This document shows positions 1-64,000 of a stretch of 64,000 nt of DNA, in pieces. A program made the position numbers and the translations under genes. The stretch is from contig NZ_JAAATX020000004.1 of assembly GCF_009908265.2 (NCBI RefSeq), positions 186,001 through 250,000 of the forward strand, in the 5' to 3' direction. Source of the stretch: Paragemmobacter amnigenus. Lineage in GTDB: Bacteria; Pseudomonadota; Alphaproteobacteria; Rhodobacterales; Rhodobacteraceae. The notes beneath the pieces are model-generated. The model did not search any database and was not told the DNA's origin. It worked only from the letters and a program-made list of their open reading frames with translations. How positions within the stretch are numbered: position 1 is the first letter of the stretch; every line of letters starts with the position of its first letter.

Positions 1-1
1 A

Positions 2-625
2 TTCATGTCCCGCATGCGCGCCATGGGCGTGGGCGACGGCCATCAGGTCGTGATCTACGACGGCGCGGGGCTCTTCTCCGCCGCCCGCGTCTGGTGGACC
101 TTCCGCCTGATGGGCAAGACGGACGTGGCCGTCCTCGACGGCGGCTTTCCCAAATGGCGGGCCGAAGGGCGCGAGATCGAGGATCTCCCCCCCGTCGTCA
201 AGGACCGCCACATGACCGTGTCGCGCCAGAACCATCTGGTGAAGGACGTCACCCAAGTGGCCCATTCCTCGAAACTGCGCGAGGCCGAAATCCTCGACGC
301 CCGCTCCGCCGCCCGCTTCCGCGGCGAGGCGCCCGAACCCCGCGCCGGCCTGCGGTCAGGCCATATCCCGGGATCGAAGAACGTGCCCTTCGCCACGGTC
401 CTGAACCCCGACGGCACGATGAAATCCGTCCCCGACCTGCGCGCCACATTCGAAGCCGCAGGCGTGGACCTGACAAAACCCGCCATCACCACCTGCGGCT
501 CGGGCGTGACGGCGGCGGTGCTCTCGCTCGCACTGGAACGGATCGGCCACAGGAACCACAGCCTCTACGACGGCTCCTGGGCGGAATGGGGCATGTTCGA
601 CGACCTGCCCGTGGAAAAGGGATAA
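2..625 (+). CDS. sseA: 3-mercaptopyruvate sulfurtransferase, 5' partial
   Basis: The rhodanese-family enzyme transfers sulfur from 3-mercaptopyruvate to thiol acceptors or cyanide in the cytoplasm. The reading frame is open through the left edge, so roughly the first quarter of a ~280-residue protein is missing; the internal ATG at 5 is probably not the true start. Visible parts are the end of the first rhodanese domain (GGFPKWRAEGRE) and the whole second domain, with DARSAARFRGEAPEPR, the GHIPGSKNVPF segment and the active-site loop CGSGVTA. CGSGVTA is the mercaptopyruvate-type loop, unlike the CRKGVTA type of thiosulfate sulfurtransferases. The stop lies 3 nt before the aminotransferase ATG, so the two are very likely cotranscribed; both can act in cysteine or aromatic keto-acid metabolism, though that link is inference. 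Confidence 0.92.
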   Translation, partial: FMSRMRAMGVGDGHQVVIYDGAGLFSAARVWWTFRLMGKTDVAVLDGGFPKWRAEGREIEDLPPVVKDRHMTVSRQNHLVKDVTQVAHSSKLREAEILDARSAARFRGEAPEPRAGLRSGHIPGSKNVPFATVLNPDGTMKSVPDLRATFEAAGVDLTKPAITTCGSGVTAAVLSLALERIGHRNHSLYDGSWAEWGMFDDLPVEKG

Positions 626-628
626 ACC

Positions 629-1810
629 ATGTTCGACCAGCTGAAGGCGCAGCCGCAGGACAAGATCCTGCAACTCATCGCCATGTATCGCGACGACCCG
701 CGCACGACCAAGATCGACCTTGGCGTCGGCGTCTACAAGGACGCCACCGGCCTGACCCCCGTCATGCGCGCCGTCAAGGCCGCGGAAAAGAAGCTGTGGG
801 AAACCGAGACGACCAAGACCTACACGGGTCTTGCGGGCGAACCGGCCTGTAACGCGGCCCTCTCCTCCATGATCCTCTGTGATGCCGTGGCCGCCGACCG
901 CATCGCCTCCATCGCCACGCCGGGCGGCACGGGCGCGATCCGGCAGGCGCTGGAACTGATCCGCCTTGCCACCCCCGATGCCACCGTCTGGATTTCCAAC
1001 CCGACATGGCCGAACCACCCGTCCATCATCAAATTCCTCGGGATGAAGATGGCCGAATACCGCTATTTCGACGCGGCCACGCGCGGCGTCGATTTCGCGG
1101 GGCTGATGGCCGACCTCGCCACGGTCAAGGCGGGCGATGTGGTGCTGCTGCATGGCTGCTGCCACAACCCCACCGGCGCGAACCTCGACGCCGCCCAGTG
1201 GGATCAGGTCATCGCGCTCCTCGCGCAGCGCGGCGCGATCCCGCTGGTGGACCTTGCCTATCAGGGCTTCGGTGACGGCCTCGACGCCGATGCCGCCGCC
1301 ACGCGCAAGATCGCGGCGGCCTTCCCCGAAGTGCTGATCGCCGCCTCCTGCTCCAAGAATTTCGGCATCTACCGCGAACGCACCGGCATCCTGATCGGCA
1401 TCGGCGCCGCTGCGGGCAAGGGCGTGCTGCAGGGCAACCTGAACTTCCTCAACCGCCAGAACTTCAGCTTCCCGCCCGACCACGGCGCGCGTCTGGTGAC
1501 CATGATCCTCGAGGATGCGGCGCTCAAGGCCGACTGGATGGCGGAACTGGAAGAGGTGCGGCTCAACATGCTCACCCTGCGCCAGTCGCTGGCGGACGAG
1601 TTGCGCCGCGCCACCAACTCCGACCGCTTCGACTTCGTCGCCACCCATCGCGGCATGTTCAGCCGCCTCGGCCTGACCGAGGCGCAGGTGAACACCCTGC
1701 GCGAAGATTACGCGATCTACATGGTGGGCGACAGCCGCATCAACATCGCGGGCCTGAACGCCCGCACCGTCCCGATCCTCGCCGCCGCCATCGCGCAGGT
1801 CGCGGGCTGA
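629..1810 (+). CDS. tyrB: Aromatic amino acid / aspartate aminotransferase (class I)
   Basis: This PLP enzyme moves amino groups between aromatic amino acids or aspartate and 2-oxoglutarate. It has 393 residues, the usual length for the TyrB/AspC I-alpha subgroup. It opens with the typical substrate-loop sequence KIDLGVGVYKD, followed by the HNPTG motif (within HGCCHNPTGANLD) and the PLP-lysine segment SCSKNFGIYRERTG. The C-terminal arginine region RINIAGLN matches the substrate carboxylate site. The ATG starts 3 nt after the sulfurtransferase stop. Downstream come a hairpin cluster and a good intrinsic terminator shared with the convergent amtB. TyrB and AspC cannot be separated with certainty by eye; aromatic preference is inferred from family similarity. 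Confidence 0.9.
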   Translation: MFDQLKAQPQDKILQLIAMYRDDPRTTKIDLGVGVYKDATGLTPVMRAVKAAEKKLWETETTKTYTGLAGEPACNAALSSMILCDAVAADRIASIATPGGTGAIRQALELIRLATPDATVWISNPTWPNHPSIIKFLGMKMAEYRYFDAATRGVDFAGLMADLATVKAGDVVLLHGCCHNPTGANLDAAQWDQVIALLAQRGAIPLVDLAYQGFGDGLDADAAATRKIAAAFPEVLIAASCSKNFGIYRERTGILIGIGAAAGKGVLQGNLNFLNRQNFSFPPDHGARLVTMILEDAALKADWMAELEEVRLNMLTLRQSLADELRRATNSDRFDFVATHRGMFSRLGLTEAQVNTLREDYAIYMVGDSRINIAGLNARTVPILAAAIAQVAG

Positions 1811-1819
1811 CAAGGCCCC

Positions 1820-1873
1820 GATCCTTCGCCAGAAGGATCGCCCCCAAGATTTTTCGCAGAAAAATCTTGCCCC
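1820..1873. repeat. Hairpin cluster A1 (two palindromes with GCCCC spacers)
   Basis: Two adjacent palindromes. GATCCTTC/GAAGGATC has a GCCA loop at 1820-1839 and is followed by GCCCCC. AAGATTTTTC/GAAAAATCTT has a GCA loop at 1846-1868 and is followed by GCCCC. Clusters of the same design occur at 13601, 42261 and 59219; the first palindrome is repeated exactly at 59309. Confidence 0.9.
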
Positions 1874-1883
1874 GAAACGGAAA

Positions 1884-1922
1884 CGGCCCGCAGGGAGAGT
1901 ATCCTGCGGGCCGTTCTTCTTT
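1884..1922 (+). terminator. Intrinsic terminator after tyrB
   Basis: An 11-bp perfect stem (CGGCCCGCAGG / CCTGCGGGCCG) with an 8-nt loop is followed by a T-rich tract (TTCTTCTTT). It lies between the convergent tyrB and amtB genes and has the right polarity for tyrB. Confidence 0.85.
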
Positions 1923-1997
1923 GCGCGGCAGGGGCGGGAGGAGGAAGCCCCGACGCGCCGGTGACGGGGGGCCGCCCGAAGGCAGCCCCGCCGCAGA

Positions 1998-3353
1998 TCA
2001 CGAATGGTAGGCCTGCTCGCCATGCGAGGCGAGGTCGAGACCCTGACGCTCGGTATCGTTGTCCACGCGCAGGCCGATCGTCATGTCGATCGCCTTGAAC
2101 AGGACAAAGGACACCACACCCGACCAGACAACCGTGATCAGCACGCCCTCGATCTGGATCCAGAGCTGCGACATCATCGCATAGTCGTCGCCCTTCACCC
2201 CGCCAAAGGCGGCGGCAGAGAAGACGCCGGTCAGAACCGCGCCGACGATCCCGCCCACGCCGTGGATGCCGAAGACGTCGAGGCTGTCGTCATACTTCAT
2301 CTTCTGCTTCACGACCGTCACGAAGAAGTAGCAGCAGAGCGAGGCCAGCACCCCCAGCAGGATCGCACCCATCGGGCCGATCGTGCCGCAGGCGGGCGTC
2401 ACGGCGACCAGACCCGCCACCATGCCCGAAGCCGCGCCCAGCATCGACGCCTTGCCGCGCGCCACCGCTTCCATCAGCGACCACGCCACCGTCGCGGCAG
2501 CCGTCGCGATGAGAGTGTTGATCATCGCCAGCGTCGCGCCGCCATTGGCCTCGAGGTTGGAGCCCACGTTGAACCCGAACCAGCCGACCCACAGCATCGA
2601 GGCCCCGACCATGGTCAGCACCATCGAATGGGGCGCCATGTTGTCCTTGCCGTAACCCACGCGCTTGCCGATCACGATGCAGCCCACCAGCGCGGCGATC
2701 CCCGCGTTGATATGCACCACCGTGCCGCCCGCAAAGTCGATGGCACCCTTGGCGAAGAGATAGCCGTTGGCGTCCCACACCATATGCGCGATCGGGAAAT
2801 AGCTGAACGTCGCCCAGAGGACCGAGAAGACCAGCACCGCGCTGAACTTCACCCGCTCGGCAAAGGCGCCGATGATCAGGGCGGGGGTGATGGCCGCAAA
2901 GGTCATCTGGAAGGCGATGAACAGATATTCCGGGATTACATAGCCCGCGCTGAAGGTGGCCGCCATGCTGTCTGCCGTCACGCCGGACAGGAACAGCTTG
3001 CCGGTGCCGCCCCACCACGGGCTGGTCGACCCGCCGAAGGTGAAGGAATAGCCGTAGATCACCCAGACCAGCATCAGGACACAGGCGATCATCGTCGTCT
3101 GCATCAGGATCGACAGCATGTTCTTGGCCCGCACCAGACCGCCATAGAACAGCGCCAGACCCGGAATGGTCATGAACAGCACCAGCACCGTCGACACCAT
3201 CATCCAGGACACGTCGCCCTTGTCCATCACCGGCACCACCTCGGCGGCGGCCTCTGCCGTCGCCTCGGTCGCCTCCTGCGCCCAGACGGGCAGGGCGGTC
3301 AGCGCGGCAGACGCCAGCGCACCCAGACCCGAAACTTTCGCAAACTGCTTCAT
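1998..3353 (-). CDS. amtB: Ammonium transporter AmtB
   Basis: Inner-membrane ammonium channel of the Amt/Rh family, about 451 residues. I start it at the ATG at 3353; the frame extends further upstream but the upstream part overlaps glnK and looks non-coding. A signal-like N-terminus (MKQFAKVSGLGALASAALTALPVWAQ) precedes about 11 hydrophobic segments. Conserved features include NTLIATAAATVAW and the two segments carrying the pore histidines (YFPIAHMVW and DVFGIHGVGG). An AAGGGGAAAGC stretch lies near the start. glnK lies 28 nt upstream on the same strand, the widespread glnK-amtB arrangement in which GlnK plugs the channel when nitrogen is plentiful. Confidence 0.96.
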   Translation of the reverse strand: MKQFAKVSGLGALASAALTALPVWAQEATEATAEAAAEVVPVMDKGDVSWMMVSTVLVLFMTIPGLALFYGGLVRAKNMLSILMQTTMIACVLMLVWVIYGYSFTFGGSTSPWWGGTGKLFLSGVTADSMAATFSAGYVIPEYLFIAFQMTFAAITPALIIGAFAERVKFSAVLVFSVLWATFSYFPIAHMVWDANGYLFAKGAIDFAGGTVVHINAGIAALVGCIVIGKRVGYGKDNMAPHSMVLTMVGASMLWVGWFGFNVGSNLEANGGATLAMINTLIATAAATVAWSLMEAVARGKASMLGAASGMVAGLVAVTPACGTIGPMGAILLGVLASLCCYFFVTVVKQKMKYDDSLDVFGIHGVGGIVGAVLTGVFSAAAFGGVKGDDYAMMSQLWIQIEGVLITVVWSGVVSFVLFKAIDMTIGLRVDNDTERQGLDLASHGEQAYHS

Positions 3354-3381
3354 GATTACGCTTTCCCCTTCCCTGCGACGC

Positions 3382-3726
3382 TCAGAGCGCATCGTCATTC
3401 GTTTCGCCGGTACGCACGCGCACGGCCTGCTGGACATCCAGCACGAAAATCTTGCCGTCCCCGATCTTGTCGGTCTTGGCGGTGGCGCGGATCGTCTCGA
3501 CGACCTGATCGGCAAGGCTGTCGCTCACCACGATCTCCAGCCGGACCTTCGGCACGAAGTTCACGGCATATTCGGCACCGCGGTAGATTTCGGTGTGGCC
3601 TGACTGGGAACCGAAGCCCTTGATCTCGGTCACCATCATGCCCCGCACGCCGATGGTGGTCAGCGCCTCGCGCACCTCCTCCAGCTTGAACGGCTTGATT
3701 GCAGCAATGATGAGTTTCACATCCAT
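3382..3726 (-). CDS. glnK: Nitrogen regulatory protein P-II (GlnK)
   Basis: Trimeric P-II signal protein, 114 residues, which senses 2-oxoglutarate, ATP/ADP and uridylylation, and binds AmtB. The ATG at 3726 has a strong ribosome site (GGAAGGGG directly upstream) and gives the canonical N-terminus MDVKLIIAAIKPFKLEEVRE. The T-loop is intact (GFGSQSGHTEIYRGAEY); its last tyrosine is the canonical uridylylation site (Tyr51 by usual numbering, Tyr53 here). The B-loop KTDKIGDGKIFV is present. The gene precedes amtB with a 28-nt gap, supporting the name GlnK rather than GlnB. A TGCA-N7-TGCA dyad about 115 nt upstream could be an NtrC site. Confidence 0.95.
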   Translation of the reverse strand: MDVKLIIAAIKPFKLEEVREALTTIGVRGMMVTEIKGFGSQSGHTEIYRGAEYAVNFVPKVRLEIVVSDSLADQVVETIRATAKTDKIGDGKIFVLDVQQAVRVRTGETNDDAL

Positions 3727-3840
3727 CCCCTTCCATTTTGGCGGAGGCCCGTGCGGACCCTTGCCCCGCCATGAAGGAGGACCGTGCAGGTGCAGCACAA
3801 GGAAACCGCCCCTGCCTGCGCCGCCCGAAACGCGACAAAC

Positions 3841-3855
3841 TGCACAATTTTTGCA
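3841..3855 (-). promoter_or_regulatory. Possible NtrC-type dyad upstream of glnK-amtB
   Basis: TGCACAATTTTTGCA is a TGCA-N7-TGCA dyad resembling NtrC half-sites (TGCAC...GTGCA). It lies in the 286-nt divergent region between glnK and the PBP gene, in AT-richer sequence. Assignment is by resemblance and the expected control of glnK-amtB; no sigma-54 promoter was recognised. Confidence 0.35.
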
Positions 3856-4012
3856 CTTTCGGTCGCAATTGATTAAAAATTGGACGCATCGCGTAAGCGA
3901 ATCGCCGCCTATGCGCGAATGCGATGCCGTCTCCACATTCCTGCGGTGGCAGGCTAGATTGCGGCAAAACCACCGCGCGATGGTCGGGCGGAACTGGCGG
4001 GCAGATTTGGGC

Positions 4013-6256
4013 ATGGCAGGATCGGGTAACGGGCGCACACCGCTTGTGGCGGACCGCCGCTACACTCCGGCGCGGCAGGCACCGGCACGCGGCGGCGGCG
4101 GCGGCAATGGCAGCACGGGCGGCGGTCGCGGTGGCGGCGGTGGCGGCGGCGGCAAACCGCGCAAACCCGCCCCCAAGCGCCCGCAGAAACAGCGCGGGCT
4201 GATCGGCCGTCTGGTCTTTGGCACGCTCGGCTTCTTCTGGCGCATCATCTGGGGCATAACCAAGACGGTCGGCCTCGTCTCGGCCACCGTGCTCGGGCTG
4301 GTGGTGCTGTATTTCTACGTCCAGCTTCCCCCCGTCACCGATCTCATCGACGCCCGCTCGCGCGGGTCGGTCACCTTCCTCGACCGCAATGACAAGGTCT
4401 ACGCCTGGCGCGGCGAAACCTTCGGCGGGATGATCACCGCCGAAACCGTCTCGCCCTTCCTGCACGACGCAGTGGTCGCCACCGAAGACCGCCGCTTCTA
4501 CCGCCATTTCGGCATCTCGCCCCGCGGCATCGCCTCGGCCATCCGCATCAACCTTGCCGAAGGGCGCGGCCCTCTGGAAGGCAATGGCGGTTCCACCATC
4601 ACGCAGCAGGTGGCCAAACTCCTCTGCCTCGGCGTGCCCTATGACCAGTCGCAATGGAAATCCGAGGCCGATTACGAGGCCGACTGCCGCAAGGGCGGCA
4701 TCTGGCGCAAGATCAAGGAAGTCCCCTACGCCATGGCGATGGAGGCGAAATATTCCAAGGAAGAGATCCTGACGATCTACTTCAACCGCGCCTACCTCGG
4801 CGCCGGTGCCCGCGGGTTCGAGGCGGCGGCGCAGCGCTATTTCGGGAAATCCGCCAATCAGGTCAACGCGGCCGAGGCGGCGATGCTGGCGGGCCTGCTG
4901 AAGGCGCCGTCCTATTTCGCGCCCACCAACAACATGGACCGCGCCCGCGCCCGCGCCAGCGTCATCCTTGGCCTGATGGAGGAGCAGGGCTACATCACCC
5001 CCGAACAGGCCGCCGAGGCCCGCGCCAATCCCGCCCAACTGTCCGAGGCGGCGGCATCACGCTCGGGCGGGTTCTTCGCGGACTGGGTGATGGAAACCGC
5101 CCCCGCCTTCCTGACATCCGAGACGACCGAGGATGTCGTGATCCGCACCACGCTCGACCAGCGCCTGCAAAAGGCGGCGGAAGAGGCGCTGGCCTATGTC
5201 TTCGAGACCAAGATCAAGGACGGGTCCAAGGCGCAGGCCGCCATCGTCGTCATGTCCGCCGACGGGGCCGTCCGCGCCATGGTCGGCGGCCGCAAGATCG
5301 AGGCAGCGGGCAGCTTCAACCGCGCCACGCAGGCCCTGCGCCAGACGGGATCGGCCTTCAAACCCTTTGCCTATGCCGCCGCCCTCGACCTTGGCTGGTC
5401 GCCCGAGGATTATGTCGAGGATACGCCCACCACCATCAACATCCCCGGCTCCGGCCCTTGGACGCCCAAGAATTACGACAACGAGTTCAAGGGCATGATC
5501 ACGCTGACCCAGGCGCTCAAGGAAAGCCGCAACATCCCTGCCGTGAAGGTCTCGGAAACCGTGGGGCGCGACCTCGTGCGTAACGTCGCCACCGGCTTCG
5601 GCATCCGGTCCAACCTTGCCGACGGGCCCGCACTGGCGCTGGGTGCGTCGGAATCGACGCTGCTGGAAATGACCGGCGCCTATGCGGGCATCCTGAATGG
5701 CGGGTCGTCGGTGACGCCCTATGGCCTTGTCGAATTGCGCCTGCAGGGCGAGGAGGAACCGCTGATCGGTGCCGCAGGCGGCATCGGCGAGCGGGTGATA
5801 CAGGAGAAATCCGCCCGCCTCCTGACCTACATGATGAATCAGGTGATCGAAGGCGGCACCGGCACGCGTGCGCGGCTGGAAGGCCGCCCCGCCGCGGGCA
5901 AGACCGGCACGACGCAGGCCGCGCGCGATGCGTGGTTCGTGGGCTACACCGCCGATTACGTGGCGGGTGTCTGGATGGGCTATGACGACAACACGCCGCT
6001 CACCGGCGTCACCGGCGGCGGCCTTCCAGCGGAAATCTGGCACGAGGTGATGGTGCGCGTCCACGAAGGCGTGCCCGTCTCGCCCCTGCCGATGGACATC
6101 CCCGAACCCCGCCTGCCGCCCGAACCGCAGTATGGCGATCCGCAATACCAGAACCCGCAGGCAGGCGGCGGCGTGCCGCAGGGCCAACCCACCCGCGACC
6201 GCTCGCAGGAAGACCCCGTGGAGTCGCTGCTGAAAGACCTCCTCGGCCTGTACTGA
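4013..6256 (+). CDS. mrcA: Penicillin-binding protein 1A (bifunctional class A PBP)
   Basis: Inner-membrane enzyme that polymerises and cross-links peptidoglycan. From the ATG at 4013 it has 747 residues (an ATG at 3980 is also possible; neither has a strong ribosome site). Order: an unusual basic, glycine-rich cytoplasmic tail (~20-65), one membrane segment (~82-103), a glycosyltransferase domain with catalytic E158 in ATEDRRFYRHFG and the GGSTITQQ motif, then a transpeptidase domain with S447xxK450 (TGSAFKPF), S505-R-N507 and K630-T-G. The C-terminus is proline/glutamine-rich. All catalytic motifs are present, so it should be active. A strong hairpin separates it from the convergent mlaC. 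Confidence 0.95.
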   Translation: MAGSGNGRTPLVADRRYTPARQAPARGGGGGNGSTGGGRGGGGGGGGKPRKPAPKRPQKQRGLIGRLVFGTLGFFWRIIWGITKTVGLVSATVLGLVVLYFYVQLPPVTDLIDARSRGSVTFLDRNDKVYAWRGETFGGMITAETVSPFLHDAVVATEDRRFYRHFGISPRGIASAIRINLAEGRGPLEGNGGSTITQQVAKLLCLGVPYDQSQWKSEADYEADCRKGGIWRKIKEVPYAMAMEAKYSKEEILTIYFNRAYLGAGARGFEAAAQRYFGKSANQVNAAEAAMLAGLLKAPSYFAPTNNMDRARARASVILGLMEEQGYITPEQAAEARANPAQLSEAAASRSGGFFADWVMETAPAFLTSETTEDVVIRTTLDQRLQKAAEEALAYVFETKIKDGSKAQAAIVVMSADGAVRAMVGGRKIEAAGSFNRATQALRQTGSAFKPFAYAAALDLGWSPEDYVEDTPTTINIPGSGPWTPKNYDNEFKGMITLTQALKESRNIPAVKVSETVGRDLVRNVATGFGIRSNLADGPALALGASESTLLEMTGAYAGILNGGSSVTPYGLVELRLQGEEEPLIGAAGGIGERVIQEKSARLLTYMMNQVIEGGTGTRARLEGRPAAGKTGTTQAARDAWFVGYTADYVAGVWMGYDDNTPLTGVTGGGLPAEIWHEVMVRVHEGVPVSPLPMDIPEPRLPPEPQYGDPQYQNPQAGGGVPQGQPTRDRSQEDPVESLLKDLLGLY

Positions 6257-6270
6257 TCCCGCGCGCATGG

Positions 6271-6300
6271 AAAAACCCGCCGGATCGCTCCGGCGGGTTC
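6271..6300. terminator. Bidirectional intrinsic terminator between mrcA and mlaC
   Basis: AACCCGCCGG / CCGGCGGGTT stem with a 6-nt loop. Five A residues on the left give a U-tract for transcripts coming from mlaC on the minus strand; the plus-strand tail is weaker. Confidence 0.8.
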
Positions 6301-6322
6301 GTGACAACGGGTCAGCGGGGGG

Positions 6323-6940
6323 TCAGATCGTCTTCAGCTCCGCCACCAGCCGGTCGATATCGCCCTTGTTCTTGTCCAGAAGCGCCCCGATCTCCGTCCT
6401 TTCGGAGGCGAGCATGTTGACCCCCTCGATGATGATGTTGAAGAACAGGTTGCGCCCCGACTTGTCCGACACATGCCAGCGCAGGTCGAACGGCGCCTCG
6501 CCCTGCAGATAGGCGACCGAGATCACCTCGAAATAGCTCTTGATCGGGCGGGCATCCGTCACCTCGATCCGCCCCCCGATGAATTCGCGGAAGCGGCGGC
6601 CGTATTTCCGGCTCAGATAGCCCTGATAGGCCTTGGTGAAGGCCGACAGCTGCCCCGCCGACGCCTGCCGCGCCGCAGGCCCCAGCGCCGACCGCGCGAT
6701 CACCGGCACATCGGCATATTTCACGAAGAGCCGCTCGAAATCGCCATACATCTGGCCTTCCGACTTGCCCGACCCGATGATGCGGTTCACATCCGCCACC
6801 GCCTTGTCGATCAGCCCCCGCGCGTCATCGACGGTCAGTGCAAAGACCGGCAACGGCATCCCGAACGCCGCCGAGGCCGCCAGCGCGATGGAGGTGAAGG
6901 AACGCCGCGAGATCCGGCCGCCTGTTGGATCATTCTGCAT
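6323..6940 (-). CDS. mlaC: MlaC/Ttg2D-family periplasmic phospholipid shuttle
   Basis: Periplasmic carrier of the Mla system, which moves phospholipids between the outer membrane and the inner-membrane MlaFEDB complex. The ATG at 6940 gives 205 residues with a signal peptide that includes a twin-arginine-like stretch (RISRRSFTSIALAASAAF). The mature part shows the family core, including the FKTAYQGYLSRKYGRRF-like segment (here FTKAYQGYLSRKYGRRF) and SYFEVISVAYLQ. The start lies inside the end of mlaA (11-nt overlap), so the two are translationally coupled. Frame upstream of 6940 is read only because it is open inside mlaA. Confidence 0.9.
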   Translation of the reverse strand: MQNDPTGGRISRRSFTSIALAASAAFGMPLPVFALTVDDARGLIDKAVADVNRIIGSGKSEGQMYGDFERLFVKYADVPVIARSALGPAARQASAGQLSAFTKAYQGYLSRKYGRRFREFIGGRIEVTDARPIKSYFEVISVAYLQGEAPFDLRWHVSDKSGRNLFFNIIIEGVNMLASERTEIGALLDKNKGDIDRLVAELKTI

Positions 6941-7754
6941 AGGGATCCTCGAAATCGCTATAGGGGTCTTCAAAGGCCGCCTCGCCGCCCGCGGCGGACT
7001 GGCCAAGCTGGAAGCGCCGGTTTTGCAGGTAAAGCAGGCGCGTCTGCGCGTAGCTGTCCGCGCTTTCATATAGGACCGAATCGACCGTATCGCCATAGCG
7101 GGCCCGATCACTCAGACGCGAGGCGACCTTGGTTCCGGTCGCGTAATAGGATTCCGGCTCGGGCAGGGCCAGCCGGACGGGGTTCAGCGCCACATCCACG
7201 ATCACGCCCACCAGATCGCGGTCCGTGGTCGGCCCCATGAAGGGCACTTCGGCATATTGCCCCTCCGGCGCGCCCCAGACATGCAGCGTCTCGCCAAAGT
7301 CGGTGGGATCGCCCGCCACGCCCATCGCGGTTGCCGGATCGAACAGACCGCCGATCCCGATGGTCGAATTGATGGCAAAGCGCAGCGTGTTCTCTGCCGC
7401 CTTGCCCAGCCGGAATTGCAGCAGGTTGTTCACCACATCGCCCGGCGCATCCAGATTGGTGGCAAAGTTGGAAATCCCCTGCTCCACCGGCTCGGGCAGG
7501 ATGGAACTGTAGGTATTCGCCGTGGGCCGCAGCAGCATCCTGTCCACCCCGCGGTTGAAGGCGTGGATGTCGCGATTGCGCGCCTCGTTGGGATCATTGA
7601 TCCCCGACGGAACCGCCGCCGGACCACAGGCGCTGACAAGGGCTGCCACCGCAACCGCGCCAAGCGACCGCGCACGGCTGCGTGTCCGGCGCGGGGTTGC
7701 AGACGGATCATTGGACTTGGTCAGGAAAGCGGGTAATGAGAATGCAGGGATCAT
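6930..7754 (-). CDS. mlaA: MlaA (VacJ) outer-membrane lipoprotein
   Basis: Outer-membrane lipoprotein that extracts mislocalised phospholipids and hands them to MlaC. The 274-residue protein has a lipobox ending in Cys43 (LVSACGPAA) after a long basic N-region, which suggests the real start could be slightly downstream of 7754. Family signatures follow: NDPNEARNRDIHAFNRGVD, LPEPVEQGISNFATNL, FAINSTIGIGGLFDPAT and DFGETLHVWG. The C-terminus has a short acidic repeat (EDPYSDFEDPY). It overlaps mlaC by 11 nt. The rest of the Mla ABC complex is not in the window. Confidence 0.93.
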   Translation of the reverse strand: MIPAFSLPAFLTKSNDPSATPRRTRSRARSLGAVAVAALVSACGPAAVPSGINDPNEARNRDIHAFNRGVDRMLLRPTANTYSSILPEPVEQGISNFATNLDAPGDVVNNLLQFRLGKAAENTLRFAINSTIGIGGLFDPATAMGVAGDPTDFGETLHVWGAPEGQYAEVPFMGPTTDRDLVGVIVDVALNPVRLALPEPESYYATGTKVASRLSDRARYGDTVDSVLYESADSYAQTRLLYLQNRRFQLGQSAAGGEAAFEDPYSDFEDPYAE

Positions 7755-7925
7755 CGTTCAACTTTTCCGAAGGGTCCCACACCACCTACGGTGCCGACCC
7801 CCGTGTTCAAGGCATATGTCCTGAACCGGGCCAAGGCAACCGCAAGACCGTGTCGATCCGGCCACGCCATGCGGTTTCCCGCCGGCGGACCGGCCGACGA
7901 TTGTAGCGTAACGAGGGACCGCCGG

Positions 7926-9659
7926 ATGTACCGGGCAGACCAAAGACAGGGCGCCGCCGAACTGGCCAATGCCCGCCGCGCGCAAGGACCGCTCTTCGTG
8001 GCCGTCGCGCTTTTCTCCGTCTTCATCAACCTGCTGATGCTGACCGGCCCCCTCTACATGCTGCAGGTCTATGACCGCGTGCTGGGCAGCCAGTCCGAGG
8101 CGACGCTGGTCGCGCTTTCGGCCATCGTGATCCTGCTCTTCCTCGCCATGGGCGTGCTCGACGCGATGCGGGCACGCATCCTGTCGCGCATCGGCGCGCG
8201 CTTTCAGGAAAGCATCGACCGCCGCGCCTTCTCGGCCGCCATCCGCCGCCTGATGGTCGCCCCCGACGACGGCCCCGCCCTCGCCGCCCAGCAGGATGTC
8301 GAGGCGGTGCAGCGCCTGTGGTCCTCGCCCCTCGTCGCGGCACTGGCCGACCTGCCATGGACGCCCATCTTCATCGCCGCGATCTTCGTGCTGCATCCGC
8401 TCATGGGCTGGCTGTCTGTGGCGGGCGCCATCCTCATCCTTCTCATCACGCTGGCGAACCAGTGGATGACGCGCGGGCCGCTCGGCCGCGCCAATGCCGC
8501 CGCCATCGCCGCCAACCGCAGCTCGGAACTCCTCAAGGCCGAATCCGAAACCCTCCGCGCGCTCGGCATGACCGAGGCCGCCTTCGACCGCTGGCAACAG
8601 GCGCGGTCCCGCGCACTGGCCGACGGTATCCTTGCCGCCGATTCCGGCGGCGGCTTCGCCGCGCTCTCGCGCACCTTCCGGCTCTTCCTGCAATCGGCCA
8701 TGCTGGGCCTTGGCGCATGGGTCGTCCTTCAGGGCGAACTGACCGGCGGCGCGATGATCGCAGGCTCCATCCTGATGGGCCGCGCGCTGCAACCCATCGA
8801 ACAGGCCGTCGCGCAATGGTCCATCCTGACCCGCGCGCGCGAGGGGATGGACCGCCTCGCCACGCTGCTGTCCACGGTTCCGCCCGAACCGCCGCGCACC
8901 GACCTGCCCCGCCCCGCCGCGCGGCTCGAGGTGGCGGGCATCTCCGTCGCCCCGCCGGGCAGCACCAACGCCGCCCTGCGCGGCCTCTCCTTTGCCCTGC
9001 AACCCGGGCAGGCGGTGGGCGTCATCGGCCCCTCCGGCGCGGGAAAATCCACCCTCGCCCGCGCGCTGACCGGCATCTGGCGCCCGGCCGCGGGCCATAT
9101 CCGGCTTGACGGCGCCACGCTCGACCAGTTCCCGTCCGACCGTCTGGGCCAGCTTCTGGGCTACCTGCCGCAGCGCGTCACACTCTTCGACGGCACGATC
9201 GCGGAAAACATCGCCCGCCTGCAACAGCCCGACGACGACAAGGTCATCGCCGCCGCACAGGCCGCCGCCGCCCATGACATGATCCTGCGCCTGCCCGACG
9301 GCTACAACACCCGCCTCAACTCGCTCGGCGGCCGCCTTTCCGGCGGGCAGATGCAGCGCATCGCGCTGGCCCGCGCGCTCTATGGCAATCCCGTCCTGCT
9401 GATCCTTGACGAACCCAACTCCAACCTCGACAACGAAGGCTCGCTCGCCGTGAACTCCGCCATCCGCGCGCACAAGGCCGCGGGCGGGGCCGTCCTCATC
9501 ATGGCCCACCGCCCCGCCGCCATCCAGGAATGCGACCTTCTCCTCGTGATCGAGGAAGGCGCCCGCCGCGCCTTCGGCCCGCGCGACCAGATCCTGCGCG
9601 AGATGGTCCAGAACGCGAACGAGATCACCCGCTCCGCCGCGCCGGGGGGTGTGCGATGA
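7926..9659 (+). CDS. Type I secretion system ATPase/permease (PrtD family)
   Basis: Inner-membrane ABC exporter for unfolded proteins, forming a channel with the HlyD-like adaptor and a TolC-type porin. The ATG at 7926 gives 577 residues; the frame is open upstream to 7791 without a convincing coding sequence. The membrane domain (~25-290) has several hydrophobic helices. The nucleotide-binding domain has Walker A GPSGAGKST (~368-376), signature LSGGQMQR (~472-479) and Walker B LLILDEPNSNLD (~488-499), followed by the AHRP switch histidine. There is no C39 peptidase domain, so it suits RTX-type substrates with C-terminal signals. It overlaps the adaptor gene by 4 nt. No substrate gene is adjacent; the Hint protein at 19403 is a possible client. 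Confidence 0.92.
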   Translation: MYRADQRQGAAELANARRAQGPLFVAVALFSVFINLLMLTGPLYMLQVYDRVLGSQSEATLVALSAIVILLFLAMGVLDAMRARILSRIGARFQESIDRRAFSAAIRRLMVAPDDGPALAAQQDVEAVQRLWSSPLVAALADLPWTPIFIAAIFVLHPLMGWLSVAGAILILLITLANQWMTRGPLGRANAAAIAANRSSELLKAESETLRALGMTEAAFDRWQQARSRALADGILAADSGGGFAALSRTFRLFLQSAMLGLGAWVVLQGELTGGAMIAGSILMGRALQPIEQAVAQWSILTRAREGMDRLATLLSTVPPEPPRTDLPRPAARLEVAGISVAPPGSTNAALRGLSFALQPGQAVGVIGPSGAGKSTLARALTGIWRPAAGHIRLDGATLDQFPSDRLGQLLGYLPQRVTLFDGTIAENIARLQQPDDDKVIAAAQAAAAHDMILRLPDGYNTRLNSLGGRLSGGQMQRIALARALYGNPVLLILDEPNSNLDNEGSLAVNSAIRAHKAAGGAVLIMAHRPAAIQECDLLLVIEEGARRAFGPRDQILREMVQNANEITRSAAPGGVR

Positions 9660-10960
9660 CCGACAGCACCCGCGCCTGGTCCGCCCGCGGCTCGGTCCTC
9701 ACCGGTCTCGTGACGCTTGCACTTCTCGGCGTCTCCTTCCTCGTCTGGGGCATCGGCACCACGCTTGATGCCGCCATCGTCGCCCCCGGCCAGATCGAGG
9801 TCGAAAGCAACCGCCAGATCGTCCAGCACCCCGACGGCGGCGTCATCGCCTCCATCGCCGTGACCGAAGGCCAGAGCGTCGCCGCAGGCGACCTCCTGCT
9901 CTCGCTCGACGGAAACCTCCTGTCCTCGGAACTCGCCATCGTCGAAGGGCAACTCTTCGAAAGCCGCGCCCGCCGCGCGCGGCTCGAGGCCGAACGTGAC
10001 GATGCCCCCGCCGTCAGCGTCCCGCCCGATCTTGCCGCCCTTGCCGCCGACCGCGCCGACGTGGCCGAACAGCTTGACGGGCAGCTCCGCCTCTTCGACG
10101 CCCGCCGCGACACGCTGGCTAGACAGACCGAACAGCTTGCCCGCCGCAAGGACCAGACCCAGTCCCAGATCGCGGGCATCGACGCGCAGGCCGCCGCTCT
10201 CGCAACCCAGCTCGACCTGATTGAACAGGAACTGGCCGACCAGCAATCGCTTCTGGACAAGGGTCTGGCACAGTCAGGCCGCGTGCTGGCGCTGCAACGC
10301 GAACAGGCGGGGCTTCAGGGCCAGATCGGCGAACTCGCCGCTGCCCGCGCACAGGCCGAAGGGCGCGAGACGGAATTCGACCTTGAAATCCTCCGCCTTG
10401 CCGCCGCCCGCCGCGAAGAGGCATCGACCCTCCTGCGCGACATCGGCTCGTCCGAACTGGAACTGGCCGAACGCCGCCGCGCCCTGACCGAACGCGTCGC
10501 GCGGCTCGACATCCGCGCGCCGGTGGCGGGCACCGTGCTGGGCCTTGCCGTCACCACGCCGCGCGCGGTGATCCGCCCCGCCGACCCCATCCTCTACATC
10601 GTCCCGCAGGACCGCCCGCTGGTGATCGCCGCCCGCATCAGCCCGATCCATGTCGACGAGATACAGGTGGGCCAGTCCGTCCGCGTCGTCCTGCCCGCCT
10701 TCCCCTCGCGCACCACGCCGGAACTCGAAGGCATCCTCGCCCTCGTCTCGGCCGATGCGCTGGTCGATCAGGCGACAGGGCAATCCTACTACCGCGCCGA
10801 GGTCACCCTGCCCCCCGACCAGCTCCGCCGTCTGGGCGACCTCGCGCTTTTGCCCGGGATGCCGGTGGAAACCTATATCCGCACCGGCGCGCGCACCCCG
10901 ATGGCCTATCTCCTCCAACCCTTCACCGACTATTTCCGCAAGGCCTTCCGCGAATCCTGA
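9656..10960 (+). CDS. HlyD-family type I secretion adaptor (PrtE-like)
   Basis: Membrane-fusion protein linking the ABC exporter to an outer-membrane TolC-type channel. It has 434 residues from the ATG at 9656, which overlaps the exporter stop as ATGA. A short cytoplasmic N-terminus and one membrane segment (~16-36) lead to a lipoyl half-motif (PGQIEVESNRQIVQHPDGG). A long alpha-helical hairpin (~100-270), rich in leucine, glutamine and alanine, is followed by the second lipoyl half (RLDIRAPVAGTVLGL) and beta-barrel sequence. Tight coupling with the ATPase supports a two-gene secretion operon; the outer-membrane partner must be encoded elsewhere. Confidence 0.92.
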   Translation: MTDSTRAWSARGSVLTGLVTLALLGVSFLVWGIGTTLDAAIVAPGQIEVESNRQIVQHPDGGVIASIAVTEGQSVAAGDLLLSLDGNLLSSELAIVEGQLFESRARRARLEAERDDAPAVSVPPDLAALAADRADVAEQLDGQLRLFDARRDTLARQTEQLARRKDQTQSQIAGIDAQAAALATQLDLIEQELADQQSLLDKGLAQSGRVLALQREQAGLQGQIGELAAARAQAEGRETEFDLEILRLAAARREEASTLLRDIGSSELELAERRRALTERVARLDIRAPVAGTVLGLAVTTPRAVIRPADPILYIVPQDRPLVIAARISPIHVDEIQVGQSVRVVLPAFPSRTTPELEGILALVSADALVDQATGQSYYRAEVTLPPDQLRRLGDLALLPGMPVETYIRTGARTPMAYLLQPFTDYFRKAFRES

Positions 10961-11055
10961 CCGCGCCCGAATTCCCGCCACAAAGCGTCGCTTCCCGGCC
11001 TTGCCGGGGGCGGGCGCTGCCGCTAGCCTCCGCCCCGACCAATCCGGAGGAAGCC

Positions 11056-11517
11056 ATGTCCCAGATCGAAGCCCGCCTCGCCGAACTCGGCGTCACCTTG
11101 CCCGACGCCCCCGCTCCGGCCGCGAACTACGTCCCCTTCGTCACCGTGGGCGACATCGTCCATGTCTCGGGCCAGATCAGCCAGAACGCGGGCGGCCTCA
11201 TCAAGGGGCGTCTGGGCGACGACCTCTCCATCGAACAGGGGGCCGAGGCCGCGAAATGCTGCGCCGTCTCGCTCCTCGCACAGGTGAAAAAGGCCTGCGG
11301 CGGCGACCTCTCGCGCCTCGTCCGCGTGGTGAAGCTGACGGGCTTCGTCAACTCCACCCCCGAATTCATCGACCAGCCCAAGGTCATCAACGGCGCCTCC
11401 GACTTCCTCGTCGCAGCGCTGGGGGATGCGGGCCGCCACGCGCGCTCGGCCGTCTCCGCCGCCTCGCTGCCTCTGGGCGTCGCGGTGGAGATCGAAGGCA
11501 TCTTCGAAATCCGCTGA
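11056..11517 (+). CDS. RidA/YjgF-family protein
   Basis: Small cytoplasmic protein of the RidA/YjgF/UK114 superfamily, 153 residues. Members typically deaminate reactive enamine/imine intermediates. The ATG at 11056 has a strong ribosome site (GGAGG nine nt upstream). Family features include VTVGDIVHVSGQISQNAGGLIKG, the LVRVVKLTGFVNSTPEF segment and the C-terminal LPLGVAVEIEGIFEI. It resembles the longer subgroup with GRLGDDLSIEQG rather than archetypal RidA, so the exact reaction is uncertain. A glycerophosphodiesterase gene begins 5 nt after the stop, suggesting one transcript. A second RidA-type gene lies at 14045-14527 on the other strand. Confidence 0.88.
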   Translation: MSQIEARLAELGVTLPDAPAPAANYVPFVTVGDIVHVSGQISQNAGGLIKGRLGDDLSIEQGAEAAKCCAVSLLAQVKKACGGDLSRLVRVVKLTGFVNSTPEFIDQPKVINGASDFLVAALGDAGRHARSAVSAASLPLGVAVEIEGIFEIR

Positions 11518-11522
11518 CCCCG

Positions 11523-12293
11523 ATGCGCGTCCCCCTGCCCGCAGCCTTCCTCACGGCCCCGATCGCCCATCGCGCGCTGCACGACGTGGCACGGGGACGC
11601 CCCGAAAACAGCCGCGCGGCCATCCGCGCGGCCATCGACGCGGGCTACGCGATCGAGATCGACCTGCAACTCTCTCGCGACGGCGTGCCGATGGTCTTCC
11701 ACGACGAAACGCTGGAACGCCTCACCCCGCGCGAGGGCTGGCTCTGCGACCTCACCGCCGCCGAACTGGCCGAAATCCCGCTGAAAGGCGGCGACGAGAC
11801 AATCCCCACGCTGTCGGAAATCCTCGCCCTCGTCGCAGGCCGCGCGCCGCTCCTGATCGAGCTCAAGGACCAGACCCTCCGCATGGCCGAAACCGACGGG
11901 CGGCTGGAACAGGCCACAGCCGCCGCCCTCGCGGGCTATGACGGCCCCGTGGCGCTGATGTCCTTCAACCCCCACATGATCGCCCGCATGGCCACCCTCG
12001 CCCCCGCCATCCCGCGCGGCCTGACCACCTCGGCCTACGATCCCGAAGACTGGGCCCCCCTCGCCCCCGAAACCTGCGACCGCCTGCGCCCCATCCCCGA
12101 TTACGACCGCACCGCCTCCAGCTTCATCAGCCACGAACACACCGACCTGTCCCGCCCCCGCGTGGCCGAACTCGCCGCCCTTGGCGCCGCCATCCTCTGC
12201 TGGACCATCAAATCGCCGCAGGCCGAGGCAGCCGCCCGCCGCATCGCGCAGAACGTCACCTTCGAACACTACCCCGCCGCCCTGCCCGCTTGA
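11523..12293 (+). CDS. ugpQ: Glycerophosphodiester phosphodiesterase
   Basis: Cytoplasmic GDPD enzyme hydrolysing glycerophosphodiesters from phospholipid turnover to glycerol-3-phosphate and an alcohol. The ATG at 11523 gives 256 residues with no signal peptide, typical of the UgpQ group. The metal site is visible: AHRALHDVARGRPENS (catalytic His, then the PENS glutamate), EIDLQLSRDGVPMVFHDETLERLT (Glu-x-Asp and the second His) and LIELKDQ. The start is 5 nt behind the RidA stop. The long frame running upstream to 10650 is non-coding. A copy of repeat D follows the stop. Confidence 0.92.
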   Translation: MRVPLPAAFLTAPIAHRALHDVARGRPENSRAAIRAAIDAGYAIEIDLQLSRDGVPMVFHDETLERLTPREGWLCDLTAAELAEIPLKGGDETIPTLSEILALVAGRAPLLIELKDQTLRMAETDGRLEQATAAALAGYDGPVALMSFNPHMIARMATLAPAIPRGLTTSAYDPEDWAPLAPETCDRLRPIPDYDRTASSFISHEHTDLSRPRVAELAALGAAILCWTIKSPQAEAAARRIAQNVTFEHYPAALPA

Positions 12294-12331
12294 CGCGGGT
12301 CTCCGCCGCCCCACCATCCCCCCCAGATTTT

Positions 12332-12380
12332 CCGTCTCCAAATATCCTCGGGGGGCACGGGGGGCAGACGGCCCCCCGCC
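12332..12380. repeat. Repeat D, copy 1 (AAATATCCTCGGGGG type)
   Basis: Core AAATATCCTCGGGGG at 12340 is followed by a G-run/C-run hairpin (GGGGGGCAGACGGCCCCCC). Related copies lie at 24226 and 51863; all three start within ~55 nt of a plus-strand stop codon. Confidence 0.8.
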
Positions 12381-12405
12381 TTCCCACCCCGTGACCGGCA
12401 GGGCC

Positions 12406-13575
12406 ATGAAAACCGACCTCCTCGAAAACCTCGCCGCCATCCCCGCCGCCGACTGGGACGCGCTGGCCTGCCCCGAATCCGCCGATGGCAGCCGCCCCGT
12501 CGACCCCTTCACCACCCACCGCTTTCTCGCGGCCCTCGAAACCTCGCGCTCCACCGGCACGGGCACCGGCTGGCAGGCCCGCCCGCTGATGATCCGCGAC
12601 GACCACCGCCCCCTCGCCGTCGCGCCCCTCTACGTGAAGACCCACAGCCAAGGCGAATACATCTTCGACCACGGCTGGGCGCAGGCCTATGAACGCGCGG
12701 GCGGGCGCTACTACCCCAAGCTCCAGATCGCCGTCCCCTTCACCCCCGCCACGGGCCGCCGCCTCCTCGCCGCCCCCGACGCCCCCCATGCCCGCGACGC
12801 CCTGATCGAATCCGCCATCGGTCTGGCCCACGGCAACCAACTCTCCTCGCTCCACATCACCTTCTGCACGGGGGACGAGGCCGAGACGCTCTCCGCCCGC
12901 CACGGCCTGCTGCACCGCGTCACCCAGCAATTCCACTGGGAAAACCGCGGCTACGCGACCTTCGGCGATTTCCTGTCCGACCTCTCCTCGCGCAAGCGCA
13001 AGATGATCCGCAAGGAACGCGAAACCGCCCGCGCCGCAGGCCTGACGATCCGTCACCTGACGGGCGACGCCATCGAACCCCGCCACTGGGATGCCTTCTG
13101 GACCTTCTATCAGGACACCGGCGCGCGCAAATGGGGCACCCCCTACCTCACCCGCCGCTTCTTCACCGAAGCCCACGCCACGATGCGCCGCGACATGCTC
13201 CTCGTCCTTGCCGAACGCCCCGACGGCACCCCTGTCGCAGGCGCGCTCAACTTCATCGGGCGCGACACGCTGTTCGGCCGCTACTGGGGCTGCACCGAGG
13301 ACCACCCCTGCCTGCATTTCGAACTCTGCTACTATCAGGCCATCGACTGGGCCATCGCCCACCGCCTGCCGCGGGTCGAGGCGGGCGCACAGGGCGAACA
13401 CAAGCTTGCCCGCGGCTACCTGCCCACCCCCGTCCACTCGCTGCACTACATCACCGACCCCGGCCTGCGCGATGCCGTCGCCCGCTACCTGCAGGCCGAA
13501 CGCCGCGCCGTGGACGAAGAGATCGAGGTGCTCACCGCCTATGGCCCCTTCCGGCGCGTCACCGCCGAGGACTGA
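12406..13575 (+). CDS. FemAB-like / GNAT-fold protein (PF04339 type)
   Basis: A 389-residue protein of the FemAB-like (DUF482) group, related in fold to peptidoglycan aminoacyltransferases and GNAT enzymes; substrate unknown. The ATG at 12406 follows GGCAGGGCC. Family signatures include [26 protein letters not shown]-like [14 protein letters not shown], the [16 protein letters not shown] basic stretch, [17 protein letters not shown] and the C-terminal [16 protein letters not shown] followed by HSLHY. No signal peptide or membrane segment is seen. It stands alone between a glycerophosphodiesterase and phhB, separated from each by repeat elements, so context gives no functional hint. Confidence 0.85.
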
Positions 13576-13600
13576 TCCCCCGCTTGACCGCCCCGCCAAA

Positions 13601-13729
13601 CAGGATTTTTCTGGCGAAGAATCCTGCCACGAATGTTCTTGCGAACATTCGTGCTCCGACCACCGACAAGGCCCTGAAATTTCGCAGAAATTTCGCCCCC
13701 AAGATTTTTCGCAAGAAAAATCTTGCCCC
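13601..13729. repeat. Hairpin cluster A2 (four palindromes)
   Basis: Four palindromes in 129 nt: 13601-13626 (11-bp stem with one T-G mismatch, loop TGGC), 13628-13653 (CACGAATGTTC stem, loop TTGC), 13676-13694 (GAAATTTC stem, loop GCA, then GCCCCC) and 13701-13724 (AAGATTTTTC stem, loop GCAA, then GCCCC). The last stem is the same as the second hairpin of cluster A1. Confidence 0.9.
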
Positions 13730-13745
13730 GCAGAGGATCGCAAGG

Positions 13746-14048
13746 ATGCCCGACCGCCCAGCCTACCAGCCCGTCACCGAAGCCGACCTCGCCCCCCTGC
13801 TCGCCACCGGCTGGATGGTGATCGAAGGCGGGCGCTGCATCGCCAAGGTGTTCACCTTCGCCAATTTCGTCGAAGCCTTCGGTTTCATGACCCGCGCCGC
13901 CCTCTGGGCCGAGAAGTGGAACCACCACCCCGACTGGTCCAATGTCTACAAGACCGTCACCGTCACGCTGACCACGCATGACACCCACGGCCTGACCGAT
14001 CTCGACGTGAAACTGGCGCAGAAGATGGACCAGCTCGCCTTCGACTAA
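13746..14048 (+). CDS. phhB: 4a-hydroxytetrahydrobiopterin dehydratase (PCD)
   Basis: Recycles pterin 4a-carbinolamine produced by aromatic amino acid hydroxylases; some members are also DCoH-like. It has 100 residues from the ATG at 13746. The diagnostic motif is complete: [20 protein letters not shown], with the two catalytic histidines and the later H in TTHDTHGLT; the [13 protein letters not shown] helix precedes it. No phenylalanine hydroxylase gene is near. Its stop codon overlaps that of the convergent RidA gene by 4 nt. Confidence 0.94.
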
Positions 14049-14527
14049 TCCTCCACCTCGACCGTCGCCCAGGTCTCGAAGCACACACCCCCCGCCAGCG
14101 CCATCACCCCGATGGTGGCCCGCCCGCCAAGCCCCCGCTCGCGCCCGAAGACCTCCACGAACAGGTCCGACAGCCCGCTGGAAACCTTGTGCACATCCTC
14201 GTAGTCCGGCGTGCAGACCACGAAGTTCAGCGTCCGCACGATGCTTTTCACGCGGTCCAGCGACCCCACCGCCTGCCGGATGCCGCCCAGCACGTTCAAC
14301 CCCGTCCGCCGCGCCGCCTGATAGCCCTCTGCGGTCGTGACATCCGCCCCCAGCCGCCCCTTATGCGTGATCTCCGTGCCCACCTGCGCCACATGGCCCG
14401 ACAGGAACAGAAGGCTGCCCACACGGTGATAGGGCTTCATCGTCCCGTAATCCGCCCCGTAATACCCCATCGCGTCAAAGTCGGGGATATCCAGCCCCAT
14501 CTCGATCGCCAGCCGCTCCGGTGTCAT
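14045..14527 (-). CDS. RidA/YjgF-family protein (second copy)
   Basis: A 160-residue RidA-superfamily protein, probably an enamine/imine deaminase or related enzyme. The ATG at 14527 follows AGGAGGGGCGC, a strong ribosome site; the frame upstream of it only reflects the gap behind dnaE2. Family features: [59 protein letters not shown] and [10 protein letters not shown] with the usual C-terminal ATVEVED. It sits 51 nt downstream of the dnaE2 stop on the same strand and may share its transcript. It occupies the place where the missing C-terminal domain of DnaE2 would have been encoded. Confidence 0.88.
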
Positions 14528-14577
14528 GCGCCCCTCCTGTCCATGCCCCGCCAGCCTGCCCCGCGCCCGCGGACCCT

Positions 14578-17400
14578 TCAAGCCGCTTCCGGCGTCAGCC
14601 ATGGCCGAAGCAGCGCCATCGGATGCGCCCTCAGCGTCAGGCGCAGCGACACATAATCCTCCACCACCTGCTCACCCACCGTCATCTCGCGCAAGCTGAC
14701 GGCAGGCTCCACGATGCCCTCGCCATCCATGTCGCCTGCGAACAGGGGCAGGGGGCTGCCCTCCACCAAGGCCTTCGCCGCCCACAACGCCTCGCGCCGC
14801 GTCACGCCCAAGGCCGCGAAACAATCCGCCTCGGCCAGCCGCGCCAGCATCCGCGCCCCCAGCCCCGCACGGCGCCACACATCCTCCACCGCCGCATAGC
14901 CGTTGCCCCGCGCCGCGACGATCCATTGCGCCTCTTCCTCCGGCATCCCCTTCACCTGCCGGAACCCAAGCCGCAGCGCCAACCCGCCCCGCCCGTCGGG
15001 TTCCATCACATTGTCCCAATGGCTTGCATTGATGCAGGGCGGGCGCACCACCACCCCATGTTCCCGCGCATCCCGCACGATCTGCGCGGGCGCATAGAAC
15101 CCCATCGGCTGGCTGTTCAGCAGCGCGCAGGCAAATATCCCCGGATGGTGCCGCTTCAACCACGCGCTGGCATAGACCAGCAGCGCGAAAGACGCCGCAT
15201 GGCTTTCGGGGAATCCGTAACTCCCGAACCCCTCGATCTGCGCGAAACAGCGCGCGGCGAAGTCCTCCTCGTATCCATTCGCCGCCATCCCCGCCATGAA
15301 CCGCTCGCGGAACTCGCTGACACTCCCGTGCTTCTTGAACGTCGCCAGCGACCGGCGCAGACGGTCGGCCTCGGTCGGCGTGAATCCCGCCCCGATGATG
15401 GCGATCTGCATCGCCTGTTCCTGAAACAGCGGCACGCCCAGCGTCTTGCCCAAGACCCGCCCCAATTCGTCGGACGGAAAACGCACCACCTCCTGCCCGT
15501 TCCGCCGCCGCAAAAAGGGATGCACCATATCCCCCTGTATCGGCCCGGGCCGGATGATCGCCACCTGAATGACCAGATCGTAAAAGGTCCGCGGCCGCAT
15601 CCGCGGCAGGAAATTCATCTGCGCGCGGCTTTCCACCTGAAACACGCCCAGACTGTCCGCGCGGCACAGCATGTCATAGGTCGCGGGGTCTTCGGCGGGC
15701 AGGCTCGCCAGCGAATGGCGCACCTGATGATGCCGCTCCATCAGGTCGAACGCCTTGCGGATGCAGGTCAGCATCCCCAAGGCCAGCACGTCGACCTTCA
15801 GGATGCCCAAGGTATCAATGTCATCCTTGTCCCAGCAGATGACGGTCCGATCCTCCATCGTCGCATTCTCGATAGGCACCAGTTCATCCAGCCGCCCCTC
15901 GGTGATGATGAACCCGCCGACATGCTGGCTCAGATGGCGCGGAAACCCCTGTATCTCGTCGATCAGCTGCAGCGTCAGCGCCAGCCGACGGTCACTCGGG
16001 TCCAACCCGATCTCCCTCAACCGCACCTCCGTAATCTGCCCGGGTCCGCCCCAGCCCCAGATCTGGCTCGACATGGCGGCCAGCGTATCCTCGCTCAGCC
16101 CCATCGCGCGGCCTACCTCGCGCACCGCCCGCTTGCCGCGATAATGGATCACCGTCGCGCACAGCCCCGCGCGATGCCGCCCATAGCGCGCATAGATGTG
16201 CTGGATCACCTCCTCGCGCCGCTCATGTTCGAAATCCACGTCGATATCGGGGGGTTCGTTGCGCGCCTCGCTGACAAACCGCTCGAACACCATCGTCCCG
16301 ATCTCGGGGGAAACCGACGTCACGCCCAGCGCATAGCACACCACCGAATTCGCCGCAGACCCCCGCCCCTGACACAGGATCCCCCGCGCCCTCGCGAAAT
16401 CCACGATGTCATGCACCGTCAGGAAATAGGGCTCATACCGCAGCTTCCCGATCAGGCGCAGCTCATGCTCCATCTGCGCCCGCACCCGCTCCGGCGCGCC
16501 ATCGGGATATCGCCAGTCCAGCCCCGCCCAGGCCAGCCGCGCCAGCCGCTCCGCCGCCGTCTCGCCCCCCGTCACCTCCGACGGATACTCATAGCGCAAC
16601 TCGTCCAGCGAGAACCTTAGGCGCGACGCCACCTCCCCCGCCCGATGCACCGCCTCATCATGGCCGGAAAACAGCCGCAGCATCTCGGCCTCCGACCTTA
16701 ACCGCTGCTCGGCATGGGGCAGCGCGCGGCGGCCCAGCGCATCCACCCGCACCCCCAGCCGGATCGCCGTCAGCACATCCGCCATCCGCCGCCGCGACCC
16801 GTGATGCATCAGGGGCAGCGCAGACGCGACAGGCAACATCCCCACCCCCTCCGCCAACCGCGCCAGCCGCGCGAACCGCGCGCGGTCCTGCCCGTCATAG
16901 CGCGGCGCCATCAGCAGGAAACACGCCCCGCCGAACGCGCCCACCAGCCGCGCCACGACCGCCCGCCACGCCTCCATCTGCCCCCGCGCGGGCGGATGGA
17001 CCAGCAGCACCATCCCCGCCCCCCACGCGATCAGATCATCGGGGCCAAGCTCACACTCCCCCTTCACCGCCCGCAACCGGCCGAGAGAGATCAGACGGCA
17101 CAACCGCCCCCACCCCGCCCGATCCTCCGGCAGGCAGGTCACCGTGAACCCACAGCGCAGCACGATCCGCGCGGCAGGGATCAGCCGCGTCCCCGGCCAG
17201 TCCCGCCCCTCCTCGCCCGCCAGCCGCGCCAGTTCCCGCGCCTTGGCATGGGCGCGCACGATCCCCGCCACGGAATTCACATCCGCCACCGCCACGCCCG
17301 CCATCCCCATCTCGGCGGCACGCGCCATCACCTCCTCGGGATGCGACGCCCCGTGAAGGAAAGTGAAATTCGAAAGGGCCGACAATTCGACGAAAGCCAT
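14578..17400 (-). CDS. dnaE2: Error-prone DNA polymerase DnaE2, C-terminally short
   Basis: C-family polymerase for SOS translesion synthesis, working with ImuB (and usually ImuA). It has 940 residues; characterised DnaE2 proteins are about 1030-1100. The N-terminal PHP domain is complete (MAFVELSALSNFTFLHGASHPEE). The polymerase core includes GRGSAANS, the catalytic PDIDVDF aspartates (~380-390) and KVDVLALGML, then helix-hairpin and VVEDY-LRLTLRAHP sequence. The protein stops at LRPWLTPEAA, exactly where the linker to the OB domain normally continues; the OB domain is absent in any frame downstream. Upstream lies a perfect LexA box. ImuB is 28 kb away. Confidence 0.93.
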   Translation of the reverse strand: MAFVELSALSNFTFLHGASHPEEVMARAAEMGMAGVAVADVNSVAGIVRAHAKARELARLAGEEGRDWPGTRLIPAARIVLRCGFTVTCLPEDRAGWGRLCRLISLGRLRAVKGECELGPDDLIAWGAGMVLLVHPPARGQMEAWRAVVARLVGAFGGACFLLMAPRYDGQDRARFARLARLAEGVGMLPVASALPLMHHGSRRRMADVLTAIRLGVRVDALGRRALPHAEQRLRSEAEMLRLFSGHDEAVHRAGEVASRLRFSLDELRYEYPSEVTGGETAAERLARLAWAGLDWRYPDGAPERVRAQMEHELRLIGKLRYEPYFLTVHDIVDFARARGILCQGRGSAANSVVCYALGVTSVSPEIGTMVFERFVSEARNEPPDIDVDFEHERREEVIQHIYARYGRHRAGLCATVIHYRGKRAVREVGRAMGLSEDTLAAMSSQIWGWGGPGQITEVRLREIGLDPSDRRLALTLQLIDEIQGFPRHLSQHVGGFIITEGRLDELVPIENATMEDRTVICWDKDDIDTLGILKVDVLALGMLTCIRKAFDLMERHHQVRHSLASLPAEDPATYDMLCRADSLGVFQVESRAQMNFLPRMRPRTFYDLVIQVAIIRPGPIQGDMVHPFLRRRNGQEVVRFPSDELGRVLGKTLGVPLFQEQAMQIAIIGAGFTPTEADRLRRSLATFKKHGSVSEFRERFMAGMAANGYEEDFAARCFAQIEGFGSYGFPESHAASFALLVYASAWLKRHHPGIFACALLNSQPMGFYAPAQIVRDAREHGVVVRPPCINASHWDNVMEPDGRGGLALRLGFRQVKGMPEEEAQWIVAARGNGYAAVEDVWRRAGLGARMLARLAEADCFAALGVTRREALWAAKALVEGSPLPLFAGDMDGEGIVEPAVSLREMTVGEQVVEDYVSLRLTLRAHPMALLRPWLTPEAA

Positions 17401-17431
17401 GGGCCAAGGGGATTCGCAGATGTTCCCAAAA

Positions 17432-17446
17432 GAACATTATAAGAAC
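17432..17446 (-). promoter_or_regulatory. LexA (SOS) box of dnaE2
   Basis: On the minus strand GTTC-TTATAAT-GTTC, an exact GTTC-N7-GTTC alphaproteobacterial LexA site, 32 nt upstream of the dnaE2 ATG. The N7 spacer contains a perfect TATAAT, so LexA would cover the -10 element; no good -35 is seen at 17 nt. Confidence 0.9.
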
Positions 17447-17469
17447 ATTCACTGACAAGACGAGTCCCC

Positions 17470-18279
17470 TCAGGCGGGTGTCTCCTCGCCCAATATCGCC
17501 TCCACCGCCTCTTCCGCCGTCTCGACGAAGCGGAACAGCTCAAGATCGCCCGCGTTGATCAGCCCCTGATCCGCCAGCGCCTGCCAGTTCACCACCCCTT
17601 CCCAGAACGCCCGCCCGAACAGCAAAAACGGCACCGGCTTCATCCGCCCCGTCTGGATCAGCGTCAGCGCCTCGAACATCTCGTCCAATGTGCCGAACCC
17701 GCCGGGGAAGATGCAGACCGCCCGCGCCCGCATCAGGAAATGCATCTTGCGGATCGCGAAATAGTGGAAGTTGAAACACAGATCCGGCGTGACATAGCCG
17801 TTCGGCGCCTGCTCGTGCGGCAGCACGATGTTCAACCCGATGGACTGCCCCCCCGCCTCGGCCGCGCCACGGTTGCCCGCCTCCATGATGCCGGGTCCGC
17901 CCCCCGTGACCACCACCAGCTCGCGCCCGTAGCTCTTCAGGCTTTCGACCGTGATCAGATGCGCGAGCTTGCGCGCCTCCTCATACCACCCCGCCAGCGC
18001 CCCCGCAGGCCCCGCCCCGTCGGGCCGCACCCGCGCCGATCCCATCACCACGACGGTGGACCGGATGCCCCGCTCGTCCAGCACCATCTGCGGCTTCAGC
18101 AGTTCCAGCTGCAACCGCACCGGCCTGAGCTCCTCGCGCATCAGGAAATCCGTGTCGGTGAAGGCCAGCCGATAGGCCGGCGCCCGCGTCTGCGCGGTGT
18201 CGGGCAACCGCTCTGCCGCCGCCGCGTCCTGCGTGCTGTCGCGGAAAGGATGCGCGCGTCCGTCGTCCTTGGGGTTCAT
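17470..18279 (-). CDS. LOG-family Rossmann-fold protein (TIGR00730 type)
   Basis: Likely nucleoside 5'-monophosphate phosphoribohydrolase of the LOG (lysine decarboxylase-like) family, 269 residues. The start at 18279 has a good ribosome site (AGAGGAAC); the frame open upstream is antisense to dapD. The family motifs are present: [23 protein letters not shown] and [16 protein letters not shown], containing the PGGxGT signature. The long N-terminal region ([20 protein letters not shown]) places it with the longer, type II proteins. It lies divergently from dapD (81 nt) and upstream of dnaE2, which has its own SOS promoter. Confidence 0.9.
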
Positions 18280-18360
18280 GCCGTTCCTCTTGTTGCACGG
18301 GCCTTTCGCCCTCTCTATAGGGTCGCACCGGACCGGACCAATCAAAAGGGGGGAATTGCC

Positions 18361-19188
<828 letters not shown>

Positions 19189-19196
19189 TCCGTGTC

Positions 19197-19214
19197 GGCG
19201 GGGGAAACCCCGCC
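19197..19214. repeat. Repeat C variant after dapD
   Basis: GGCGGGG/CCCCGCC stem with a 4-nt loop, starting 9 nt after the dapD stop codon. Confidence 0.6.
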
Positions 19215-19224
19215 CTGACCCGCC

Positions 19225-19383
19225 AAGGCGCAACAGCAGGTTCCGGCCCGTGCTACAGGCACGGGCCGCGCACGACCCGCCCGCTCGCACCAACGCTGCG
19301 TAGGGCGGGGTTCACCCCGCCATGCCGGGCTTCCACCCACAGGCGCAACGCCTGGTCATCGCCCGTGGCCCCAAGCCACGGGC
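19225..19383. repeat. Repeat B, diverged copy 3
   Basis: Contains GCGCAACAGCAGGTTCCGG followed by the hairpin GGCCCGTGC/GCACGGGCC (19245-19267) and GCGCACG, the same order as in copy B1 at 27966, where the hairpin arms are different but again complementary. A further hairpin, CCCGTGGC/GCCACGGG, lies at ~19363-19383. Confidence 0.6.
19300..19321. repeat. Repeat C, copy
   Basis: GTAG followed by GGCGGGGTTCACCCCGCC: 7-bp stem, 4-nt loop. Same element as at 45483, 45671, 49741 and 53063. Confidence 0.85.
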
Positions 19384-19402
19384 GGCGGCCGTCCCGCCCC
19401 CC

Positions 19403-20944
19403 TCACCCCACCAGCACCGCCGCCTCGCGCCCCTTCACCTCCATCCGCGCCAACTGCCCGTAACCGACCGCACCCTGCCGCAGCGCCGGAAACAGCCGCA
19501 ACACCTCGTCGCGCACCTCGGCATCGAACCCGCCCAGCGTAGAGGCCGCCGGAAAATAGCTCTCGCAGGGCAACCCGTTCGCCATCACCACCTCGTGCCG
19601 GTCGAACAACAGGTGCAGATAGGCCACCTCGCCCCCCTCCACCACCCGCACCGCACGCCCGTCCACCAGATGCTTGGCCTTCACCAGCACCTCCGCCTCG
19701 CCGAACAGCAGCTCCGCCCGCGCCCCCGTCACCAGCACGCGGTGACAGGGCGACAGCCGCAGCGTCCCGTGCGCGCCGAAGGTGCCCGCCGCAATCTCCA
19801 CCGGCGCATCCGCCCCCACAGCCGCCCGCACTGTCCGCCCGACCCAGCGCAGCACCTGCACCCCGTGATCCCGCGTCTCGACCGGATCACCCGCCCGCAG
19901 CGCCTCGACCGGCACCCGCCCCTCCGGCACGTCGATCAGCGTCCCCTCCGTGAAACAGGCCACCATGGTCAGCGAGACAAAGGCCACATCCGTATTGCCC
20001 GCGCTGTCCGTCACCTCATAGGTCAGCACATGCGTATCGGCATGGGTCACCGACTGCACATGCAGCTTCCCGTCCGCGCCCAGCGTCACCACATCGCCGG
20101 AATTCAGCGTCACGCTGTCGCCCGCGCGGACCTCCACCCCGTTGATCTTGGTGACCGTCAGCGCCCCGGTAAAGCTCGACCGGTCGTTTTTCAGCACATC
20201 CACCGCCAGCGCGGTGCCCTTGCGGATCGTCGCCGCATCATCCGCCGCAATCAGCGCCACCTGCACCGAATCCGCCGCGATCAGCACGGTGGAGTCATAG
20301 ATCCCGTCCCCCGCATCCCCGATCGCCATGCGGAACGTGTTCTGCACCCCGCGGTTGACCGGCACCTTCAACGTCAGCGCGACGGTGAACCCGTCCATCT
20401 CGGTGTTATAGGTGTTGGACGTATGCGGGTTGTCGACATAGAGGTTCTCGTTCGACACCGTGTTGATGTTGTCGATCGTGATGTCGCCCGTCCCCACGGT
20501 CAGCGCGGCAGGCACCCCGTTCACCCAGATGGCGAAGGCGTCGTTGAACCCCTGATGGACGAATTCCAGATATTCCTCGGAAGACCAGACGATCTGCATC
20601 GTCAGCACATCCCCCGTCGGCACGAAGGTGGCCGAAAAGACCGCCGCGTCGAATGTCGTCTGACCCGACACCTGCGACAGCATCGCATCGCCCGCCGTGC
20701 CATAGTCGGTCGAGGTGTTGGGATAAAGGTTCGCGTCCCCCGCCCCTTGGGTGAAATCGGCCACCTTGCCCGTCGACAGGATCAGCCCGCTATCCGACGG
20801 CGCGACGCCCGGACTGGTCGTGTCGGCCCCCGAATAGATGCCAACCTGATTGGACTGGCCCGTATAGCTGGCCGATACGATGGTCACGCCCGCGCCGAAG
20901 ATGGTCTGCGCCATCTGCAGTGCACTGGCGGAATCGATCCGCAT
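19403..20944 (-). CDS. Secreted-type protein: choice-of-anchor L, Ig/VCBS-like and Hint domains
   Basis: A 513-residue protein, probably exported. I prefer the ATG at 20944 (CGGAGAA upstream); a GTG at 20959 is also possible. Residues ~10-220 match the choice-of-anchor L pattern (GVTIVSASYTG, SGLILSTG, IVWSSEEYLEFV, NDAFAIWVNG). Residues ~220-325 resemble a VCBS/cadherin-like tandem domain (LTYEVTDSAGNTDVAFVSL). Residues ~325-495 form a Hint_2 domain starting ACFTEGTLIDVPEGRVPVEA, with the nucleophile Cys, RDHGVQVLRWVG and SPCHRVLV. No N-terminal signal peptide is visible, which fits type I secretion. A second, degenerate Hint protein lies nearby. Processing by Hint autocleavage is inference. 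Confidence 0.85.
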   Translation of the reverse strand: MRIDSASALQMAQTIFGAGVTIVSASYTGQSNQVGIYSGADTTSPGVAPSDSGLILSTGKVADFTQGAGDANLYPNTSTDYGTAGDAMLSQVSGQTTFDAAVFSATFVPTGDVLTMQIVWSSEEYLEFVHQGFNDAFAIWVNGVPAALTVGTGDITIDNINTVSNENLYVDNPHTSNTYNTEMDGFTVALTLKVPVNRGVQNTFRMAIGDAGDGIYDSTVLIAADSVQVALIAADDAATIRKGTALAVDVLKNDRSSFTGALTVTKINGVEVRAGDSVTLNSGDVVTLGADGKLHVQSVTHADTHVLTYEVTDSAGNTDVAFVSLTMVACFTEGTLIDVPEGRVPVEALRAGDPVETRDHGVQVLRWVGRTVRAAVGADAPVEIAAGTFGAHGTLRLSPCHRVLVTGARAELLFGEAEVLVKAKHLVDGRAVRVVEGGEVAYLHLLFDRHEVVMANGLPCESYFPAASTLGGFDAEVRDEVLRLFPALRQGAVGYGQLARMEVKGREAAVLVG

Positions 20945-21109
20945 TTCTCCGTCCGACACGCGCTCACCCCGCCCCTTCGCCCGTGGGGAAACGACCGCAC
21001 ATCGTCACATCTTAATCTTCGTTAACAAAATATCCCGCCCAGCCCGCTTTGCGCTCCGCCCCGACGGGTGCTAACAGGGCGGGGTGATCCGTGGCCAAAG
21101 GGGGGCCCC

Positions 21110-21454
21110 ATGACCGAGGACAGCGACAAGCCCAAGCGCGAAAAGCGCCCCCAGCAGGTCTATACGCTGGTGGTCGAAGTCGGCCGCAAACCCGGCGACG
21201 GCCTGCCCGACAAGTCGACCGGCGCCGCGCTGATGATCTACGCCTCCGGCGTGGACGAGGAAGAGGCCGTCCGCGAAACCGTCGCCATCCTGAAACAGGC
21301 CGACCTCGCCCCCCTCGACGTGTCAGGCTACGGCACGCTCGACGACCGGCTCAAGGCCGGGGACGAGATCGACGCCGAGGAACGCACCCTCATGCAGCGC
21401 GCGCTGGATGAAAATTCCGTGGTCGTCGCCCAGATGACGCCCTTCTTCGACTGA
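21110..21454 (+). CDS. Conserved small hypothetical protein
   Basis: A 114-residue acidic cytoplasmic protein of unknown function. The ATG at 21110 follows AAAGGGGGG, a good ribosome site. The N-terminus is charged (DSDKPKREKRPQQ), followed by a beta-strand-like QVYTLVVEVGRKPG and a region resembling a ferredoxin-like fold with helix EEEAVRETVAILKQADLAP. There is no signal peptide or membrane segment. It lies between two Hint-domain genes read from the other strand, and its stop is 3 nt from the stop of the downstream one. I do not recognise the family. Confidence 0.75.
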   Translation: MTEDSDKPKREKRPQQVYTLVVEVGRKPGDGLPDKSTGAALMIYASGVDEEEAVRETVAILKQADLAPLDVSGYGTLDDRLKAGDEIDAEERTLMQRALDENSVVVAQMTPFFD

Positions 21455-21457
21455 CCC

Positions 21458-22441
21458 TTACACCGCCCGCCGCTGCGCCATCGCCAGCGCCTGCCGCAGC
21501 GGCAGCACCTCGAACGGCTCCAGCACCCGCCGCGCGCCGCCCGCGCCCGCGGGCCCCGCCGTGCCGAACAGACAGCCATCCGCCTCCACCAGCTCGGGCA
21601 GGCCAAGGTCCAGCACCACCCCCACCGCCACCGCGCGGCGCGGATCGGCCAGCGCCATCTGCCCGTCCACCAGATGCCGCGCCGGAACCAGCACCTCCTC
21701 GTCCCCGAACAGGTATTCCGCCTGCGCCCCGCCGATCCAGACCGGCTGGTCCGGCGACACAAGGATATCCGCCCGCCGCCCGTAAAAGGGCGCGCGCAGC
21801 CGCACAGGCGCCAGACTGCCCCGCCCCGGCACGGCCAGCCGCGTGACCCCGACCAGCGGCACCGCCCCCTGATCCCGCGTCATCACGCGGTCCCCGGGCT
21901 TCAGCGACCCCGCCGCCACCACGCCCCGCGGCGTCTCCACCGGCGTCGCCACCCCGATCCAGCCCGTAGGCCCCGGCAGCGCCGCCCCCGGCGCCGCCCC
22001 GAACCACAGCACCGCCGGATGCCGCCGCACCCCCGCGCCCCCCGCGCACAGCAGATGCAACTCGCGCAGGTCGATCGGCAAGGGCCCCTCGCCCCCCGCG
22101 GCCAGCCTCTGCCCCCCCTGCTCCAGCACCAGCGTCCAGCGCCGCGCCGTCAGGTCCCAGCCAAAGGTCAGCCGCGCCACGCCCGTCTTCTGCCACAGCG
22201 GCCCGGGCAGCAGATGCCGGACCAGCCGCCCGCCCCGCCGGTGCATCAGCGCGATCCCCGCCCCCAGATCGTGGAACAGCGACAGCGCCACCGCGCCGCC
22301 CTCGTCCCGCATGTCCAGCAGGACACCCGCCCCCGCCAGCGGCAGGTCGATCTCGAAAACCAGCAGACCATGGGCGATCACCCCCTCTTCCGGCGAACCG
22401 GGCGGGGGCGGCTGATCCGACAGGGCGATCCAGCGGGTCAC
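21458..22441 (-). CDS. Degenerate Hint-domain protein (catalytic Cys missing)
   Basis: A 327-residue protein beginning with a GTG at 22441; no ATG exists nearby. The N-terminal ~150 residues are beta-rich ([55 protein letters not shown]), like a lectin/concanavalin-type fold. Residues ~160-310 resemble Hint_2: [63 protein letters not shown]. The cysteine that should start the Hint domain (CFxxGT in the neighbour at 19403) is replaced by the IGVATPVET segment, and the usual SPxHR is SPDQP, so self-cleavage is unlikely. Role unknown; possibly a related secreted or regulatory protein. Confidence 0.8.
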
Positions 22442-22607
22442 GTCAGACGGGCGCGAACAAATCCATACCCGCCATGATGCCGCGCCCCCCGCGCGCTTTC
22501 AACCGCCCCGCGATCCGCCACCGCCCCGCCGCAGCAATTCCGCCACGCCGGTTGCGGCCCCCCCCGCCCGCAGGCTATCCATCGCCCAAGCCCTGACAGG
22601 ATGCCCC

Positions 22608-23753
22608 ATGCCCACCGATCCCGCCGCCCTGACCGCCGCCCTCATCCGCTGCCCCACCGTGACCCCCGCCGAAGGCGGCGCGCTGACGCTGCTCGAGGGG
22701 CTGCTCTCGCAGGCGGGCTTCACCTGCACGCGGGTCGACCGCAACGGCACCCCCAACCTCTTCGCCCGCTGGGGCACGCGCGGCGCGAACCGCAGCTTCG
22801 GCTTCAACGGCCATACCGATGTGGTGCCCGTGGGCGACCTCGCCGCATGGACACAAGACCCCTTCGGCGCGGCGATCATCGACGGCTGGATGTATGGCCG
22901 GGGTGCCACAGACATGAAATCCGGCGTCGCCGCCTTCGCCGCCGCCGCCATCGACTTCGTGCAGGAAACACCCCCCGACGGCGCCGTGATCCTCGCCATC
23001 ACAGGGGACGAGGAAGGCGACGCGCAGGATGGCACCGTGGCGCTCCTCGACTGGATGGCGCAGAACGGCGAAGGCATGACCCACTGCCTCGTCGGCGAAC
23101 CCACCTGCCCCGACCATATGGGCCAGATGATGAAGATCGGCCGCCGCGGCTCGCTCACCGCATGGTTCACCGCGACGGGGGTGCAGGGCCACTCCGCCTA
23201 TCCCCACCGCGCAAAGAACCCGATGCGCGCGCTGACCACACTCCTCTCCCGCCTGCCCGACCAACTGGACGACGGCACCGCGCATTTCGATCCCTCCACC
23301 CTGCAGATCACCACGATCGACTGCGGCAACCCCGCCAACAACGTGATCCCCGCCAAGGGCAGCGCCACCGTCAACATCCGCTTCAACGACGCCCATACCG
23401 GCGAGGCCATCGCCGCATGGCTGAAATCCGAAGCCGCCAAGGTGGAACAGGAAACCGGCGTCACCATCGCCACCCGCATCCAGATCAGCGGCGAAAGCTT
23501 CCTCACCCCCCCCGGCGACCTCTCCGCCCTCATCTCCCGCGCCGTGCAGGCCGAAACCGGCATCACCCCCGAACTTTCCACCACAGGCGGCACCTCCGAC
23601 GCCCGCTTCGTGAAAAACCACTGCCCCGTGGTGGAATTCGGCCTCGTCGGCCGCACCATGCACCAGGTCGACGAACGGGTCGAAATCGCCCAGATCCACC
23701 AGCTCAAATCCATCTACACCCGCATCCTGCGCGACTATTTCGCGGCACCCTGA
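22608..23753 (+). CDS. dapE: Succinyl-diaminopimelate desuccinylase
   Basis: Zinc-dependent M20 hydrolase producing LL-diaminopimelate and succinate, 381 residues. Metal-site motifs are visible: [38 protein letters not shown] (the catalytic EE) and the late [16 protein letters not shown]. The dimerisation domain contains [15 protein letters not shown]. The ATG at 22608 follows GACAGG. A GNAT gene starts 2 nt after the stop, so they are cotranscribed. The dapD gene lies upstream, linking the two enzymes of the succinylase branch, though they are separated by 3.4 kb of other genes. Confidence 0.96.
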
Positions 23754-23755
23754 CC

Positions 23756-24175
23756 ATGACCATCACCATCGCACCCACCCGCGACATCGCCACCTGCCGC
23801 CACCTCCGCCGCGTGGTCTTCATCGAAGAACAGGGCGTCCCCGAAGCGGACGAGATCGACGACAGGGACGGTGACGCCATCCACCTCCTCGCCACCGTGG
23901 ACGGCGCGCCGGTCGGCTCTGCCCGCCTGCTCCTCTCTGGCACCACAGGCAAGATCGGCCGCGTCTGCGTCCTCACCCCCCACCGCGGCACCGGCCTCGG
24001 CGCGGCCCTCATCCGCGCCGCGATCACCGAACTGCGCGCCCGCGGCATGACCACCGCCAAGCTCGGCAGCCAGACCCACGCCATCGGCTTCTACAAACGG
24101 CTGGGCTTCACCCCCACCGGCCCCGAATACATGGACGCGGGCATCCCCCACCGCGACATGACCCTGACGCTCTGA
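23756..24175 (+). CDS. GNAT-family N-acetyltransferase (ElaA/YjcF-like)
   Basis: A 139-residue acetyl-CoA-dependent transferase of unknown substrate. Motif A is clear (GRVCVLTPHRGTGLGAALIRAAI), with the RGTGLG acetyl-CoA loop, and motif B is SQTHAIGFYKRLGFTPTG. The N-terminus FIEEQGVPEADEIDDRDG is typical of the YjcF/ElaA group. The ATG lies 2 nt behind dapE with no ribosome site of its own, indicating translational coupling. A copy of repeat D follows. Confidence 0.88.
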   Translation: MTITIAPTRDIATCRHLRRVVFIEEQGVPEADEIDDRDGDAIHLLATVDGAPVGSARLLLSGTTGKIGRVCVLTPHRGTGLGAALIRAAITELRARGMTTAKLGSQTHAIGFYKRLGFTPTGPEYMDAGIPHRDMTLTL

Positions 24176-24225
24176 CAGGACGCAGGCGCCCGCAGGCCCA
24201 AAGGGCAGGAACAGCCCTTCATCCG

Positions 24226-24271
24226 TTCCGCAAATATCCTCGGGGGTCCGGGGGCAGACAGCCCCCGGGGG
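24226..24271. repeat. Repeat D, copy 2
   Basis: AAATATCCTCGGGGG followed by TCCGGGGGCAGACAGCCCCCGG-type hairpin (GGGGGC/GCCCCC, loop AGACA). 51 nt after the GNAT stop. Confidence 0.8.
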
Positions 24272-24333
24272 TCGGGCCGGAAACGCCGCCCGAAGCAATG
24301 GCCTTTCCCCGCAACCCGTGATAGGCGAGGGAC

Positions 24334-26592
24334 ATGCAGGAGATCCCCACCAAAGCCCAGATCCTTCAATGGATCGCCGACAATCCCGGCCTCTCGGCCA
24401 AGCGCGACATCGCCAAGGCCTTCGGCATCAAGGGCGCCGCGCGCATCGACCTCAAACGCCTCCTGCGCGAGCTGGAAGACGAAGGCGCGGTCACGAAAAA
24501 GGCCCGCACCTATCGCGACCCCGACACGCTGCCCCCCGTCACCCTGCTCACCGCGCTGCCGCCCGACGGGCAAGGCGACATCTTCCTGCGTCCGATGGAA
24601 TGGCAGGGCGCGGCGGAAGACGCCCCCCGCATCCTCTTCCTCCCGAAAAAGGGCGACCCCGCCCTCGGTCCCGGTGACCGGGTCCTTGCCCGCCTGTCAA
24701 AGGTCGATCTCGACGATTACCAGTACGAAGCCCGCCTGATCCGCCGCCTTGGATCGAACCCGATCAAGATCCTCGGCATCTTCCGCACCTCTGCCGAAGG
24801 CGGGCGCATCGTCCCCATCGACAAGGGCGCCGACAAAGACTGGATCGTCGGCCGCGACGACACGCTCGATGCCCGCGACGGCGAGCTGGTGGAGGCCGAA
24901 CAGCACGGACCCAAACGCATGGGCCTGCCCCGCGCCCGCATCGTGGCCCGCCTTGGCGATCCGATGGGGCCCAAGGCCGTCTCGCTCATCGCGATCCACC
25001 AGCACGGCATCCCCGACCGCTTCCCCGACCCCGTCCTGGCCGAGGCCGAGGCGGCAAAGCCCGCCCCGATGGACGCCCGCGAAGACCTCCGCGACCTCCC
25101 CCTCGTCACCATCGACCCCTCTGATGCCCGCGACCATGACGACGCGGTCTTTGCCGAACCCGATACCGACAGCCACAACCCCGGCGGCCATATCGTCTGG
25201 GTCGCCATCGCCGACGTCGCCCATTACGTCCGCCCCGGCTCTGCGCTGGACCGCGAGGCGCGCAAACGCGGCAACTCGACCTATTTCCCCGACCGCGTGG
25301 TCCCCATGCTGCCCGATGTCCTCTCGGGCGACCTCTGCTCGCTGCACGAAGGCGTAGACCGCCCCTGCCTTGCCGTCCGCCTGAAACTGGATGCCGAAGG
25401 GAACAAGATCTCCCACCGCTTCCTCCGCGGCATGATGCGCTCCGCCGCCTCGCTGACTTACGAGGAAGTGCAGCAGGCCCATGACGGCCACCCCTCGCCC
25501 CGCACCGCGCCGCTGATCCCCCGCATCATCGCGCCGCTCTACGCCGCCTATCAGGCCGCCACCAAGGCCCGCCACCTGCGCCAGCCGCTCGATCTCGACC
25601 TGCCCGAACGCAAGATCATCCTGTCCGACGAAGGCAAGGTCGTCTCGGTCGCCTTCCGCGAACGGTTCGACGCGCACCGCCTGATCGAGGAATTCATGAT
25701 CCTCGCCAACGTCGCCGCGGCCGAGGAACTCACCCGCCTCAAACGCCCCCTCCTCTTCCGCGTCCACGAAGAACCCAGCCCCGAAAAACTCGACGCCCTG
25801 CGCGAGGTGGCCGAGGCATCGGGCTTCACGCTGGCCAAGGGGCAGGTGCTGAAGACCGCCCACCTCAACCGCCTTCTGGCACAGGCGCAGGGGACGGAAT
25901 TCGACGAGCTGATGAACATCACCACGCTCCGGTCGATGACGCAGGCCTATTACCACCCGCAGAATTTCGGCCATTTCGGCCTGTCGCTGCGCTCCTACGC
26001 GCATTTCACCTCGCCCATCCGCCGCTATGCCGACCTGATCGTCCACCGCGCCCTGATCGCAGGGCATGGCTGGGGCAAGGACGGGCTGTCGGCGCAGGAC
26101 ATCGAGGCGCTGGACGAAACCGCCAAGCTCATCTCCGACGCCGAGCGCCGGTCGATGACGGCGGAACGCGACACCAACGACCGCTACCTCGCCGCCTACC
26201 TGTCCGACCGCGTGGGCAGCGAATTCACCGGCCGCATCTCGGGCGTGCAGCGCTTCGGCCTTTTCGTCAAACTCGACGAAACCGGTGCCGACGGGCTGAT
26301 CCCGATCCGCGAGGTGGGGCGCGAATTCTTCCACTATGACGAGGCGACGCAGACCCTCATGGGGGCCGATACCGGCCTGACGCTGGGCATCGGGCAGCGC
26401 GTCACCGTCCGGCTGGCCGAGGCGATCCCCGTCACCGGTGGCCTCACCCTCGAACTTCTGTCCCTCGACGGGGCCGCCCTGCCGCGCAGCCCGCGCGCGG
26501 GCAAGAAGGGCCGCTTCGCCCCCCGCAAACCCGGTGCCACCGCCGCCCGCGATGCCAAACTGAAACGCAAGGTCATCCGCAAGCGCCGCTGA
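24334..26592 (+). CDS. rnr: Ribonuclease R
   Basis: Processive 3'-5' exoribonuclease that degrades structured RNA, 752 residues. Order: N-terminal winged-helix region (AKRDIAKAFGIKGAARIDLKR), cold-shock domains (~80-250), the RNB catalytic domain with TIDPSDARDHDDAVFA (Mg-binding aspartates) and YAHFTSPIRRYADLIVHR, an S1 domain (GRISGVQRFGLFVKLDETGADG) and a lysine/arginine-rich tail (FAPRKPGATAARDAKLKRK). The ATG at 24334 follows GCGAGGGAC. It is preceded by a repeat D copy. Its usual alphaproteobacterial neighbour topA is not in the window. Confidence 0.96.
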   Translation: MQEIPTKAQILQWIADNPGLSAKRDIAKAFGIKGAARIDLKRLLRELEDEGAVTKKARTYRDPDTLPPVTLLTALPPDGQGDIFLRPMEWQGAAEDAPRILFLPKKGDPALGPGDRVLARLSKVDLDDYQYEARLIRRLGSNPIKILGIFRTSAEGGRIVPIDKGADKDWIVGRDDTLDARDGELVEAEQHGPKRMGLPRARIVARLGDPMGPKAVSLIAIHQHGIPDRFPDPVLAEAEAAKPAPMDAREDLRDLPLVTIDPSDARDHDDAVFAEPDTDSHNPGGHIVWVAIADVAHYVRPGSALDREARKRGNSTYFPDRVVPMLPDVLSGDLCSLHEGVDRPCLAVRLKLDAEGNKISHRFLRGMMRSAASLTYEEVQQAHDGHPSPRTAPLIPRIIAPLYAAYQAATKARHLRQPLDLDLPERKIILSDEGKVVSVAFRERFDAHRLIEEFMILANVAAAEELTRLKRPLLFRVHEEPSPEKLDALREVAEASGFTLAKGQVLKTAHLNRLLAQAQGTEFDELMNITTLRSMTQAYYHPQNFGHFGLSLRSYAHFTSPIRRYADLIVHRALIAGHGWGKDGLSAQDIEALDETAKLISDAERRSMTAERDTNDRYLAAYLSDRVGSEFTGRISGVQRFGLFVKLDETGADGLIPIREVGREFFHYDEATQTLMGADTGLTLGIGQRVTVRLAEAIPVTGGLTLELLSLDGAALPRSPRAGKKGRFAPRKPGATAARDAKLKRKVIRKRR

Positions 26593-26705
26593 TCCGGCAG
26601 AACTCCGCCCGCCCCCCTGCCCCGCGCCTTTGCGCGCGGGCCGTGCTGCATTATCTTTCCCCACAACCACAAGAAAAGCAGTCCCGTTTACAGGCAGGTC
26701 ATTTC

Positions 26706-27953
26706 ATGCGCGCAGCCCTCCTTTCCCTTTCGCTCCTTCCCCTCCCGGCCCTTGCAGGCCCCTCGGCCTTGCCGCACCTTGGCGCACCGGAACAACTCGC
26801 GCGCGGAGGCGGCATCGTGACAGAGATCGGCTCGCAGGCGGGGCTCCGGCAATGGATCGAAGGCTTCCGCCCCCGCGCACTGGCCGCAGGCATCTCGCCC
26901 GACACCTTCGACCGCGCCTTCCGCGGCGTGCGTTACAATGCCGACGTGATCGAGAAGGACCGCAACCAGGCCGAATTCACCAAGACGATCTGGGAATATC
27001 TCGACCGCGCCGTGTCCGACAAACGGATCGAGAACGGCAAGAAGGCCCTGCGCCAGCACCGCCGCCTGCTGGCGCGGCTCGAGGCCACCTATGGCGTCCC
27101 GAAAGAGGTCATCACCGCCGTCTGGGGGCTGGAATCCAGCTATGGCGACAACCGCGGCGACATTCCGGTGATCGAGGCGCTGGCGACGCTGGCCTATGAC
27201 GGCCGCCGCGGGCGGTTCTTCGAGGCGCAACTGATCGACGCGCTGAAGATTTTGCAAAGGGGCGACGCGCGGCCGGGAAACTTCACCGGAAGCTGGGCCG
27301 GGGCGATGGGGCACACGCAATTCATCCCTTCCAGCTTCCACGCCTTTGCCGTGGATTTCGACGGCGACGGGCGGCGCGACATCTGGTCCGACGATCCGAC
27401 CGACGCGCTGGCCTCCACCGCCGCCTATCTGGCGAAATCCGGCTGGCAGCCGGGGGTGCCATGGGGGATGGAAGTGGCCCTGCCCCCGGGCTTCGACTAC
27501 GGGCTGGAAGGCAAGGGGAACCGCCTGTCCTCCGCCGACTGGGCCGCGATGGGGGTGCGCCGCGCCGACGGGCAGCCCCTGCCCGACCACGGCCCCGCCG
27601 CGTTGCTGATGCCCGCGGGCGCGCGGGGGGCGGCCTTCCTGATCTATGCCAATTTCCGCGCCATCGAACGCTACAACGCCGCCGACGCCTATGTCATCGC
27701 CATCGGCCACCTGTCGGACCGGCTGGCCGGCGGCGACCCCATCCGCGCCGCATGGCCCCGCGACGACCGCGCGCTGACCGCTGCCGAGAACCTCGAACTG
27801 CAACAGCGCCTGACCGCCGCAGGCTTCGACACCGGCGGGGCGGATGGCAAGATCGGCCCCAAGACACTGGCCGCCGTCCGCGCCTTCCAGCGCAGCATCG
27901 GCATGGTGCCGGACGGCTATCCGTCGCTGGAGATATTGAAGCGGCTCAGGTGA
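26706..27953 (+). CDS. mltB: Lytic murein transglycosylase (MltB family)
   Basis: Periplasmic enzyme that cleaves peptidoglycan glycan strands with 1,6-anhydro ring formation. The ATG at 26706 gives 415 residues with a clear signal peptide (MRAALLSLSLLPLPALAGP). The SLT_2 domain has ITAVWGLESSYGDNRGDIPV with the catalytic Glu, GSWAGAMGHTQFIPSSF, and the DDPTDALASTAAYL segment. A C-terminal peptidoglycan-binding domain (~350-412) shows LQQRLTAAGFDTGGADGKIG followed by TLAAVRAFQRSIG. There is no lipobox, so it is soluble rather than a lipoprotein. Repeat B copy 1 begins just after the stop. Confidence 0.93.
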   Translation: MRAALLSLSLLPLPALAGPSALPHLGAPEQLARGGGIVTEIGSQAGLRQWIEGFRPRALAAGISPDTFDRAFRGVRYNADVIEKDRNQAEFTKTIWEYLDRAVSDKRIENGKKALRQHRRLLARLEATYGVPKEVITAVWGLESSYGDNRGDIPVIEALATLAYDGRRGRFFEAQLIDALKILQRGDARPGNFTGSWAGAMGHTQFIPSSFHAFAVDFDGDGRRDIWSDDPTDALASTAAYLAKSGWQPGVPWGMEVALPPGFDYGLEGKGNRLSSADWAAMGVRRADGQPLPDHGPAALLMPAGARGAAFLIYANFRAIERYNAADAYVIAIGHLSDRLAGGDPIRAAWPRDDRALTAAENLELQQRLTAAGFDTGGADGKIGPKTLAAVRAFQRSIGMVPDGYPSLEILKRLR

Positions 27954-27965
27954 GGCGCAAAGGCG

Positions 27966-28190
27966 CAACGACAGGTTCCGGACCGTGGCCCAAAGCCACG
28001 GTCCGCGCACGTCCTCCCGGCGCGGCCACGGGCCGCGCGTTCGGCGGGGAAATCGTCCACCGGACGATTTCTTTTCCCGCCTCACCCCCACCGGGACGTG
28101 CGCCATGGGCGCCCGCCCCGGCGTGACGCGCGCGGACCTACCGGCGGAGAGGCGAAACGTGCCACTGGCACCTTTCGCCCCTCCTCGCGC
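27966..28190. repeat. Repeat B, copy 1 (inverted relative to copy 2 at 53158)
   Basis: About 225 nt, highly similar to the reverse complement of 53158-53377. It contains at least four hairpins: GGACCGTGGC/GCCACGGTCC (27980-28004), GCGCGGCC/GGCCGCGC with loop ACG (28020-28038), GAAATCGTCC/GGACGATTTC with loop ACC (28049-28071), and GGCGAAA...TTTCGCC around 28151-28179. It fills most of the 364-nt gap between the transglycosylase and the next gene. Confidence 0.9.
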
Positions 28191-28317
28191 CTTTTCCGCA
28201 GAAGTATCGGTCAAGGCCATCACCACTCTTCGGTGGCGCCTCGACCGCTCCACCAAACGCCTGCTAGCCTCGCGCGGGCGTAACGGTATCGCATCAGACC
28301 AAAATCAGGTGTTTGTC

Positions 28318-28812
28318 ATGGGTAACTTGGTTCGGCTTGCCTACCCCGAAGATGCAGCAATGATTGCCGCAATCCACGTCACATCGTGGCACGAAACCTA
28401 TCCCGGCCTCCTCCCCCGCGCCGAGATCGACCGTCACGACACCACGTCGCGCCGCAGCCTGTGGCAGGCTGCCATCGCCTCCGGACACTCCCGCATCGCG
28501 GTCATCCCCGATATCGGCTTCGCCGCGATGGGCCGACAGCGCGATCCGTCCCTTGCAGACGACTACCCCGACGAACTCCTCGCCCTCTACGTCCTGCGCC
28601 AGCACCACGGCCAGCACCACGGCCGCGCCCTTCTGTCCGCCGTGCGGGGCCACGCCCCCTTCACCGCATGGGTTCTGTCGGGCAACACCCGCGCGCAGGA
28701 CTTCTACGCAAGGCTTGGCGCGAGGGAACTGCGCCGCGAGAGCGAAGTGATCGACCGTATAACCCTGACCGACATCCTGCTCAGCTTCCCCAGCCTGCCG
28801 GATAGTCCCTGA
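28318..28812 (+). CDS. GNAT-family N-acetyltransferase
   Basis: A 164-residue acetyltransferase of unknown substrate, starting at the ATG at 28318. It has the family start MGNLVRLAYPEDAAMIAAIH and an HVTSWHETYPGLLPRAEID segment shared with many GNATs annotated as ribosomal or small-molecule acetyltransferases. Motif A is partly degenerate (ALYVLRQHHGQHHGRALLSA instead of QxxGxG), and motif B is SGNTRAQDFYARLGARELRR. The last 32 nt overlap the end of the convergent YcaQ-like gene. Sequence between repeat B and this gene looks slightly AT-richer and may hold its promoter. Confidence 0.8.
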   Translation: MGNLVRLAYPEDAAMIAAIHVTSWHETYPGLLPRAEIDRHDTTSRRSLWQAAIASGHSRIAVIPDIGFAAMGRQRDPSLADDYPDELLALYVLRQHHGQHHGRALLSAVRGHAPFTAWVLSGNTRAQDFYARLGARELRRESEVIDRITLTDILLSFPSLPDSP

Positions 28813-29992
28813 CCCACCCCTCCGCCCAGTCCACCCGCTCGCACCCCACGAACCCCGCCAGCCGCGCCAGCTCTGCCTCCAGCTTCGCCACGCGGCCATT
28901 GCCGAACACCACCCCCGCCTCCGGCCAGACCGCCCGCACCGCCAGCACCGCACCCGCCCGCTTCACATCGATCCGCCCGACCAGCCGGTCCCCCTCCAGC
29001 AGCGGAAACACATAATACCCGAACACCCGCTTCGGCTCGGGCACGAAAACCTCGATCCGGTAGCGGAAGCCGAACAGGAACTCCGCCCGCGCGCGGTCGC
29101 GCAGCGCGGGGTCAAAGGGCGACAGCACCCGCAGCCGCCCCGTCACCTCCGGCACATCCGCCCCCGCCAGACCCGCCACGCAGAACACCCGCCGCCCCGC
29201 GCCATCCGCGCCAAGGACCACCGCCTCCTCCACCCGCCCCGCCCGCAGCGCCGCGTCCAGCCACTCCCGCGCCACCTCGCCGGAAACCGCGTTCCAATAG
29301 GCCGCCACCTCGCGCGCCGTCCCGAACCCCAACCGCTCCAGCGCGGACGAACAGGCCCAGTCCACCACCGCACCCTCCGGCACCTCCACCGCCCGCACCG
29401 CCGCAGGGATCACCCGCTCCGTCAGGTCATAGACCTTGCGGAACCCGTCCCGCCGCGTCACCGCGATCCGCCCCGTCCGCCACAGCCATTCCAGCGCCAC
29501 CTTGGACGGATGCCAGTCCCACCAGCCCCCCCGCCCCCGCACCTCTCCCTCGCCCACATCGGACGACGAAACAGGCCCATCCCGTGCGATCCGGTCCAGA
29601 ATCGTACCGAATTGCGCCTCATACCCGTCGCGGAACCAGCGCCGCCAATTCCCGTGCAACCGCGCCTCGTCCGCCGCGAACCGCGCCCGCCACATCGGCC
29701 ACAGCCCCACCGGCAGGATCGACGCGTCATGCGTCCAATGCTCCCACAGCGCGCGCTCCCCCTCCAGCGCGCGTTTCAGCGCCGCCGGACGATAGCCCCC
29801 GCGCCGCGACCACAGGATCATGTCATGCGCGCGGGCAACCGTGTTGATGCTGTCCACCTGCACGAACCCGATCCGGTCCACCAACCCCGCCAGCGCCGCG
29901 CCGGAACAGGCCCCCGTCGGCCCCTCGGCCAGCGCGTGACGGTGCAGGAAATGCCGCCGCGCGGCCGCGTTGGGGATCACCGGAAGGCTCAT
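28781..29992 (-). CDS. YcaQ-like winged-helix protein (HTH_42 / DUF1006)
   Basis: A 403-residue protein of the YcaQ family; E. coli YcaQ is a DNA glycosylase that unhooks interstrand cross-links. The real start is the ATG at 29992. The family active-site motif QxD is present in GFVQVDSINTVARAHD, followed by LWSRRGGYRPAALKRAL, EHWTHDASILP, the KVALEWLWRTGRIAVTRRDGF helix-turn-helix part and the C-terminal LSPFDPALRDR, FGYYVFPLLEGDRLVGRIDV. Its 3' end overlaps the GNAT gene by 32 nt. Function in cross-link repair is inferred from the family. Confidence 0.87.
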   Translation of the reverse strand: MSLPVIPNAAARRHFLHRHALAEGPTGACSGAALAGLVDRIGFVQVDSINTVARAHDMILWSRRGGYRPAALKRALEGERALWEHWTHDASILPVGLWPMWRARFAADEARLHGNWRRWFRDGYEAQFGTILDRIARDGPVSSSDVGEGEVRGRGGWWDWHPSKVALEWLWRTGRIAVTRRDGFRKVYDLTERVIPAAVRAVEVPEGAVVDWACSSALERLGFGTAREVAAYWNAVSGEVAREWLDAALRAGRVEEAVVLGADGAGRRVFCVAGLAGADVPEVTGRLRVLSPFDPALRDRARAEFLFGFRYRIEVFVPEPKRVFGYYVFPLLEGDRLVGRIDVKRAGAVLAVRAVWPEAGVVFGNGRVAKLEAELARLAGFVGCERVDWAEGWVRDYPAGWGS

Positions 29993-30241
29993 GCCCAAGG
30001 CCTACCACCCCGCCGGAACGGGTCAACCCCGCCGATGCCAAAGGCAAAACCGCCCCTGACGGCCCGTTTCGTAACACTCTGAAAGAAAACCCGCGCCTTC
30101 GTGACCGCCCGATAAAAATCCTTCGGTTGAATCGTGATTTCGGGTGCATAGTTTGGGAACGATCCCAAGCACCACGCCAAGGGGCCCCGCCTGCATCCGC
30201 GCAGCCGGAGCCCTCATGCCATCACAACAGACGGAGAGCCG

Positions 30242-31507
30242 ATGCCCCACGACACCCCCCTGATCGCCACCATCGTCATCGGCCTTTCCCTCGCCTTCCT
30301 CCTCGGCCTTGTGGCGCATCGCCTGAAGCTGCCGATGATCGCGGGCTATCTTCTGGCGGGCATCATCATCGGCCCCTTCACGCCGGGCTACGTGGCCGAT
30401 CAGGAACTGGCGACGGAACTGGCCGAACTTGGGGTGATCCTCCTGATGTTCGGGGTGGGGCTGCATTTCTCGCTCAAAGACCTCCTGTCGGTAAAGAACA
30501 TCGCCATCCCGGGTGCCATCGGCCAGATCCTCGTCGCCACGGCGGCGGGCCTTGCGCTTGCGCTCCTCATGGGATGGGGCATCGGCGCGGGGCTGATCTT
30601 CGGCCTCTCCCTCTCGGTCGCCTCCACCGTCGTGCTCCTGCGCGCGCTGCAGGACCGCAACCTCGTCACCTCCGACCGAGGCCGCATCGCGGTGGGCTGG
30701 CTCATCGTCGAGGATGTGGTGATGGTCCTCTCCCTCGTCCTCATCCCGCCGCTTGCGGGCCTGCTCGGCGGCACGGCGCAACCCGTCACCGACGGCGCGG
30801 CACAGGAGGCGGTGCGCATGGGCTTCGGCCCCGTCACCGCCACCCTTGCCGTGACGCTGGCGAAATTCGCGGCCTTCGTCGCGCTCATGCTGATCGTGGG
30901 CCGCAAGCTGATCCCGTGGATCCTGCACTACGTCGCCCATACCGGCAGCCGCGAACTCTTCCGCCTCGCCGTCCTCGCCATAGCCCTCGGCGTCGCCTAC
31001 GGCTCGTCGCAGATCTTCGGCGTCTCCTTCGCGCTGGGGGCCTTCTTCGCGGGCATGGTCATGGCAGGCTCCACCCTCTCGCAACAGGCGATGCGGGAAA
31101 CCATGCCGCTGCGCGACGCCTTCGCGGTGCTCTTCTTCGTCTCGGTGGGGATGCTCTTCAACCCGATGATCGTGCTCACCGAACCGCTGGCGCTGATCGG
31201 CACGGTCCTGATCATCCTCGTGGTCAAATCCATCGCCGCCTACGGCATCGTCCGCGCCTTCGGCCATGACAAGGAAACCGGCCTGACCATCGCCACCAGC
31301 CTTGCCCAGATCGGCGAATTCTCCTTCATCCTCGTCGTCATGGGCACCAAAATGGCGATCCTGCCGACCGAGGCGAAGGATCTCGTCGTCGCGGGCGCGA
31401 TGATCTCGATCCTCGCCAATCCGGTGATGTTCGCCATCCTCGACCGCTGGAGCGCGCGGCACCGCAAGGCCGACCCCGAACCCGAACCCGTGGTCGAAGC
31501 CGCCTAG
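30242..31507 (+). CDS. CPA2-family cation:proton antiporter without a nucleotide-binding domain
   Basis: Inner-membrane monovalent cation/proton antiporter related to YbaL/KefB. It has 421 residues and about 11-12 hydrophobic helices. Motifs: HRLKLPMIAGYLLAGIIIGP, the LMFGVGLHFSLKDL stretch, SVASTVVLLRALQDR, and the ion-binding segment RIAVGWLIVEDVVMV with an acidic pair. ALGAFFAGMVMAGS and LAQIGEFSFILVVMG are also typical. YbaL and KefB carry a C-terminal TrkA-N/RCK regulatory domain, absent here: the protein ends at DPEPEPVVEAA. The 249-nt region upstream has no other gene and probably holds the promoter. Confidence 0.9.
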   Translation: MPHDTPLIATIVIGLSLAFLLGLVAHRLKLPMIAGYLLAGIIIGPFTPGYVADQELATELAELGVILLMFGVGLHFSLKDLLSVKNIAIPGAIGQILVATAAGLALALLMGWGIGAGLIFGLSLSVASTVVLLRALQDRNLVTSDRGRIAVGWLIVEDVVMVLSLVLIPPLAGLLGGTAQPVTDGAAQEAVRMGFGPVTATLAVTLAKFAAFVALMLIVGRKLIPWILHYVAHTGSRELFRLAVLAIALGVAYGSSQIFGVSFALGAFFAGMVMAGSTLSQQAMRETMPLRDAFAVLFFVSVGMLFNPMIVLTEPLALIGTVLIILVVKSIAAYGIVRAFGHDKETGLTIATSLAQIGEFSFILVVMGTKMAILPTEAKDLVVAGAMISILANPVMFAILDRWSARHRKADPEPEPVVEAA

Positions 31508-31537
31508 GACGGGCGATCCTGCCCGTCCCGCAGGATC
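31508..31537. terminator. Overlapping hairpins between antiporter and rlmN
   Basis: GACGGGC/GCCCGTC (31508-31527) overlaps the alternative GATCCTGC/GCAGGATC (31515-31537). The two are mutually exclusive; they occupy the whole 28-nt gap between convergent stops. There is no U-tract, so terminator function is tentative. Confidence 0.35.
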
Positions 31538-32714
31538 AGAGCCCCGCCTCCGCCGCGATCTCGGCGCGGCTCTTGCGCGCCCGCTCGGTGGCCGATTTCA
31601 ACTGCCCGCAGGCCGCCATGATATCCTCGCCCCGCGGCGTGCGGATGGGGCTGGCGTAACCGGCCTTGTAGATGATGTCGGCGAAAGCCTCGATCCGCTC
31701 CCAGTCCGACCGCTCATAGGGCGCGCCGGGCCATTCGTTGAAGGGGATCAGGTTGATCTTCGCCGGAATCCCCGCGATCAGCTTCACCAGCCGCCGCGCA
31801 TCCGCATCGCTGTCATTCACGCCCTTCAGCATCACGTATTCGAACGTGATCCGCTCGGAATTCGACAGCCGCGGATAGTCGCGCAACGCGTTCAGCAGCG
31901 TCTCGATGTTCCACTTCTTGTTGACGGGCACCAGCCGGTCGCGCACCTCGTCCGTGGTGGCGTGGAAGGACACGGCCAGCAGACAGCCGATCTCTTCGGC
32001 CGTGCGCGCGATCTCGGGCACGATGCCGCTCGTCGACAGGGTGATCCGCCGCCGCGACAGGCTCAGCCCCTCGCCATCCATCACGACCCGCATCGCGTCG
32101 CGCACATTCTCGAAATTATAAAGCGGCTCGCCCATGCCCATCAGCACGACATTGGACACCAGCCGCGTCTCGTCCTTCGGCTCGCCCGGCACGGGCCATT
32201 CGCCCAGATCGTCGCGCGCCAGCATTACCTGCCCCACGATCTCGCCCGCCGTCAGGTTGCGGACCAGCTTCTGCGTGCCGGTATGGCAGAAGGAACAGGT
32301 CAGCGTGCAGCCGACCTGACTGGAGATGCACAGCGTCCCGCGGTTCTCCTCGGGGATATAGACCGTCTCGACCTCGTGCCCGCCCGCGATCCGCACCAGA
32401 TATTTCCGCGTGCCATCCGCCGACACCTGCCGCGACACGACCTCGGGCAGCTCGATCACGAAATGCTCGGCCAGCAGCGCGCGGTAATCCTTGGCCAGAT
32501 TGGTCATCGCCGCGAAATCGCGGATGCCGAAGTGATAGACCCACTGCCAGATCTGCCCCAGCCGCATCTTCGCCTGCTTCTCGGGCGTCCCCGCCGCGAC
32601 CAGCGCCTCGCGCAACTGCTCGCGCGTCAGGCCGACGATATTCGTCCTGCCCCCTTCCGGCATCTTGCGCGGAATGGTCAGCACGTCCTGCGTGATGGGC
32701 GCGGTGGCGGTCAT
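31536..32714 (-). CDS. rlmN: 23S rRNA (adenine-2503-C2)-methyltransferase
   Basis: Radical-SAM enzyme that methylates C2 of A2503 in 23S rRNA and of A37 in some tRNAs. It has 392 residues from the ATG at 32714; the frame continuing upstream to 33005 overlaps the amine oxidase end and is not coding. The CxxxCxxC cluster is C136, C140 and C143 ([12 protein letters not shown]). Other motifs are [45 protein letters not shown] and the C-terminal AACGQL cysteine that forms the covalent intermediate. Complete and expected to be active. Confidence 0.96.
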
Positions 32715-32884
32715 GGTCGTCGTCCTGATCGGCTGGGAAGACAGGCATATAGGGGATTCGCCCGCAAAACGAAAGCCTCCCGCGCGCAAAGCCGTCCCTT
32801 GGAAAGGACAAGGGGGCCCGCCGATCTCTTGGCACGGCGCGAGCGACCCGTCGCCCGCGCCTTTTTCTGTTGCTTCGCCAGATG

Positions 32885-34900
32885 TCAGTCGTGGCTGTGG
32901 TTCTCGTCGTGATGGGGGTCGCGGATCGTCAGCGCCGGGTTGTGCGAAAAGAAGTTGAACGGCTGGATATGGATCGACTTCCAGTGCGTCGACATGACCG
33001 GCCAATCTTCCATCCGCGGCACGTGGTGGAAACCGGCGGTGACCCAGGTCACCAGATCGGTATCATCCAGCGGGCGGTCCTGCTTCACCCATTGGGCCAG
33101 CGTGTCCGAGCCATCGCTTTGCATCGCATACTTGCCCCCCGCATAGCGCTGCGTCGGGTCATAGGCGGTCGCCCAATTCGAGAACTGTATCCACCCATTC
33201 CGCATGAAGGGCGGATCATTCTCGAAATCGAAGGGAAAATAGGCCACGTCGGCATCATCGATCATCCAGCCCGGCGCATGGCCAAGCGGGCCCTTCGTCG
33301 TCGGGTTGGTCACCAGCGTATAGCGCGGCTGGTTCGGGTCCAGCTTGTAGAACCCGTCCTTTTCGGATGCGATCGGCCGGTTCTCGGCCTTCCACATCGA
33401 CCGGCGCGGCAATCCCTCGGGCACCGTCGCAGGCACGATGTCGATGGTGGAAACATCGTTGACCGGCTGATCGATGTCGAAGTCCACCTTGAAGTTGAAG
33501 TAATGGTCATGGTTTGCCGCAACAAGGTTCGGCTGGATCAGCGTGCCATACTGCGTTTCCGCTGCCGCCGTCGGATCATCCATCGAGGTGGAGGCAGCAC
33601 CCTTCACGGCGTCCAGACCGGTCGCGCCGATCATCAGATGCATTTCGCCATGCTGGTGAAAGCGGTAGTCGATCAGGTAGTCATAGTTCCCCACCTCGGA
33701 TGCGGTCCGCACGACCAACTCGGTCTCCGGCCGGCCCTCGGCCGGGACGGGGGCTTCGGGCGTCTGGGCAAAGACTTCGAAATGACGCCATGCCGGATCG
33801 CCGATGGACCGTTCGAAGATGCAGATGGCGTCCGGAATCTCCAGCGGGTTGCCGAAGTCGTCGGCGATCATGGCAGGCAGGAACGTCGCGTGTTCGGGAC
33901 AATCCACACCCGGCCGCAGCGGGCTGAGGAAAAGGCCGAACCCGTATTCGCCCGAGTCCATGTAGGTGCGCCAATACCACGCGTCGGACGGGTCCATATA
34001 GGGGACAAAGACCTCGGACAGGTGCATCTGGTAAATGACGGACCGCCACGCCTCGCCATCCTTGACGTCGATGTCCGACAGCACGAGGCCGGGGCGCTTG
34101 TCGACGCGGAAATTGAAACGCCAGATGTCCCAGTTCACTTCGCTGCCGTCGATCGTGAAGTTCGGGCCGCCCGGCTGCGAGAGTGTGGCAGGGTTGGTCT
34201 TCGGCCGCAGCGGCACCCGCGCCTCGACCTCGTCCTGCGTGTAACCCCACGGATCCGTCGGGATCGGGATCACGCCGCTGTCCTGAACGCCGCGAACCTC
34301 TTTCTTGGCAATGTCATAGACGGCGAAAAGCCCTTCGATCGGCTTGGCATAGAAATTCGACCCTTCGGGCACCTGATAGCAGGGCACCTTCATCAGACGC
34401 GCGCCGTCGGTGTATTCCTCGGTAAAGAAATTGCCCGCAGTCAGCGGCAGGCAGAAGGCCTGATCCGGCGTCAGCCCGCGCTTTTCCAGCGCCGCCACCA
34501 TATCGGGATGCTGAAGCACGCCTTCGATCGCGCCCACGAATTCGGTAAACAGGATCATCGGCTGGCCCGCATCGGCAGGGATCGCCGCGTCGCTTTCCAC
34601 CGTTCCCTTCGTGATGTTGACCACGGCCTCGCGGAACCCTTCGGCCGAGGTATATTGCACCATCGCCTTGCGGTCGGGCATGGCCCCTTCGGTCGCGGCC
34701 AGCACCTCGGCCTTGGGGGGTTCCTGCAGCTCGATCAACGGGTAAAGCGTCTCGTCCCCCACGGTGCCCGTATCGCGCAGGATCTTGTTGATCGCCTTGT
34801 ATTCCTCGCCCGAAAGCCCGTCGAGGGGATGGGCCTGCGCCGAAAGCGCAGGCAAGAGCAGAGCCAGGGTCAGGGCCCCAAGCCTATAGGGTGTCTTCAT
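32885..34900 (-). CDS. tynA: Copper-containing primary-amine oxidase (TynA-like)
   Basis: Periplasmic quinoprotein that oxidises primary amines such as phenylethylamine or tyramine to aldehyde, ammonia and hydrogen peroxide. From the ATG at 34900 (AAGGAAAC upstream) it has 671 residues with a signal peptide ([23 protein letters not shown]). The cofactor precursor is Tyr406 in SEVGNYDY (the N-Y-D/E-Y motif that becomes topaquinone). The catalytic base Asp315 is in [10 protein letters not shown]. Copper ligands are His464/His466 ([15 protein letters not shown]) and a C-terminal His in [13 protein letters not shown]. The upstream aldehyde dehydrogenase and AraC regulator mirror the E. coli tynA-feaB-feaR group. 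Confidence 0.93.
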
Positions 34901-34947
34901 GTCTTGTTTCCTTGAAGCGGGATTGAATTGCATGGCTCAGTCGCGGG

Positions 34948-36354
34948 TCAGCTGAAGACGGCCTGAAGATCGGTGTATTCGGCAAGGCCTTCGTCACTGA
35001 ACTCCACGCCAAGGCCCGAGGCCTTCACCCCGCCAAAGGGAACGTTGGGCTGGATCGCGCCGTGCTTGTTGATCCAGACCGAACCGCATTCCATGCGGAG
35101 TGCCAGCTTGCGGCCCTTTTCCAGATCGCTCGTCCAGATCGACCCGCCCAGCCCGTTGGGACTGTCATTCGCGGCAGCGATCACCTCGTCCAGATCGGTG
35201 TAGCGGATCACCGGAAGGGCGGGGCCGAACTGCTCTTCATCCACCAGCGGATCGCCGTTCCGCAGACCGGCAATGATGGTCGGCGGGAAGAACAGGCCCT
35301 CGCCCGGCGCACCGCCCAGCAGCACCTTTCCGCGTGCGGCACCATCGGCCACAAGGCGGGCCACCTTGTCGAACTGCATCCTGTTCTGGATCGGCCCGAG
35401 CACGGAGCCCTCCTCCGTCCCGTTGCCCACCGGAATCTTCGAGGCATAGGCGACCAGCGCATCGCAGACCGCATCGTGGATGCTGTCATGGACATAAAGA
35501 CGCTTCATCGCCGCGCAGGTCTGGCCGTTATTGATGAAGGCCCCCCAGAAAAGCCCTTCGGCAATGGCCGCCGGATCGGCATCCGGCAGCACGATCCCCG
35601 CATCATTGCCACCCAGTTCCAGCGTCAACCGCTTCATCGTGGCCGCGGCGGATTGCATGACCTTCTGCCCCGTCGCGCAGGATCCCGTGAACACGATCTT
35701 GCGGATATCGGGATGGGCCGACATGGCCGCGCCCAGATTCACGGCCGTGTCGTCGCCCGTCACGATATTGACCACACCCGCAGGCAGGACCGTATTCATC
35801 AACTCGACCGCCCGCAGCGTGGCGAGGGGTGTCAACGGAGAAGGTTTGATGACCACCGTATTGCCGGTCCGCAGCGCAGGCAGGATGTGCCAGACCGCGA
35901 TCATGACGGGAAAGTTCCACGGCGTGATCGACCCGACCACGCCCAGAGGTTTGCGGTGCAGTTCCACCCGCCCCGCATTGTCATCCTGAATCACCTTGAC
36001 CGGAACCGACAGTCCCGCGGTAAAGCCCGCCCAGGCCTGCGCCCCGCCCATCTCCCAGCGCGAACCCAGACCGTTCAGCGGCTTGCCCTGTTCGGCGGTG
36101 ATAAGGGCGGCAAGTTCCTCGGCATGGTCGCCCAGCACTGCCGCAACCGCGCCGCATGCGGCCTGACGGTCGGCATCACTGGTTTGTGACCACGTCGCAA
36201 AGGCGGCCTTCGCCGCAGCCACCGCCGCGTCCAGATCGGCCGCAGTGGCATTCGGGGCGGTTCCGGCGGGTTTGCCGGTGGCCGGATTGATGACATCGAA
36301 CCGCGCGGCGGTCCGATAGGCCCTGCCATCGATGGTCAGGTTGAAATCGTGCAT
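34948..36354 (-). CDS. Aldehyde dehydrogenase (FeaB-like)
   Basis: NAD(P)-dependent aldehyde dehydrogenase, 468 residues, starting at the ATG at 36354 behind AGGGGAGGAGAG. The cofactor and active-site motifs are complete: SITPWNFPVMIAVW, VIKPSPLTPL, VFTGSCATGQKV, catalytic base E246 in LTLELGGNDAG, and nucleophile C280 in FINNGQTCAAMKR; PFGGVKASGLG follows near the end. It precedes the amine oxidase by 47 nt on the same strand and so most likely oxidises the aldehyde that enzyme makes, as phenylacetaldehyde dehydrogenase FeaB does in E. coli. That substrate is inferred from context only. Confidence 0.92.
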   Translation of the reverse strand: MHDFNLTIDGRAYRTAARFDVINPATGKPAGTAPNATAADLDAAVAAAKAAFATWSQTSDADRQAACGAVAAVLGDHAEELAALITAEQGKPLNGLGSRWEMGGAQAWAGFTAGLSVPVKVIQDDNAGRVELHRKPLGVVGSITPWNFPVMIAVWHILPALRTGNTVVIKPSPLTPLATLRAVELMNTVLPAGVVNIVTGDDTAVNLGAAMSAHPDIRKIVFTGSCATGQKVMQSAAATMKRLTLELGGNDAGIVLPDADPAAIAEGLFWGAFINNGQTCAAMKRLYVHDSIHDAVCDALVAYASKIPVGNGTEEGSVLGPIQNRMQFDKVARLVADGAARGKVLLGGAPGEGLFFPPTIIAGLRNGDPLVDEEQFGPALPVIRYTDLDEVIAAANDSPNGLGGSIWTSDLEKGRKLALRMECGSVWINKHGAIQPNVPFGGVKASGLGVEFSDEGLAEYTDLQAVFS

Positions 36355-36471
36355 GTGTCTCTCCTCCCCTTGGACGCATTTCGCGTCACGCTGAAGAAGA
36401 TCGGGCCCGGCGTCTTGGCGGTTGGTGCCAGCAGGATTTGCAGATGATGCCACCGTCGCCAGACCGCCCGC

Positions 36472-37425
36472 TCAGGACACGAGTGGCTTGGCCCTGACTT
36501 TCCCTGGACTGACACCGAAGCGGTCGCGGAACAGGCGGTAGAAGTTCGACAGGTCGTTGAAACCGCAATCAAAGGCCAAACTGGCGATGTTCTCCTCCCC
36601 CGCCATCAGCCGCGCCCGCGCAAGTTCAAGACGGAACGCCTGAAGCCGGGTGGAAAAGCTGTCGCCATGCTCCGCGAAGACCCGCTGCAAGGTCCGGCGC
36701 GACACCCCGCAATCCGTGGCCAAGGCATCGATCCCGAAGCTGCTGTCGCGCGCCTGCGCTTCCAGTTGCTGCACCGCACGACGGTAAAGGCGTGCCGAAA
36801 CGCTCTCGTTTCCACGGGCGCGGGCGTGAAAATAGGCACTCAGGATGTTGATCAGCGCCTCACCCAGCGCGGCAGAGCCTGCATCGGTTTCCAGCATCCG
36901 GTCCAACACGCCGCCCATCGCAAGGCTCAGCGTGTCGCCCCGTTCGATTTCCGTGCCACCGACGCAATCCTTGCCGATGCGGGCCACCATCTCGTCGCGT
37001 GGCAAGTGCAGCGAAATCTGCGTGGAATGGCGGCCCTCATAGATGAACTCCGAAGGAACCGACGAATCCGCAATGAAGAAATCGCCGCGGTAAAGGCGGC
37101 ACACACGATCATTCTGCAGGATCGTGCTTTGCCCTTCGGCCTGATAGATCAGGAACAGGTGCTCGCCCGGGTCCTTGCGGATCATGGCACCGTCACGGAC
37201 CACGCGGTTTGCATCGAGCGTGACCATCGCCACGTCAAAGCGGGACAGCGTCCGCCGTTTGACCGCGCCGTGGATTTCGGCCCGCTGCGTCGGCTTCGCC
37301 TCGACCCGGAAGCGCCCGCAGATCCGGTGAAGCTGATCGGTGTAGTCATCCACATGCATCGATTGCAGGTCCGGCACCGGGCGCATGATGTCTCTTGGGG
37401 CGCGGCTGGCATTGCTGGCGAGCAT
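36472..37425 (-). CDS. AraC-family regulator (FeaR-like)
   Basis: A 317-residue activator candidate for the downstream aldehyde dehydrogenase and amine oxidase. The ATG at 37425 follows TAAGGAGTGTCTG. The N-terminal part resembles AraC_binding_2 (HLFLIYQAEGQSTILQNDR, YRGDFFIADSS, SLHLPRDEMVARIG), the domain used by FeaR. The C-terminal double helix-turn-helix is FGIDALATDCGVSRRTLQRV and LARARLMAGEENIASLAFD, ending NFYRLFRDRFGVSPGKVRA. It is followed, 117 nt later, by the dehydrogenase on the same strand. In E. coli FeaR activates tynA and feaB; the same role here is inference. Confidence 0.85.
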   Translation of the reverse strand: MLASNASRAPRDIMRPVPDLQSMHVDDYTDQLHRICGRFRVEAKPTQRAEIHGAVKRRTLSRFDVAMVTLDANRVVRDGAMIRKDPGEHLFLIYQAEGQSTILQNDRVCRLYRGDFFIADSSVPSEFIYEGRHSTQISLHLPRDEMVARIGKDCVGGTEIERGDTLSLAMGGVLDRMLETDAGSAALGEALINILSAYFHARARGNESVSARLYRRAVQQLEAQARDSSFGIDALATDCGVSRRTLQRVFAEHGDSFSTRLQAFRLELARARLMAGEENIASLAFDCGFNDLSNFYRLFRDRFGVSPGKVRAKPLVS

Positions 37426-37953
37426 CAGACACTCCTTACCGAAGATACTGGTCTATTGGCTGACCGATTGGTCGATCATAGGTGATCCAGAACGCCAATC
37501 AACGATTATGCCGCCCGCATTGCCCCCAAGAAGCAAGCACCGCAGGCCAATCACAAGCAAATCAACGCCTTGCCAAAGGACCGCTGGCCAGCCCAACCGC
37601 AAGAGCAATCGGTTTCCCGTATTCCGCCCGCGCAGAACGGGTCTTCCGGCATCGGATCGGGATGCCTTGATTCGTTTCCACGATGGAAGGGGCAGCCAAA
37701 GATCATGGCTATGCCTGGTCCACGGCGCGCATCTGCGGCCACGTCGAACCTCTGCCCGTCCAAGGCACCGCCATGCGGATGAAACGACCCTCCGCAATCG
37801 GCCGGACTTTCCTGCCGCGGCCCTCGGCGCGTGGGGCCGATGCCGATCAAACCTTGCTGCCACCCAAGGGAACATCGGGCGTCAGAACGACAACTCCGCC
37901 AGCCATGCCCCGAAAGGCGGGCCCCGCCCCGCCGGACCGCCAGACCCCGCCGT
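37426..37953. other. 528-nt stretch with no recognisable gene
   Basis: Between the AraC regulator and ialB. Short frames exist on both strands (for example 37551-37850 on the minus strand) but none has a ribosome site plus a recognisable domain. The first ~70 nt next to the regulator are AT-richer and probably hold its promoter. Base composition is less GC-skewed than the flanking genes; it may be decayed sequence. Confidence 0.5.
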
Positions 37954-38478
37954 TTACTTGCAGCGCGCCTCGGCCTCGGTCATCGCGGCGGTGAAACCGC
38001 GCAGGCTGAACGTGTCCTGCGTCTGCGTGCCCTTGCCCGACCGTGCGGTCAGAATGGCCGTCGACCCCTTCTTCATCGCCGCCAGCAGCGCCGCATCCTG
38101 CTCGGGCGAGGCGGGCCATGCCCATTCGCCATCGACAAAGAGTTCGAAACTGGCACCATCCACATTCACGCCCACCGTCGACCCTTCGGCAAAGGGATAA
38201 CCGCCGGTAAAGGAAATCTCGCCCGGCGCGCCGGGGCGGAAGGTCACGAACAGCAGGATATCGCCCCGCCGCACCGAAACCGGCTGTCCGTCGCGCGTGT
38301 TGACCGTCTCTTTCGGCACGGTCACGCCCCAGCATTCCTTGGGGCTCTCCTCCGCAAAGACGTTCCAGTCCGACGTCACCGCGACACGGTTGTCGGATTC
38401 CTGCGCCATCGCCGCAGGGGCGGACAGGCTTGCCGCAAGGAAAGCAGCGCCAAGGACGCGGCCGAACAGGGTGGTCAT
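37954..38478 (-). CDS. Invasion-associated locus B (IalB) family periplasmic protein
   Basis: A 174-residue periplasmic protein of the IalB family (PF06776), common in Rhodobacterales and Rhizobiales; named for a Bartonella invasion factor, but its role in free-living bacteria is unclear. The ATG at 38478 follows GTGGAGG. It starts with a signal peptide (MTTLFGRVLGAAFLAASLSAPAAMAQ). The mature part has WNVFAEESPKECWGVTVP, VRRGDILLFVTFRPG, EISFTGGYPFAEGSTV and AWPASPEQDAALLAAMKKG, with a C-terminal cysteine that may pair with the first. It stands alone, divergent from asparaginase. Confidence 0.88.
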   Translation of the reverse strand: MTTLFGRVLGAAFLAASLSAPAAMAQESDNRVAVTSDWNVFAEESPKECWGVTVPKETVNTRDGQPVSVRRGDILLFVTFRPGAPGEISFTGGYPFAEGSTVGVNVDGASFELFVDGEWAWPASPEQDAALLAAMKKGSTAILTARSGKGTQTQDTFSLRGFTAAMTEAEARCK

Positions 38479-38667
38479 GGGGCGGGCCTCCACTTGCCTC
38501 TGGGTCCGCCCACCGCCCTCCGTCCGCCCGTCTCGGGGCTGTCGGGGGCCTTTTCCTGTGGCGCGGAACTTGCCAACTCGATATGCCCTTCTAACCGTAA
38601 AACACCCATACGTAAAAGCCCCTCGGGCAGAAAATCGCGCATGTGTGAGAGGATGGAGGACCGCCCG

Positions 38668-39675
38668 ATGACCGTCACAGCCGCAACACCCGTCCCGATG
38701 ATCGAACTCTGGCGCGGGGGGCGGCTGGAAAGCACGCATCTCGGCCATGCCGTCATCTGCGACGAAACGGGCCAGATCGTCGAAAGCTGGGGCGATCCCG
38801 CCGCCACCATCTTCCCCCGCTCCTCCTGCAAGATGCTGCAGGCGCTGCCGCTGCTGGAATCCGGCGCCGCCGATGCCCACGGCCTGACCGACCGCCAGAT
38901 CGCCCTTGCCTGCGCCAGCCATCAGGGCGCGGCCATCCATACCGAGGCCGTCACCCGCTGGCTCTCCGACCTGGGCCTCTCCGAGGCCGACCTGCGCTGT
39001 GGCGCGCACGAACCCTATGACACCGCCGAACGCAACCGCCTGATCCGCGCGGATGAAAAACCCTGCCAGTGCCACAACAACTGCTCGGGCAAGCATTCGG
39101 GCTTCCTCACCCTCAACCGCCACATCAAGGGCGGGCCGGAATACGTGGACCCCGACCACCCCGTCCAGCAGGCCGTCAAGGCCGCGTTCGAGGAAACCAC
39201 CGGCGAAACCTCGCCCGGTTATGGCATCGACGGCTGCTCCGCCCCCAACTACGCCACCTCCGTCCACGGCCTTGCCCGCGCCATGGCCCGCTTCGCCGCC
39301 GCCACCGGCAGCGGTGACGCCCGCGACCGCGCCATGCACCGCCTGACCCGCGCCATGGGCCAATATCCGGAAATGGTCGCAGGCGAAGGCCGCGCCTGCA
39401 CCGAACTCATGCGCGCCATGGATGGCCGCGTCGCCATCAAGACAGGGGCCGAGGCAGTCTTCATCGCCATCATCCCCGAACGCCGCATGGGCATCGCGCT
39501 CAAGATCACCGACGGCGGCACGCGCGGGGCCGAAGGCGCCATCGCGGCGCTCCTGGTGAAACTCGGCGTGCTCGACCCCGCCCACCCTGCCACGCTCAAA
39601 CGGCTCGACGCGGTGCAGAAGAACTGGCGCGGGCTGGAAACCGGCATCATCCGCCGCGCCCCCGCCTTCCCCTGA
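38668..39675 (+). CDS. Asparaginase II family L-asparaginase
   Basis: Cytoplasmic L-asparaginase of the rhizobial type (PF06089), unrelated to the E. coli AnsA/AnsB enzymes. The ATG at 38668 has GGAGG nine nt upstream and gives 335 residues. The serine/lysine active-site motifs of this family are present: FPRSSCKMLQALPL and CHNNCSGKHSGFL. Also typical are LACASHQGAAIHTEAV, GIDGCSAPNYATSVHGLA and the late IKTGAEAVFIAI. A GC-rich hairpin follows the stop at 39689. No asparagine transporter is adjacent. Confidence 0.92.
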   Translation: MTVTAATPVPMIELWRGGRLESTHLGHAVICDETGQIVESWGDPAATIFPRSSCKMLQALPLLESGAADAHGLTDRQIALACASHQGAAIHTEAVTRWLSDLGLSEADLRCGAHEPYDTAERNRLIRADEKPCQCHNNCSGKHSGFLTLNRHIKGGPEYVDPDHPVQQAVKAAFEETTGETSPGYGIDGCSAPNYATSVHGLARAMARFAAATGSGDARDRAMHRLTRAMGQYPEMVAGEGRACTELMRAMDGRVAIKTGAEAVFIAIIPERRMGIALKITDGGTRGAEGAIAALLVKLGVLDPAHPATLKRLDAVQKNWRGLETGIIRRAPAFP

Positions 39676-39688
39676 CCCTGGAATCGAA

Positions 39689-39716
39689 AGGCCCCCGTCG
39701 CGCTTGACGGGGGCCT
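39689..39716. terminator. Hairpin after the asparaginase gene
   Basis: AGGCCCCCGTC/GACGGGGGCCT perfect 11-bp stem with a 6-nt loop, 13 nt after the stop. It lacks a U-tract on the plus strand, so termination strength is uncertain. Confidence 0.65.
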
Positions 39717-39903
39717 CCGACTTGGGACAGACCGGCCGGAACCGACGCTTGGTGGGGGCTGTCATAACGGCCCCGGCCCGTTGTCTGGCCTTCCTTGTCG
39801 CCCCCGATCGGGGCGGAATTGCGATCAGATCGCGGAATTACAGGGGTATCATCACGGCATCGCCAAGGCTTGATTTGCCGGTCCAAGGGCGTAAGCTTGC
39901 CGA

Positions 39904-40251
39904 ATGACGGTCCAGCCACCGACCCCTTTCCCGATCCACAACACCCTGCAAGAACAGGTCAGCTTCGACCGGAAAGAGCTTTCCGTCATCCTCGCCCTCT
40001 ATGGCCGCATGGTCGCCGCCGGCGAATGGCGCGACTACGGCATCGCCGCCCTGCGCGACATGGCGGTCTTTTCCGTCTTCCGCCGCACCGCCGAACACCC
40101 GCTCTACCGCATCGAGAAACGCCCCAAACTTCGCACGCGGCAGGGCATGTATTCCGTCACCGGCATGGACGGACAGGTGCTCCGCCGCGGCCACGACCTC
40201 GCCGCCGTCATCAAGGTGCTCGAGAAAAAGCTGATCCGCCCCATCGACTAG
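39904..40251 (+). CDS. DUF2794 family protein
   Basis: A 115-residue protein of unknown function, widespread in Alphaproteobacteria. It shows the family core FDRKELSVILALYGRMVAAG followed by EWRDYGIAALRDMAVFSVFRR and PLYRIEKRPKLRTRQGMYSV. It is cytoplasmic, with no membrane segment. Start ATG at 39904 with only a weak AAGGGCG ribosome site. The 228 nt upstream hold only the asparaginase hairpin and a small palindrome (GCGATC-A-GATCGC at 39821) that could be an operator. The convergent small-peptide gene ends 14 nt after its stop. Confidence 0.85.
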   Translation: MTVQPPTPFPIHNTLQEQVSFDRKELSVILALYGRMVAAGEWRDYGIAALRDMAVFSVFRRTAEHPLYRIEKRPKLRTRQGMYSVTGMDGQVLRRGHDLAAVIKVLEKKLIRPID

Positions 40252-40265
40252 GGCAACGCCCAGCC

Positions 40266-40430
40266 TCAGCGCCCGCCCTTGCTGCCCAGCGTCACGGCAC
40301 CATCCGCCTCTGCCCCGCCCTCGGGCCATGTCAGCACCGGCAGGTCGAACCCCCAGCTCCCCGCCATCACCGGACCAGACAGCGCAGGCAAGAGCGACAG
40401 GACAAAAGCAAGCGGAACAAGACGTTTCAT
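40266..40430 (-). CDS. Small exported peptide (54 aa)
   Basis: A 54-residue protein with a strong ribosome site (GAAGGAGAAG) and a clear signal peptide (MKRLVPLAFVLSLLPALSGPVMAG), leaving a mature part of about 30 residues (WGFDLPVLTWPEGG...). I do not recognise the family. The gene is divergent from mbfA, and one of the two TGAACCG-type palindromes sits just behind its ribosome site (40450-40465), so it is likely controlled by the regulator that binds there. Confidence 0.65.
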   Translation of the reverse strand: MKRLVPLAFVLSLLPALSGPVMAGSWGFDLPVLTWPEGGAEADGAVTLGSKGGR

Positions 40431-40449
40431 CGGGGCTTCTCCTTCAAAC

Positions 40450-40465
40450 TGAACCGATTGGTTCA
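40450..40465. promoter_or_regulatory. TetR-type operator candidate 1
   Basis: TGAACCGATTGGTTCA, a near-perfect 16-nt palindrome in the divergent region, immediately upstream of the ribosome site of the 54-aa peptide gene. The same motif with flanking AAAC recurs at 40506. Confidence 0.6.
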
Positions 40466-40505
40466 CTTCATATGCGCGCTCCGCCCCGCCCTTTCAAGAT
40501 CAAAC

Positions 40506-40521
40506 TGAACCGTTCGGTTCA
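40506..40521. promoter_or_regulatory. TetR-type operator candidate 2
   Basis: TGAACCGTTCGGTTCA, a 16-nt palindrome 41 nt after the first; together they lie between the peptide gene and mbfA. The AACCG-N2-CGGTT pattern is typical of TetR/AcrR-family operators. No regulator gene is adjacent. Confidence 0.65.
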
Positions 40522-40557
40522 AATTATCCCGCTTGCACCCGCACCCGACCCCGCTAT

Positions 40558-40574
40558 CTTAGAATCATTCCAAA
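40558..40574 (+). promoter_or_regulatory. Irr iron-control element (ICE) candidate before mbfA
   Basis: CTTAGAATCATTCCAAA, one or two changes from the ICE consensus TTTAGAA-N3-TTCTAAA. It is 13 nt upstream of the mbfA ATG, a position suited to repression. In Bradyrhizobium and Agrobacterium mbfA is an Irr target. Confidence 0.6.
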
Positions 40575-40587
40575 CTGGACACCCGCC

Positions 40588-41565
40588 ATGATCCCCGGCC
40601 TTTCCAACCGACGCCGCTTTTCCGACCTGACGGAACAGGAAATCCTTGCCCTCGCCATCTCGTCCGAGGAAGACGATGCCCGCATTTACCGCAGTTATGC
40701 CGAACGGCTCCGCGCCGAATTCCCCGCCTCTGCCGCCATCTTCGACGGCATGGCAGAAGAAGAGGATCAGCACCGCCAGCGCCTGATCGACCTGCACCGC
40801 ACCCGCTTTGGCGACGTCATCCCCCTGATCCGCCGCGAACATGTCGCGGGCCATTACGCCCGCAAACCCGTCTGGCTGACGGCCAACCTCCCCCTCGACA
40901 CCATCCGCGGCGAGGCGGCGGCGATGGAACAGGAAGCCCACCGCTTCTACACCCGCGCCGCCCAGTCCACGACCGACGCCGCCACCCGCAAACTGCTGGG
41001 CGACCTCGCCGCGGCCGAGGCGGGCCATGAACGCCGCGCGGGCGAACTGACCGACACCCACCTCACCGAAGACGCGCGCAGCGACGAGGACCGCTCCGCC
41101 CGCCGCCAGTTCATCCTGACATGGGTCCAGCCTGGCCTTGCGGGGTTGATGGATGGCTCCGTCTCCACCCTCGCGCCCATCTTCGCCACCGCCTTTGCCA
41201 CGCAGGACACATGGACCACCTTCCTCGTCGGCACCGCCGCATCCGTCGGCGCAGGCATCAGCATGGGCTTCACCGAGGCCGCGCATGACGATGGCGTGCT
41301 GTCCGGTCGCGGCTCCCCTTGGAAACGCGGCCTCGCCTCTGGCGTGATGACCACGCTCGGCGGCATGGGCCACGCGCTGCCCTACCTCATCCCCGATTTC
41401 TGGACCGCCACCACCATCGCCGTGGTCGTCGTCTTCATCGAACTCTGGGCCATCGCATGGATCCAGAACCGCTTCATGGAAACCCCCTTCCTCCGCGCGG
41501 CCTTGCAGGTCGTGCTCGGCGGTGCTCTGGTCTTTGCCGCAGGGGCATTGATCGGAGGGGGCTGA
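40588..41565 (+). CDS. mbfA: Membrane-bound ferritin-like iron exporter MbfA
   Basis: Inner-membrane protein that exports ferrous iron and protects against iron and peroxide stress. It has 325 residues. The N-terminal ferritin-like domain (~1-165) has the expected acid/His ligands: LAISSEEDDARIYRSYAE, MAEEEDQHRQRL, AMEQEAHRFY, AAAEAGHERRAGEL. The C-terminal half (~170-325) is a VIT1/CCC1-type transporter with about five hydrophobic segments (GLMDGSVSTLAPIF, SVGAGISMGFTEAAHDDG). The nitroreductase gene starts 1 nt after its stop. An ICE-like site and two TetR-like palindromes lie upstream, pointing to control by Irr and by another repressor. Confidence 0.93.
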   Translation: MIPGLSNRRRFSDLTEQEILALAISSEEDDARIYRSYAERLRAEFPASAAIFDGMAEEEDQHRQRLIDLHRTRFGDVIPLIRREHVAGHYARKPVWLTANLPLDTIRGEAAAMEQEAHRFYTRAAQSTTDAATRKLLGDLAAAEAGHERRAGELTDTHLTEDARSDEDRSARRQFILTWVQPGLAGLMDGSVSTLAPIFATAFATQDTWTTFLVGTAASVGAGISMGFTEAAHDDGVLSGRGSPWKRGLASGVMTTLGGMGHALPYLIPDFWTATTIAVVVVFIELWAIAWIQNRFMETPFLRAALQVVLGGALVFAAGALIGGG

Positions 41566-41566
41566 C

Positions 41567-42260
<694 letters not shown>

Positions 42261-42271
<11 letters not shown>

Positions 42272-42375
42272 CGCACAAACCGCGCCGGAATTTGACGCAA
42301 ATTCCGGCCCCCGCCCGACCGCGTCACCGCGATTTTTGCATCAAAAATCGCCGCGAAATCTGCGCCAGATTTCGC
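42261..42375. repeat. Hairpin cluster A3 (four perfect 10-bp/3-nt hairpins)
   Basis: Four palindromes with exactly 10-bp perfect stems and 3-nt loops: GCGGTTTGTG-ACG (42261-42283), CCGGAATTTG-ACG (42285-42307), GCGATTTTTG-CAT (42329-42351) and GCGAAATCTG-CGC (42353-42375). Stem sequences all differ; the geometry is constant. The first overlaps the nitroreductase stop codon. Confidence 0.95.
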
Positions 42376-42432
42376 CCCCGCCTCGCACCAGCGCACCGTT
42401 AACCACATATCATGCGCCCATGTGCGGAAATC

Positions 42433-42483
42433 GCGTATGTACAGTTGTCTGCACAGCCTGCGGCACAACCGCCTGCACGGCCC
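42433..42483. repeat. Repeat E, copy 1 (GCGTATGTACAG type)
   Basis: GCGTATGTACAG followed by degenerate CTGCacA/CTGCGGCACAACCG units. A second copy is at 58072. Both lie in gaps beside minus-strand genes. Confidence 0.8.
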
Positions 42484-42490
42484 CGAACCG

Positions 42491-43135
42491 CTAAACCCCC
42501 AACAGCGCAGGCAATTCCGCCATGTCGTTAAACAAAATCGCCCCCTCGGCCAGCAATCCGTCATGCACACCCCTCGGCGCATAGCCGAAACACCGCATCC
42601 CCGCCGCCCGCGCCGCCCGCGCCCCCGCCGCGCTGTCCTCGACCACCACGCAAGCGCTTGGTTCCACCCCCAACCGCCCCGCCGCATGCAGGTAAAGATC
42701 CGGCGCAGGCTTGGGCCGCCCCAGCGCCTGCCCGGAATAAAGATGCCCGCGGAACCGGTCGATCAACCCGTGCTGGCCCAGCGTGATCTGCATCTTCTCG
42801 GGCGTGCCATTGGACCCCATCGCATAGGGAATCCCTGCCGAATCAAGGGCATCCAGCACCCCCACGATCCCCTTCACCAAAGGCACCGACGCCCGCAGCA
42901 TCGCATACATCCGCGCGTAGAAATCGCTCACCCAATCCTCGGGCAACCGCGCCCCATTGGCCCGCGCCTTCTCGGCCACCGTCTCGACCGTCCCGCCGAT
43001 ATAGCCCGCCTCCAGCTCCTCCAGCGTCAGGCGCAGCCCGTATCGCTCCAGATCGTCCCGCACCATGACCAGCGTCGGATGCTCGCTGTCCACGACCACC
43101 CCGTCACAGTCGAAGATCACCGCAGCGGGCCTCAT
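42491..43135 (-). CDS. HAD-superfamily phosphatase (subfamily IA)
   Basis: A 214-residue Mg-dependent hydrolase of the phosphoglycolate phosphatase/beta-phosphoglucomutase group. Motif I is FDCDGVVVDSE with the nucleophile and acid aspartates; motif II GSNGTPEKM; motif III lysine in GRPKPAPDLYL; motif IV VVVEDSAAGARAA. A cap domain lies between residues ~15 and 80. Substrate is not determinable from sequence. Its start overlaps the rsmD stop by 4 nt (ATGA), so it is the last gene of a three-gene overlapping operon. Confidence 0.9.
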   Translation of the reverse strand: MRPAAVIFDCDGVVVDSEHPTLVMVRDDLERYGLRLTLEELEAGYIGGTVETVAEKARANGARLPEDWVSDFYARMYAMLRASVPLVKGIVGVLDALDSAGIPYAMGSNGTPEKMQITLGQHGLIDRFRGHLYSGQALGRPKPAPDLYLHAAGRLGVEPSACVVVEDSAAGARAARAAGMRCFGYAPRGVHDGLLAEGAILFNDMAELPALLGV

Positions 43136-43695
43136 TCCCCCGCCCTCAGGATGGTTACGACCGTATCGCCATAGCTGCGTTGGTCAAGCATATCAAAGCC
43201 TTGCGGAGCCACGGGCGGCACCCCTTCCTCCCACACCACCAGCGCGGACGGCGCGATCCACCCACCCTCGACACAGGAGGCCAGCGCCTTCTCCCCCAGC
43301 CCCATCCGGTACGGAGGGTCCAGAAACACCAGCGAATACCCCGCCCCGCGGTTCGGCCCCATCCGCATCGCATCCCGCCGCCAGACGTCCGTCACCCCCA
43401 TCGTCCGCGTCAACTCGATATTCCGGCGCAGCAGCGCCCGCGCCGCCGCCCCGTCATCGACGAAGGCCACCCGCGACGCCCCCCGCGATACCGCCTCCAG
43501 CCCCAGCGCGCCGGTCCCCGCGAAGAGGTCCAGCACCCGCGCCCCCGTGATCGGGTCGCCATAACCGCCATTTATCAACAGGTTGAAGATCGACTCCCGC
43601 ACGCGGTCCGACGTGGGCCGCAGATGCGCCTTGGCATCCCCCTCGCCCACGGGGGCAAGGTGCAACCCGCGGAACTGGCCGCCGATGATCCTCAT
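43132..43695 (-). CDS. rsmD: 16S rRNA (guanine-966-N2)-methyltransferase RsmD
   Basis: Methylates N2 of G966 in 16S rRNA. The 187-residue protein has the family start MRIIGGQFRGLHL, the RPTSDRVRESIFNLL motif, the SAM-binding VLDLFAGTGALGLEAVSRG and the catalytic NPPY-type motif as FLDPPYRMG. Its ATG overlaps the upstream oxidoreductase stop by 4 nt and its stop overlaps the HAD gene start by 4 nt, so the three genes are translationally coupled. Confidence 0.95.
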   Translation of the reverse strand: MRIIGGQFRGLHLAPVGEGDAKAHLRPTSDRVRESIFNLLINGGYGDPITGARVLDLFAGTGALGLEAVSRGASRVAFVDDGAAARALLRRNIELTRTMGVTDVWRRDAMRMGPNRGAGYSLVFLDPPYRMGLGEKALASCVEGGWIAPSALVVWEEGVPPVAPQGFDMLDQRSYGDTVVTILRAGE

Positions 43696-44900
43696 GCCTT
43701 CAGCAGCCCCTTCAACTCCACCGCCTGATCCGCCACAATCTCTGGCGCGGGCGATTTCCCCATCTCGATCAACCGCTTGCCCACCATATAGGCGCGGCTG
43801 TCATTCATCGCATCCACGGCCAGCAACGTGGCCCCGCGATAATACCAGAACGACACCGCCCCCCCGTCACCGGCCCGCGTGACGATCCGGTCATAGCCCG
43901 AATTCAGCCCCGCAATCTGCAGCTTGCAATCGTACTGGTCCGACCAGAACCACGGCTTGGCCTCATAAGCCTTTGCTGCGCCACAGATATTCTCGGCCAC
44001 CGCCTCGGCCATGTCGATGGCGTTGCCCACCGATTCCAGCCGCAGCCGCCCCCCCTTCCACGGAAAGGACGCGCAATCCCCCGCCGCCCAGACATGCGGG
44101 GCCGAGGTGCGGCCCTGATCGTCACAGGCAATCCCGTTGTCCAAGGCAATCCCCGCCGCCTCTGCCAACCCCGTCGCAGGCACGATCCCCACCCCCGCGA
44201 TCACGAAATCCGCCGCCAGCTCGCGCCCGTCCGCCAGACGCACGCCCGTAACCCGCCCCTCGCCCAAAAGCCGATCAAGCCCCGTAGACTCAAGGATTTT
44301 CACCCCCCGCGCCCCATGCAGCGCGCGGAAATAATCCGACGTCTCGGGCGCCGCCACCCGTTGCAGGATGCGCGGCGCCATCTCCAGCACCGTCACATCC
44401 AGCCCCAGCTTGGCCCCCACCGCCGCCGCCTCCAGCCCGATATAGCCGCCCCCCACGATCACCAGCCGCCGCCCCGCGACGAACTCGCCCCGCATGGCAT
44501 CCACATCGGCCAGCGTCCGTACGGTGAAGACGCCCGCCAGATCGCCCCCCACCGCCGCAGGCAGCCGCCGCGGCACCGACCCCGTGGTCAGCACCAGCTC
44601 GTCATAGGCCACCGCCTCGCCGCCCACCGTAACCACCCGCGCGGCGGTGTCGATCCGCTCGACCTTGGCCCCCAGATGCAGCGCAATCCCCTGATCCGCA
44701 TAGAATTCCGCCGACCGCAGCCACAGCCGCTCTTCCTCCATCTCGCCCAGAAGATAGGCCTTGGACAGCGGCGGGCGCTGATAGGGCGGCGCGGGTTCCT
44801 CGCCTATGAGGGTCACGGCCCCGTCGAACCCCAGCGCACGCAGCTTTGCCGCACAGGCCGCCCCCGCCTGCCCCGCCCCCACGATCACCACATGCGCCAT
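43692..44900 (-). CDS. FAD-dependent ferredoxin/rhodocoxin-type reductase
   Basis: A 402-residue NAD(P)H-dependent flavoprotein that reduces ferredoxin-like partners. The ATG at 44900 gives MAHVVIVGAGQAGAACAAKL, with the FAD GxGxxG motif. The second Rossmann motif is LVIVGGGYIGLEAAAVG and the FAD-closing sequence ATGLAEAAGIALDNG followed by AAGDCASF. The C-terminal Reductase_C domain (~320-400) includes PWFWSDQYDCKLQIAG. No ferredoxin gene is adjacent. The stop overlaps rsmD by 4 nt. It is divergent from a peroxiredoxin (87-nt gap), which could mean a shared oxidative-stress promoter region. Confidence 0.92.
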   Translation of the reverse strand: MAHVVIVGAGQAGAACAAKLRALGFDGAVTLIGEEPAPPYQRPPLSKAYLLGEMEEERLWLRSAEFYADQGIALHLGAKVERIDTAARVVTVGGEAVAYDELVLTTGSVPRRLPAAVGGDLAGVFTVRTLADVDAMRGEFVAGRRLVIVGGGYIGLEAAAVGAKLGLDVTVLEMAPRILQRVAAPETSDYFRALHGARGVKILESTGLDRLLGEGRVTGVRLADGRELAADFVIAGVGIVPATGLAEAAGIALDNGIACDDQGRTSAPHVWAAGDCASFPWKGGRLRLESVGNAIDMAEAVAENICGAAKAYEAKPWFWSDQYDCKLQIAGLNSGYDRIVTRAGDGGAVSFWYYRGATLLAVDAMNDSRAYMVGKRLIEMGKSPAPEIVADQAVELKGLLKA

Positions 44901-44987
44901 GCGTTCCCCCGTTTCCACTCTGGCCGAATTCAGGGCCGGACCCTATATCCCCCCCTTAGAGGAACGCAACTTGATGAGGGACGAAGA

Positions 44988-45476
44988 ATGACGATTTCCG
45001 TAGGCCAGCCGTTGCCCGATGCCAAACTGATCCGCATGGGCGAAAACGGAGCCGAGGCCGTGTCGGTTCAGGAACGCGCCAAGGGCCGCAAGGTGGTGAT
45101 CTTCGCCGTTCCGGGTGCCTTCACCCCCACCTGCCATTCCGCCCATGTGCCCAGCTTCATCCGCACCAAGGACGGCTTCGCCGCCAAGGGCGTGGACGAG
45201 ATCATCTGCGTCTCGGTCAACGACCCCTTCGTGATGAAGGCATGGGCCGAGGCGACGGGTGCCGCCAATGCCGGCATCACCATGCTGGCCGACGCGGATT
45301 CCAGCTTCACCAAGGCAATGGGCCTTGCCTTCGACGCGCCCCCCGTGGGCCTGCTGGCGCGGTCCAAGCGCTATGCGCTCTATGCCGAGGATGGCGTGGT
45401 CAAGGCGCTGCACATGGAAGAAAGCCCCGGCACCTGCGAAATCTCGGGCGGCGAGGCGCTGCTCAAGGCGATCTGA
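44988..45476 (+). CDS. Peroxiredoxin (Prx5/AhpE-like, type II)
   Basis: A 162-residue thiol peroxidase that reduces hydrogen peroxide and alkyl peroxides. The peroxidatic cysteine is C49 in VPGAFTPTCHSAHVPSF, the type II signature. A second cysteine, C150 in PGTCEISGG, is a possible resolving residue. Also present are GVDEIICVSVNDPFVMKAW and the late YALYAEDGVVKALHMEE. The start at 44988 follows GAGGGACGAAGA. Repeat C copies follow immediately after the stop. It is divergent from the ferredoxin reductase gene. Confidence 0.92.
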   Translation: MTISVGQPLPDAKLIRMGENGAEAVSVQERAKGRKVVIFAVPGAFTPTCHSAHVPSFIRTKDGFAAKGVDEIICVSVNDPFVMKAWAEATGAANAGITMLADADSSFTKAMGLAFDAPPVGLLARSKRYALYAEDGVVKALHMEESPGTCEISGGEALLKAI

Positions 45477-45482
45477 GGTGGC

Positions 45483-45539
45483 GGCGGGGTGAACCCCGCC
45501 CTACCCGTCCGGTACCGGTAGGGCGGGGTTCACCCCGCC
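45483..45539. repeat. Repeat C, inverted pair
   Basis: GGCGGGG-TGAA-CCCCGCC plus CTAC (45483-45504) facing GTAG plus GGCGGGGTTCACCCCGCC (45518-45539), 6 nt after the peroxiredoxin stop. The 13-nt spacer contains CGGTACCG. Confidence 0.9.
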
Positions 45540-45670
45540 TTCCCCCCGAATTCGGACACCACGGCAAGAGCGCAAAGGCCCGCAGGACCGGCACGCAGGT
45601 CCCGCCCCTCCGGCCACTTCCCCCCCTTCCCGCCCCCGTCACCCGGGTTGATCCGCCCCCGAAACGCCCC

Positions 45671-45692
45671 GTAGGGCGGGGTTCACCCCGCC
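45671..45692. repeat. Repeat C, copy
   Basis: GTAG followed by GGCGGGGTTCACCCCGCC, 14 nt before the imuB stop codon on the opposite strand. Confidence 0.9.
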
Positions 45693-45705
45693 ACAGGCGC
45701 CCCCC

Positions 45706-47361
45706 TCACTCCCCCCCGTGACAGAACCACCCCCCCGTCACATCCCCCCCATGGGCAAAGAACAGCCACAGCCGTTCGCCCCCTTCCGTCTCCACCCGCC
45801 AGTAATCCCTTGGCCCTGTCCGCCAGTCGGGATCGTCCAGCCACCATTCCGGCGCGATCCGCTCCGGCCCCGTGGCGAACCGCGTCACCATCTCGCGCCG
45901 CCGCCAGCGGAATCGCGCGGGCGGCGTCGGGTCATCCTCCGGCGCCCCCACGGGTTCGGGACGGAACAGGCGCAAGGGCCGCAGCCCCCGCTTGGGCCAC
46001 GGCCCCGCGAAAGGCTCCGACCATGCGGCGGCCAGAACCTGCGCGCCCTTCTCCGGCACGTGACTCTCACCCGGATGGAAGCGCGTCACCGCCTCGGCCC
46101 CCAGCCGCACGCCCAGCTTGCCCAGAAGGTCATCCAGCCCCGCCCCCTGCGCCGCCACCCCCGCCACCCCCACCGGACTGCGGTGCTGCACAGGGGCCAG
46201 CGCCTCGGTCTCCACCGCCTCCAGCCGCAGCATGTCGATCCCGAAGCCCGCATCCAGATCGCCCAGCTTCATCCACAGCAGCGGCCGTATCCGGTCCTCG
46301 CGGTCCGACGCGCGGGCAAGGCCCACCTCCGCCACCTCCACCCGCCCATCCGCACGGAAGGCCTGCACCCGCACCCGCCGCGCCCCACGCCCGTGCCGCC
46401 GCAGCCGCGCGCAGAGCACCGGCAGCAGCCGGTCCACCCCCGCCTCCACATCCGCAAGCAGCCCGATGGGTTCGGGCAGGCTGATCCGCGCCGCGAAATG
46501 CAAGGGCGCGCCCGCGGGCGTCACCGGTTCGGGTTCCAGCCCCAGCGCCTGATCCAGCCGCCGCAGCACCCCCGCCCCGAACCGCCGCGCCAGCGCCGCG
46601 CGCGGCAGCACCGCCACATCCTCCACCCGCCGCAGGCCCAGCCGCACCAGCCCCTCCACCGCCTCCGGCGCCAGCCGCAGCGCGGCCACCGGCAGCGGGC
46701 CCAACGCCTGCCTCACCTTGCCTTCCGCCGCGATCACCCCGCGCGGGGCCACCGCCCCCACGCCGCCCGCGGGCAGCGCGCCCCCCTTCTCCCACCCCCG
46801 CCGTCTGGCCGCCCGCGACCGCGTCGCATGGGCCTCCTGCTCGATCGCGTCACCCGACCGCAGGGGCACATCCCCCCGCCCCGCGAACCGCGCCAGCGCC
46901 CAGGCCGCCCCCACCGTATCGGCCACCGCCGCGCGCAGGCTCAGCCCCATTTCCGCGCAATCCGCCTCCACCTGCGCCATCAGCGCCGCCTCGCCCCCGA
47001 AAAGATGCGCGCAGCCCGTCAGATCCACCACCAGCCCCGCCGGGGCCTCTTCCGCCACCCAGGGCGAGAACTTCCCCGCCCAGCGCCGCAGCAGCGTCAG
47101 GAACGCGGCCTCCCCCGCCGCATCCTCGGGCACCGTCACCAGATCGGGACACATCGCCCCGGCATCGCGCAGCGGCTGGCCCGGGGCCACCCCCGCCGCC
47201 TCGGCCCGCGCCGAAACCGATGTCACGACCTGCGCCCCGTTGCGCTCGCCCACCACCACCAGCGGCCCCGCCAGCCCCGCCGCACCCCCCCGCGCCTGGC
47301 GCAGCGCCCGCTCGGCGGCCAGACGGGGAAACCACAGGGACAGGATACGGCGGCGACTCAT
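45706..47361 (-). CDS. imuB: ImuB-type Y-family polymerase homologue (SOS mutasome subunit)
   Basis: A 551-residue Y-family-like protein that links DnaE2 to the sliding clamp in SOS mutagenesis and is catalytically inactive. It begins MSRRRILSLWFPRLAAERAL; the catalytic aspartates seen in true Y-polymerases (as in HIDMDAFFA) are absent, the ImuB hallmark. The middle part keeps little-finger-like sequence and the C-terminal ~110 residues have the ImuB tail (LRLFRPEPVGAPEDD, ITRFATGPERI-like VTRFATGPERIAPEWW, RDYWRVETEGGERLWLF). A LexA box is 13 nt upstream. No imuA gene is in the window; dnaE2 lies 28 kb away. Confidence 0.93.
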   Translation of the reverse strand: MSRRRILSLWFPRLAAERALRQARGGAAGLAGPLVVVGERNGAQVVTSVSARAEAAGVAPGQPLRDAGAMCPDLVTVPEDAAGEAAFLTLLRRWAGKFSPWVAEEAPAGLVVDLTGCAHLFGGEAALMAQVEADCAEMGLSLRAAVADTVGAAWALARFAGRGDVPLRSGDAIEQEAHATRSRAARRRGWEKGGALPAGGVGAVAPRGVIAAEGKVRQALGPLPVAALRLAPEAVEGLVRLGLRRVEDVAVLPRAALARRFGAGVLRRLDQALGLEPEPVTPAGAPLHFAARISLPEPIGLLADVEAGVDRLLPVLCARLRRHGRGARRVRVQAFRADGRVEVAEVGLARASDREDRIRPLLWMKLGDLDAGFGIDMLRLEAVETEALAPVQHRSPVGVAGVAAQGAGLDDLLGKLGVRLGAEAVTRFHPGESHVPEKGAQVLAAAWSEPFAGPWPKRGLRPLRLFRPEPVGAPEDDPTPPARFRWRRREMVTRFATGPERIAPEWWLDDPDWRTGPRDYWRVETEGGERLWLFFAHGGDVTGGWFCHGGE

Positions 47362-47374
47362 CTGCGGCCCGAAT

Positions 47375-47389
47375 GTTCATGCTTCGTTC
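47375..47389 (-). promoter_or_regulatory. LexA (SOS) box of imuB
   Basis: GTTC-ATGCTTC-GTTC, read on the plus strand; equals GAAC-N7-GAAC on the coding strand. It lies 13 nt upstream of the imuB ATG, so the transcript is probably very short-leadered. An exact match to the alphaproteobacterial SOS box. Confidence 0.88.
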
Positions 47390-47543
47390 CTTTTCCTAGC
47401 GGCATCCGCCGGAAAGTCCACCGCCAAGACCCAACTTTCCGTGATGTGGGGGAAATGGCCCAGATCGCCCGTGACAAGGTCACTTCCGCGATTCATTCTC
47501 AGCCCTATACTGACGCAACTTTTCCAGCAGGGAGCCATAGGAA

Positions 47544-47981
47544 ATGAAATTCGCCACCAAAGCCCTCGTCGCGGGCTTCGTCATGGTCGCAGGCGTCGCG
47601 ATCGCCGCCGAAGCCACCGATCCCACCGTCAAGGCCCGTCAGGAACTGATGGATGTGATCGGCATGAACACCGGCATCCTCGGCAAGATGGCGGGTGGTG
47701 AAACCGCCTTCGACGCCGCCGCCGCCGAAGGGGCCAAGGCCGCCATCGCCGGTGCCGCCGCCGAGATCGCGGCCAAGTTCGAAGCACAGGCCGCAGATCC
47801 GAAATCCACCGCGAAAGAGGATATCTGGGCAAACTGGGACGACTTCGTGAAGAAGGGCGACGCGCTCAAGGCCGCGGCCGAAGGCATGGACGCCACCACG
47901 CTCGAAGGCGTGCAGGCGGGCATGGCGGGCGTCGGCGGGGCCTGCAAGGACTGCCACACCACCTATCGCATCCCCTCCTGA
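47544..47981 (+). CDS. Cytochrome c' family periplasmic haemoprotein
   Basis: A 145-residue periplasmic cytochrome of the c'/c556 family. It has a signal peptide (MKFATKALVAGFVMVAGVAIAAE) and a four-helix-bundle-like mature part rich in alanine. The haem attachment site CxxCH is near the C-terminus (C134, C137, H138: GACKDCHTTYRIPS), as expected for class II cytochromes. Such proteins bind or detoxify nitric oxide or serve in electron transfer. A strong terminator follows. It is adjacent to imuB but divergent from it; no functional link is evident. Confidence 0.92.
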   Translation: MKFATKALVAGFVMVAGVAIAAEATDPTVKARQELMDVIGMNTGILGKMAGGETAFDAAAAEGAKAAIAGAAAEIAAKFEAQAADPKSTAKEDIWANWDDFVKKGDALKAAAEGMDATTLEGVQAGMAGVGGACKDCHTTYRIPS

Positions 47982-48005
47982 TCCCCGCGCGACCTCTGCA
48001 AGGTC

Positions 48006-48036
48006 AAGGCCGCCGGCAGACCGGCGGCCTTTTTCC
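48006..48036 (+). terminator. Intrinsic terminator after cytochrome c'
   Basis: AGGCCGCCGG-CAGA-CCGGCGGCCT followed by TTTTTCC, 25 nt after the stop. Confidence 0.93.
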
Positions 48037-48110
48037 TGCGCGAAAGCGGTTCCTGCGTCAGAGATCGGCGCAATATCTGCGCCGGATTTCGCCCGCGCCG
48101 CCGCCGGACC

Positions 48111-48404
48111 TCAGCCGCAACTCACCCGCGTGATCCGGCCCGAATAATCCACCTCGAAGTTCAGCCGGTCAGAGCTGTAATCCTGGGTCACCATCGTATT
48201 GGGATAGATCACCCGTACCGGCTTGTTGAACCGCATCGTCTCCAGCGCCGTTGCCGGACCGCCGACAAGGAATTGCAGATCCAGCGCCCCGCACTGGTTC
48301 ACACTGCCGCCCGGCCCGCCGCCCGTACCGGGTTCCACCGGCACGCAGGCCGCCATGAACCCCGCCACGGCCACATATGCCACGCCACGCATCATCGCCC
48401 GCAT
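48111..48404 (-). CDS. Peptidase inhibitor I78-family lipoprotein
   Basis: A 97-residue small lipoprotein. The ATG at 48404 follows GAGGGAGCGAGGC. The signal sequence MRAMMRGVAYVAVAGFMAAC ends in a lipobox-like MAAC. The mature part matches the I78 inhibitor fold: QCGALDLQFLVGGPATALE, RVIYPNTMVTQDYSSDRLN and the closing VDYSGRITRVSCG, with paired cysteines. Family members inhibit serine proteases of the elastase type; that role here is inference. It is divergent from frmA (197-nt gap, with no recognised regulatory site). Confidence 0.82.
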   Translation of the reverse strand: MRAMMRGVAYVAVAGFMAACVPVEPGTGGGPGGSVNQCGALDLQFLVGGPATALETMRFNKPVRVIYPNTMVTQDYSSDRLNFEVDYSGRITRVSCG

Positions 48405-48601
48405 CGCCTCGCTCCCTCTCCATGGCGGCAGACCGACCGCCTCGCTTGCATCCAACGCCAAGCCTGCTGTTGCGTTCCCGATCCGGCAACCCGCCCCCCC
48501 GCGCAAAGGGCGCAAACCGGCCAACTCCCGCCGTTTCCCGCGTTGCATTTTCCGGCTCTTTCCCCCAGCCTGCCCGAAATTTCCAACCGGAGGGATCCCC
48601 G

Positions 48602-49738
<1,137 letters not shown>

Positions 49739-49740
49739 CG

Positions 49741-49758
49741 GGCGGGGTGAACCCCGCC
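49741..49758. repeat. Repeat C, copy after frmA
   Basis: GGCGGGG-TGAA-CCCCGCC, 2 nt after the frmA stop codon. Confidence 0.85.
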
Positions 49759-49788
49759 CACCCCAAGGGTCAGGATGGCAGGGACCCC

Positions 49789-49864
49789 GTCCCGGGCCTG
49801 ACCCGGGACCTCCCTGCCCAAGCGCGCCCCCGGACGAAATGGAGGCCCCGGGTCAAGCCCGGGG
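49789..49864. repeat. CCCGGG-type inverted repeats (family F)
   Basis: Two palindromes, GTCCCGGG/CCCGGGAC (49789-49809) and CCCCGGG-TCAAG-CCCGGGG (49846-49864). I have seen this kind of CCCGGGTCAAG element widely in alphaproteobacterial intergenic DNA. Confidence 0.75.
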
Positions 49865-49913
49865 CGGGATTGACCGGGTGACCGTGCCGCAGTCAGCGCA
49901 CAGAAAAGCGATC

Positions 49914-50384
49914 ATGCCCGAAACCCCCGCAACCACCGCACTCAAGGCCAAGGGCATCCCTTTCACCCTCCACCCCTATGCCTACGACCCCAAGGCCGAT
50001 GCCGTGGGCCTCGCCGCCGCGCAGGCGCTTGGCCTCGACCCCGCCCTCACCCTGAAAACCCTGATGGTCGAAGTCGACGGCAAACCCGCCTGCTGCGTCA
50101 TCCCCTCCGACCGCCACCTGTCGATGAAGCGCGTCGCCGCCGCCTTCGGGGCCAAATCCGCCGCCATGATGCCCGCGCCCAAGGCCGAGAAACTAACCGC
50201 CTACAAGGTCGGCGGCATCTCCCCCTTCGGCCAGCGCCGCCCCGTCCCCACCATGATCGAGGCGACCGCCACCACCGCCGCGACAGTCTGGATCAACGCA
50301 GGCCAACGCGGCCTCCTCCTCGGCATCGCGCCCGCCGACGCACTGGCCGCCATCCCCGCGACCGCCGCGCTGCTGACGGCCTAG
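49914..50384 (+). CDS. ybaK: YbaK/EbsC family Cys-tRNA(Pro) deacylase
   Basis: Trans-editing enzyme that hydrolyses Cys-tRNA(Pro), 156 residues. The ATG at 49914 opens MPETPATTALKAKGIPFTLH, the normal family start. The substrate-pocket lysine is in ALTLKTLMVEVDGK, and the fold motifs GKSAAMMPAPKAEKLTAYKVGGI-like (here GAKSAAMMPAPKAEKLT and YKVGGISPFGQRRPVPTMI) and TVWINAGQRGLLLGI are typical. Its stop overlaps the stop of the convergent 195-aa gene by 4 nt. Confidence 0.94.
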   Translation: MPETPATTALKAKGIPFTLHPYAYDPKADAVGLAAAQALGLDPALTLKTLMVEVDGKPACCVIPSDRHLSMKRVAAAFGAKSAAMMPAPKAEKLTAYKVGGISPFGQRRPVPTMIEATATTAATVWINAGQRGLLLGIAPADALAAIPATAALLTA

Positions 50385-50968
50385 GACGGCAGGTTGTCCC
50401 GCTCTGGCGCCACCCCGTCCGCGCCCTTGCGCGGATAGCGCCGGACCAGCCGCGCCCGACCCGCCACCGCCCCTGCATGGGCCGCCCCCATGCCCCGCAT
50501 CCCCCCCGTTCCCCCCTCCAGCGACTCCGAAATCCCGGCAAGGACATCGCCCGCATCCCCCGTGCGCGCATCATCCCCCTCGGGTCCGAACTCCATCGGT
50601 GCAGAGGATCCGTCCATGTCGGGCAAGCCGCTCTCGTGCAGGGCGCTTTCTTCCTCGTCGATTTCCACCGCCCCCGCATCGTCCAGCGCGGCCACCGCCA
50701 CCGCCTCCATCTCCAGCGGCACAGAGAGCGCGGTCACCATCACCGCCCCCTCCTCGACCGCCCGTTCAAGGACATCGCGGTCCTCGTCCGGCAGCAGATA
50801 GTCGCGCATCCGGTCGAACAGCGGGCGCGGGTCGACCTCCTCCTCGCCGATGCCTTCGCCGGTCATATGGATATTCTGCACCGGCAGCCCCAGCGCGATC
50901 AGCCGGTCGATGGCGGCCTCGGCCTCCTCGCGGGCATCGAACAGGGCGGTGATCGTCATATCGGGCAT
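50381..50968 (-). CDS. Hypothetical protein with an N-terminal ferredoxin-like (general-stress-type) domain
   Basis: A 195-residue acidic protein starting at 50968. Residues ~4-85 (ITALFDAREEAEAAIDRLIA, LPVQNIHMTGEG, VLERAVEEGAVMVTALSVPL) resemble the YflT-like domain seen in general-stress proteins. The middle is a disordered acidic/glycine-rich stretch and the C-terminus is basic. Its precise function is unknown. It is divergent from the NYN gene (121-nt gap). Confidence 0.7.
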   Translation of the reverse strand: MPDMTITALFDAREEAEAAIDRLIALGLPVQNIHMTGEGIGEEEVDPRPLFDRMRDYLLPDEDRDVLERAVEEGAVMVTALSVPLEMEAVAVAALDDAGAVEIDEEESALHESGLPDMDGSSAPMEFGPEGDDARTGDAGDVLAGISESLEGGTGGMRGMGAAHAGAVAGRARLVRRYPRKGADGVAPERDNLPS

Positions 50969-51089
50969 CGCATGTCCTCCTGCGCTTCACCGGCAGAACC
51001 CCCATCCCCCGCCCGCCGTTCCTGCCCCGCACGCTTTCGCTTTCCGCGCCCCGCGCTTTGGGGCATGAAGGACGGACAGGAGAACCCCG

Positions 51090-51842
51090 ATGCCCGAACC
51101 CCGCGCCCCCCGCCTCTGCGTGCTGATCGATGCCGACAACGTCCCCTCCGGCTATGCCGAGGCGATCTTCGAGGAAATCGCGGGCCTAGGCGAAGCCTCC
51201 GTCCGCCGCATCTACGGCGACTGGTCCGCCCAGCGCCTTGCCGGATGGGCCAAGAAGGTGGCGGCCCTCGGCCTTGTCGCCGACCAGCAATTCTCCAACA
51301 CCAAGGGCAAGAACGCCTCGGACATCGGCCTCGTCATCGCGGCGATGGATTTCCTCCATTCGGGCCTCTTCGACGGCTTCGTCCTCGTCTCCTCCGACAG
51401 CGACTTCACCCGCCTCGCCGCGCGCATCCGCGAACAGGGGCTGGACGTTTTCGGCATCGGCGAGAAGAAGACACCCGAAGCCTTCCGCATGGCCTGCAAA
51501 CGCTTCATCTACGTCGAAAACCTCGGCGCGGCGGATGACGCACCCGAACCCGCCCCCGCGCGCGGCACCGCCCGCACCGAACAGCCCGACACGCCGAAAC
51601 CCGGCACCAAGGAAGCCCCCGCCAAGGCCATCCCCTTCATCGTCGCCGCCATGCGCGCCATCGACCCCGATGCCGAATGGTACTCGCTGGGTCAGGTCGG
51701 CCAGTTCATCACCCAAGGCACCCCCGACTTCGACACCCGCACCTATGGCAGCGCGAAACTCTCGGACCTCGTCCGCAAGATCTCCCGCTTCGAGGTCCGC
51801 CCCGGCCCCGGCGGCCAGCTCCAGATGCGCGACGTGGCCTGA
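51090..51842 (+). CDS. NYN-domain endoribonuclease-like protein with OST-HTH/LOTUS domain
   Basis: A 250-residue protein with an N-terminal NYN (PIN-like) nuclease domain (~8-145). The acidic active-site residues are visible: LCVLIDADNVPSGYAE, TKGKNASDIGLVIAAMD and VLVSSDSDFTRLAARI. A proline-rich linker (~150-175) leads to a C-terminal OST-HTH/LOTUS domain (~178-248), IPFIVAAMRAIDPDAEWYSL, YGSAKLSDLVRKISRFEV. It is expected to cleave or bind RNA in the cytoplasm; the target is unknown. A copy of repeat D follows. Confidence 0.88.
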   Translation: MPEPRAPRLCVLIDADNVPSGYAEAIFEEIAGLGEASVRRIYGDWSAQRLAGWAKKVAALGLVADQQFSNTKGKNASDIGLVIAAMDFLHSGLFDGFVLVSSDSDFTRLAARIREQGLDVFGIGEKKTPEAFRMACKRFIYVENLGAADDAPEPAPARGTARTEQPDTPKPGTKEAPAKAIPFIVAAMRAIDPDAEWYSLGQVGQFITQGTPDFDTRTYGSAKLSDLVRKISRFEVRPGPGGQLQMRDVA

Positions 51843-51862
51843 GGGGCGCCGCCCTTCCTCCA

Positions 51863-51920
51863 TTTTCTGTCCCGAAATATCCCGGGGGTCCGGGGGCTGG
51901 CCCCCAGACCGGCGGGCGGT
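51863..51920. repeat. Repeat D, copy 3
   Basis: GAAATATCCCGGGGG followed by CCGGGGGC/GCCCCCAG-type hairpin and GCGGGCGG, starting 21 nt after the NYN stop. Slightly diverged from copies 1 and 2. Confidence 0.75.
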
Positions 51921-52025
51921 TCCCGCGCAACCTCTGCATCGGGGCGCATCCACCCTGCGCCCATGCGGGCTTCCGCCGCCCCGCCATTCCCCCTATCCTG
52001 CCCGCACAGGCAAACGGAGACCCCC

Positions 52026-53066
52026 ATGCAGGTCGAACTCGGACTCGACACCTTCGGCGATACCACGCTCGGCCCCGATGGCCGGCTGAAACCGCATGAC
52101 GCCGTCCTGCGCGAGGTGGTGGAACAGGGCGTGCTGGCGGACGAACTGGGCATCCACTTCCTCGGCATAGGCGAGCATCACCGCGCCGATTTCTCCGTCT
52201 CGGCCCCCGAAGTGGTGCTCTCGGCCATCGCCGCGCGCACCTCGCGCATCCGGCTCGGCTCTGCCGTCACCGTGCTCTCCTCCGACGATCCGATCCGCGT
52301 GTTCCAGCGCTTCTCCACGCTCAACGCCATCTCGAACGGGCGCGCCGAAGTCATCCTCGGCCGCGGCTCCTTCACCGAAAGCTTCCCCCTCTTCGGCTAT
52401 GAACTGGAAGATTACGAACTCCTGTTCGAGGAAAAGCTCGACCTCTTCGCCCACCTGATCCGGGACGAGGCGGTCACTTGGTCCGGCCAGACCCGCCCGC
52501 CGCTGGTGAACCAGCGCGTCTATCCCACGCTCGGGCCGGGGATGCAGGTCTGGGTCGGCGTCGGCGGCAGTCCGGAATCGGTGGTCCGCGTCGTCCGCCA
52601 CGACCTGCAACTGATGCTCGCCATCATCGGCGGCGACCCGCGCCGGTTCAAACCCTATGTCGACCTCTACCACCGCGCCTGCGCCCAGATGGGACGCACG
52701 GTCAAACCCGTGGGCATCCATTCCCCCGGCCATATCGCGGCAACCGACGAACTGGCCGCAGAACAGCTCTGGCCCCATTACAAGGCCATGTTCGACCGCA
52801 TCGGCGCCGAACGTGGCTGGCCCCCCGTCACCCCCGACCGTTTCATGGGGGAAATCCGGCACGGCTCGCTCTATGTCGGCAGCGCCGAGACGGTGGCGAA
52901 AAAGATCGCCGCCGCCGTCACCGCCCTCGGCGTGACGCGCTTCGACATGAAATACGCAACCGGCCCGATGCCGCATGACCAGCTCTGCGAAAGCCTGCGC
53001 CTTTACGGTGAAAAGGTCATCCCGATGGTCAAGGACATGGTCGCAGGCATCCAGACCGCAGCGTAG
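52026..53066 (+). CDS. LLM-class flavin-dependent oxidoreductase
   Basis: A 346-residue bacterial-luciferase-like monooxygenase family protein using reduced flavin; substrate unknown. The ATG at 52026 gives MQVELGLDTFGDTTLG. Motifs: LADELGIHFLGIGEHHRADF, SAVTVLSSDDPIRVFQRFST, GRAEVILGRGSFTESFPLFGY and VWVGVGGSPESVVRVV. No flavin reductase is adjacent. Its TAG stop codon lies inside a copy of repeat C (53063-53084), so the gene's 3' end appears to have been set by the repeat. Confidence 0.9.
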   Translation: MQVELGLDTFGDTTLGPDGRLKPHDAVLREVVEQGVLADELGIHFLGIGEHHRADFSVSAPEVVLSAIAARTSRIRLGSAVTVLSSDDPIRVFQRFSTLNAISNGRAEVILGRGSFTESFPLFGYELEDYELLFEEKLDLFAHLIRDEAVTWSGQTRPPLVNQRVYPTLGPGMQVWVGVGGSPESVVRVVRHDLQLMLAIIGGDPRRFKPYVDLYHRACAQMGRTVKPVGIHSPGHIAATDELAAEQLWPHYKAMFDRIGAERGWPPVTPDRFMGEIRHGSLYVGSAETVAKKIAAAVTALGVTRFDMKYATGPMPHDQLCESLRLYGEKVIPMVKDMVAGIQTAA

Positions 53067-53121
53067 GGCGGGGTTCACCCCGCCTTTACGGGCTCAGGCG
53101 TAGGGCGGGGTTCACCCCGCC
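53063..53121. repeat. Repeat C, direct pair
   Basis: Two direct copies of GTAG plus GGCGGGGTTCACCCCGCC at 53063-53084 and 53100-53121. The first contains the stop codon of the LLM oxidoreductase gene (TAG at 53064-53066). Confidence 0.92.
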
Positions 53122-53157
53122 TCTACGGGCTCCACCCTTCCCCAGACATCAGTGCAA

Positions 53158-53377
53158 GGGAGAGGAAAACGCCCCAGTGGGGCCTTTTCCTGCCCCGCCG
53201 TTAGGTCCGCGCGACCTGCCGGGGCGGGTGCCCATGGCGCACGTCCCGGTGGGGGTGAGGCGGGGCGAGAAATCGTCCGGTGGACGATTTCCCCGCCGAA
53301 CGCGCGGCCCGTGGCCGCGCCGGAAGGTCGTGCGCGGACCGTGGCTTTGGGCCACGGTCCGGAACCCACTGTCACGC
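53158..53377. repeat. Repeat B, copy 2 (inverted relative to copy 1)
   Basis: Reverse-complement homologue of 27966-28190. The GGACCGTGGC, GCGCGGCC and GAAATCGTCC stems are identical to copy 1, but the outer hairpin has AGGAAAA/TTTTCCT arms here instead of GGCGAAA/TTTCGCC, a double compensating change. It occupies most of the gap between the LLM gene and rppH. Confidence 0.9.
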
Positions 53378-53421
53378 TTCGTCTGGATCAAGGCCACAGG
53401 TCGGGGCTTACCCCGCCCCCC

Positions 53422-53904
53422 TCAGGGCGCCAGATGCTCCCTGAATGCCGCCACGACCTCCTCATAGACCTTGCGCTTGAAGGGCACGATGGATGCCACC
53501 ATCTCCCCCGCCCCGATCCAGCGCCAGCGGGAAAACTCGGGATGTTCGCTGTCGATCCGCACCTGATCGTCGGTCCCCAGAAAGCGGAACAGGAACCACT
53601 TCTGCCGCTGCCCGCGATACTTGCCGCCCCAGACCTTGCCCAGCAAATCCGGTGGCAGGTCATAGGTCACCCAGCCCTCGGTCTTGGCCACGAACTCCAC
53701 CAGATCGGCGGTGACGCCCGTCTCCTCCCACAGCTCGCGCAGCGCGGCGGCGCGGGGCTTTTCGCCCTCGTCGATCCCGCCCTGCGGCATCTGCCATGCG
53801 GGCACCGTGGCATCCAGCCGCTGCCCCGCGAAGATTTCCCCCCGCGGGTTGATAAGGACGACCCCGACACAGGGCCGATAGGGAAGCGTTTCGGGATCGG
53901 TCAT
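53422..53904 (-). CDS. rppH: RNA pyrophosphohydrolase RppH (Nudix)
   Basis: Removes pyrophosphate from mRNA 5' ends and starts RNA decay. The ATG at 53904 gives 160 residues starting [19 protein letters not shown], the usual RppH N-terminus; an upstream ATG at 53949, overlapping the ctpA stop, is an alternative. The Nudix box is at ~42-64 ([20 protein letters not shown], then TGV). Also characteristic are WQMPQGG and [14 protein letters not shown]. It is the last gene of the gpmI-envC-ctpA-rppH run. Confidence 0.94.
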
Positions 53905-53945
53905 GCCAGACGGGCCGCCCGTCGCCGGACGGCCCCCTCTCCCGC

Positions 53946-55301
53946 TCATTCCGCCGCCGCGGGGGCGGCCACCGCGTTCAGCCCGCGCAGGATATCCACG
54001 GCATAGGCCAGCTGGTAATCCTCGTCGCGCAGCTTGGCCGTCTCCTCGACCCGCGCGCGCTCTTCCTCCAGCAGCTTGCGCTCGTCCTCGGTCATCGAAT
54101 CGTTCGAGATGATGCCGCGCAGATCCGCCTCGGACTGCGGCGCGAATTCCGGCACCGCCTCCTCGCCCTCGGCGGCGGGGTCTGCGGGCGGCTGCACCGG
54201 CTGGTTCACCACGATATCCGGCATCACGCCCAGCGCCTGGATCGACCGGCCCGACGGCGTGTAATAGCGCGCCGTCGTCAGCCGCATCGCGCCATCCCCG
54301 CGCAGCGGCACCACCGTCTGCACCGACCCCTTGCCAAAGCTCTTGGTCCCCACCACGATCGCGCGCCGATGGTCCTGCAACGCCCCCGCCACGATCTCCG
54401 AGGCCGAGGCAGAGCCGCCATTGATCAGTACCACGATCGGCTTGCCCCCCGCCATGTCGCCGGAGGTGGCGTTGAACCGCTCGCCATCCGCCGGATCGCG
54501 GCCACGGGTCGACACGATCTCGCCCTTTTCAAGGAAGGTGTCCGACACGCTGATCGCCTCGGTCAGCAACCCGCCGGGATTGTTGCGCAGGTCCACCACG
54601 AACCCGTCCACATTGGCCAGCCCGTCCAGCTCCGCCACCCGCTTGCCCAGCTCTTCCTGCAAACCGGGCGTCGTCTGGTCGTTGAAGGTGGTAATCCGCA
54701 GCACGACCGTGTTGCCCACCACGCGGCTCTTGACCGCCGTCACCTTGATCGTGTCGCGGATGATCGACACGTCGAAGGGCTCGTCCGTCCCCTCGCGCAC
54801 CACGGTGATGATAATCTCCGACCCGACCGGCCCGCGCATCATGTCCACCGCCTGATCCAGCGTCAGGCCCAGCACGCTCTCGCCGTTCACATGGGTGATG
54901 AAATCCCCCGCCTCGATCCCCGCCGCATCGGCGGGCGTGCCGTCCATGGGCGAGACGACCTTGACGAAGCCCTGATCCTGCGTGACCTCGATCCCCAGCC
55001 CCCCGAACTCGCCGCGGGTCTGCACCTGCATGTCGTCGAAATCTTCCGGCGGCAGATAGCTGGAATGGGGGTCAAGGCTGGTCAGCATCCCGTTGATCGC
55101 CGCCTCGACCAGCTTCTTGCTGTCCACTTCCTCGACATATTGCGCGCGGATGCGCTCGAAGATGTCGCCGAACAGGTCCAGCTGCTCATAGACGTTTTCC
55201 GTCCGCTCGGCCTCCTGCGCGATCAGCGGCCCCGCGACCTGCGTGGTCAGCAGAACTCCGGCCACCGTGCCGCCCAGCGCGGCCATCACGAACTTCCTCA
55301 T
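53946..55301 (-). CDS. ctpA: Carboxy-terminal processing peptidase (S41)
   Basis: Periplasmic serine protease of the tail-specific (Prc/Ctp) family, 451 residues. An N-terminal hydrophobic segment ([18 protein letters not shown]) exports or anchors it. A PDZ domain (~92-175) contains [23 protein letters not shown]. The catalytic domain has the serine in [14 protein letters not shown] (~295-305) and the lysine in [11 protein letters not shown] (K324). The C-terminus (~375-440) is acidic, proline-rich and helical. It follows envC by 6 nt and precedes rppH; in other bacteria such proteases act on cell-wall enzymes. Confidence 0.95.
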
Positions 55302-55307
55302 CTTCCT

Positions 55308-56423
55308 TCAACCCCTTCCTTCGGTGAACCAAGGTTCCGGGTCCACCGGCTCGGCACCCTGCCGCAATTCCAAATAAAGCGTTTCCGACTCGCGCGCGCC
55401 ACCACCTTCTTCGGCGGTGGCAAGAATGTCCGCAAGCGCCGTCTCGTCCCCCGGCATCAGGCCCAGCGGCGCCCCCTGCGCCACGACCTCGCCCACCTCG
55501 CCATAGACCGTTCCCAACCCCGCAAGGATCAGAAGATAGCCGCCCCCGGGTTCCAGTATCATCACATTTCCGTAGTCGAGCAGCGGCCCCCGATAGCGGA
55601 TCGTCGCAGGCCATGGCGCCGTGACCAGCGCGCGCGGCCGCGTCGACAGCGTCAGCCCGGGTCGCGTGACTCCCGCCGCATCGGTTTCCCCCGGCCGCAG
55701 CAGCACCGATCCCAGCACGGGGCGCGGCAGCCGCCCCTTGGCGGCGGCAAAATCCTCGGTCGCCGTCCCGTCCGGCGCCAGCCCCGCGGCAAAGGCCTCC
55801 AGCGTATCGGCGCTTTCCAGCAGCCCGCGCAGCACCCCGGGGTCCTCGGTGAACTTGCGCGGCAGATCCGTCCGGTCGCTGATCGCCTGTGACAGCGCCG
55901 TCCGCGCCGACTGCGCCGCGCCCAGCCCCTCGGACAGGGTCCGCCCCGCCGCCACCTGCAGATCGCGCAACTCCTGCAATTCCTGCAACTCGGCCCGCAG
56001 CCGCCCCGCCTCGGCCTGCAAGGCGGGCGTCACATCCGCCAGCATCATCCCCGACCGCACCGTCCCCAAGGGCCCCGTCGGATGCAGCAACAGCAGCGGC
56101 CCGGGCTCGGCCTCCATCCGCGCCAGAACCCCCACCAGTTGCGCGATCCGCTCGCGCTCGGTCTCGAACCGCAGGGTCAGCGCCGTCTCGCGCAGCGACG
56201 CCTGCCGCAGCGCCTCGCGCAGCGCGGCCAGCCCGTCCTCATAGGCGCGGATCGTCGCGGTCAGCGCGGCCACGCGGTCCTTGGCCGCCTCGGCCTCCTG
56301 CAACCCCGCCACCGCCGCCTGCAGATCGGCCGACGCCTTCGCCGCCTGTTCCGCCACACCCTGCGCCGCCGCAGGCGCGGCCACCATCAGGGACAGGGCA
56401 AGAAGGGCCGCGCGCATCCTCAT
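55308..56423 (-). CDS. envC: EnvC-type activator with degenerate M23 (LytM) domain
   Basis: Periplasmic murein-hydrolase activator, 371 residues. The ATG at 56423 overlaps the gpmI stop as ATGA; the signal peptide is MRMRAALLALSLMVAAPAAAQ. A long coiled coil (~25-240) is typical of EnvC and FtsEX-linked activators. The C-terminal LytM-like domain (~245-365) keeps the fold (GRLPRPVLGSV, VTAPWPATIRYRGPLLDYG, LYLELRQGAEPVDPEPWF), but zinc-ligand histidines are missing, so it should not be a peptidase. As in E. coli, it probably activates amidases rather than cutting peptidoglycan itself. It lies 6 nt before ctpA. Confidence 0.9.
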   Translation of the reverse strand: MRMRAALLALSLMVAAPAAAQGVAEQAAKASADLQAAVAGLQEAEAAKDRVAALTATIRAYEDGLAALREALRQASLRETALTLRFETERERIAQLVGVLARMEAEPGPLLLLHPTGPLGTVRSGMMLADVTPALQAEAGRLRAELQELQELRDLQVAAGRTLSEGLGAAQSARTALSQAISDRTDLPRKFTEDPGVLRGLLESADTLEAFAAGLAPDGTATEDFAAAKGRLPRPVLGSVLLRPGETDAAGVTRPGLTLSTRPRALVTAPWPATIRYRGPLLDYGNVMILEPGGGYLLILAGLGTVYGEVGEVVAQGAPLGLMPGDETALADILATAEEGGGARESETLYLELRQGAEPVDPEPWFTEGRG

Positions 56424-57937
56424 GCGATCAGGCTTTGTCCGGTCATCTCGGCCGGTTGCGCCAGCCCCATCAGATGCAGCACGGTCGGCGCCAGATCGGC
56501 CAGCCGCCCCGCCCGCAACCGCGCCCCCGCAGGCCCGCCGAACAGGACCACCGGCACCGGATTGGTTGTATGCGCCGTATGCGGCCCGCCCGTGACGGGG
56601 TCCACCATCTGCTCGCAATTGCCATGATCCGCCGTCACCACCATCGCGCCCCCGCAGGCCTGCAGCGCCGCCAGCGCATCGCCCAGACAGGCATCCACCG
56701 CCTCGCAGGCCCGCATCGCCGCCGCCATGTCACCGGTATGGCCCACCATGTCGGGATTGGCGAAATTCACCACGATCAGGTCATAGCCATGGCGGATCGC
56801 CTCGACCAGCTTCGCGCCGACCTCGGGCGCGCTCATCTCGGGTTGCAGGTCATAGGTCGCCACCTTGGGCGATTTCGGCATGAAGCGGTCCTCGCCCGCG
56901 AAAGGCTCCTCCCGCCCGCCATTCAGGAAGAAGGTGACATGGGGGTATTTCTCCGTCTCGGCCAGCCGGAACTGCGTGCGCCCCTGCTTGGCCACCCATT
57001 CGCCCAGCGTGTTGACGATCGACCGCTTCGGGAAAGCCGTCGCCATATATCCGCTATGCGCGTCGGAATATTCCACCATCCCCAGAAGCGCCGACCACAC
57101 CGGCCGCGCGCCTGTGTCGAAGGCATCAAAGGAGGGCTGCCCGATCGCCGCCAATATCTCGCGCGCCCGATCCGCGCGGAAGTTCAGGCAGAAGACCCCG
57201 TCGCCATCCCGCGCGCCGCCATAGCCACCCACCACCGTGGGGGCCAGAAACTCGTCCGTCTCGCCCTTGGCATAGGACGCGGCCACCGCCGCCACGGCAT
57301 CCGCCGCAGGCTCGCCCTCGCCCCGCACCATCGCGGCATAGGCGCGGGAAACCCGCTCCCACCGGTTGTCGCGGTCCATCGCCCAATAGCGCCCGATCAC
57401 CGTCGCCACCCGCGCCCCCACCGGCAGCTTGGCCACCAGCTCCGCCACGAACCCCTCCGCCGACGAAGGCGCCACATCCCGCCCGTCCGTGATCGCATGC
57501 AGCCAGACCGGCACGCCCAGCGCCGTGATCGCACGCGCCGCCGCCAGCACATGGGCGATATGCCCGTGCACCCCGCCATCCGACACGACGCCCATCAGAT
57601 GCGCAGCACCCCCCGCCGCCTTCACCCGCGCGGCAAACTCCACCAGCGCGGGGTTCGCGGCAAAAGACCCGTCCTCCACCGCCAGATCGATCGCGCCAAG
57701 GTCCATCGCCACTACGCGCCCCGCGCCGATATTCGTATGGCCCACCTCGGAATTGCCCATCTGCCCCGAGGGCAGCCCCACATCCGGCCCGTGGGTGACC
57801 AGCGTGGCCTTGGGACAGGTCGCCCACAGCCGGTCGAAATTCGGCACATGCGCCTGTGCGGGGGCATTGCCCTCCTGCCGGTCGGACAGGCCCCAGCCGT
57901 CAAGGATGCACAGGACGACAGGCTTCGGAACGGTCAT
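56420..57937 (-). CDS. gpmI: 2,3-bisphosphoglycerate-independent phosphoglycerate mutase
   Basis: Mn-dependent glycolytic enzyme interconverting 3- and 2-phosphoglycerate. It has 505 residues, the normal length. The start is MTVPKPVVLCILDGWGLSD with the metal-binding D-G-W-G, and the catalytic serine is S63 in PSGQMGNSEVGHTNIGAG. Further motifs are AITDGRDVAPSSAEGF, NFRADRAREI and the C-terminal VVTADHGNCEQM. The stop overlaps the envC start by 4 nt, so metabolism and cell-wall genes share one message, a common arrangement in Alphaproteobacteria. Confidence 0.96.
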   Translation of the reverse strand: MTVPKPVVLCILDGWGLSDRQEGNAPAQAHVPNFDRLWATCPKATLVTHGPDVGLPSGQMGNSEVGHTNIGAGRVVAMDLGAIDLAVEDGSFAANPALVEFAARVKAAGGAAHLMGVVSDGGVHGHIAHVLAAARAITALGVPVWLHAITDGRDVAPSSAEGFVAELVAKLPVGARVATVIGRYWAMDRDNRWERVSRAYAAMVRGEGEPAADAVAAVAASYAKGETDEFLAPTVVGGYGGARDGDGVFCLNFRADRAREILAAIGQPSFDAFDTGARPVWSALLGMVEYSDAHSGYMATAFPKRSIVNTLGEWVAKQGRTQFRLAETEKYPHVTFFLNGGREEPFAGEDRFMPKSPKVATYDLQPEMSAPEVGAKLVEAIRHGYDLIVVNFANPDMVGHTGDMAAAMRACEAVDACLGDALAALQACGGAMVVTADHGNCEQMVDPVTGGPHTAHTTNPVPVVLFGGPAGARLRAGRLADLAPTVLHLMGLAQPAEMTGQSLIA

Positions 57938-58071
57938 GGCGCGGTACCCTTTCTTGGTCTTGCACGTTCCATACCGCCCGCCGCGCAGGCGGGCAACGCG
58001 CGCGACCTCACGCGGCTGCGATTTCCTGCGCCGTCGCGGGAATCATGGTTAATGGCTGCTGATGGCTCCGT

Positions 58072-58122
58072 GCGTATGTACAGTCTGCGGCACAACCGTC
58101 TGCACAGCCCGCGGCACGGCCC
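58072..58122. repeat. Repeat E, copy 2
   Basis: GCGTATGTACAG followed by TCTGCGGCACAACCG and TCTGCACAGCCCGCGGCAC units; the 5' part is the same as in copy 1 at 42433. It sits in the 239-nt gap between rlmH and gpmI. Confidence 0.8.
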
Positions 58123-58176
58123 GATCTTGCCGGAGGCGACCGTAAATCCAGCGTTCCCAACCCCTTGGCCACCCCG

Positions 58177-58647
58177 TCAGACGCGGTGATAGGGCCCCCC
58201 CGCCAGAATCGTCGCCGCGCGGTACAGCTGCTCGGCCAGCATCACCCGCACCAGCATATGCGGCCAGACCATCCGCCCGAAACTGATCGAAAAATCCGCC
58301 TTTGCCCGCAGCGACGGCGCAATCCCGTCCGCCCCGCCGATGACGAAGGCCACATCCTGCCGCCCGCCATCCCGCCACCGCGCCATCTCGGCGGCAAACT
58401 CGGGCGAGGACATGACCCTCCCCCGCTCGTCCAGCGTCACCAGCAGGGCACCCGCAGGAATGGCCCGCGACAGCAACTCCGCCTCCGCCTCCATCCCGCC
58501 GCCCTTGCGATCCTCGACCTCGTGCTCGCTCAAAGGGCCAAGGCCCAGCGCCCGCCCCGTCCGGTCGAACCGCGTCACGTAATCGTCGATCAGCTCACGC
58601 TCGGGGCCCGCCCGCATCCGGCCCACGGCACATAGATGCACCCGCAC
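58177..58647 (-). CDS. rlmH: 23S rRNA (pseudouridine-1915-N3)-methyltransferase RlmH
   Basis: SPOUT methyltransferase modifying pseudouridine 1915 of 23S rRNA. I use a GTG start at 58647, which gives the expected N-terminus (V)RVHLCAVGRMRAGPERELI and 156 residues; the first in-frame ATG farther upstream would overlap rsfS. Motifs include TGRALGLGPL, the LDERGRVMSSPEFA segment, FVIGGADGIAPSLRAKADF and the end motif VRVMLAEQLYRAATILAG and PYH. It lies 5 nt behind rsfS, the usual rsfS-rlmH pair. Confidence 0.94.
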   Translation of the reverse strand: MRVHLCAVGRMRAGPERELIDDYVTRFDRTGRALGLGPLSEHEVEDRKGGGMEAEAELLSRAIPAGALLVTLDERGRVMSSPEFAAEMARWRDGGRQDVAFVIGGADGIAPSLRAKADFSISFGRMVWPHMLVRVMLAEQLYRAATILAGGPYHRV

Positions 58648-58652
58648 GGCCC

Positions 58653-59027
58653 TCAGGCCCCGCGATGGGCGCTTCCCGGAAGCCACATCTTTTCAAGCTG
58701 ATAGAACTCGCGCACCTCGGGGCGGAAGACATGGACGATCACGTCGCCCGTGTCGATCAGCACCCAGTCGCCGGTTTCCTTGCCTTCCATCTTGGACGAC
58801 ACGCGGAACTCCTGCTTCAGCCGGTCCACCAACTTTTCGGAAATCGCCGCGACCTGCCGCGACGACCGGCCGGAACAGATGACCATGTAATCGGCCACAT
58901 CCGACCGCCCGCGCAGGTCGATCTGCACGATATCCTCGGCCTTGTCGTCATCGACGGATTTCAGGACGGCAGCCAGAATCTCTTCGGACGTATAGCTGGG
59001 CGCAGTTGCCGTGGCGGCATCGCTCAT
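58653..59027 (-). CDS. rsfS: Ribosome silencing factor RsfS
   Basis: Binds ribosomal protein L14 and blocks subunit joining during starvation. The ATG at 59027 gives 124 residues; the open frame further upstream has no family match. Typical motifs: SEEILAAVLKSVDDDKAEDI, DLRGRSDVADYMVICSGRSS and GDWVLIDTGDVIVHVF with the closing REFYQLEKMW. In many Alphaproteobacteria nadD precedes rsfS; it is not here. rlmH follows by 5 nt. Confidence 0.94.
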   Translation of the reverse strand: MSDAATATAPSYTSEEILAAVLKSVDDDKAEDIVQIDLRGRSDVADYMVICSGRSSRQVAAISEKLVDRLKQEFRVSSKMEGKETGDWVLIDTGDVIVHVFRPEVREFYQLEKMWLPGSAHRGA

Positions 59028-59362
59028 GCGCGGTGCCCTCGGCCCGACCGGCAGCCCGGTCGTTGGGTCAGAATGGGACAGGACATCGTCCTCCAGAAGT
59101 TGCGCGCCGCCCCGCCCCGGCGCGGGGCTTACCCCACAAGGTAACATCGCGCGCCCCGTATCTCAACGGCACGCGAAGCGCGCGCGATACAGGTGGGCGG
59201 GACAAAGCGCAAGGGCAACACGCGTTTTCTGGGCAAAACGCGTGGCCCCGTTCTTTCTGCGAAAGAACCCCGCCCGCGACATCCCGCGCTCCGGACTCAA
59301 ATGGCACCGATCCTTCGCCAGAAGGATCGCCCCAAGAAATTTCGCCAGAAATTTCTTGCCCC
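59028..59362. other. 335-nt gap between rsfS and the SOUL gene
   Basis: The right 144 nt is hairpin cluster A4. The left part (59028-59215) is GC-rich, contains CGCGCGCG stretches and several short inverted repeats, and must hold the rsfS promoter on the minus strand; no gene is recognised. Confidence 0.6.
59219..59362. repeat. Hairpin cluster A4 (four palindromes)
   Basis: CACGCGTTTT/AAAACGCGTG with a 6-nt loop, then GCCCC (59219-59249); GTTCTTTC/GAAAGAAC with loop TGC (59250-59268); GATCCTTC-GCCA-GAAGGATC then GCCCC (59309-59333), identical to cluster A1; AAGAAATTTC-GCCA-GAAATTTCTT then GCCCC (59334-59362). Confidence 0.93.
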
Positions 59363-59944
59363 TCACCGTACCTCCCACGCCACCTCGTTCAACCGCGCCG
59401 CCGCAGGCGTCCATGGCGCATCGTAGAAAGCATAGACCGGACCACCCACGACCTGCAGACCCCGCCCCTCCGCCCACGCCTTCAACCCCGCTGCCCGCGC
59501 CGCCATGTCCTCGCCCTCGGGCATCCCCGAAAACCCCTCCACCACCATCCGCGCCGCAGGCGCTTCGCGCAGCACGATCCGCCCGTCCCGCGGCGTGGGC
59601 AACCCTGCCGCCACCGCGGCGGCAGGCATGGTAAAGCGCACCACCCAAAGGCCATGCCCTTGATTTTGCTGCTCCACCGGCACCGTCATGGCGATCTTCC
59701 CGCCCCCGTCACTGCCGCCGAAGATATACCCCGCCAGCAGCCCGAACCCCGTATTCACCGCGGCCCGCCGATCCCCCCGCACCGTCACCTCCGCCACCAC
59801 GCGCGGCCTGTAATCGCGCACCTCCCGCGCGCCCTCCACCCCCTGCACCGCATAGGGCGGCATCTCGTATCCCCGCCGCGTCATCCCCTCGGCCTCCGCC
59901 CGATCCGCACCGATCCCCGCCATCACGACCCCGATCCAGCGCAT
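59363..59944 (-). CDS. SOUL-family haem-binding protein
   Basis: A 193-residue protein of the SOUL/HBP family (PF04832). The family pattern is clear: EMPPYAVQGVEGAREVRDYRP, AAVNTGFGLLAGYIFGGSDG, KIAMTVPVEQQ and WVVRFTMPA. It may be exported or membrane-associated; the short N-terminus (MRWIGVVMAGIGAD) is only weakly hydrophobic. Bacterial SOUL proteins are reported to bind haem or tetrapyrroles; the role here is unknown. It ends next to hairpin cluster A4, which begins right at the 3' side of the stop codon. Confidence 0.88.
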   Translation of the reverse strand: MRWIGVVMAGIGADRAEAEGMTRRGYEMPPYAVQGVEGAREVRDYRPRVVAEVTVRGDRRAAVNTGFGLLAGYIFGGSDGGGKIAMTVPVEQQNQGHGLWVVRFTMPAAAVAAGLPTPRDGRIVLREAPAARMVVEGFSGMPEGEDMAARAAGLKAWAEGRGLQVVGGPVYAFYDAPWTPAAARLNEVAWEVR

Positions 59945-60015
59945 CCGTCCCCTCCGCCATCACAACCCTTCAACCTAGCTTGCCTCAAAGGGGATTCGAG
60001 CGTATCTAGCGCCCC

Positions 60016-60105
60016 ATGACCCGCTTCTTCGACATGGCCGATCACGCCCGCCTGCCCTGGCGCTTCACCCGCGAAAGCCGGTCCGTCCTCGCACGACTTA
60101 TCTGA
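60016..60105 (+). CDS. Possible 29-codon leader ORF upstream of leuC
   Basis: ATG at 60016, stop at 60103-60105, giving MTRFFDMADHARLPWRFTRE and nine further residues ending ARLI. Its codon third positions are GC-rich like real genes here. It lies 62 nt upstream of leuC. It has no leucine run, so it is not an obvious attenuator peptide; no clear ribosome site was seen. Confidence 0.3.
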   Translation: MTRFFDMADHARLPWRFTRESRSVLARLI

Positions 60106-60167
60106 CGCCTGCCCGCGTCCCCGGCGCCCTGCGCCACAATCACAGCCATATCCGAAAGAGATGAGCC

Positions 60168-61586
60168 ATGACCGCTCCGCGCACCCTCTATGACAAGATC
60201 TGGGATGACCACGTCGTCCATCAGGCCGAAGACGGCACCTGCCTGCTCTATATCGACCGCCACCTCGTCCACGAAGTGACCTCGCCGCAAGCCTTCGAAG
60301 GGCTGCGCATGACGGGCCGCAAGGTCCGTGCGCCGGAAAAGACCATCGCCGTGCCGGACCACAACGTCCCCACGACCGCAGGCCGCGACAAGCACATCGA
60401 CAACGAGGAATCGCGGATTCAGGTCGAAGCGCTGGACAAGAACGCCAAGGATTTCGGGATCAACTACTATCCCGTGTCCGACATCCGTCAGGGCATCGTC
60501 CACATCGTCGGCCCCGAACAGGGCTGGACGCTGCCGGGCATGACCGTCGTCTGCGGTGACAGCCATACTGCCACCCACGGCGCCTTCGGCGCGCTGGCCC
60601 ACGGGATCGGCACGTCCGAAGTGGAACACGTTCTGGCCACCCAGACGCTGATCCAGAAGAAATCCAAGAACATGAAGGTTGAAATCACCGGCTCGCTCCG
60701 CCCCGGCGTCACGGCCAAGGACATCACCCTGTCCGTCATCGGCGCGACCGGCACGGCGGGCGGCACGGGTTACGTCATCGAATATTGCGGTCAGGCGATC
60801 CGCGAGCTGTCGATGGAAGGCCGCATGACCGTCTGCAACATGGCCATCGAAGGCGGCGCCCGCGCGGGGTTGATTGCCCCCGATGAAAAGACCTTCGCCT
60901 ATGTGCAGGGCCGCCCCCACGCGCCCAAGGGTGCCAAGTGGGAAGCCGCACTCGCCTATTGGAAAACCCTCTTCACCGATGAAGGCGCGCATTTCGACAA
61001 GGTCGTCACGATCAAAGGCGAAGACATCGCCCCCGTCGTGACCTGGGGCACATCGCCCGAGGATGTGCTGCCCATCACCGGCGTCGTCCCTGCGCCCGAG
61101 GATTTCACCGGCGGCAAGGTCGAGGCGGCCAAGCGCTCGCTCGAATACATGGGCCTGACCCCCGGCATGAAGCTGACCGACATCAAGATCGACACGGTCT
61201 TCATCGGCTCTTGCACCAATGGCCGGATCGAAGACCTCCGCGCCGCCGCGGCGATCCTGAAGGGCAAGAAGATCAAGGACGGCATGCGCGCCATGGTCGT
61301 CCCCGGCTCGGGCCTCGTCCGCGCGCAAGCAGAAGAGGAAGGTCTGGCGCAGATCTTCATCGACGCAGGCTTCGAATGGCGTCTGGCGGGCTGCTCCATG
61401 TGCCTTGCCATGAACCCCGACCAGCTTTCCCCCGGCGAACGCTGCGCCGCGACCTCCAACCGCAACTTCGAAGGCCGCCAAGGCCGTGGTGGCCGCACCC
61501 ACCTTCTCTCGCCCGCGATGGCAGCCGCCGCCGCGATCACCGGTCATCTGACCGATGTGCGCGAGATGATGGGCGAGACGGTGTAA
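60168..61586 (+). CDS. leuC: 3-isopropylmalate dehydratase, large subunit
   Basis: 4Fe-4S aconitase-family enzyme converting 2- to 3-isopropylmalate in leucine synthesis, 472 residues. The start [19 protein letters not shown] is canonical. Motifs: [57 protein letters not shown] (cluster Cys), and [12 protein letters not shown] (two more cluster cysteines). The ATG follows GAAAGAGATGAGCC. leuD begins 12 nt after the stop, and the two subunits assemble together. Confidence 0.97.
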
Positions 61587-61598
61587 GGAACAGGACAA

Positions 61599-62204
61599 AT
61601 GGACAAATTCACCACCCTGACCGGCATCGCGGCCCCCATGCCGCTGGTCAACATCGACACCGACATGATCATCCCGAAACAGTTCCTGAAGACGATCCAG
61701 CGGTCGGGCCTCGGGAAAAACCTGTTCGACGAGATGCGCTATACCCAGGACGGGCAGGAAATCCCCGATTTCGTGTTGAACCAGCCCGCCTATCGCAAGG
61801 CGGAGATCATCGTCGCCGGTGACAATTTCGGCTGCGGCTCGTCGCGCGAACACGCCCCTTGGGCGCTTCTGGATTTCGGCATCCGCTGCGTGATCTCCAC
61901 CAGCTTTGCCGACATCTTCTTCAACAACTGCTTCAAGAACGGCATCCTGCCGATCGTGCTGCCGCAGGAACAGGTCGACATCCTGATGGCCGATGCGAAA
62001 AAGGGCGCCAATGCCCGCGTCACCGTCGATCTGCCCAGCCAGACCGTCACCACCTCGGACGGGCAGACCTTCAGCTTCGAGGTGGACCCCCACCGCAAGC
62101 ACTGCCTGCTGAACGGTCTGGACGATATCGGCCTGACGCTGGAAAAGGCCGCCGCGATCGACAGCTTCGAGGCGAAGAACGCCACCCTGCGCCCCTGGGC
62201 GTGA
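61599..62204 (+). CDS. leuD: 3-isopropylmalate dehydratase, small subunit
   Basis: Swivel-domain subunit of the isopropylmalate isomerase, 201 residues. The start is [20 protein letters not shown], followed by [13 protein letters not shown], the substrate-loop [17 protein letters not shown] and the [16 protein letters not shown] segment. All family features are present. It is coupled to leuC and followed by a strong terminator. leuB, which usually follows, is absent. Confidence 0.97.
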
Positions 62205-62525
62205 CGCCGGCCGCCGCGCCGGCCTGTCGGCACTGGTGGCAGAAAAGCCAAATACCACAACATCTTGGGCCGCCCTCGGGGCGGCCCTTTTCTTTCCGCA
62301 ATCTTGATGCAATCGCGCGACACATTGTCCGTGAAATGGCCCCAATGACCCGCATACCTACGAACAGGTGTTGTCAGCTTCGCCGAAAGTAGGCACAAAT
62401 TGGGCAAGATTGAGGCAGTCCGCCACAATGCGCGGAAATACACCGTATCCGGCACGTCGGGCAAACCGGCGGCGGGGCGGTCGGAAGGAAACGGTGCAGT
62501 GGTCCAACGGGTACCCGGTGCGATA
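62205..62525. other. 321-nt gap after leuD
   Basis: Contains a GCCGGC-rich hairpin right after leuD and the intrinsic terminator at 62267-62295. The remaining ~230 nt has no recognised gene and presumably holds the promoter of the membrane-protein gene. Confidence 0.6.
62267..62295 (+). terminator. Intrinsic terminator of leuCD
   Basis: GGGCCGCCC-TCG-GGGCGGCCC followed by TTTTCTTT, a textbook rho-independent terminator. Confidence 0.92.
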
Positions 62526-63326
62526 ATGCGTGCCCTGCTGATCGCGGGGCTTGTCGTCCTGCCTGCGGCGGTCGTTCCCGGCCTGCCACCCGAAGCGCAG
62601 CAGACCGTCGCGCTTGTCGCGCTCTTTGCCGCCTTCCTGACCTATGCCGAATACACTGCCAGCGCGCCGGGCCTGATCGAATTCCGCGACGCGCCGCCCT
62701 TCAACCGCATCCGCTTCGGCCTGATCCTTGTGACCATCCTTGCGCTGTCGCTGATCGAGCGGGGCCGCACCGACCCGTCGAATTTCAGCCAGCTGGTCGA
62801 GGCGGTGGGCTATCTGGTCGGGCGCGCGATGGACATGCCCTTCAGCCCCGTGCGGCTGGTCGTCGACATGCTGTCCCCCTCGGCGACCGAGGCCGAGCTG
62901 TCCACGCTGCGCTCCTCGGCGGGGATCGCCTATCTGATCTGCCTCGTCGGGCTGATCATCTTCTGGGCGCTGCTGCGCGGCTGGCCCAATCCGCGGCGCA
63001 GTTTCAATGTCTGGGTCAACCTGCCCACCTTCGACCCGACCAGCGGGTCGGATATCGTCGCGCGGCTGGATCGCGACGCGCGCATTAACATCGCGTTAGG
63101 GTTTATGCTGCCATTCCTGATGCCTGTGGTGGTGCGCTTTACACTGGGCGGGATCGATCCCCAGTCGTTGACCGCCCCGCATGTGATGATCTGGGTGGTT
63201 GCGGCATGGTCCTTTCTTCCGGCAAGCCTGATGATGCGCGGTATCGCCCTTGGCCGGATCGCGCAGATGGTGCGCGCCAAGATCCGTGCCAGCGAAACCG
63301 AACATTCCGACGCGCTCGCCGCCTGA
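62526..63326 (+). CDS. Membrane protein of unknown function
   Basis: A 266-residue polytopic protein. The ATG at 62526 starts MRALLIAGLVVLPAAVVPGL; the frame open to 62400 uses a TTG and is less likely. About six hydrophobic segments are visible, among them TVALVALFAAFLTYAEYTA, FGLILVTILALSLIE and GIAYLICLVGLIIFWALLRG, and the late MIWVVAAWSFLPASLMM. The cytoplasmic end is basic and acidic by turns (MVRAKIRASETEHSDALAA). I do not recognise a family. It overlaps or abuts a secreted phosphatase/nuclease-like gene, probably in one operon. Confidence 0.75.
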   Translation: MRALLIAGLVVLPAAVVPGLPPEAQQTVALVALFAAFLTYAEYTASAPGLIEFRDAPPFNRIRFGLILVTILALSLIERGRTDPSNFSQLVEAVGYLVGRAMDMPFSPVRLVVDMLSPSATEAELSTLRSSAGIAYLICLVGLIIFWALLRGWPNPRRSFNVWVNLPTFDPTSGSDIVARLDRDARINIALGFMLPFLMPVVVRFTLGGIDPQSLTAPHVMIWVVAAWSFLPASLMMRGIALGRIAQMVRAKIRASETEHSDALAA

Positions 63327-64000
63327 TTGCCTGCCTTGCCGCGCTGTGCCTCGGCGCGCCCTGTGCCGCAGACGAGGCTTTGCGCGTCGCGACATGGAAC
63401 ATCGGGCTGGAACGCGACGGGCCGGGCCTGCTGCTGCGCGACATCACGGGCGGGCGCGATCCGCAGGTGGCGGCGGCGGTCCGGGTGCTGGGCCGGCTGG
63501 ATGCCGACATCCTTGTCCTGACCGGCTTCGATGCCGACGCCCGCGGGGTGGCCCTGTCGGCCTTTGCCGACCGTCTGGCGCGCGCGGGTCTGGCCTATCC
63601 GCATCGCTTCCAACCACGCGGCAATGCGGGTGTGCCAACCGGACTGGATGCAGATGGCGACGGGCGCAGCGGCGAGGCGCAGGATGCACAGGGCTGGGGC
63701 CGGTTTCCCGGATCGGGGGGGACGGTCATCCTGTCGCGCCTGCCACTGCGGGTGGAGGCGGTGACAGACCATTCGGCCTTTCTCTGGCGCGACCTGCCCG
63801 ACAGCCTGATGCCTGCGGGAACACCCGCGCAGCTGTCCGAAATCCAGCGCCTGTCGTCGCACAGTCACGTGATCGTTCCGGTCAACTGGGGCGAGACATC
63901 GCTTGCGCTTCTTGTCTGGCACGCCACGCCACCGGCCTTTGACGGGCCAGAGGATCGAAACGGTCGGCGCAACCATGACGAGGCCGCATTCTGGCTGCAT
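63206..64000 (+). CDS. Endonuclease/exonuclease/phosphatase-family protein, 3' partial
   Basis: A frame open to the right edge, so the C-terminus is missing. It carries a signal-like segment (RRARRLIACLAALCLGAPCAA) followed by DEALRVATWNIGLERDGPG, the family start ATWNIG; later come LDADILVLTGFD and GGTVILSRLPLRVEA. EEP enzymes use Asp/Glu/His to cleave phosphodiesters. The only ATG in this frame before the signal segment is at 63206, inside the membrane-protein gene (121-nt overlap); an alternative start such as CTG at 63323, overlapping the upstream stop, is more natural. Start uncertain; identity fairly sure. Confidence 0.7.
   Translation, partial: MVLSSGKPDDARYRPWPDRADGARQDPCQRNRTFRRARRLIACLAALCLGAPCAADEALRVATWNIGLERDGPGLLLRDITGGRDPQVAAAVRVLGRLDADILVLTGFDADARGVALSAFADRLARAGLAYPHRFQPRGNAGVPTGLDADGDGRSGEAQDAQGWGRFPGSGGTVILSRLPLRVEAVTDHSAFLWRDLPDSLMPAGTPAQLSEIQRLSSHSHVIVPVNWGETSLALLVWHATPPAFDGPEDRNGRRNHDEAAFWLH

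Follow-up and report, generated by a model that had tools for sequence, protein, structure and literature searches.

A family of four-hairpin repeats with covarying stems at gene 3' ends in Paragemmobacter amnigenus and its congeners

The window analysed here is a stretch of 64,000 nucleotides (64 kb) of Paragemmobacter amnigenus DNA, in which a nitroreductase-family gene and a HAD-family hydrolase gene converge on a cluster of four hairpins. The features, in window coordinates, are:

41567..42271, + strand: nitroreductase-family gene (Pfam PF00881), last three residues and stop encoded in hairpin 1
42261..42375, no strand: whole element, a head-to-head inverted pair of a double hairpin
42261..42283, + strand: hairpin 1, 10-bp stem, loop ACG; letters 9-11 (42269-42271) are the nitroreductase TGA stop
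42284..42308, + strand: hairpin 2, 11-bp stem, loop ACG; 10-bp core from 42285, 24 nt past hairpin 1
42309..42328, no strand: central spacer, sequence and length varying among copies
42329..42351, - strand: hairpin 3, 10-bp stem, loop CAT (CGT in most copies)
42353..42375, - strand: hairpin 4, 10-bp stem, loop CGC (CGT in most copies), 24 nt after hairpin 3
42491..43135, - strand: HAD-family hydrolase gene, convergent neighbour, stop 115 nt from the element
48046..48092, - strand: decayed half-copy of the four-hairpin family (covariance model match, 34.8 bits, E 2.1e-5)

The 10-bp cores of the four hairpins begin at 42261, 42285, 42329 and 42353, giving a pitch of 24 nt from the first to the second and from the third to the fourth, and all four stems match SCGRWWTBTG. 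A sequence-only reading of this DNA had described four perfect 10-bp palindromes with 3-nt loops, the first overlapping the end of the nitroreductase coding sequence; both observations hold, with the correction that the stems measure 10, 11, 10 and 10 bp. The nitroreductase reading frame terminates AGC GGT TTG TGA, and since its stop lies inside hairpin 1 the final Ser-Gly-Leu is translated from the 5' arm of that hairpin. The four hairpins are real and beyond chance: when hairpin density was compared with shuffled DNA, as that reading had proposed, the window contained seven 3-nt-loop hairpins with stems of at least 10 bp against 0.3 expected from 20 dinucleotide shuffles. As RNA, the + strand of the element folds into all four hairpins (-58 kcal/mol, z -8.2, equalled by 0/200 shuffles), and the - strand folds likewise (-60.9, z -5.2). 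The element strand also folds as DNA (-43.8 kcal/mol, z -8.8).

The element is one member of a dispersed family. BLASTN with positions 42200-42420 against the source genome (4.14 Mb, 37 contigs) returned 39 matches, the query itself included; the others are 69-96% identical and cover part or all of the unit, and one such place matches by its flank alone, the element being absent. A 47-nt covariance model of the half-element, built from 56 halves, recovers the source-genome copies, in which two-halved copies consist of a + half followed by a - half; in the congener G002 one overlapping pair stands in the opposite order (C1:1379514 and 1379538). Forty places together with the window copy form a set of 41, of which 38 are full-length (at least 90 nt). 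The common plan comprises two ACG-loop hairpins (apex TGACGCA), a spacer, and two CGT-loop hairpins (apex TGCGTCA), with a 24-nt pitch on each side, the second half being the inverted form of the first. All four hairpins stand at exact pitch, each with at least 8 of 10 pairs, in 27 of the 38 full-length copies; a minority of the family's hairpins have 4-nt loops, and some are decayed. The spacer measures 2-30 nt in 34 compact copies and reaches about 100 nt in others. The alignment of halves retains 56 of 61 candidates, which had been pre-filtered by pairing and consensus, and leaves out five spurious or decayed halves, among them the window copy at 48046-48092; the model search that gave this half-copy covered the window and 58 of 80 loci. 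Across the 56 aligned halves the bases at the stem ends are invariant or nearly so, the frame SCG....TG is common to the family, and variation lies mainly in the five central pairs.

We conclude that this is a genus-specific interspersed element with about 40 copies in the source genome. The sequence-only reading had taken the stems as unrelated in sequence and beyond explanation by ordinary duplication. The latter claim fails for the unit as a whole, given its 39 BLASTN matches; instead of unrelated singletons, the hairpins belong to one repeated unit, present in about 40 copies in the source genome and found in every one of the 19 genomes of the genus searched. The former is right for the five central pairs and wrong for the shared stem frame and apices. 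The stems thus recur as a family, as that reading had allowed they might, but no described REP family that we checked fits them. A PLSDB search (E 1e-5) returned 0 matches, and hence no plasmid copies.

What the family conserves is structure. Among 54 distinct halves from the source genome, 97.5% of 1080 pair cells hold standard pairs, two-sided changes number 189 where shuffles give 59.8, and covariation scores 0.471 (0.144 in shuffles); the congeners, represented by 86 distinct halves, show 97.5% pairing in 1720 cells, 339 two-sided changes against 105.5 and a score of 0.517 against 0.163. Both pairing percentages are upper estimates, because both sets of halves were chosen partly for pairing. 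Comparison of orthologous sites is less exposed to this selection. At the places of 25 of the 41 source-genome elements, G002 also has an element, as identified by flanks that are 69-91% identical. The comparison kept the 12 of 24 pairs with four 10-bp hairpins (at least 8/10 paired) in both genomes, a set that leaves out the pair formed by the window copy and L123. Its 480 cells comprise 413 unchanged, 38 compensated, 6 with uncompensated two-sided changes, and 23 with one-sided changes, namely 6 G-U pairs and 17 mismatches, 10 of the latter at the outermost pair, which is often unpaired in the family. In one compensated change GCGATTTCTG became GCGAAAACTG and in another GCGAAATCTG became GCGAAATATG, the 3' arm being altered to match each time. 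The earlier proposal that the structure itself is the shared property is therefore borne out, and the compensating substitutions that it had suggested looking for are present between species. The pairing is probably kept by selection. When the outermost pair is set aside, 14 of 2520 cells hold G-U and 7 hold A-C. Di Nocera et al. (PMC3733652) point to G-T pairs in REP stems as a sign of transcription; in the four-hairpin family that sign is weak.

The copies are not distributed at random with respect to genes, as called by a home-made codon-usage gene finder self-trained on the window and its relatives. A gene 3' end lies within 20 nt of 36 of 42 source-genome copies (the 41 plus the decayed window copy; 35/41 without it), whereas a 5' end is equally near in 4 of 42; six of the 42 are more than 20 nt from any 3' end. 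Among 55 3' edges, twelve fall at exactly -11 relative to the stop, six each at -1 and 1, and three at 0, and in all twelve of the -11 cases the stop is TGA at hairpin letters 9-11. Seventeen of the 42 copies lie between convergent genes, 21 between tandem genes, and 4 between divergent genes. Random insertion into the 52 intergenic gaps of the window would put 10% of copies no more than 20 nt from a 3' end and 42% at divergent positions (binomial P about 5e-30 and 3e-6, respectively, for copies that are not fully independent). In G002, 33 of 40 places have the 3' end of a gene no more than 20 nt away and 1 of 40 is near a 5' end, no copy among the 40 lies within a predicted gene, and the contexts are 15 convergent, 20 tandem and 5 divergent, several of these places being known by one half alone. 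For elements touched by a single gene end, orientation is mixed (12 versus 7), and this lack of a clear preference led us to reject the idea that the adjoining gene dictates orientation. Separately, in 34 source-genome copies the strand that reads outward is C-rich both beyond the element and where the spacer begins, a composition that might suit Rho loading.

The nitroreductase locus can be followed through the genus. The gene is present in 14 of 19 genomes (E up to 1e-60), and its 3' side was read in the source genome and 13 others. Its convergent junction with the HAD gene, as judged by eye from the downstream DNA, is kept in seven (the source genome, G002, G010, G008, G003, G007 and G011), and all seven have an element there, with differing stems and some decayed hairpins. 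Hairpin 1 at this junction is of the GTTTG, GTTCC or ATTTC type, and its closing pair in G007 is now T-A. In G017 the element follows the nitroreductase gene and the downstream gene is different; in G018 and G006 an element lies upstream of the gene instead; and in G012, G014, G015 and G016 no element was found in the stretch examined around it. The protein has 230-231 residues in six congeners with no element behind the gene, against 234 in the source genome; it also has 230-231 in G007, G011 and G017, where the stop stands ahead of the element. The intergenic region of G003, G007 and G011 is essentially the element alone, which suggests that the element was retained while other DNA was lost. 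As a separate observation, in L043 (3170-3245, the place corresponding to L129) direct repeats of the last nitroreductase codons and stop, about 23 nt each, precede the element.

Two further places, read in the congeners with strong flank matches, show turnover. At locus A (C1:112697 in the source genome; seven congeners examined) G014, G006 and G018 have full elements, the first with an extra right half; G010 has a single hairpin, G002 and G017 have decayed remnants, and G008 has none. At locus B (C2:122024; eight congeners) G012 and G014 have full elements, G018 and G006 have remnants, and G010, G005, G008 and G002 carry GGATGGGC-type palindromes, decayed in G002; two of these palindromes are GTAG-ended. 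From such mixed states we infer that the element has been both gained and lost and that another hairpin can replace it; its decay or absence in G002, G017 and G008 indicates that it is dispensable at locus A. At that locus, the two inner hairpins of L038 appear exchanged relative to L183, L187 and L188, as if the element or its inside had been flipped in place. GTAG-ended palindromes were seen in congeners at L124 10165-10192, L125 10995-11020, L128 16337-16362, L193 and L194 (GTAGGATGGGCA..TGCCCATCCTAC, GTAGGGTGCGC..GCGCACCCTAC), and at locus B such a palindrome occupies the place of the source genome's four-hairpin element.

The family extends unevenly beyond the genus. In a search of 61 genomes (E up to 0.01), whose strict filters and capped number of candidates make all counts lower bounds, 19 of 19 genomes of the genus matched (G004 by one match), as did at least 4 of 18 from other genera of the family, and none of 24 from other families was among the matches listed. 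Of 198 genomes sampled across the family, 19 matched at E up to 1e-4, two of them in the genus; G219, G189 and G020 had 8-18 matches and 14 genomes had 1-4. A scan by geometry alone of the same 80 loci (416,783 bases) found six adjacent pairs of perfect hairpins, where five shuffles gave 0.0; each of the six is at most 51 nt from the 3' end of a predicted gene. Other apices are seen in three of them (L058, Tabrizicola thermarum; L078, Frigidibacter; L047, a Rhodobacteraceae MAG), which, judged by record names, come from outside the genus; the pair in L078 lies behind that genome's own nitroreductase gene. The window itself holds other palindromes. A different tandem-hairpin family, with CGATCCTTC.gcca beside CAAGAWWTTTC.gca stems, occurs at 1819-1869, 13676-13725 and 59308-59358, two of the three places being within 8 nt of a gene 3' end; at 13676-13725 a 3' end is 100 nt away and a 5' end 20 nt away. 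A three-palindrome cluster with stems CGGACCGTGGC, GCGCGGCC and GAAATCGTCC is present in inverted orientations at 27979-28071 and 53269-53361.

We favour, with a probability of roughly 0.6, the reading that the element is a bidirectional RNA structure of gene 3' ends, serving as a terminator and/or an exonuclease barrier. RNA polymerase leaving a gene would transcribe the element and produce strong hairpins on either strand; these would end transcription and/or protect transcripts by blocking 3'-5' exonucleases, and one element could serve both genes of a convergent pair. This reading builds on what is directly observed of the family, namely its geometry, covariation, 3'-end location, and conservation and turnover at orthologous places. 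We count in its favour the proportion of copies at 3' ends in both genomes relative to the 10% expected at random, the deficit of divergent sites (4/42 against 42%), the twelve -11 edges whose TGA stop is supplied by the hairpin, and the stem covariation, which also holds at orthologous sites. The 25 of 41 elements shared in place with G002, the presence of an element with differing stems at 7 of 7 nitroreductase/HAD junctions, the occurrence of a different palindrome at the same place in other species (locus B), and the mixed orientation together with the folding of both RNA strands count in the same direction. Against it we count the six copies distant from any 3' end, the dispensability seen at locus A, and the rarity of G-U pairs (14/2520), which would be expected if one RNA strand were selected. 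Also counted against it are a terminator pattern scan of 41500-43200, which gave one hit, not above the 1.4 of shuffles, and the lack of a U-tract after the hairpins, which are followed by C-rich DNA instead; because no U-tract follows, the element is not a canonical intrinsic terminator. Whether clusters of hairpins free of U-tracts end transcription in GC-rich alphaproteobacteria could be tested here with few experiments.

A broader proposal, which we hold only tentatively, is that the gene-end signal is defined by structure as such: selection would fix the geometry (stems of 10 bp, loops of 3 nt, a 24-nt pitch and two hairpins on each side) and the unlikeness of neighbouring stems while letters drift in compensated pairs, and other genera, as well as different palindrome families at a single junction, would use the same device with unrelated sequences. 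It is supported by L047, L058 and L078, where perfect hairpins with different apices stand in tandem at the 3' ends of genes. Adjacent hairpins with the same 5-nt core occur in 0 of 140 distinct halves, against 12.8 expected on shuffling of the pooled set, and stem positions 5-6 alternate between TT and AA in adjacent hairpins in 102 of the 140, seven having the same polarity. The effect resides in the 74 halves with inner cores that do not start with GA (0 identical cores against 9.5 expected); there is none in the 66 with inner cores that do (0 against 0.01). Tests on whole elements used 27 (unoriented) and 25 (oriented) of the 38 full-length copies. With the 25 oriented consistently, 7 equal pairs against 9.4 is not significant, and the mean Hamming distance gives P 0.003; the unoriented test (four different cores in 21/27 elements against 15.2 expected) is not relied on. 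Strict four-way TT/AA alternation holds in 12 of the 38, a count made in a fixed register that misreads 4-nt-loop copies. Because the excess is small once elements are oriented, common descent explains part of the stem difference; that unlike neighbours keep adjacent arms from mispairing is a lead. Kissing of ACG and CGT loops was considered and rejected (hairpins 1 and 4 complementary in 18/27 against 17.5 in shuffles; hairpins 2 and 3 in 16/27 against 13.8, P 0.17). Paired REPs are often of unlike units, a feature for which Di Nocera et al. (PMC3733652) see no obvious explanation, and the four-hairpin family makes testable why such units are so often combined.

Rather unlikely, in our view, is that the element is a selfish REP- or MITE-like palindromic repeat, spread by a putative enzyme and surviving chiefly behind stop codons, where it does least harm, its pairing serving its own mobilisation. 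Dispersed copies, presence, absence and decay between species, the lack of copies inside predicted genes in G002, and the uneven spread among genera would all fit such a repeat. However, the Y1 transposase domain (PF01797, RAYT) was above cut-off in 0 of 19 genus genomes, some of them draft assemblies, with a single sub-threshold match (G008, 21.3 bits against a cut-off of 23), and five of 14 control genomes were above cut-off, the E. coli control having Y1 proteins; on this ground RAYT mobilisation of the element was rejected. A REPIN is a RAYT-mobilised REP dimer. Adjacent direct repeats of at least 4 nt flank 0 of 34 copies, so that target-site duplications are lacking and the element is not a typical MITE. 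The sharing of 25 of 41 copies with G002 also argues against a selfish repeat, as do the bare-element intergenic regions of three species, which suggest retention while other DNA was lost.

Translational control is improbable as the main role. A hairpin at the stop codon would stall terminating ribosomes and lower expression of the upstream gene, an effect reported for those E. coli REPs that lie no more than 15 nt from a stop (PMC12306157). That so many element edges fall -11, -1, 0 or 1 from the stop accords with this, but it leaves unexplained why the unit is an inverted pair, why each half has a second hairpin and why the arrangement is bidirectional; such control may coexist with a 3'-end role. 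Less probable again is templated repair, in which correction of quasi-palindromes by template switching keeps them perfect and compensates changes in one step with no functional selection. It would account for the 38 compensated against 23 one-sided changes (13 of the 23 at the outermost pair) between the source genome and G002 and for the rarity of G-U intermediates; yet that comparison was limited to well-paired hairpins, which favours the compensated pattern, correction is not universal because decayed copies exist, and the gene-end location, fixed 24-nt pitch and conserved stem frame go unexplained. The least probable alternative, a DNA-level cruciform or protein-binding site (gyrase, nucleoid protein) where transcription-driven supercoiling collects, fits the folding of the strand as DNA, the conserved apex TGACGCA, the mixed orientation and the few G-U pairs, but a duplex-binding protein would conserve letters, not pairing, and the avoidance of divergent regions (4/42) and closeness to stop codons point to transcripts.

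The four-hairpin element resembles several known systems. The earlier statement that no named repeat family fits stands: Rfam gave 0 matches at gathering thresholds in the 64-kb window, the defining features of GTAG and CGTC REPs are lacking, and a literature search by titles and abstract openings, its coverage leaving out most subscription papers, found no description of the family. CGTC REPs (PMC3733652) are short palindromes found chiefly in alphaproteobacteria. Most form head-to-head dimers whose spacer varies; they have no dedicated transposase and often lie no more than 20 bp from the 3' end of a gene, in convergent or unidirectional settings. The present family likewise consists mostly of head-to-head dimers by gene 3' ends with no associated transposase. 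By definition, however, CGTC REPs carry an unpaired CGTC (or TGTC or CCTC) at one end, stems of 8-9 bp opening with A-T pairs, loops of 4-5 nt, and a CCA tail. Here the 12 nt that flank each end of 34 copies contain no conserved tetranucleotide, and so no CGTC, TGTC or CCTC tag; CGT(C) forms the loop and closing pair, the 10-bp stems start with SCG, the loops are mostly 3 nt (in a minority 4), there is no conserved tail, each mate has two hairpins at 24-nt pitch, and G-U pairs are few. The inverted pair of palindromes at gene ends also recalls GTAG REPs and RAYT-mobilised dimers (PMC3733652), in which tagged ends often supply a TAG stop as the hairpin supplies TGA here; unlike them, the 34 source-genome copies have no terminal GTAG tag, and this covarying gene-end family sits in an alphaproteobacterial genus with no Y1/RAYT above cut-off. 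From E. coli REPs, palindromes within 15-20 nt of stop codons proposed to act on translation and mRNA (PMC12306157), it differs in sequence and architecture, and the E. coli control genome has Y1 proteins where the genus has none above cut-off. Hairpin-cluster terminators (Gupta and Pal 2021, PMC8355165) are clusters, most often of two hairpins, near stop codons in GC-rich genomes with no poly-U trail, which their authors report is not necessary; the present family similarly has two or more hairpins, separated by under 15 nt, shortly after a stop codon. Those terminators were inferred gene by gene, whereas here a single repeated family, known from DNA alone, has a fixed geometry and an inverted pair. 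On these sequence comparisons, the four-hairpin element is probably a new, untagged, double-hairpin REP/BIME-like family, a variety of a known class of repeats.
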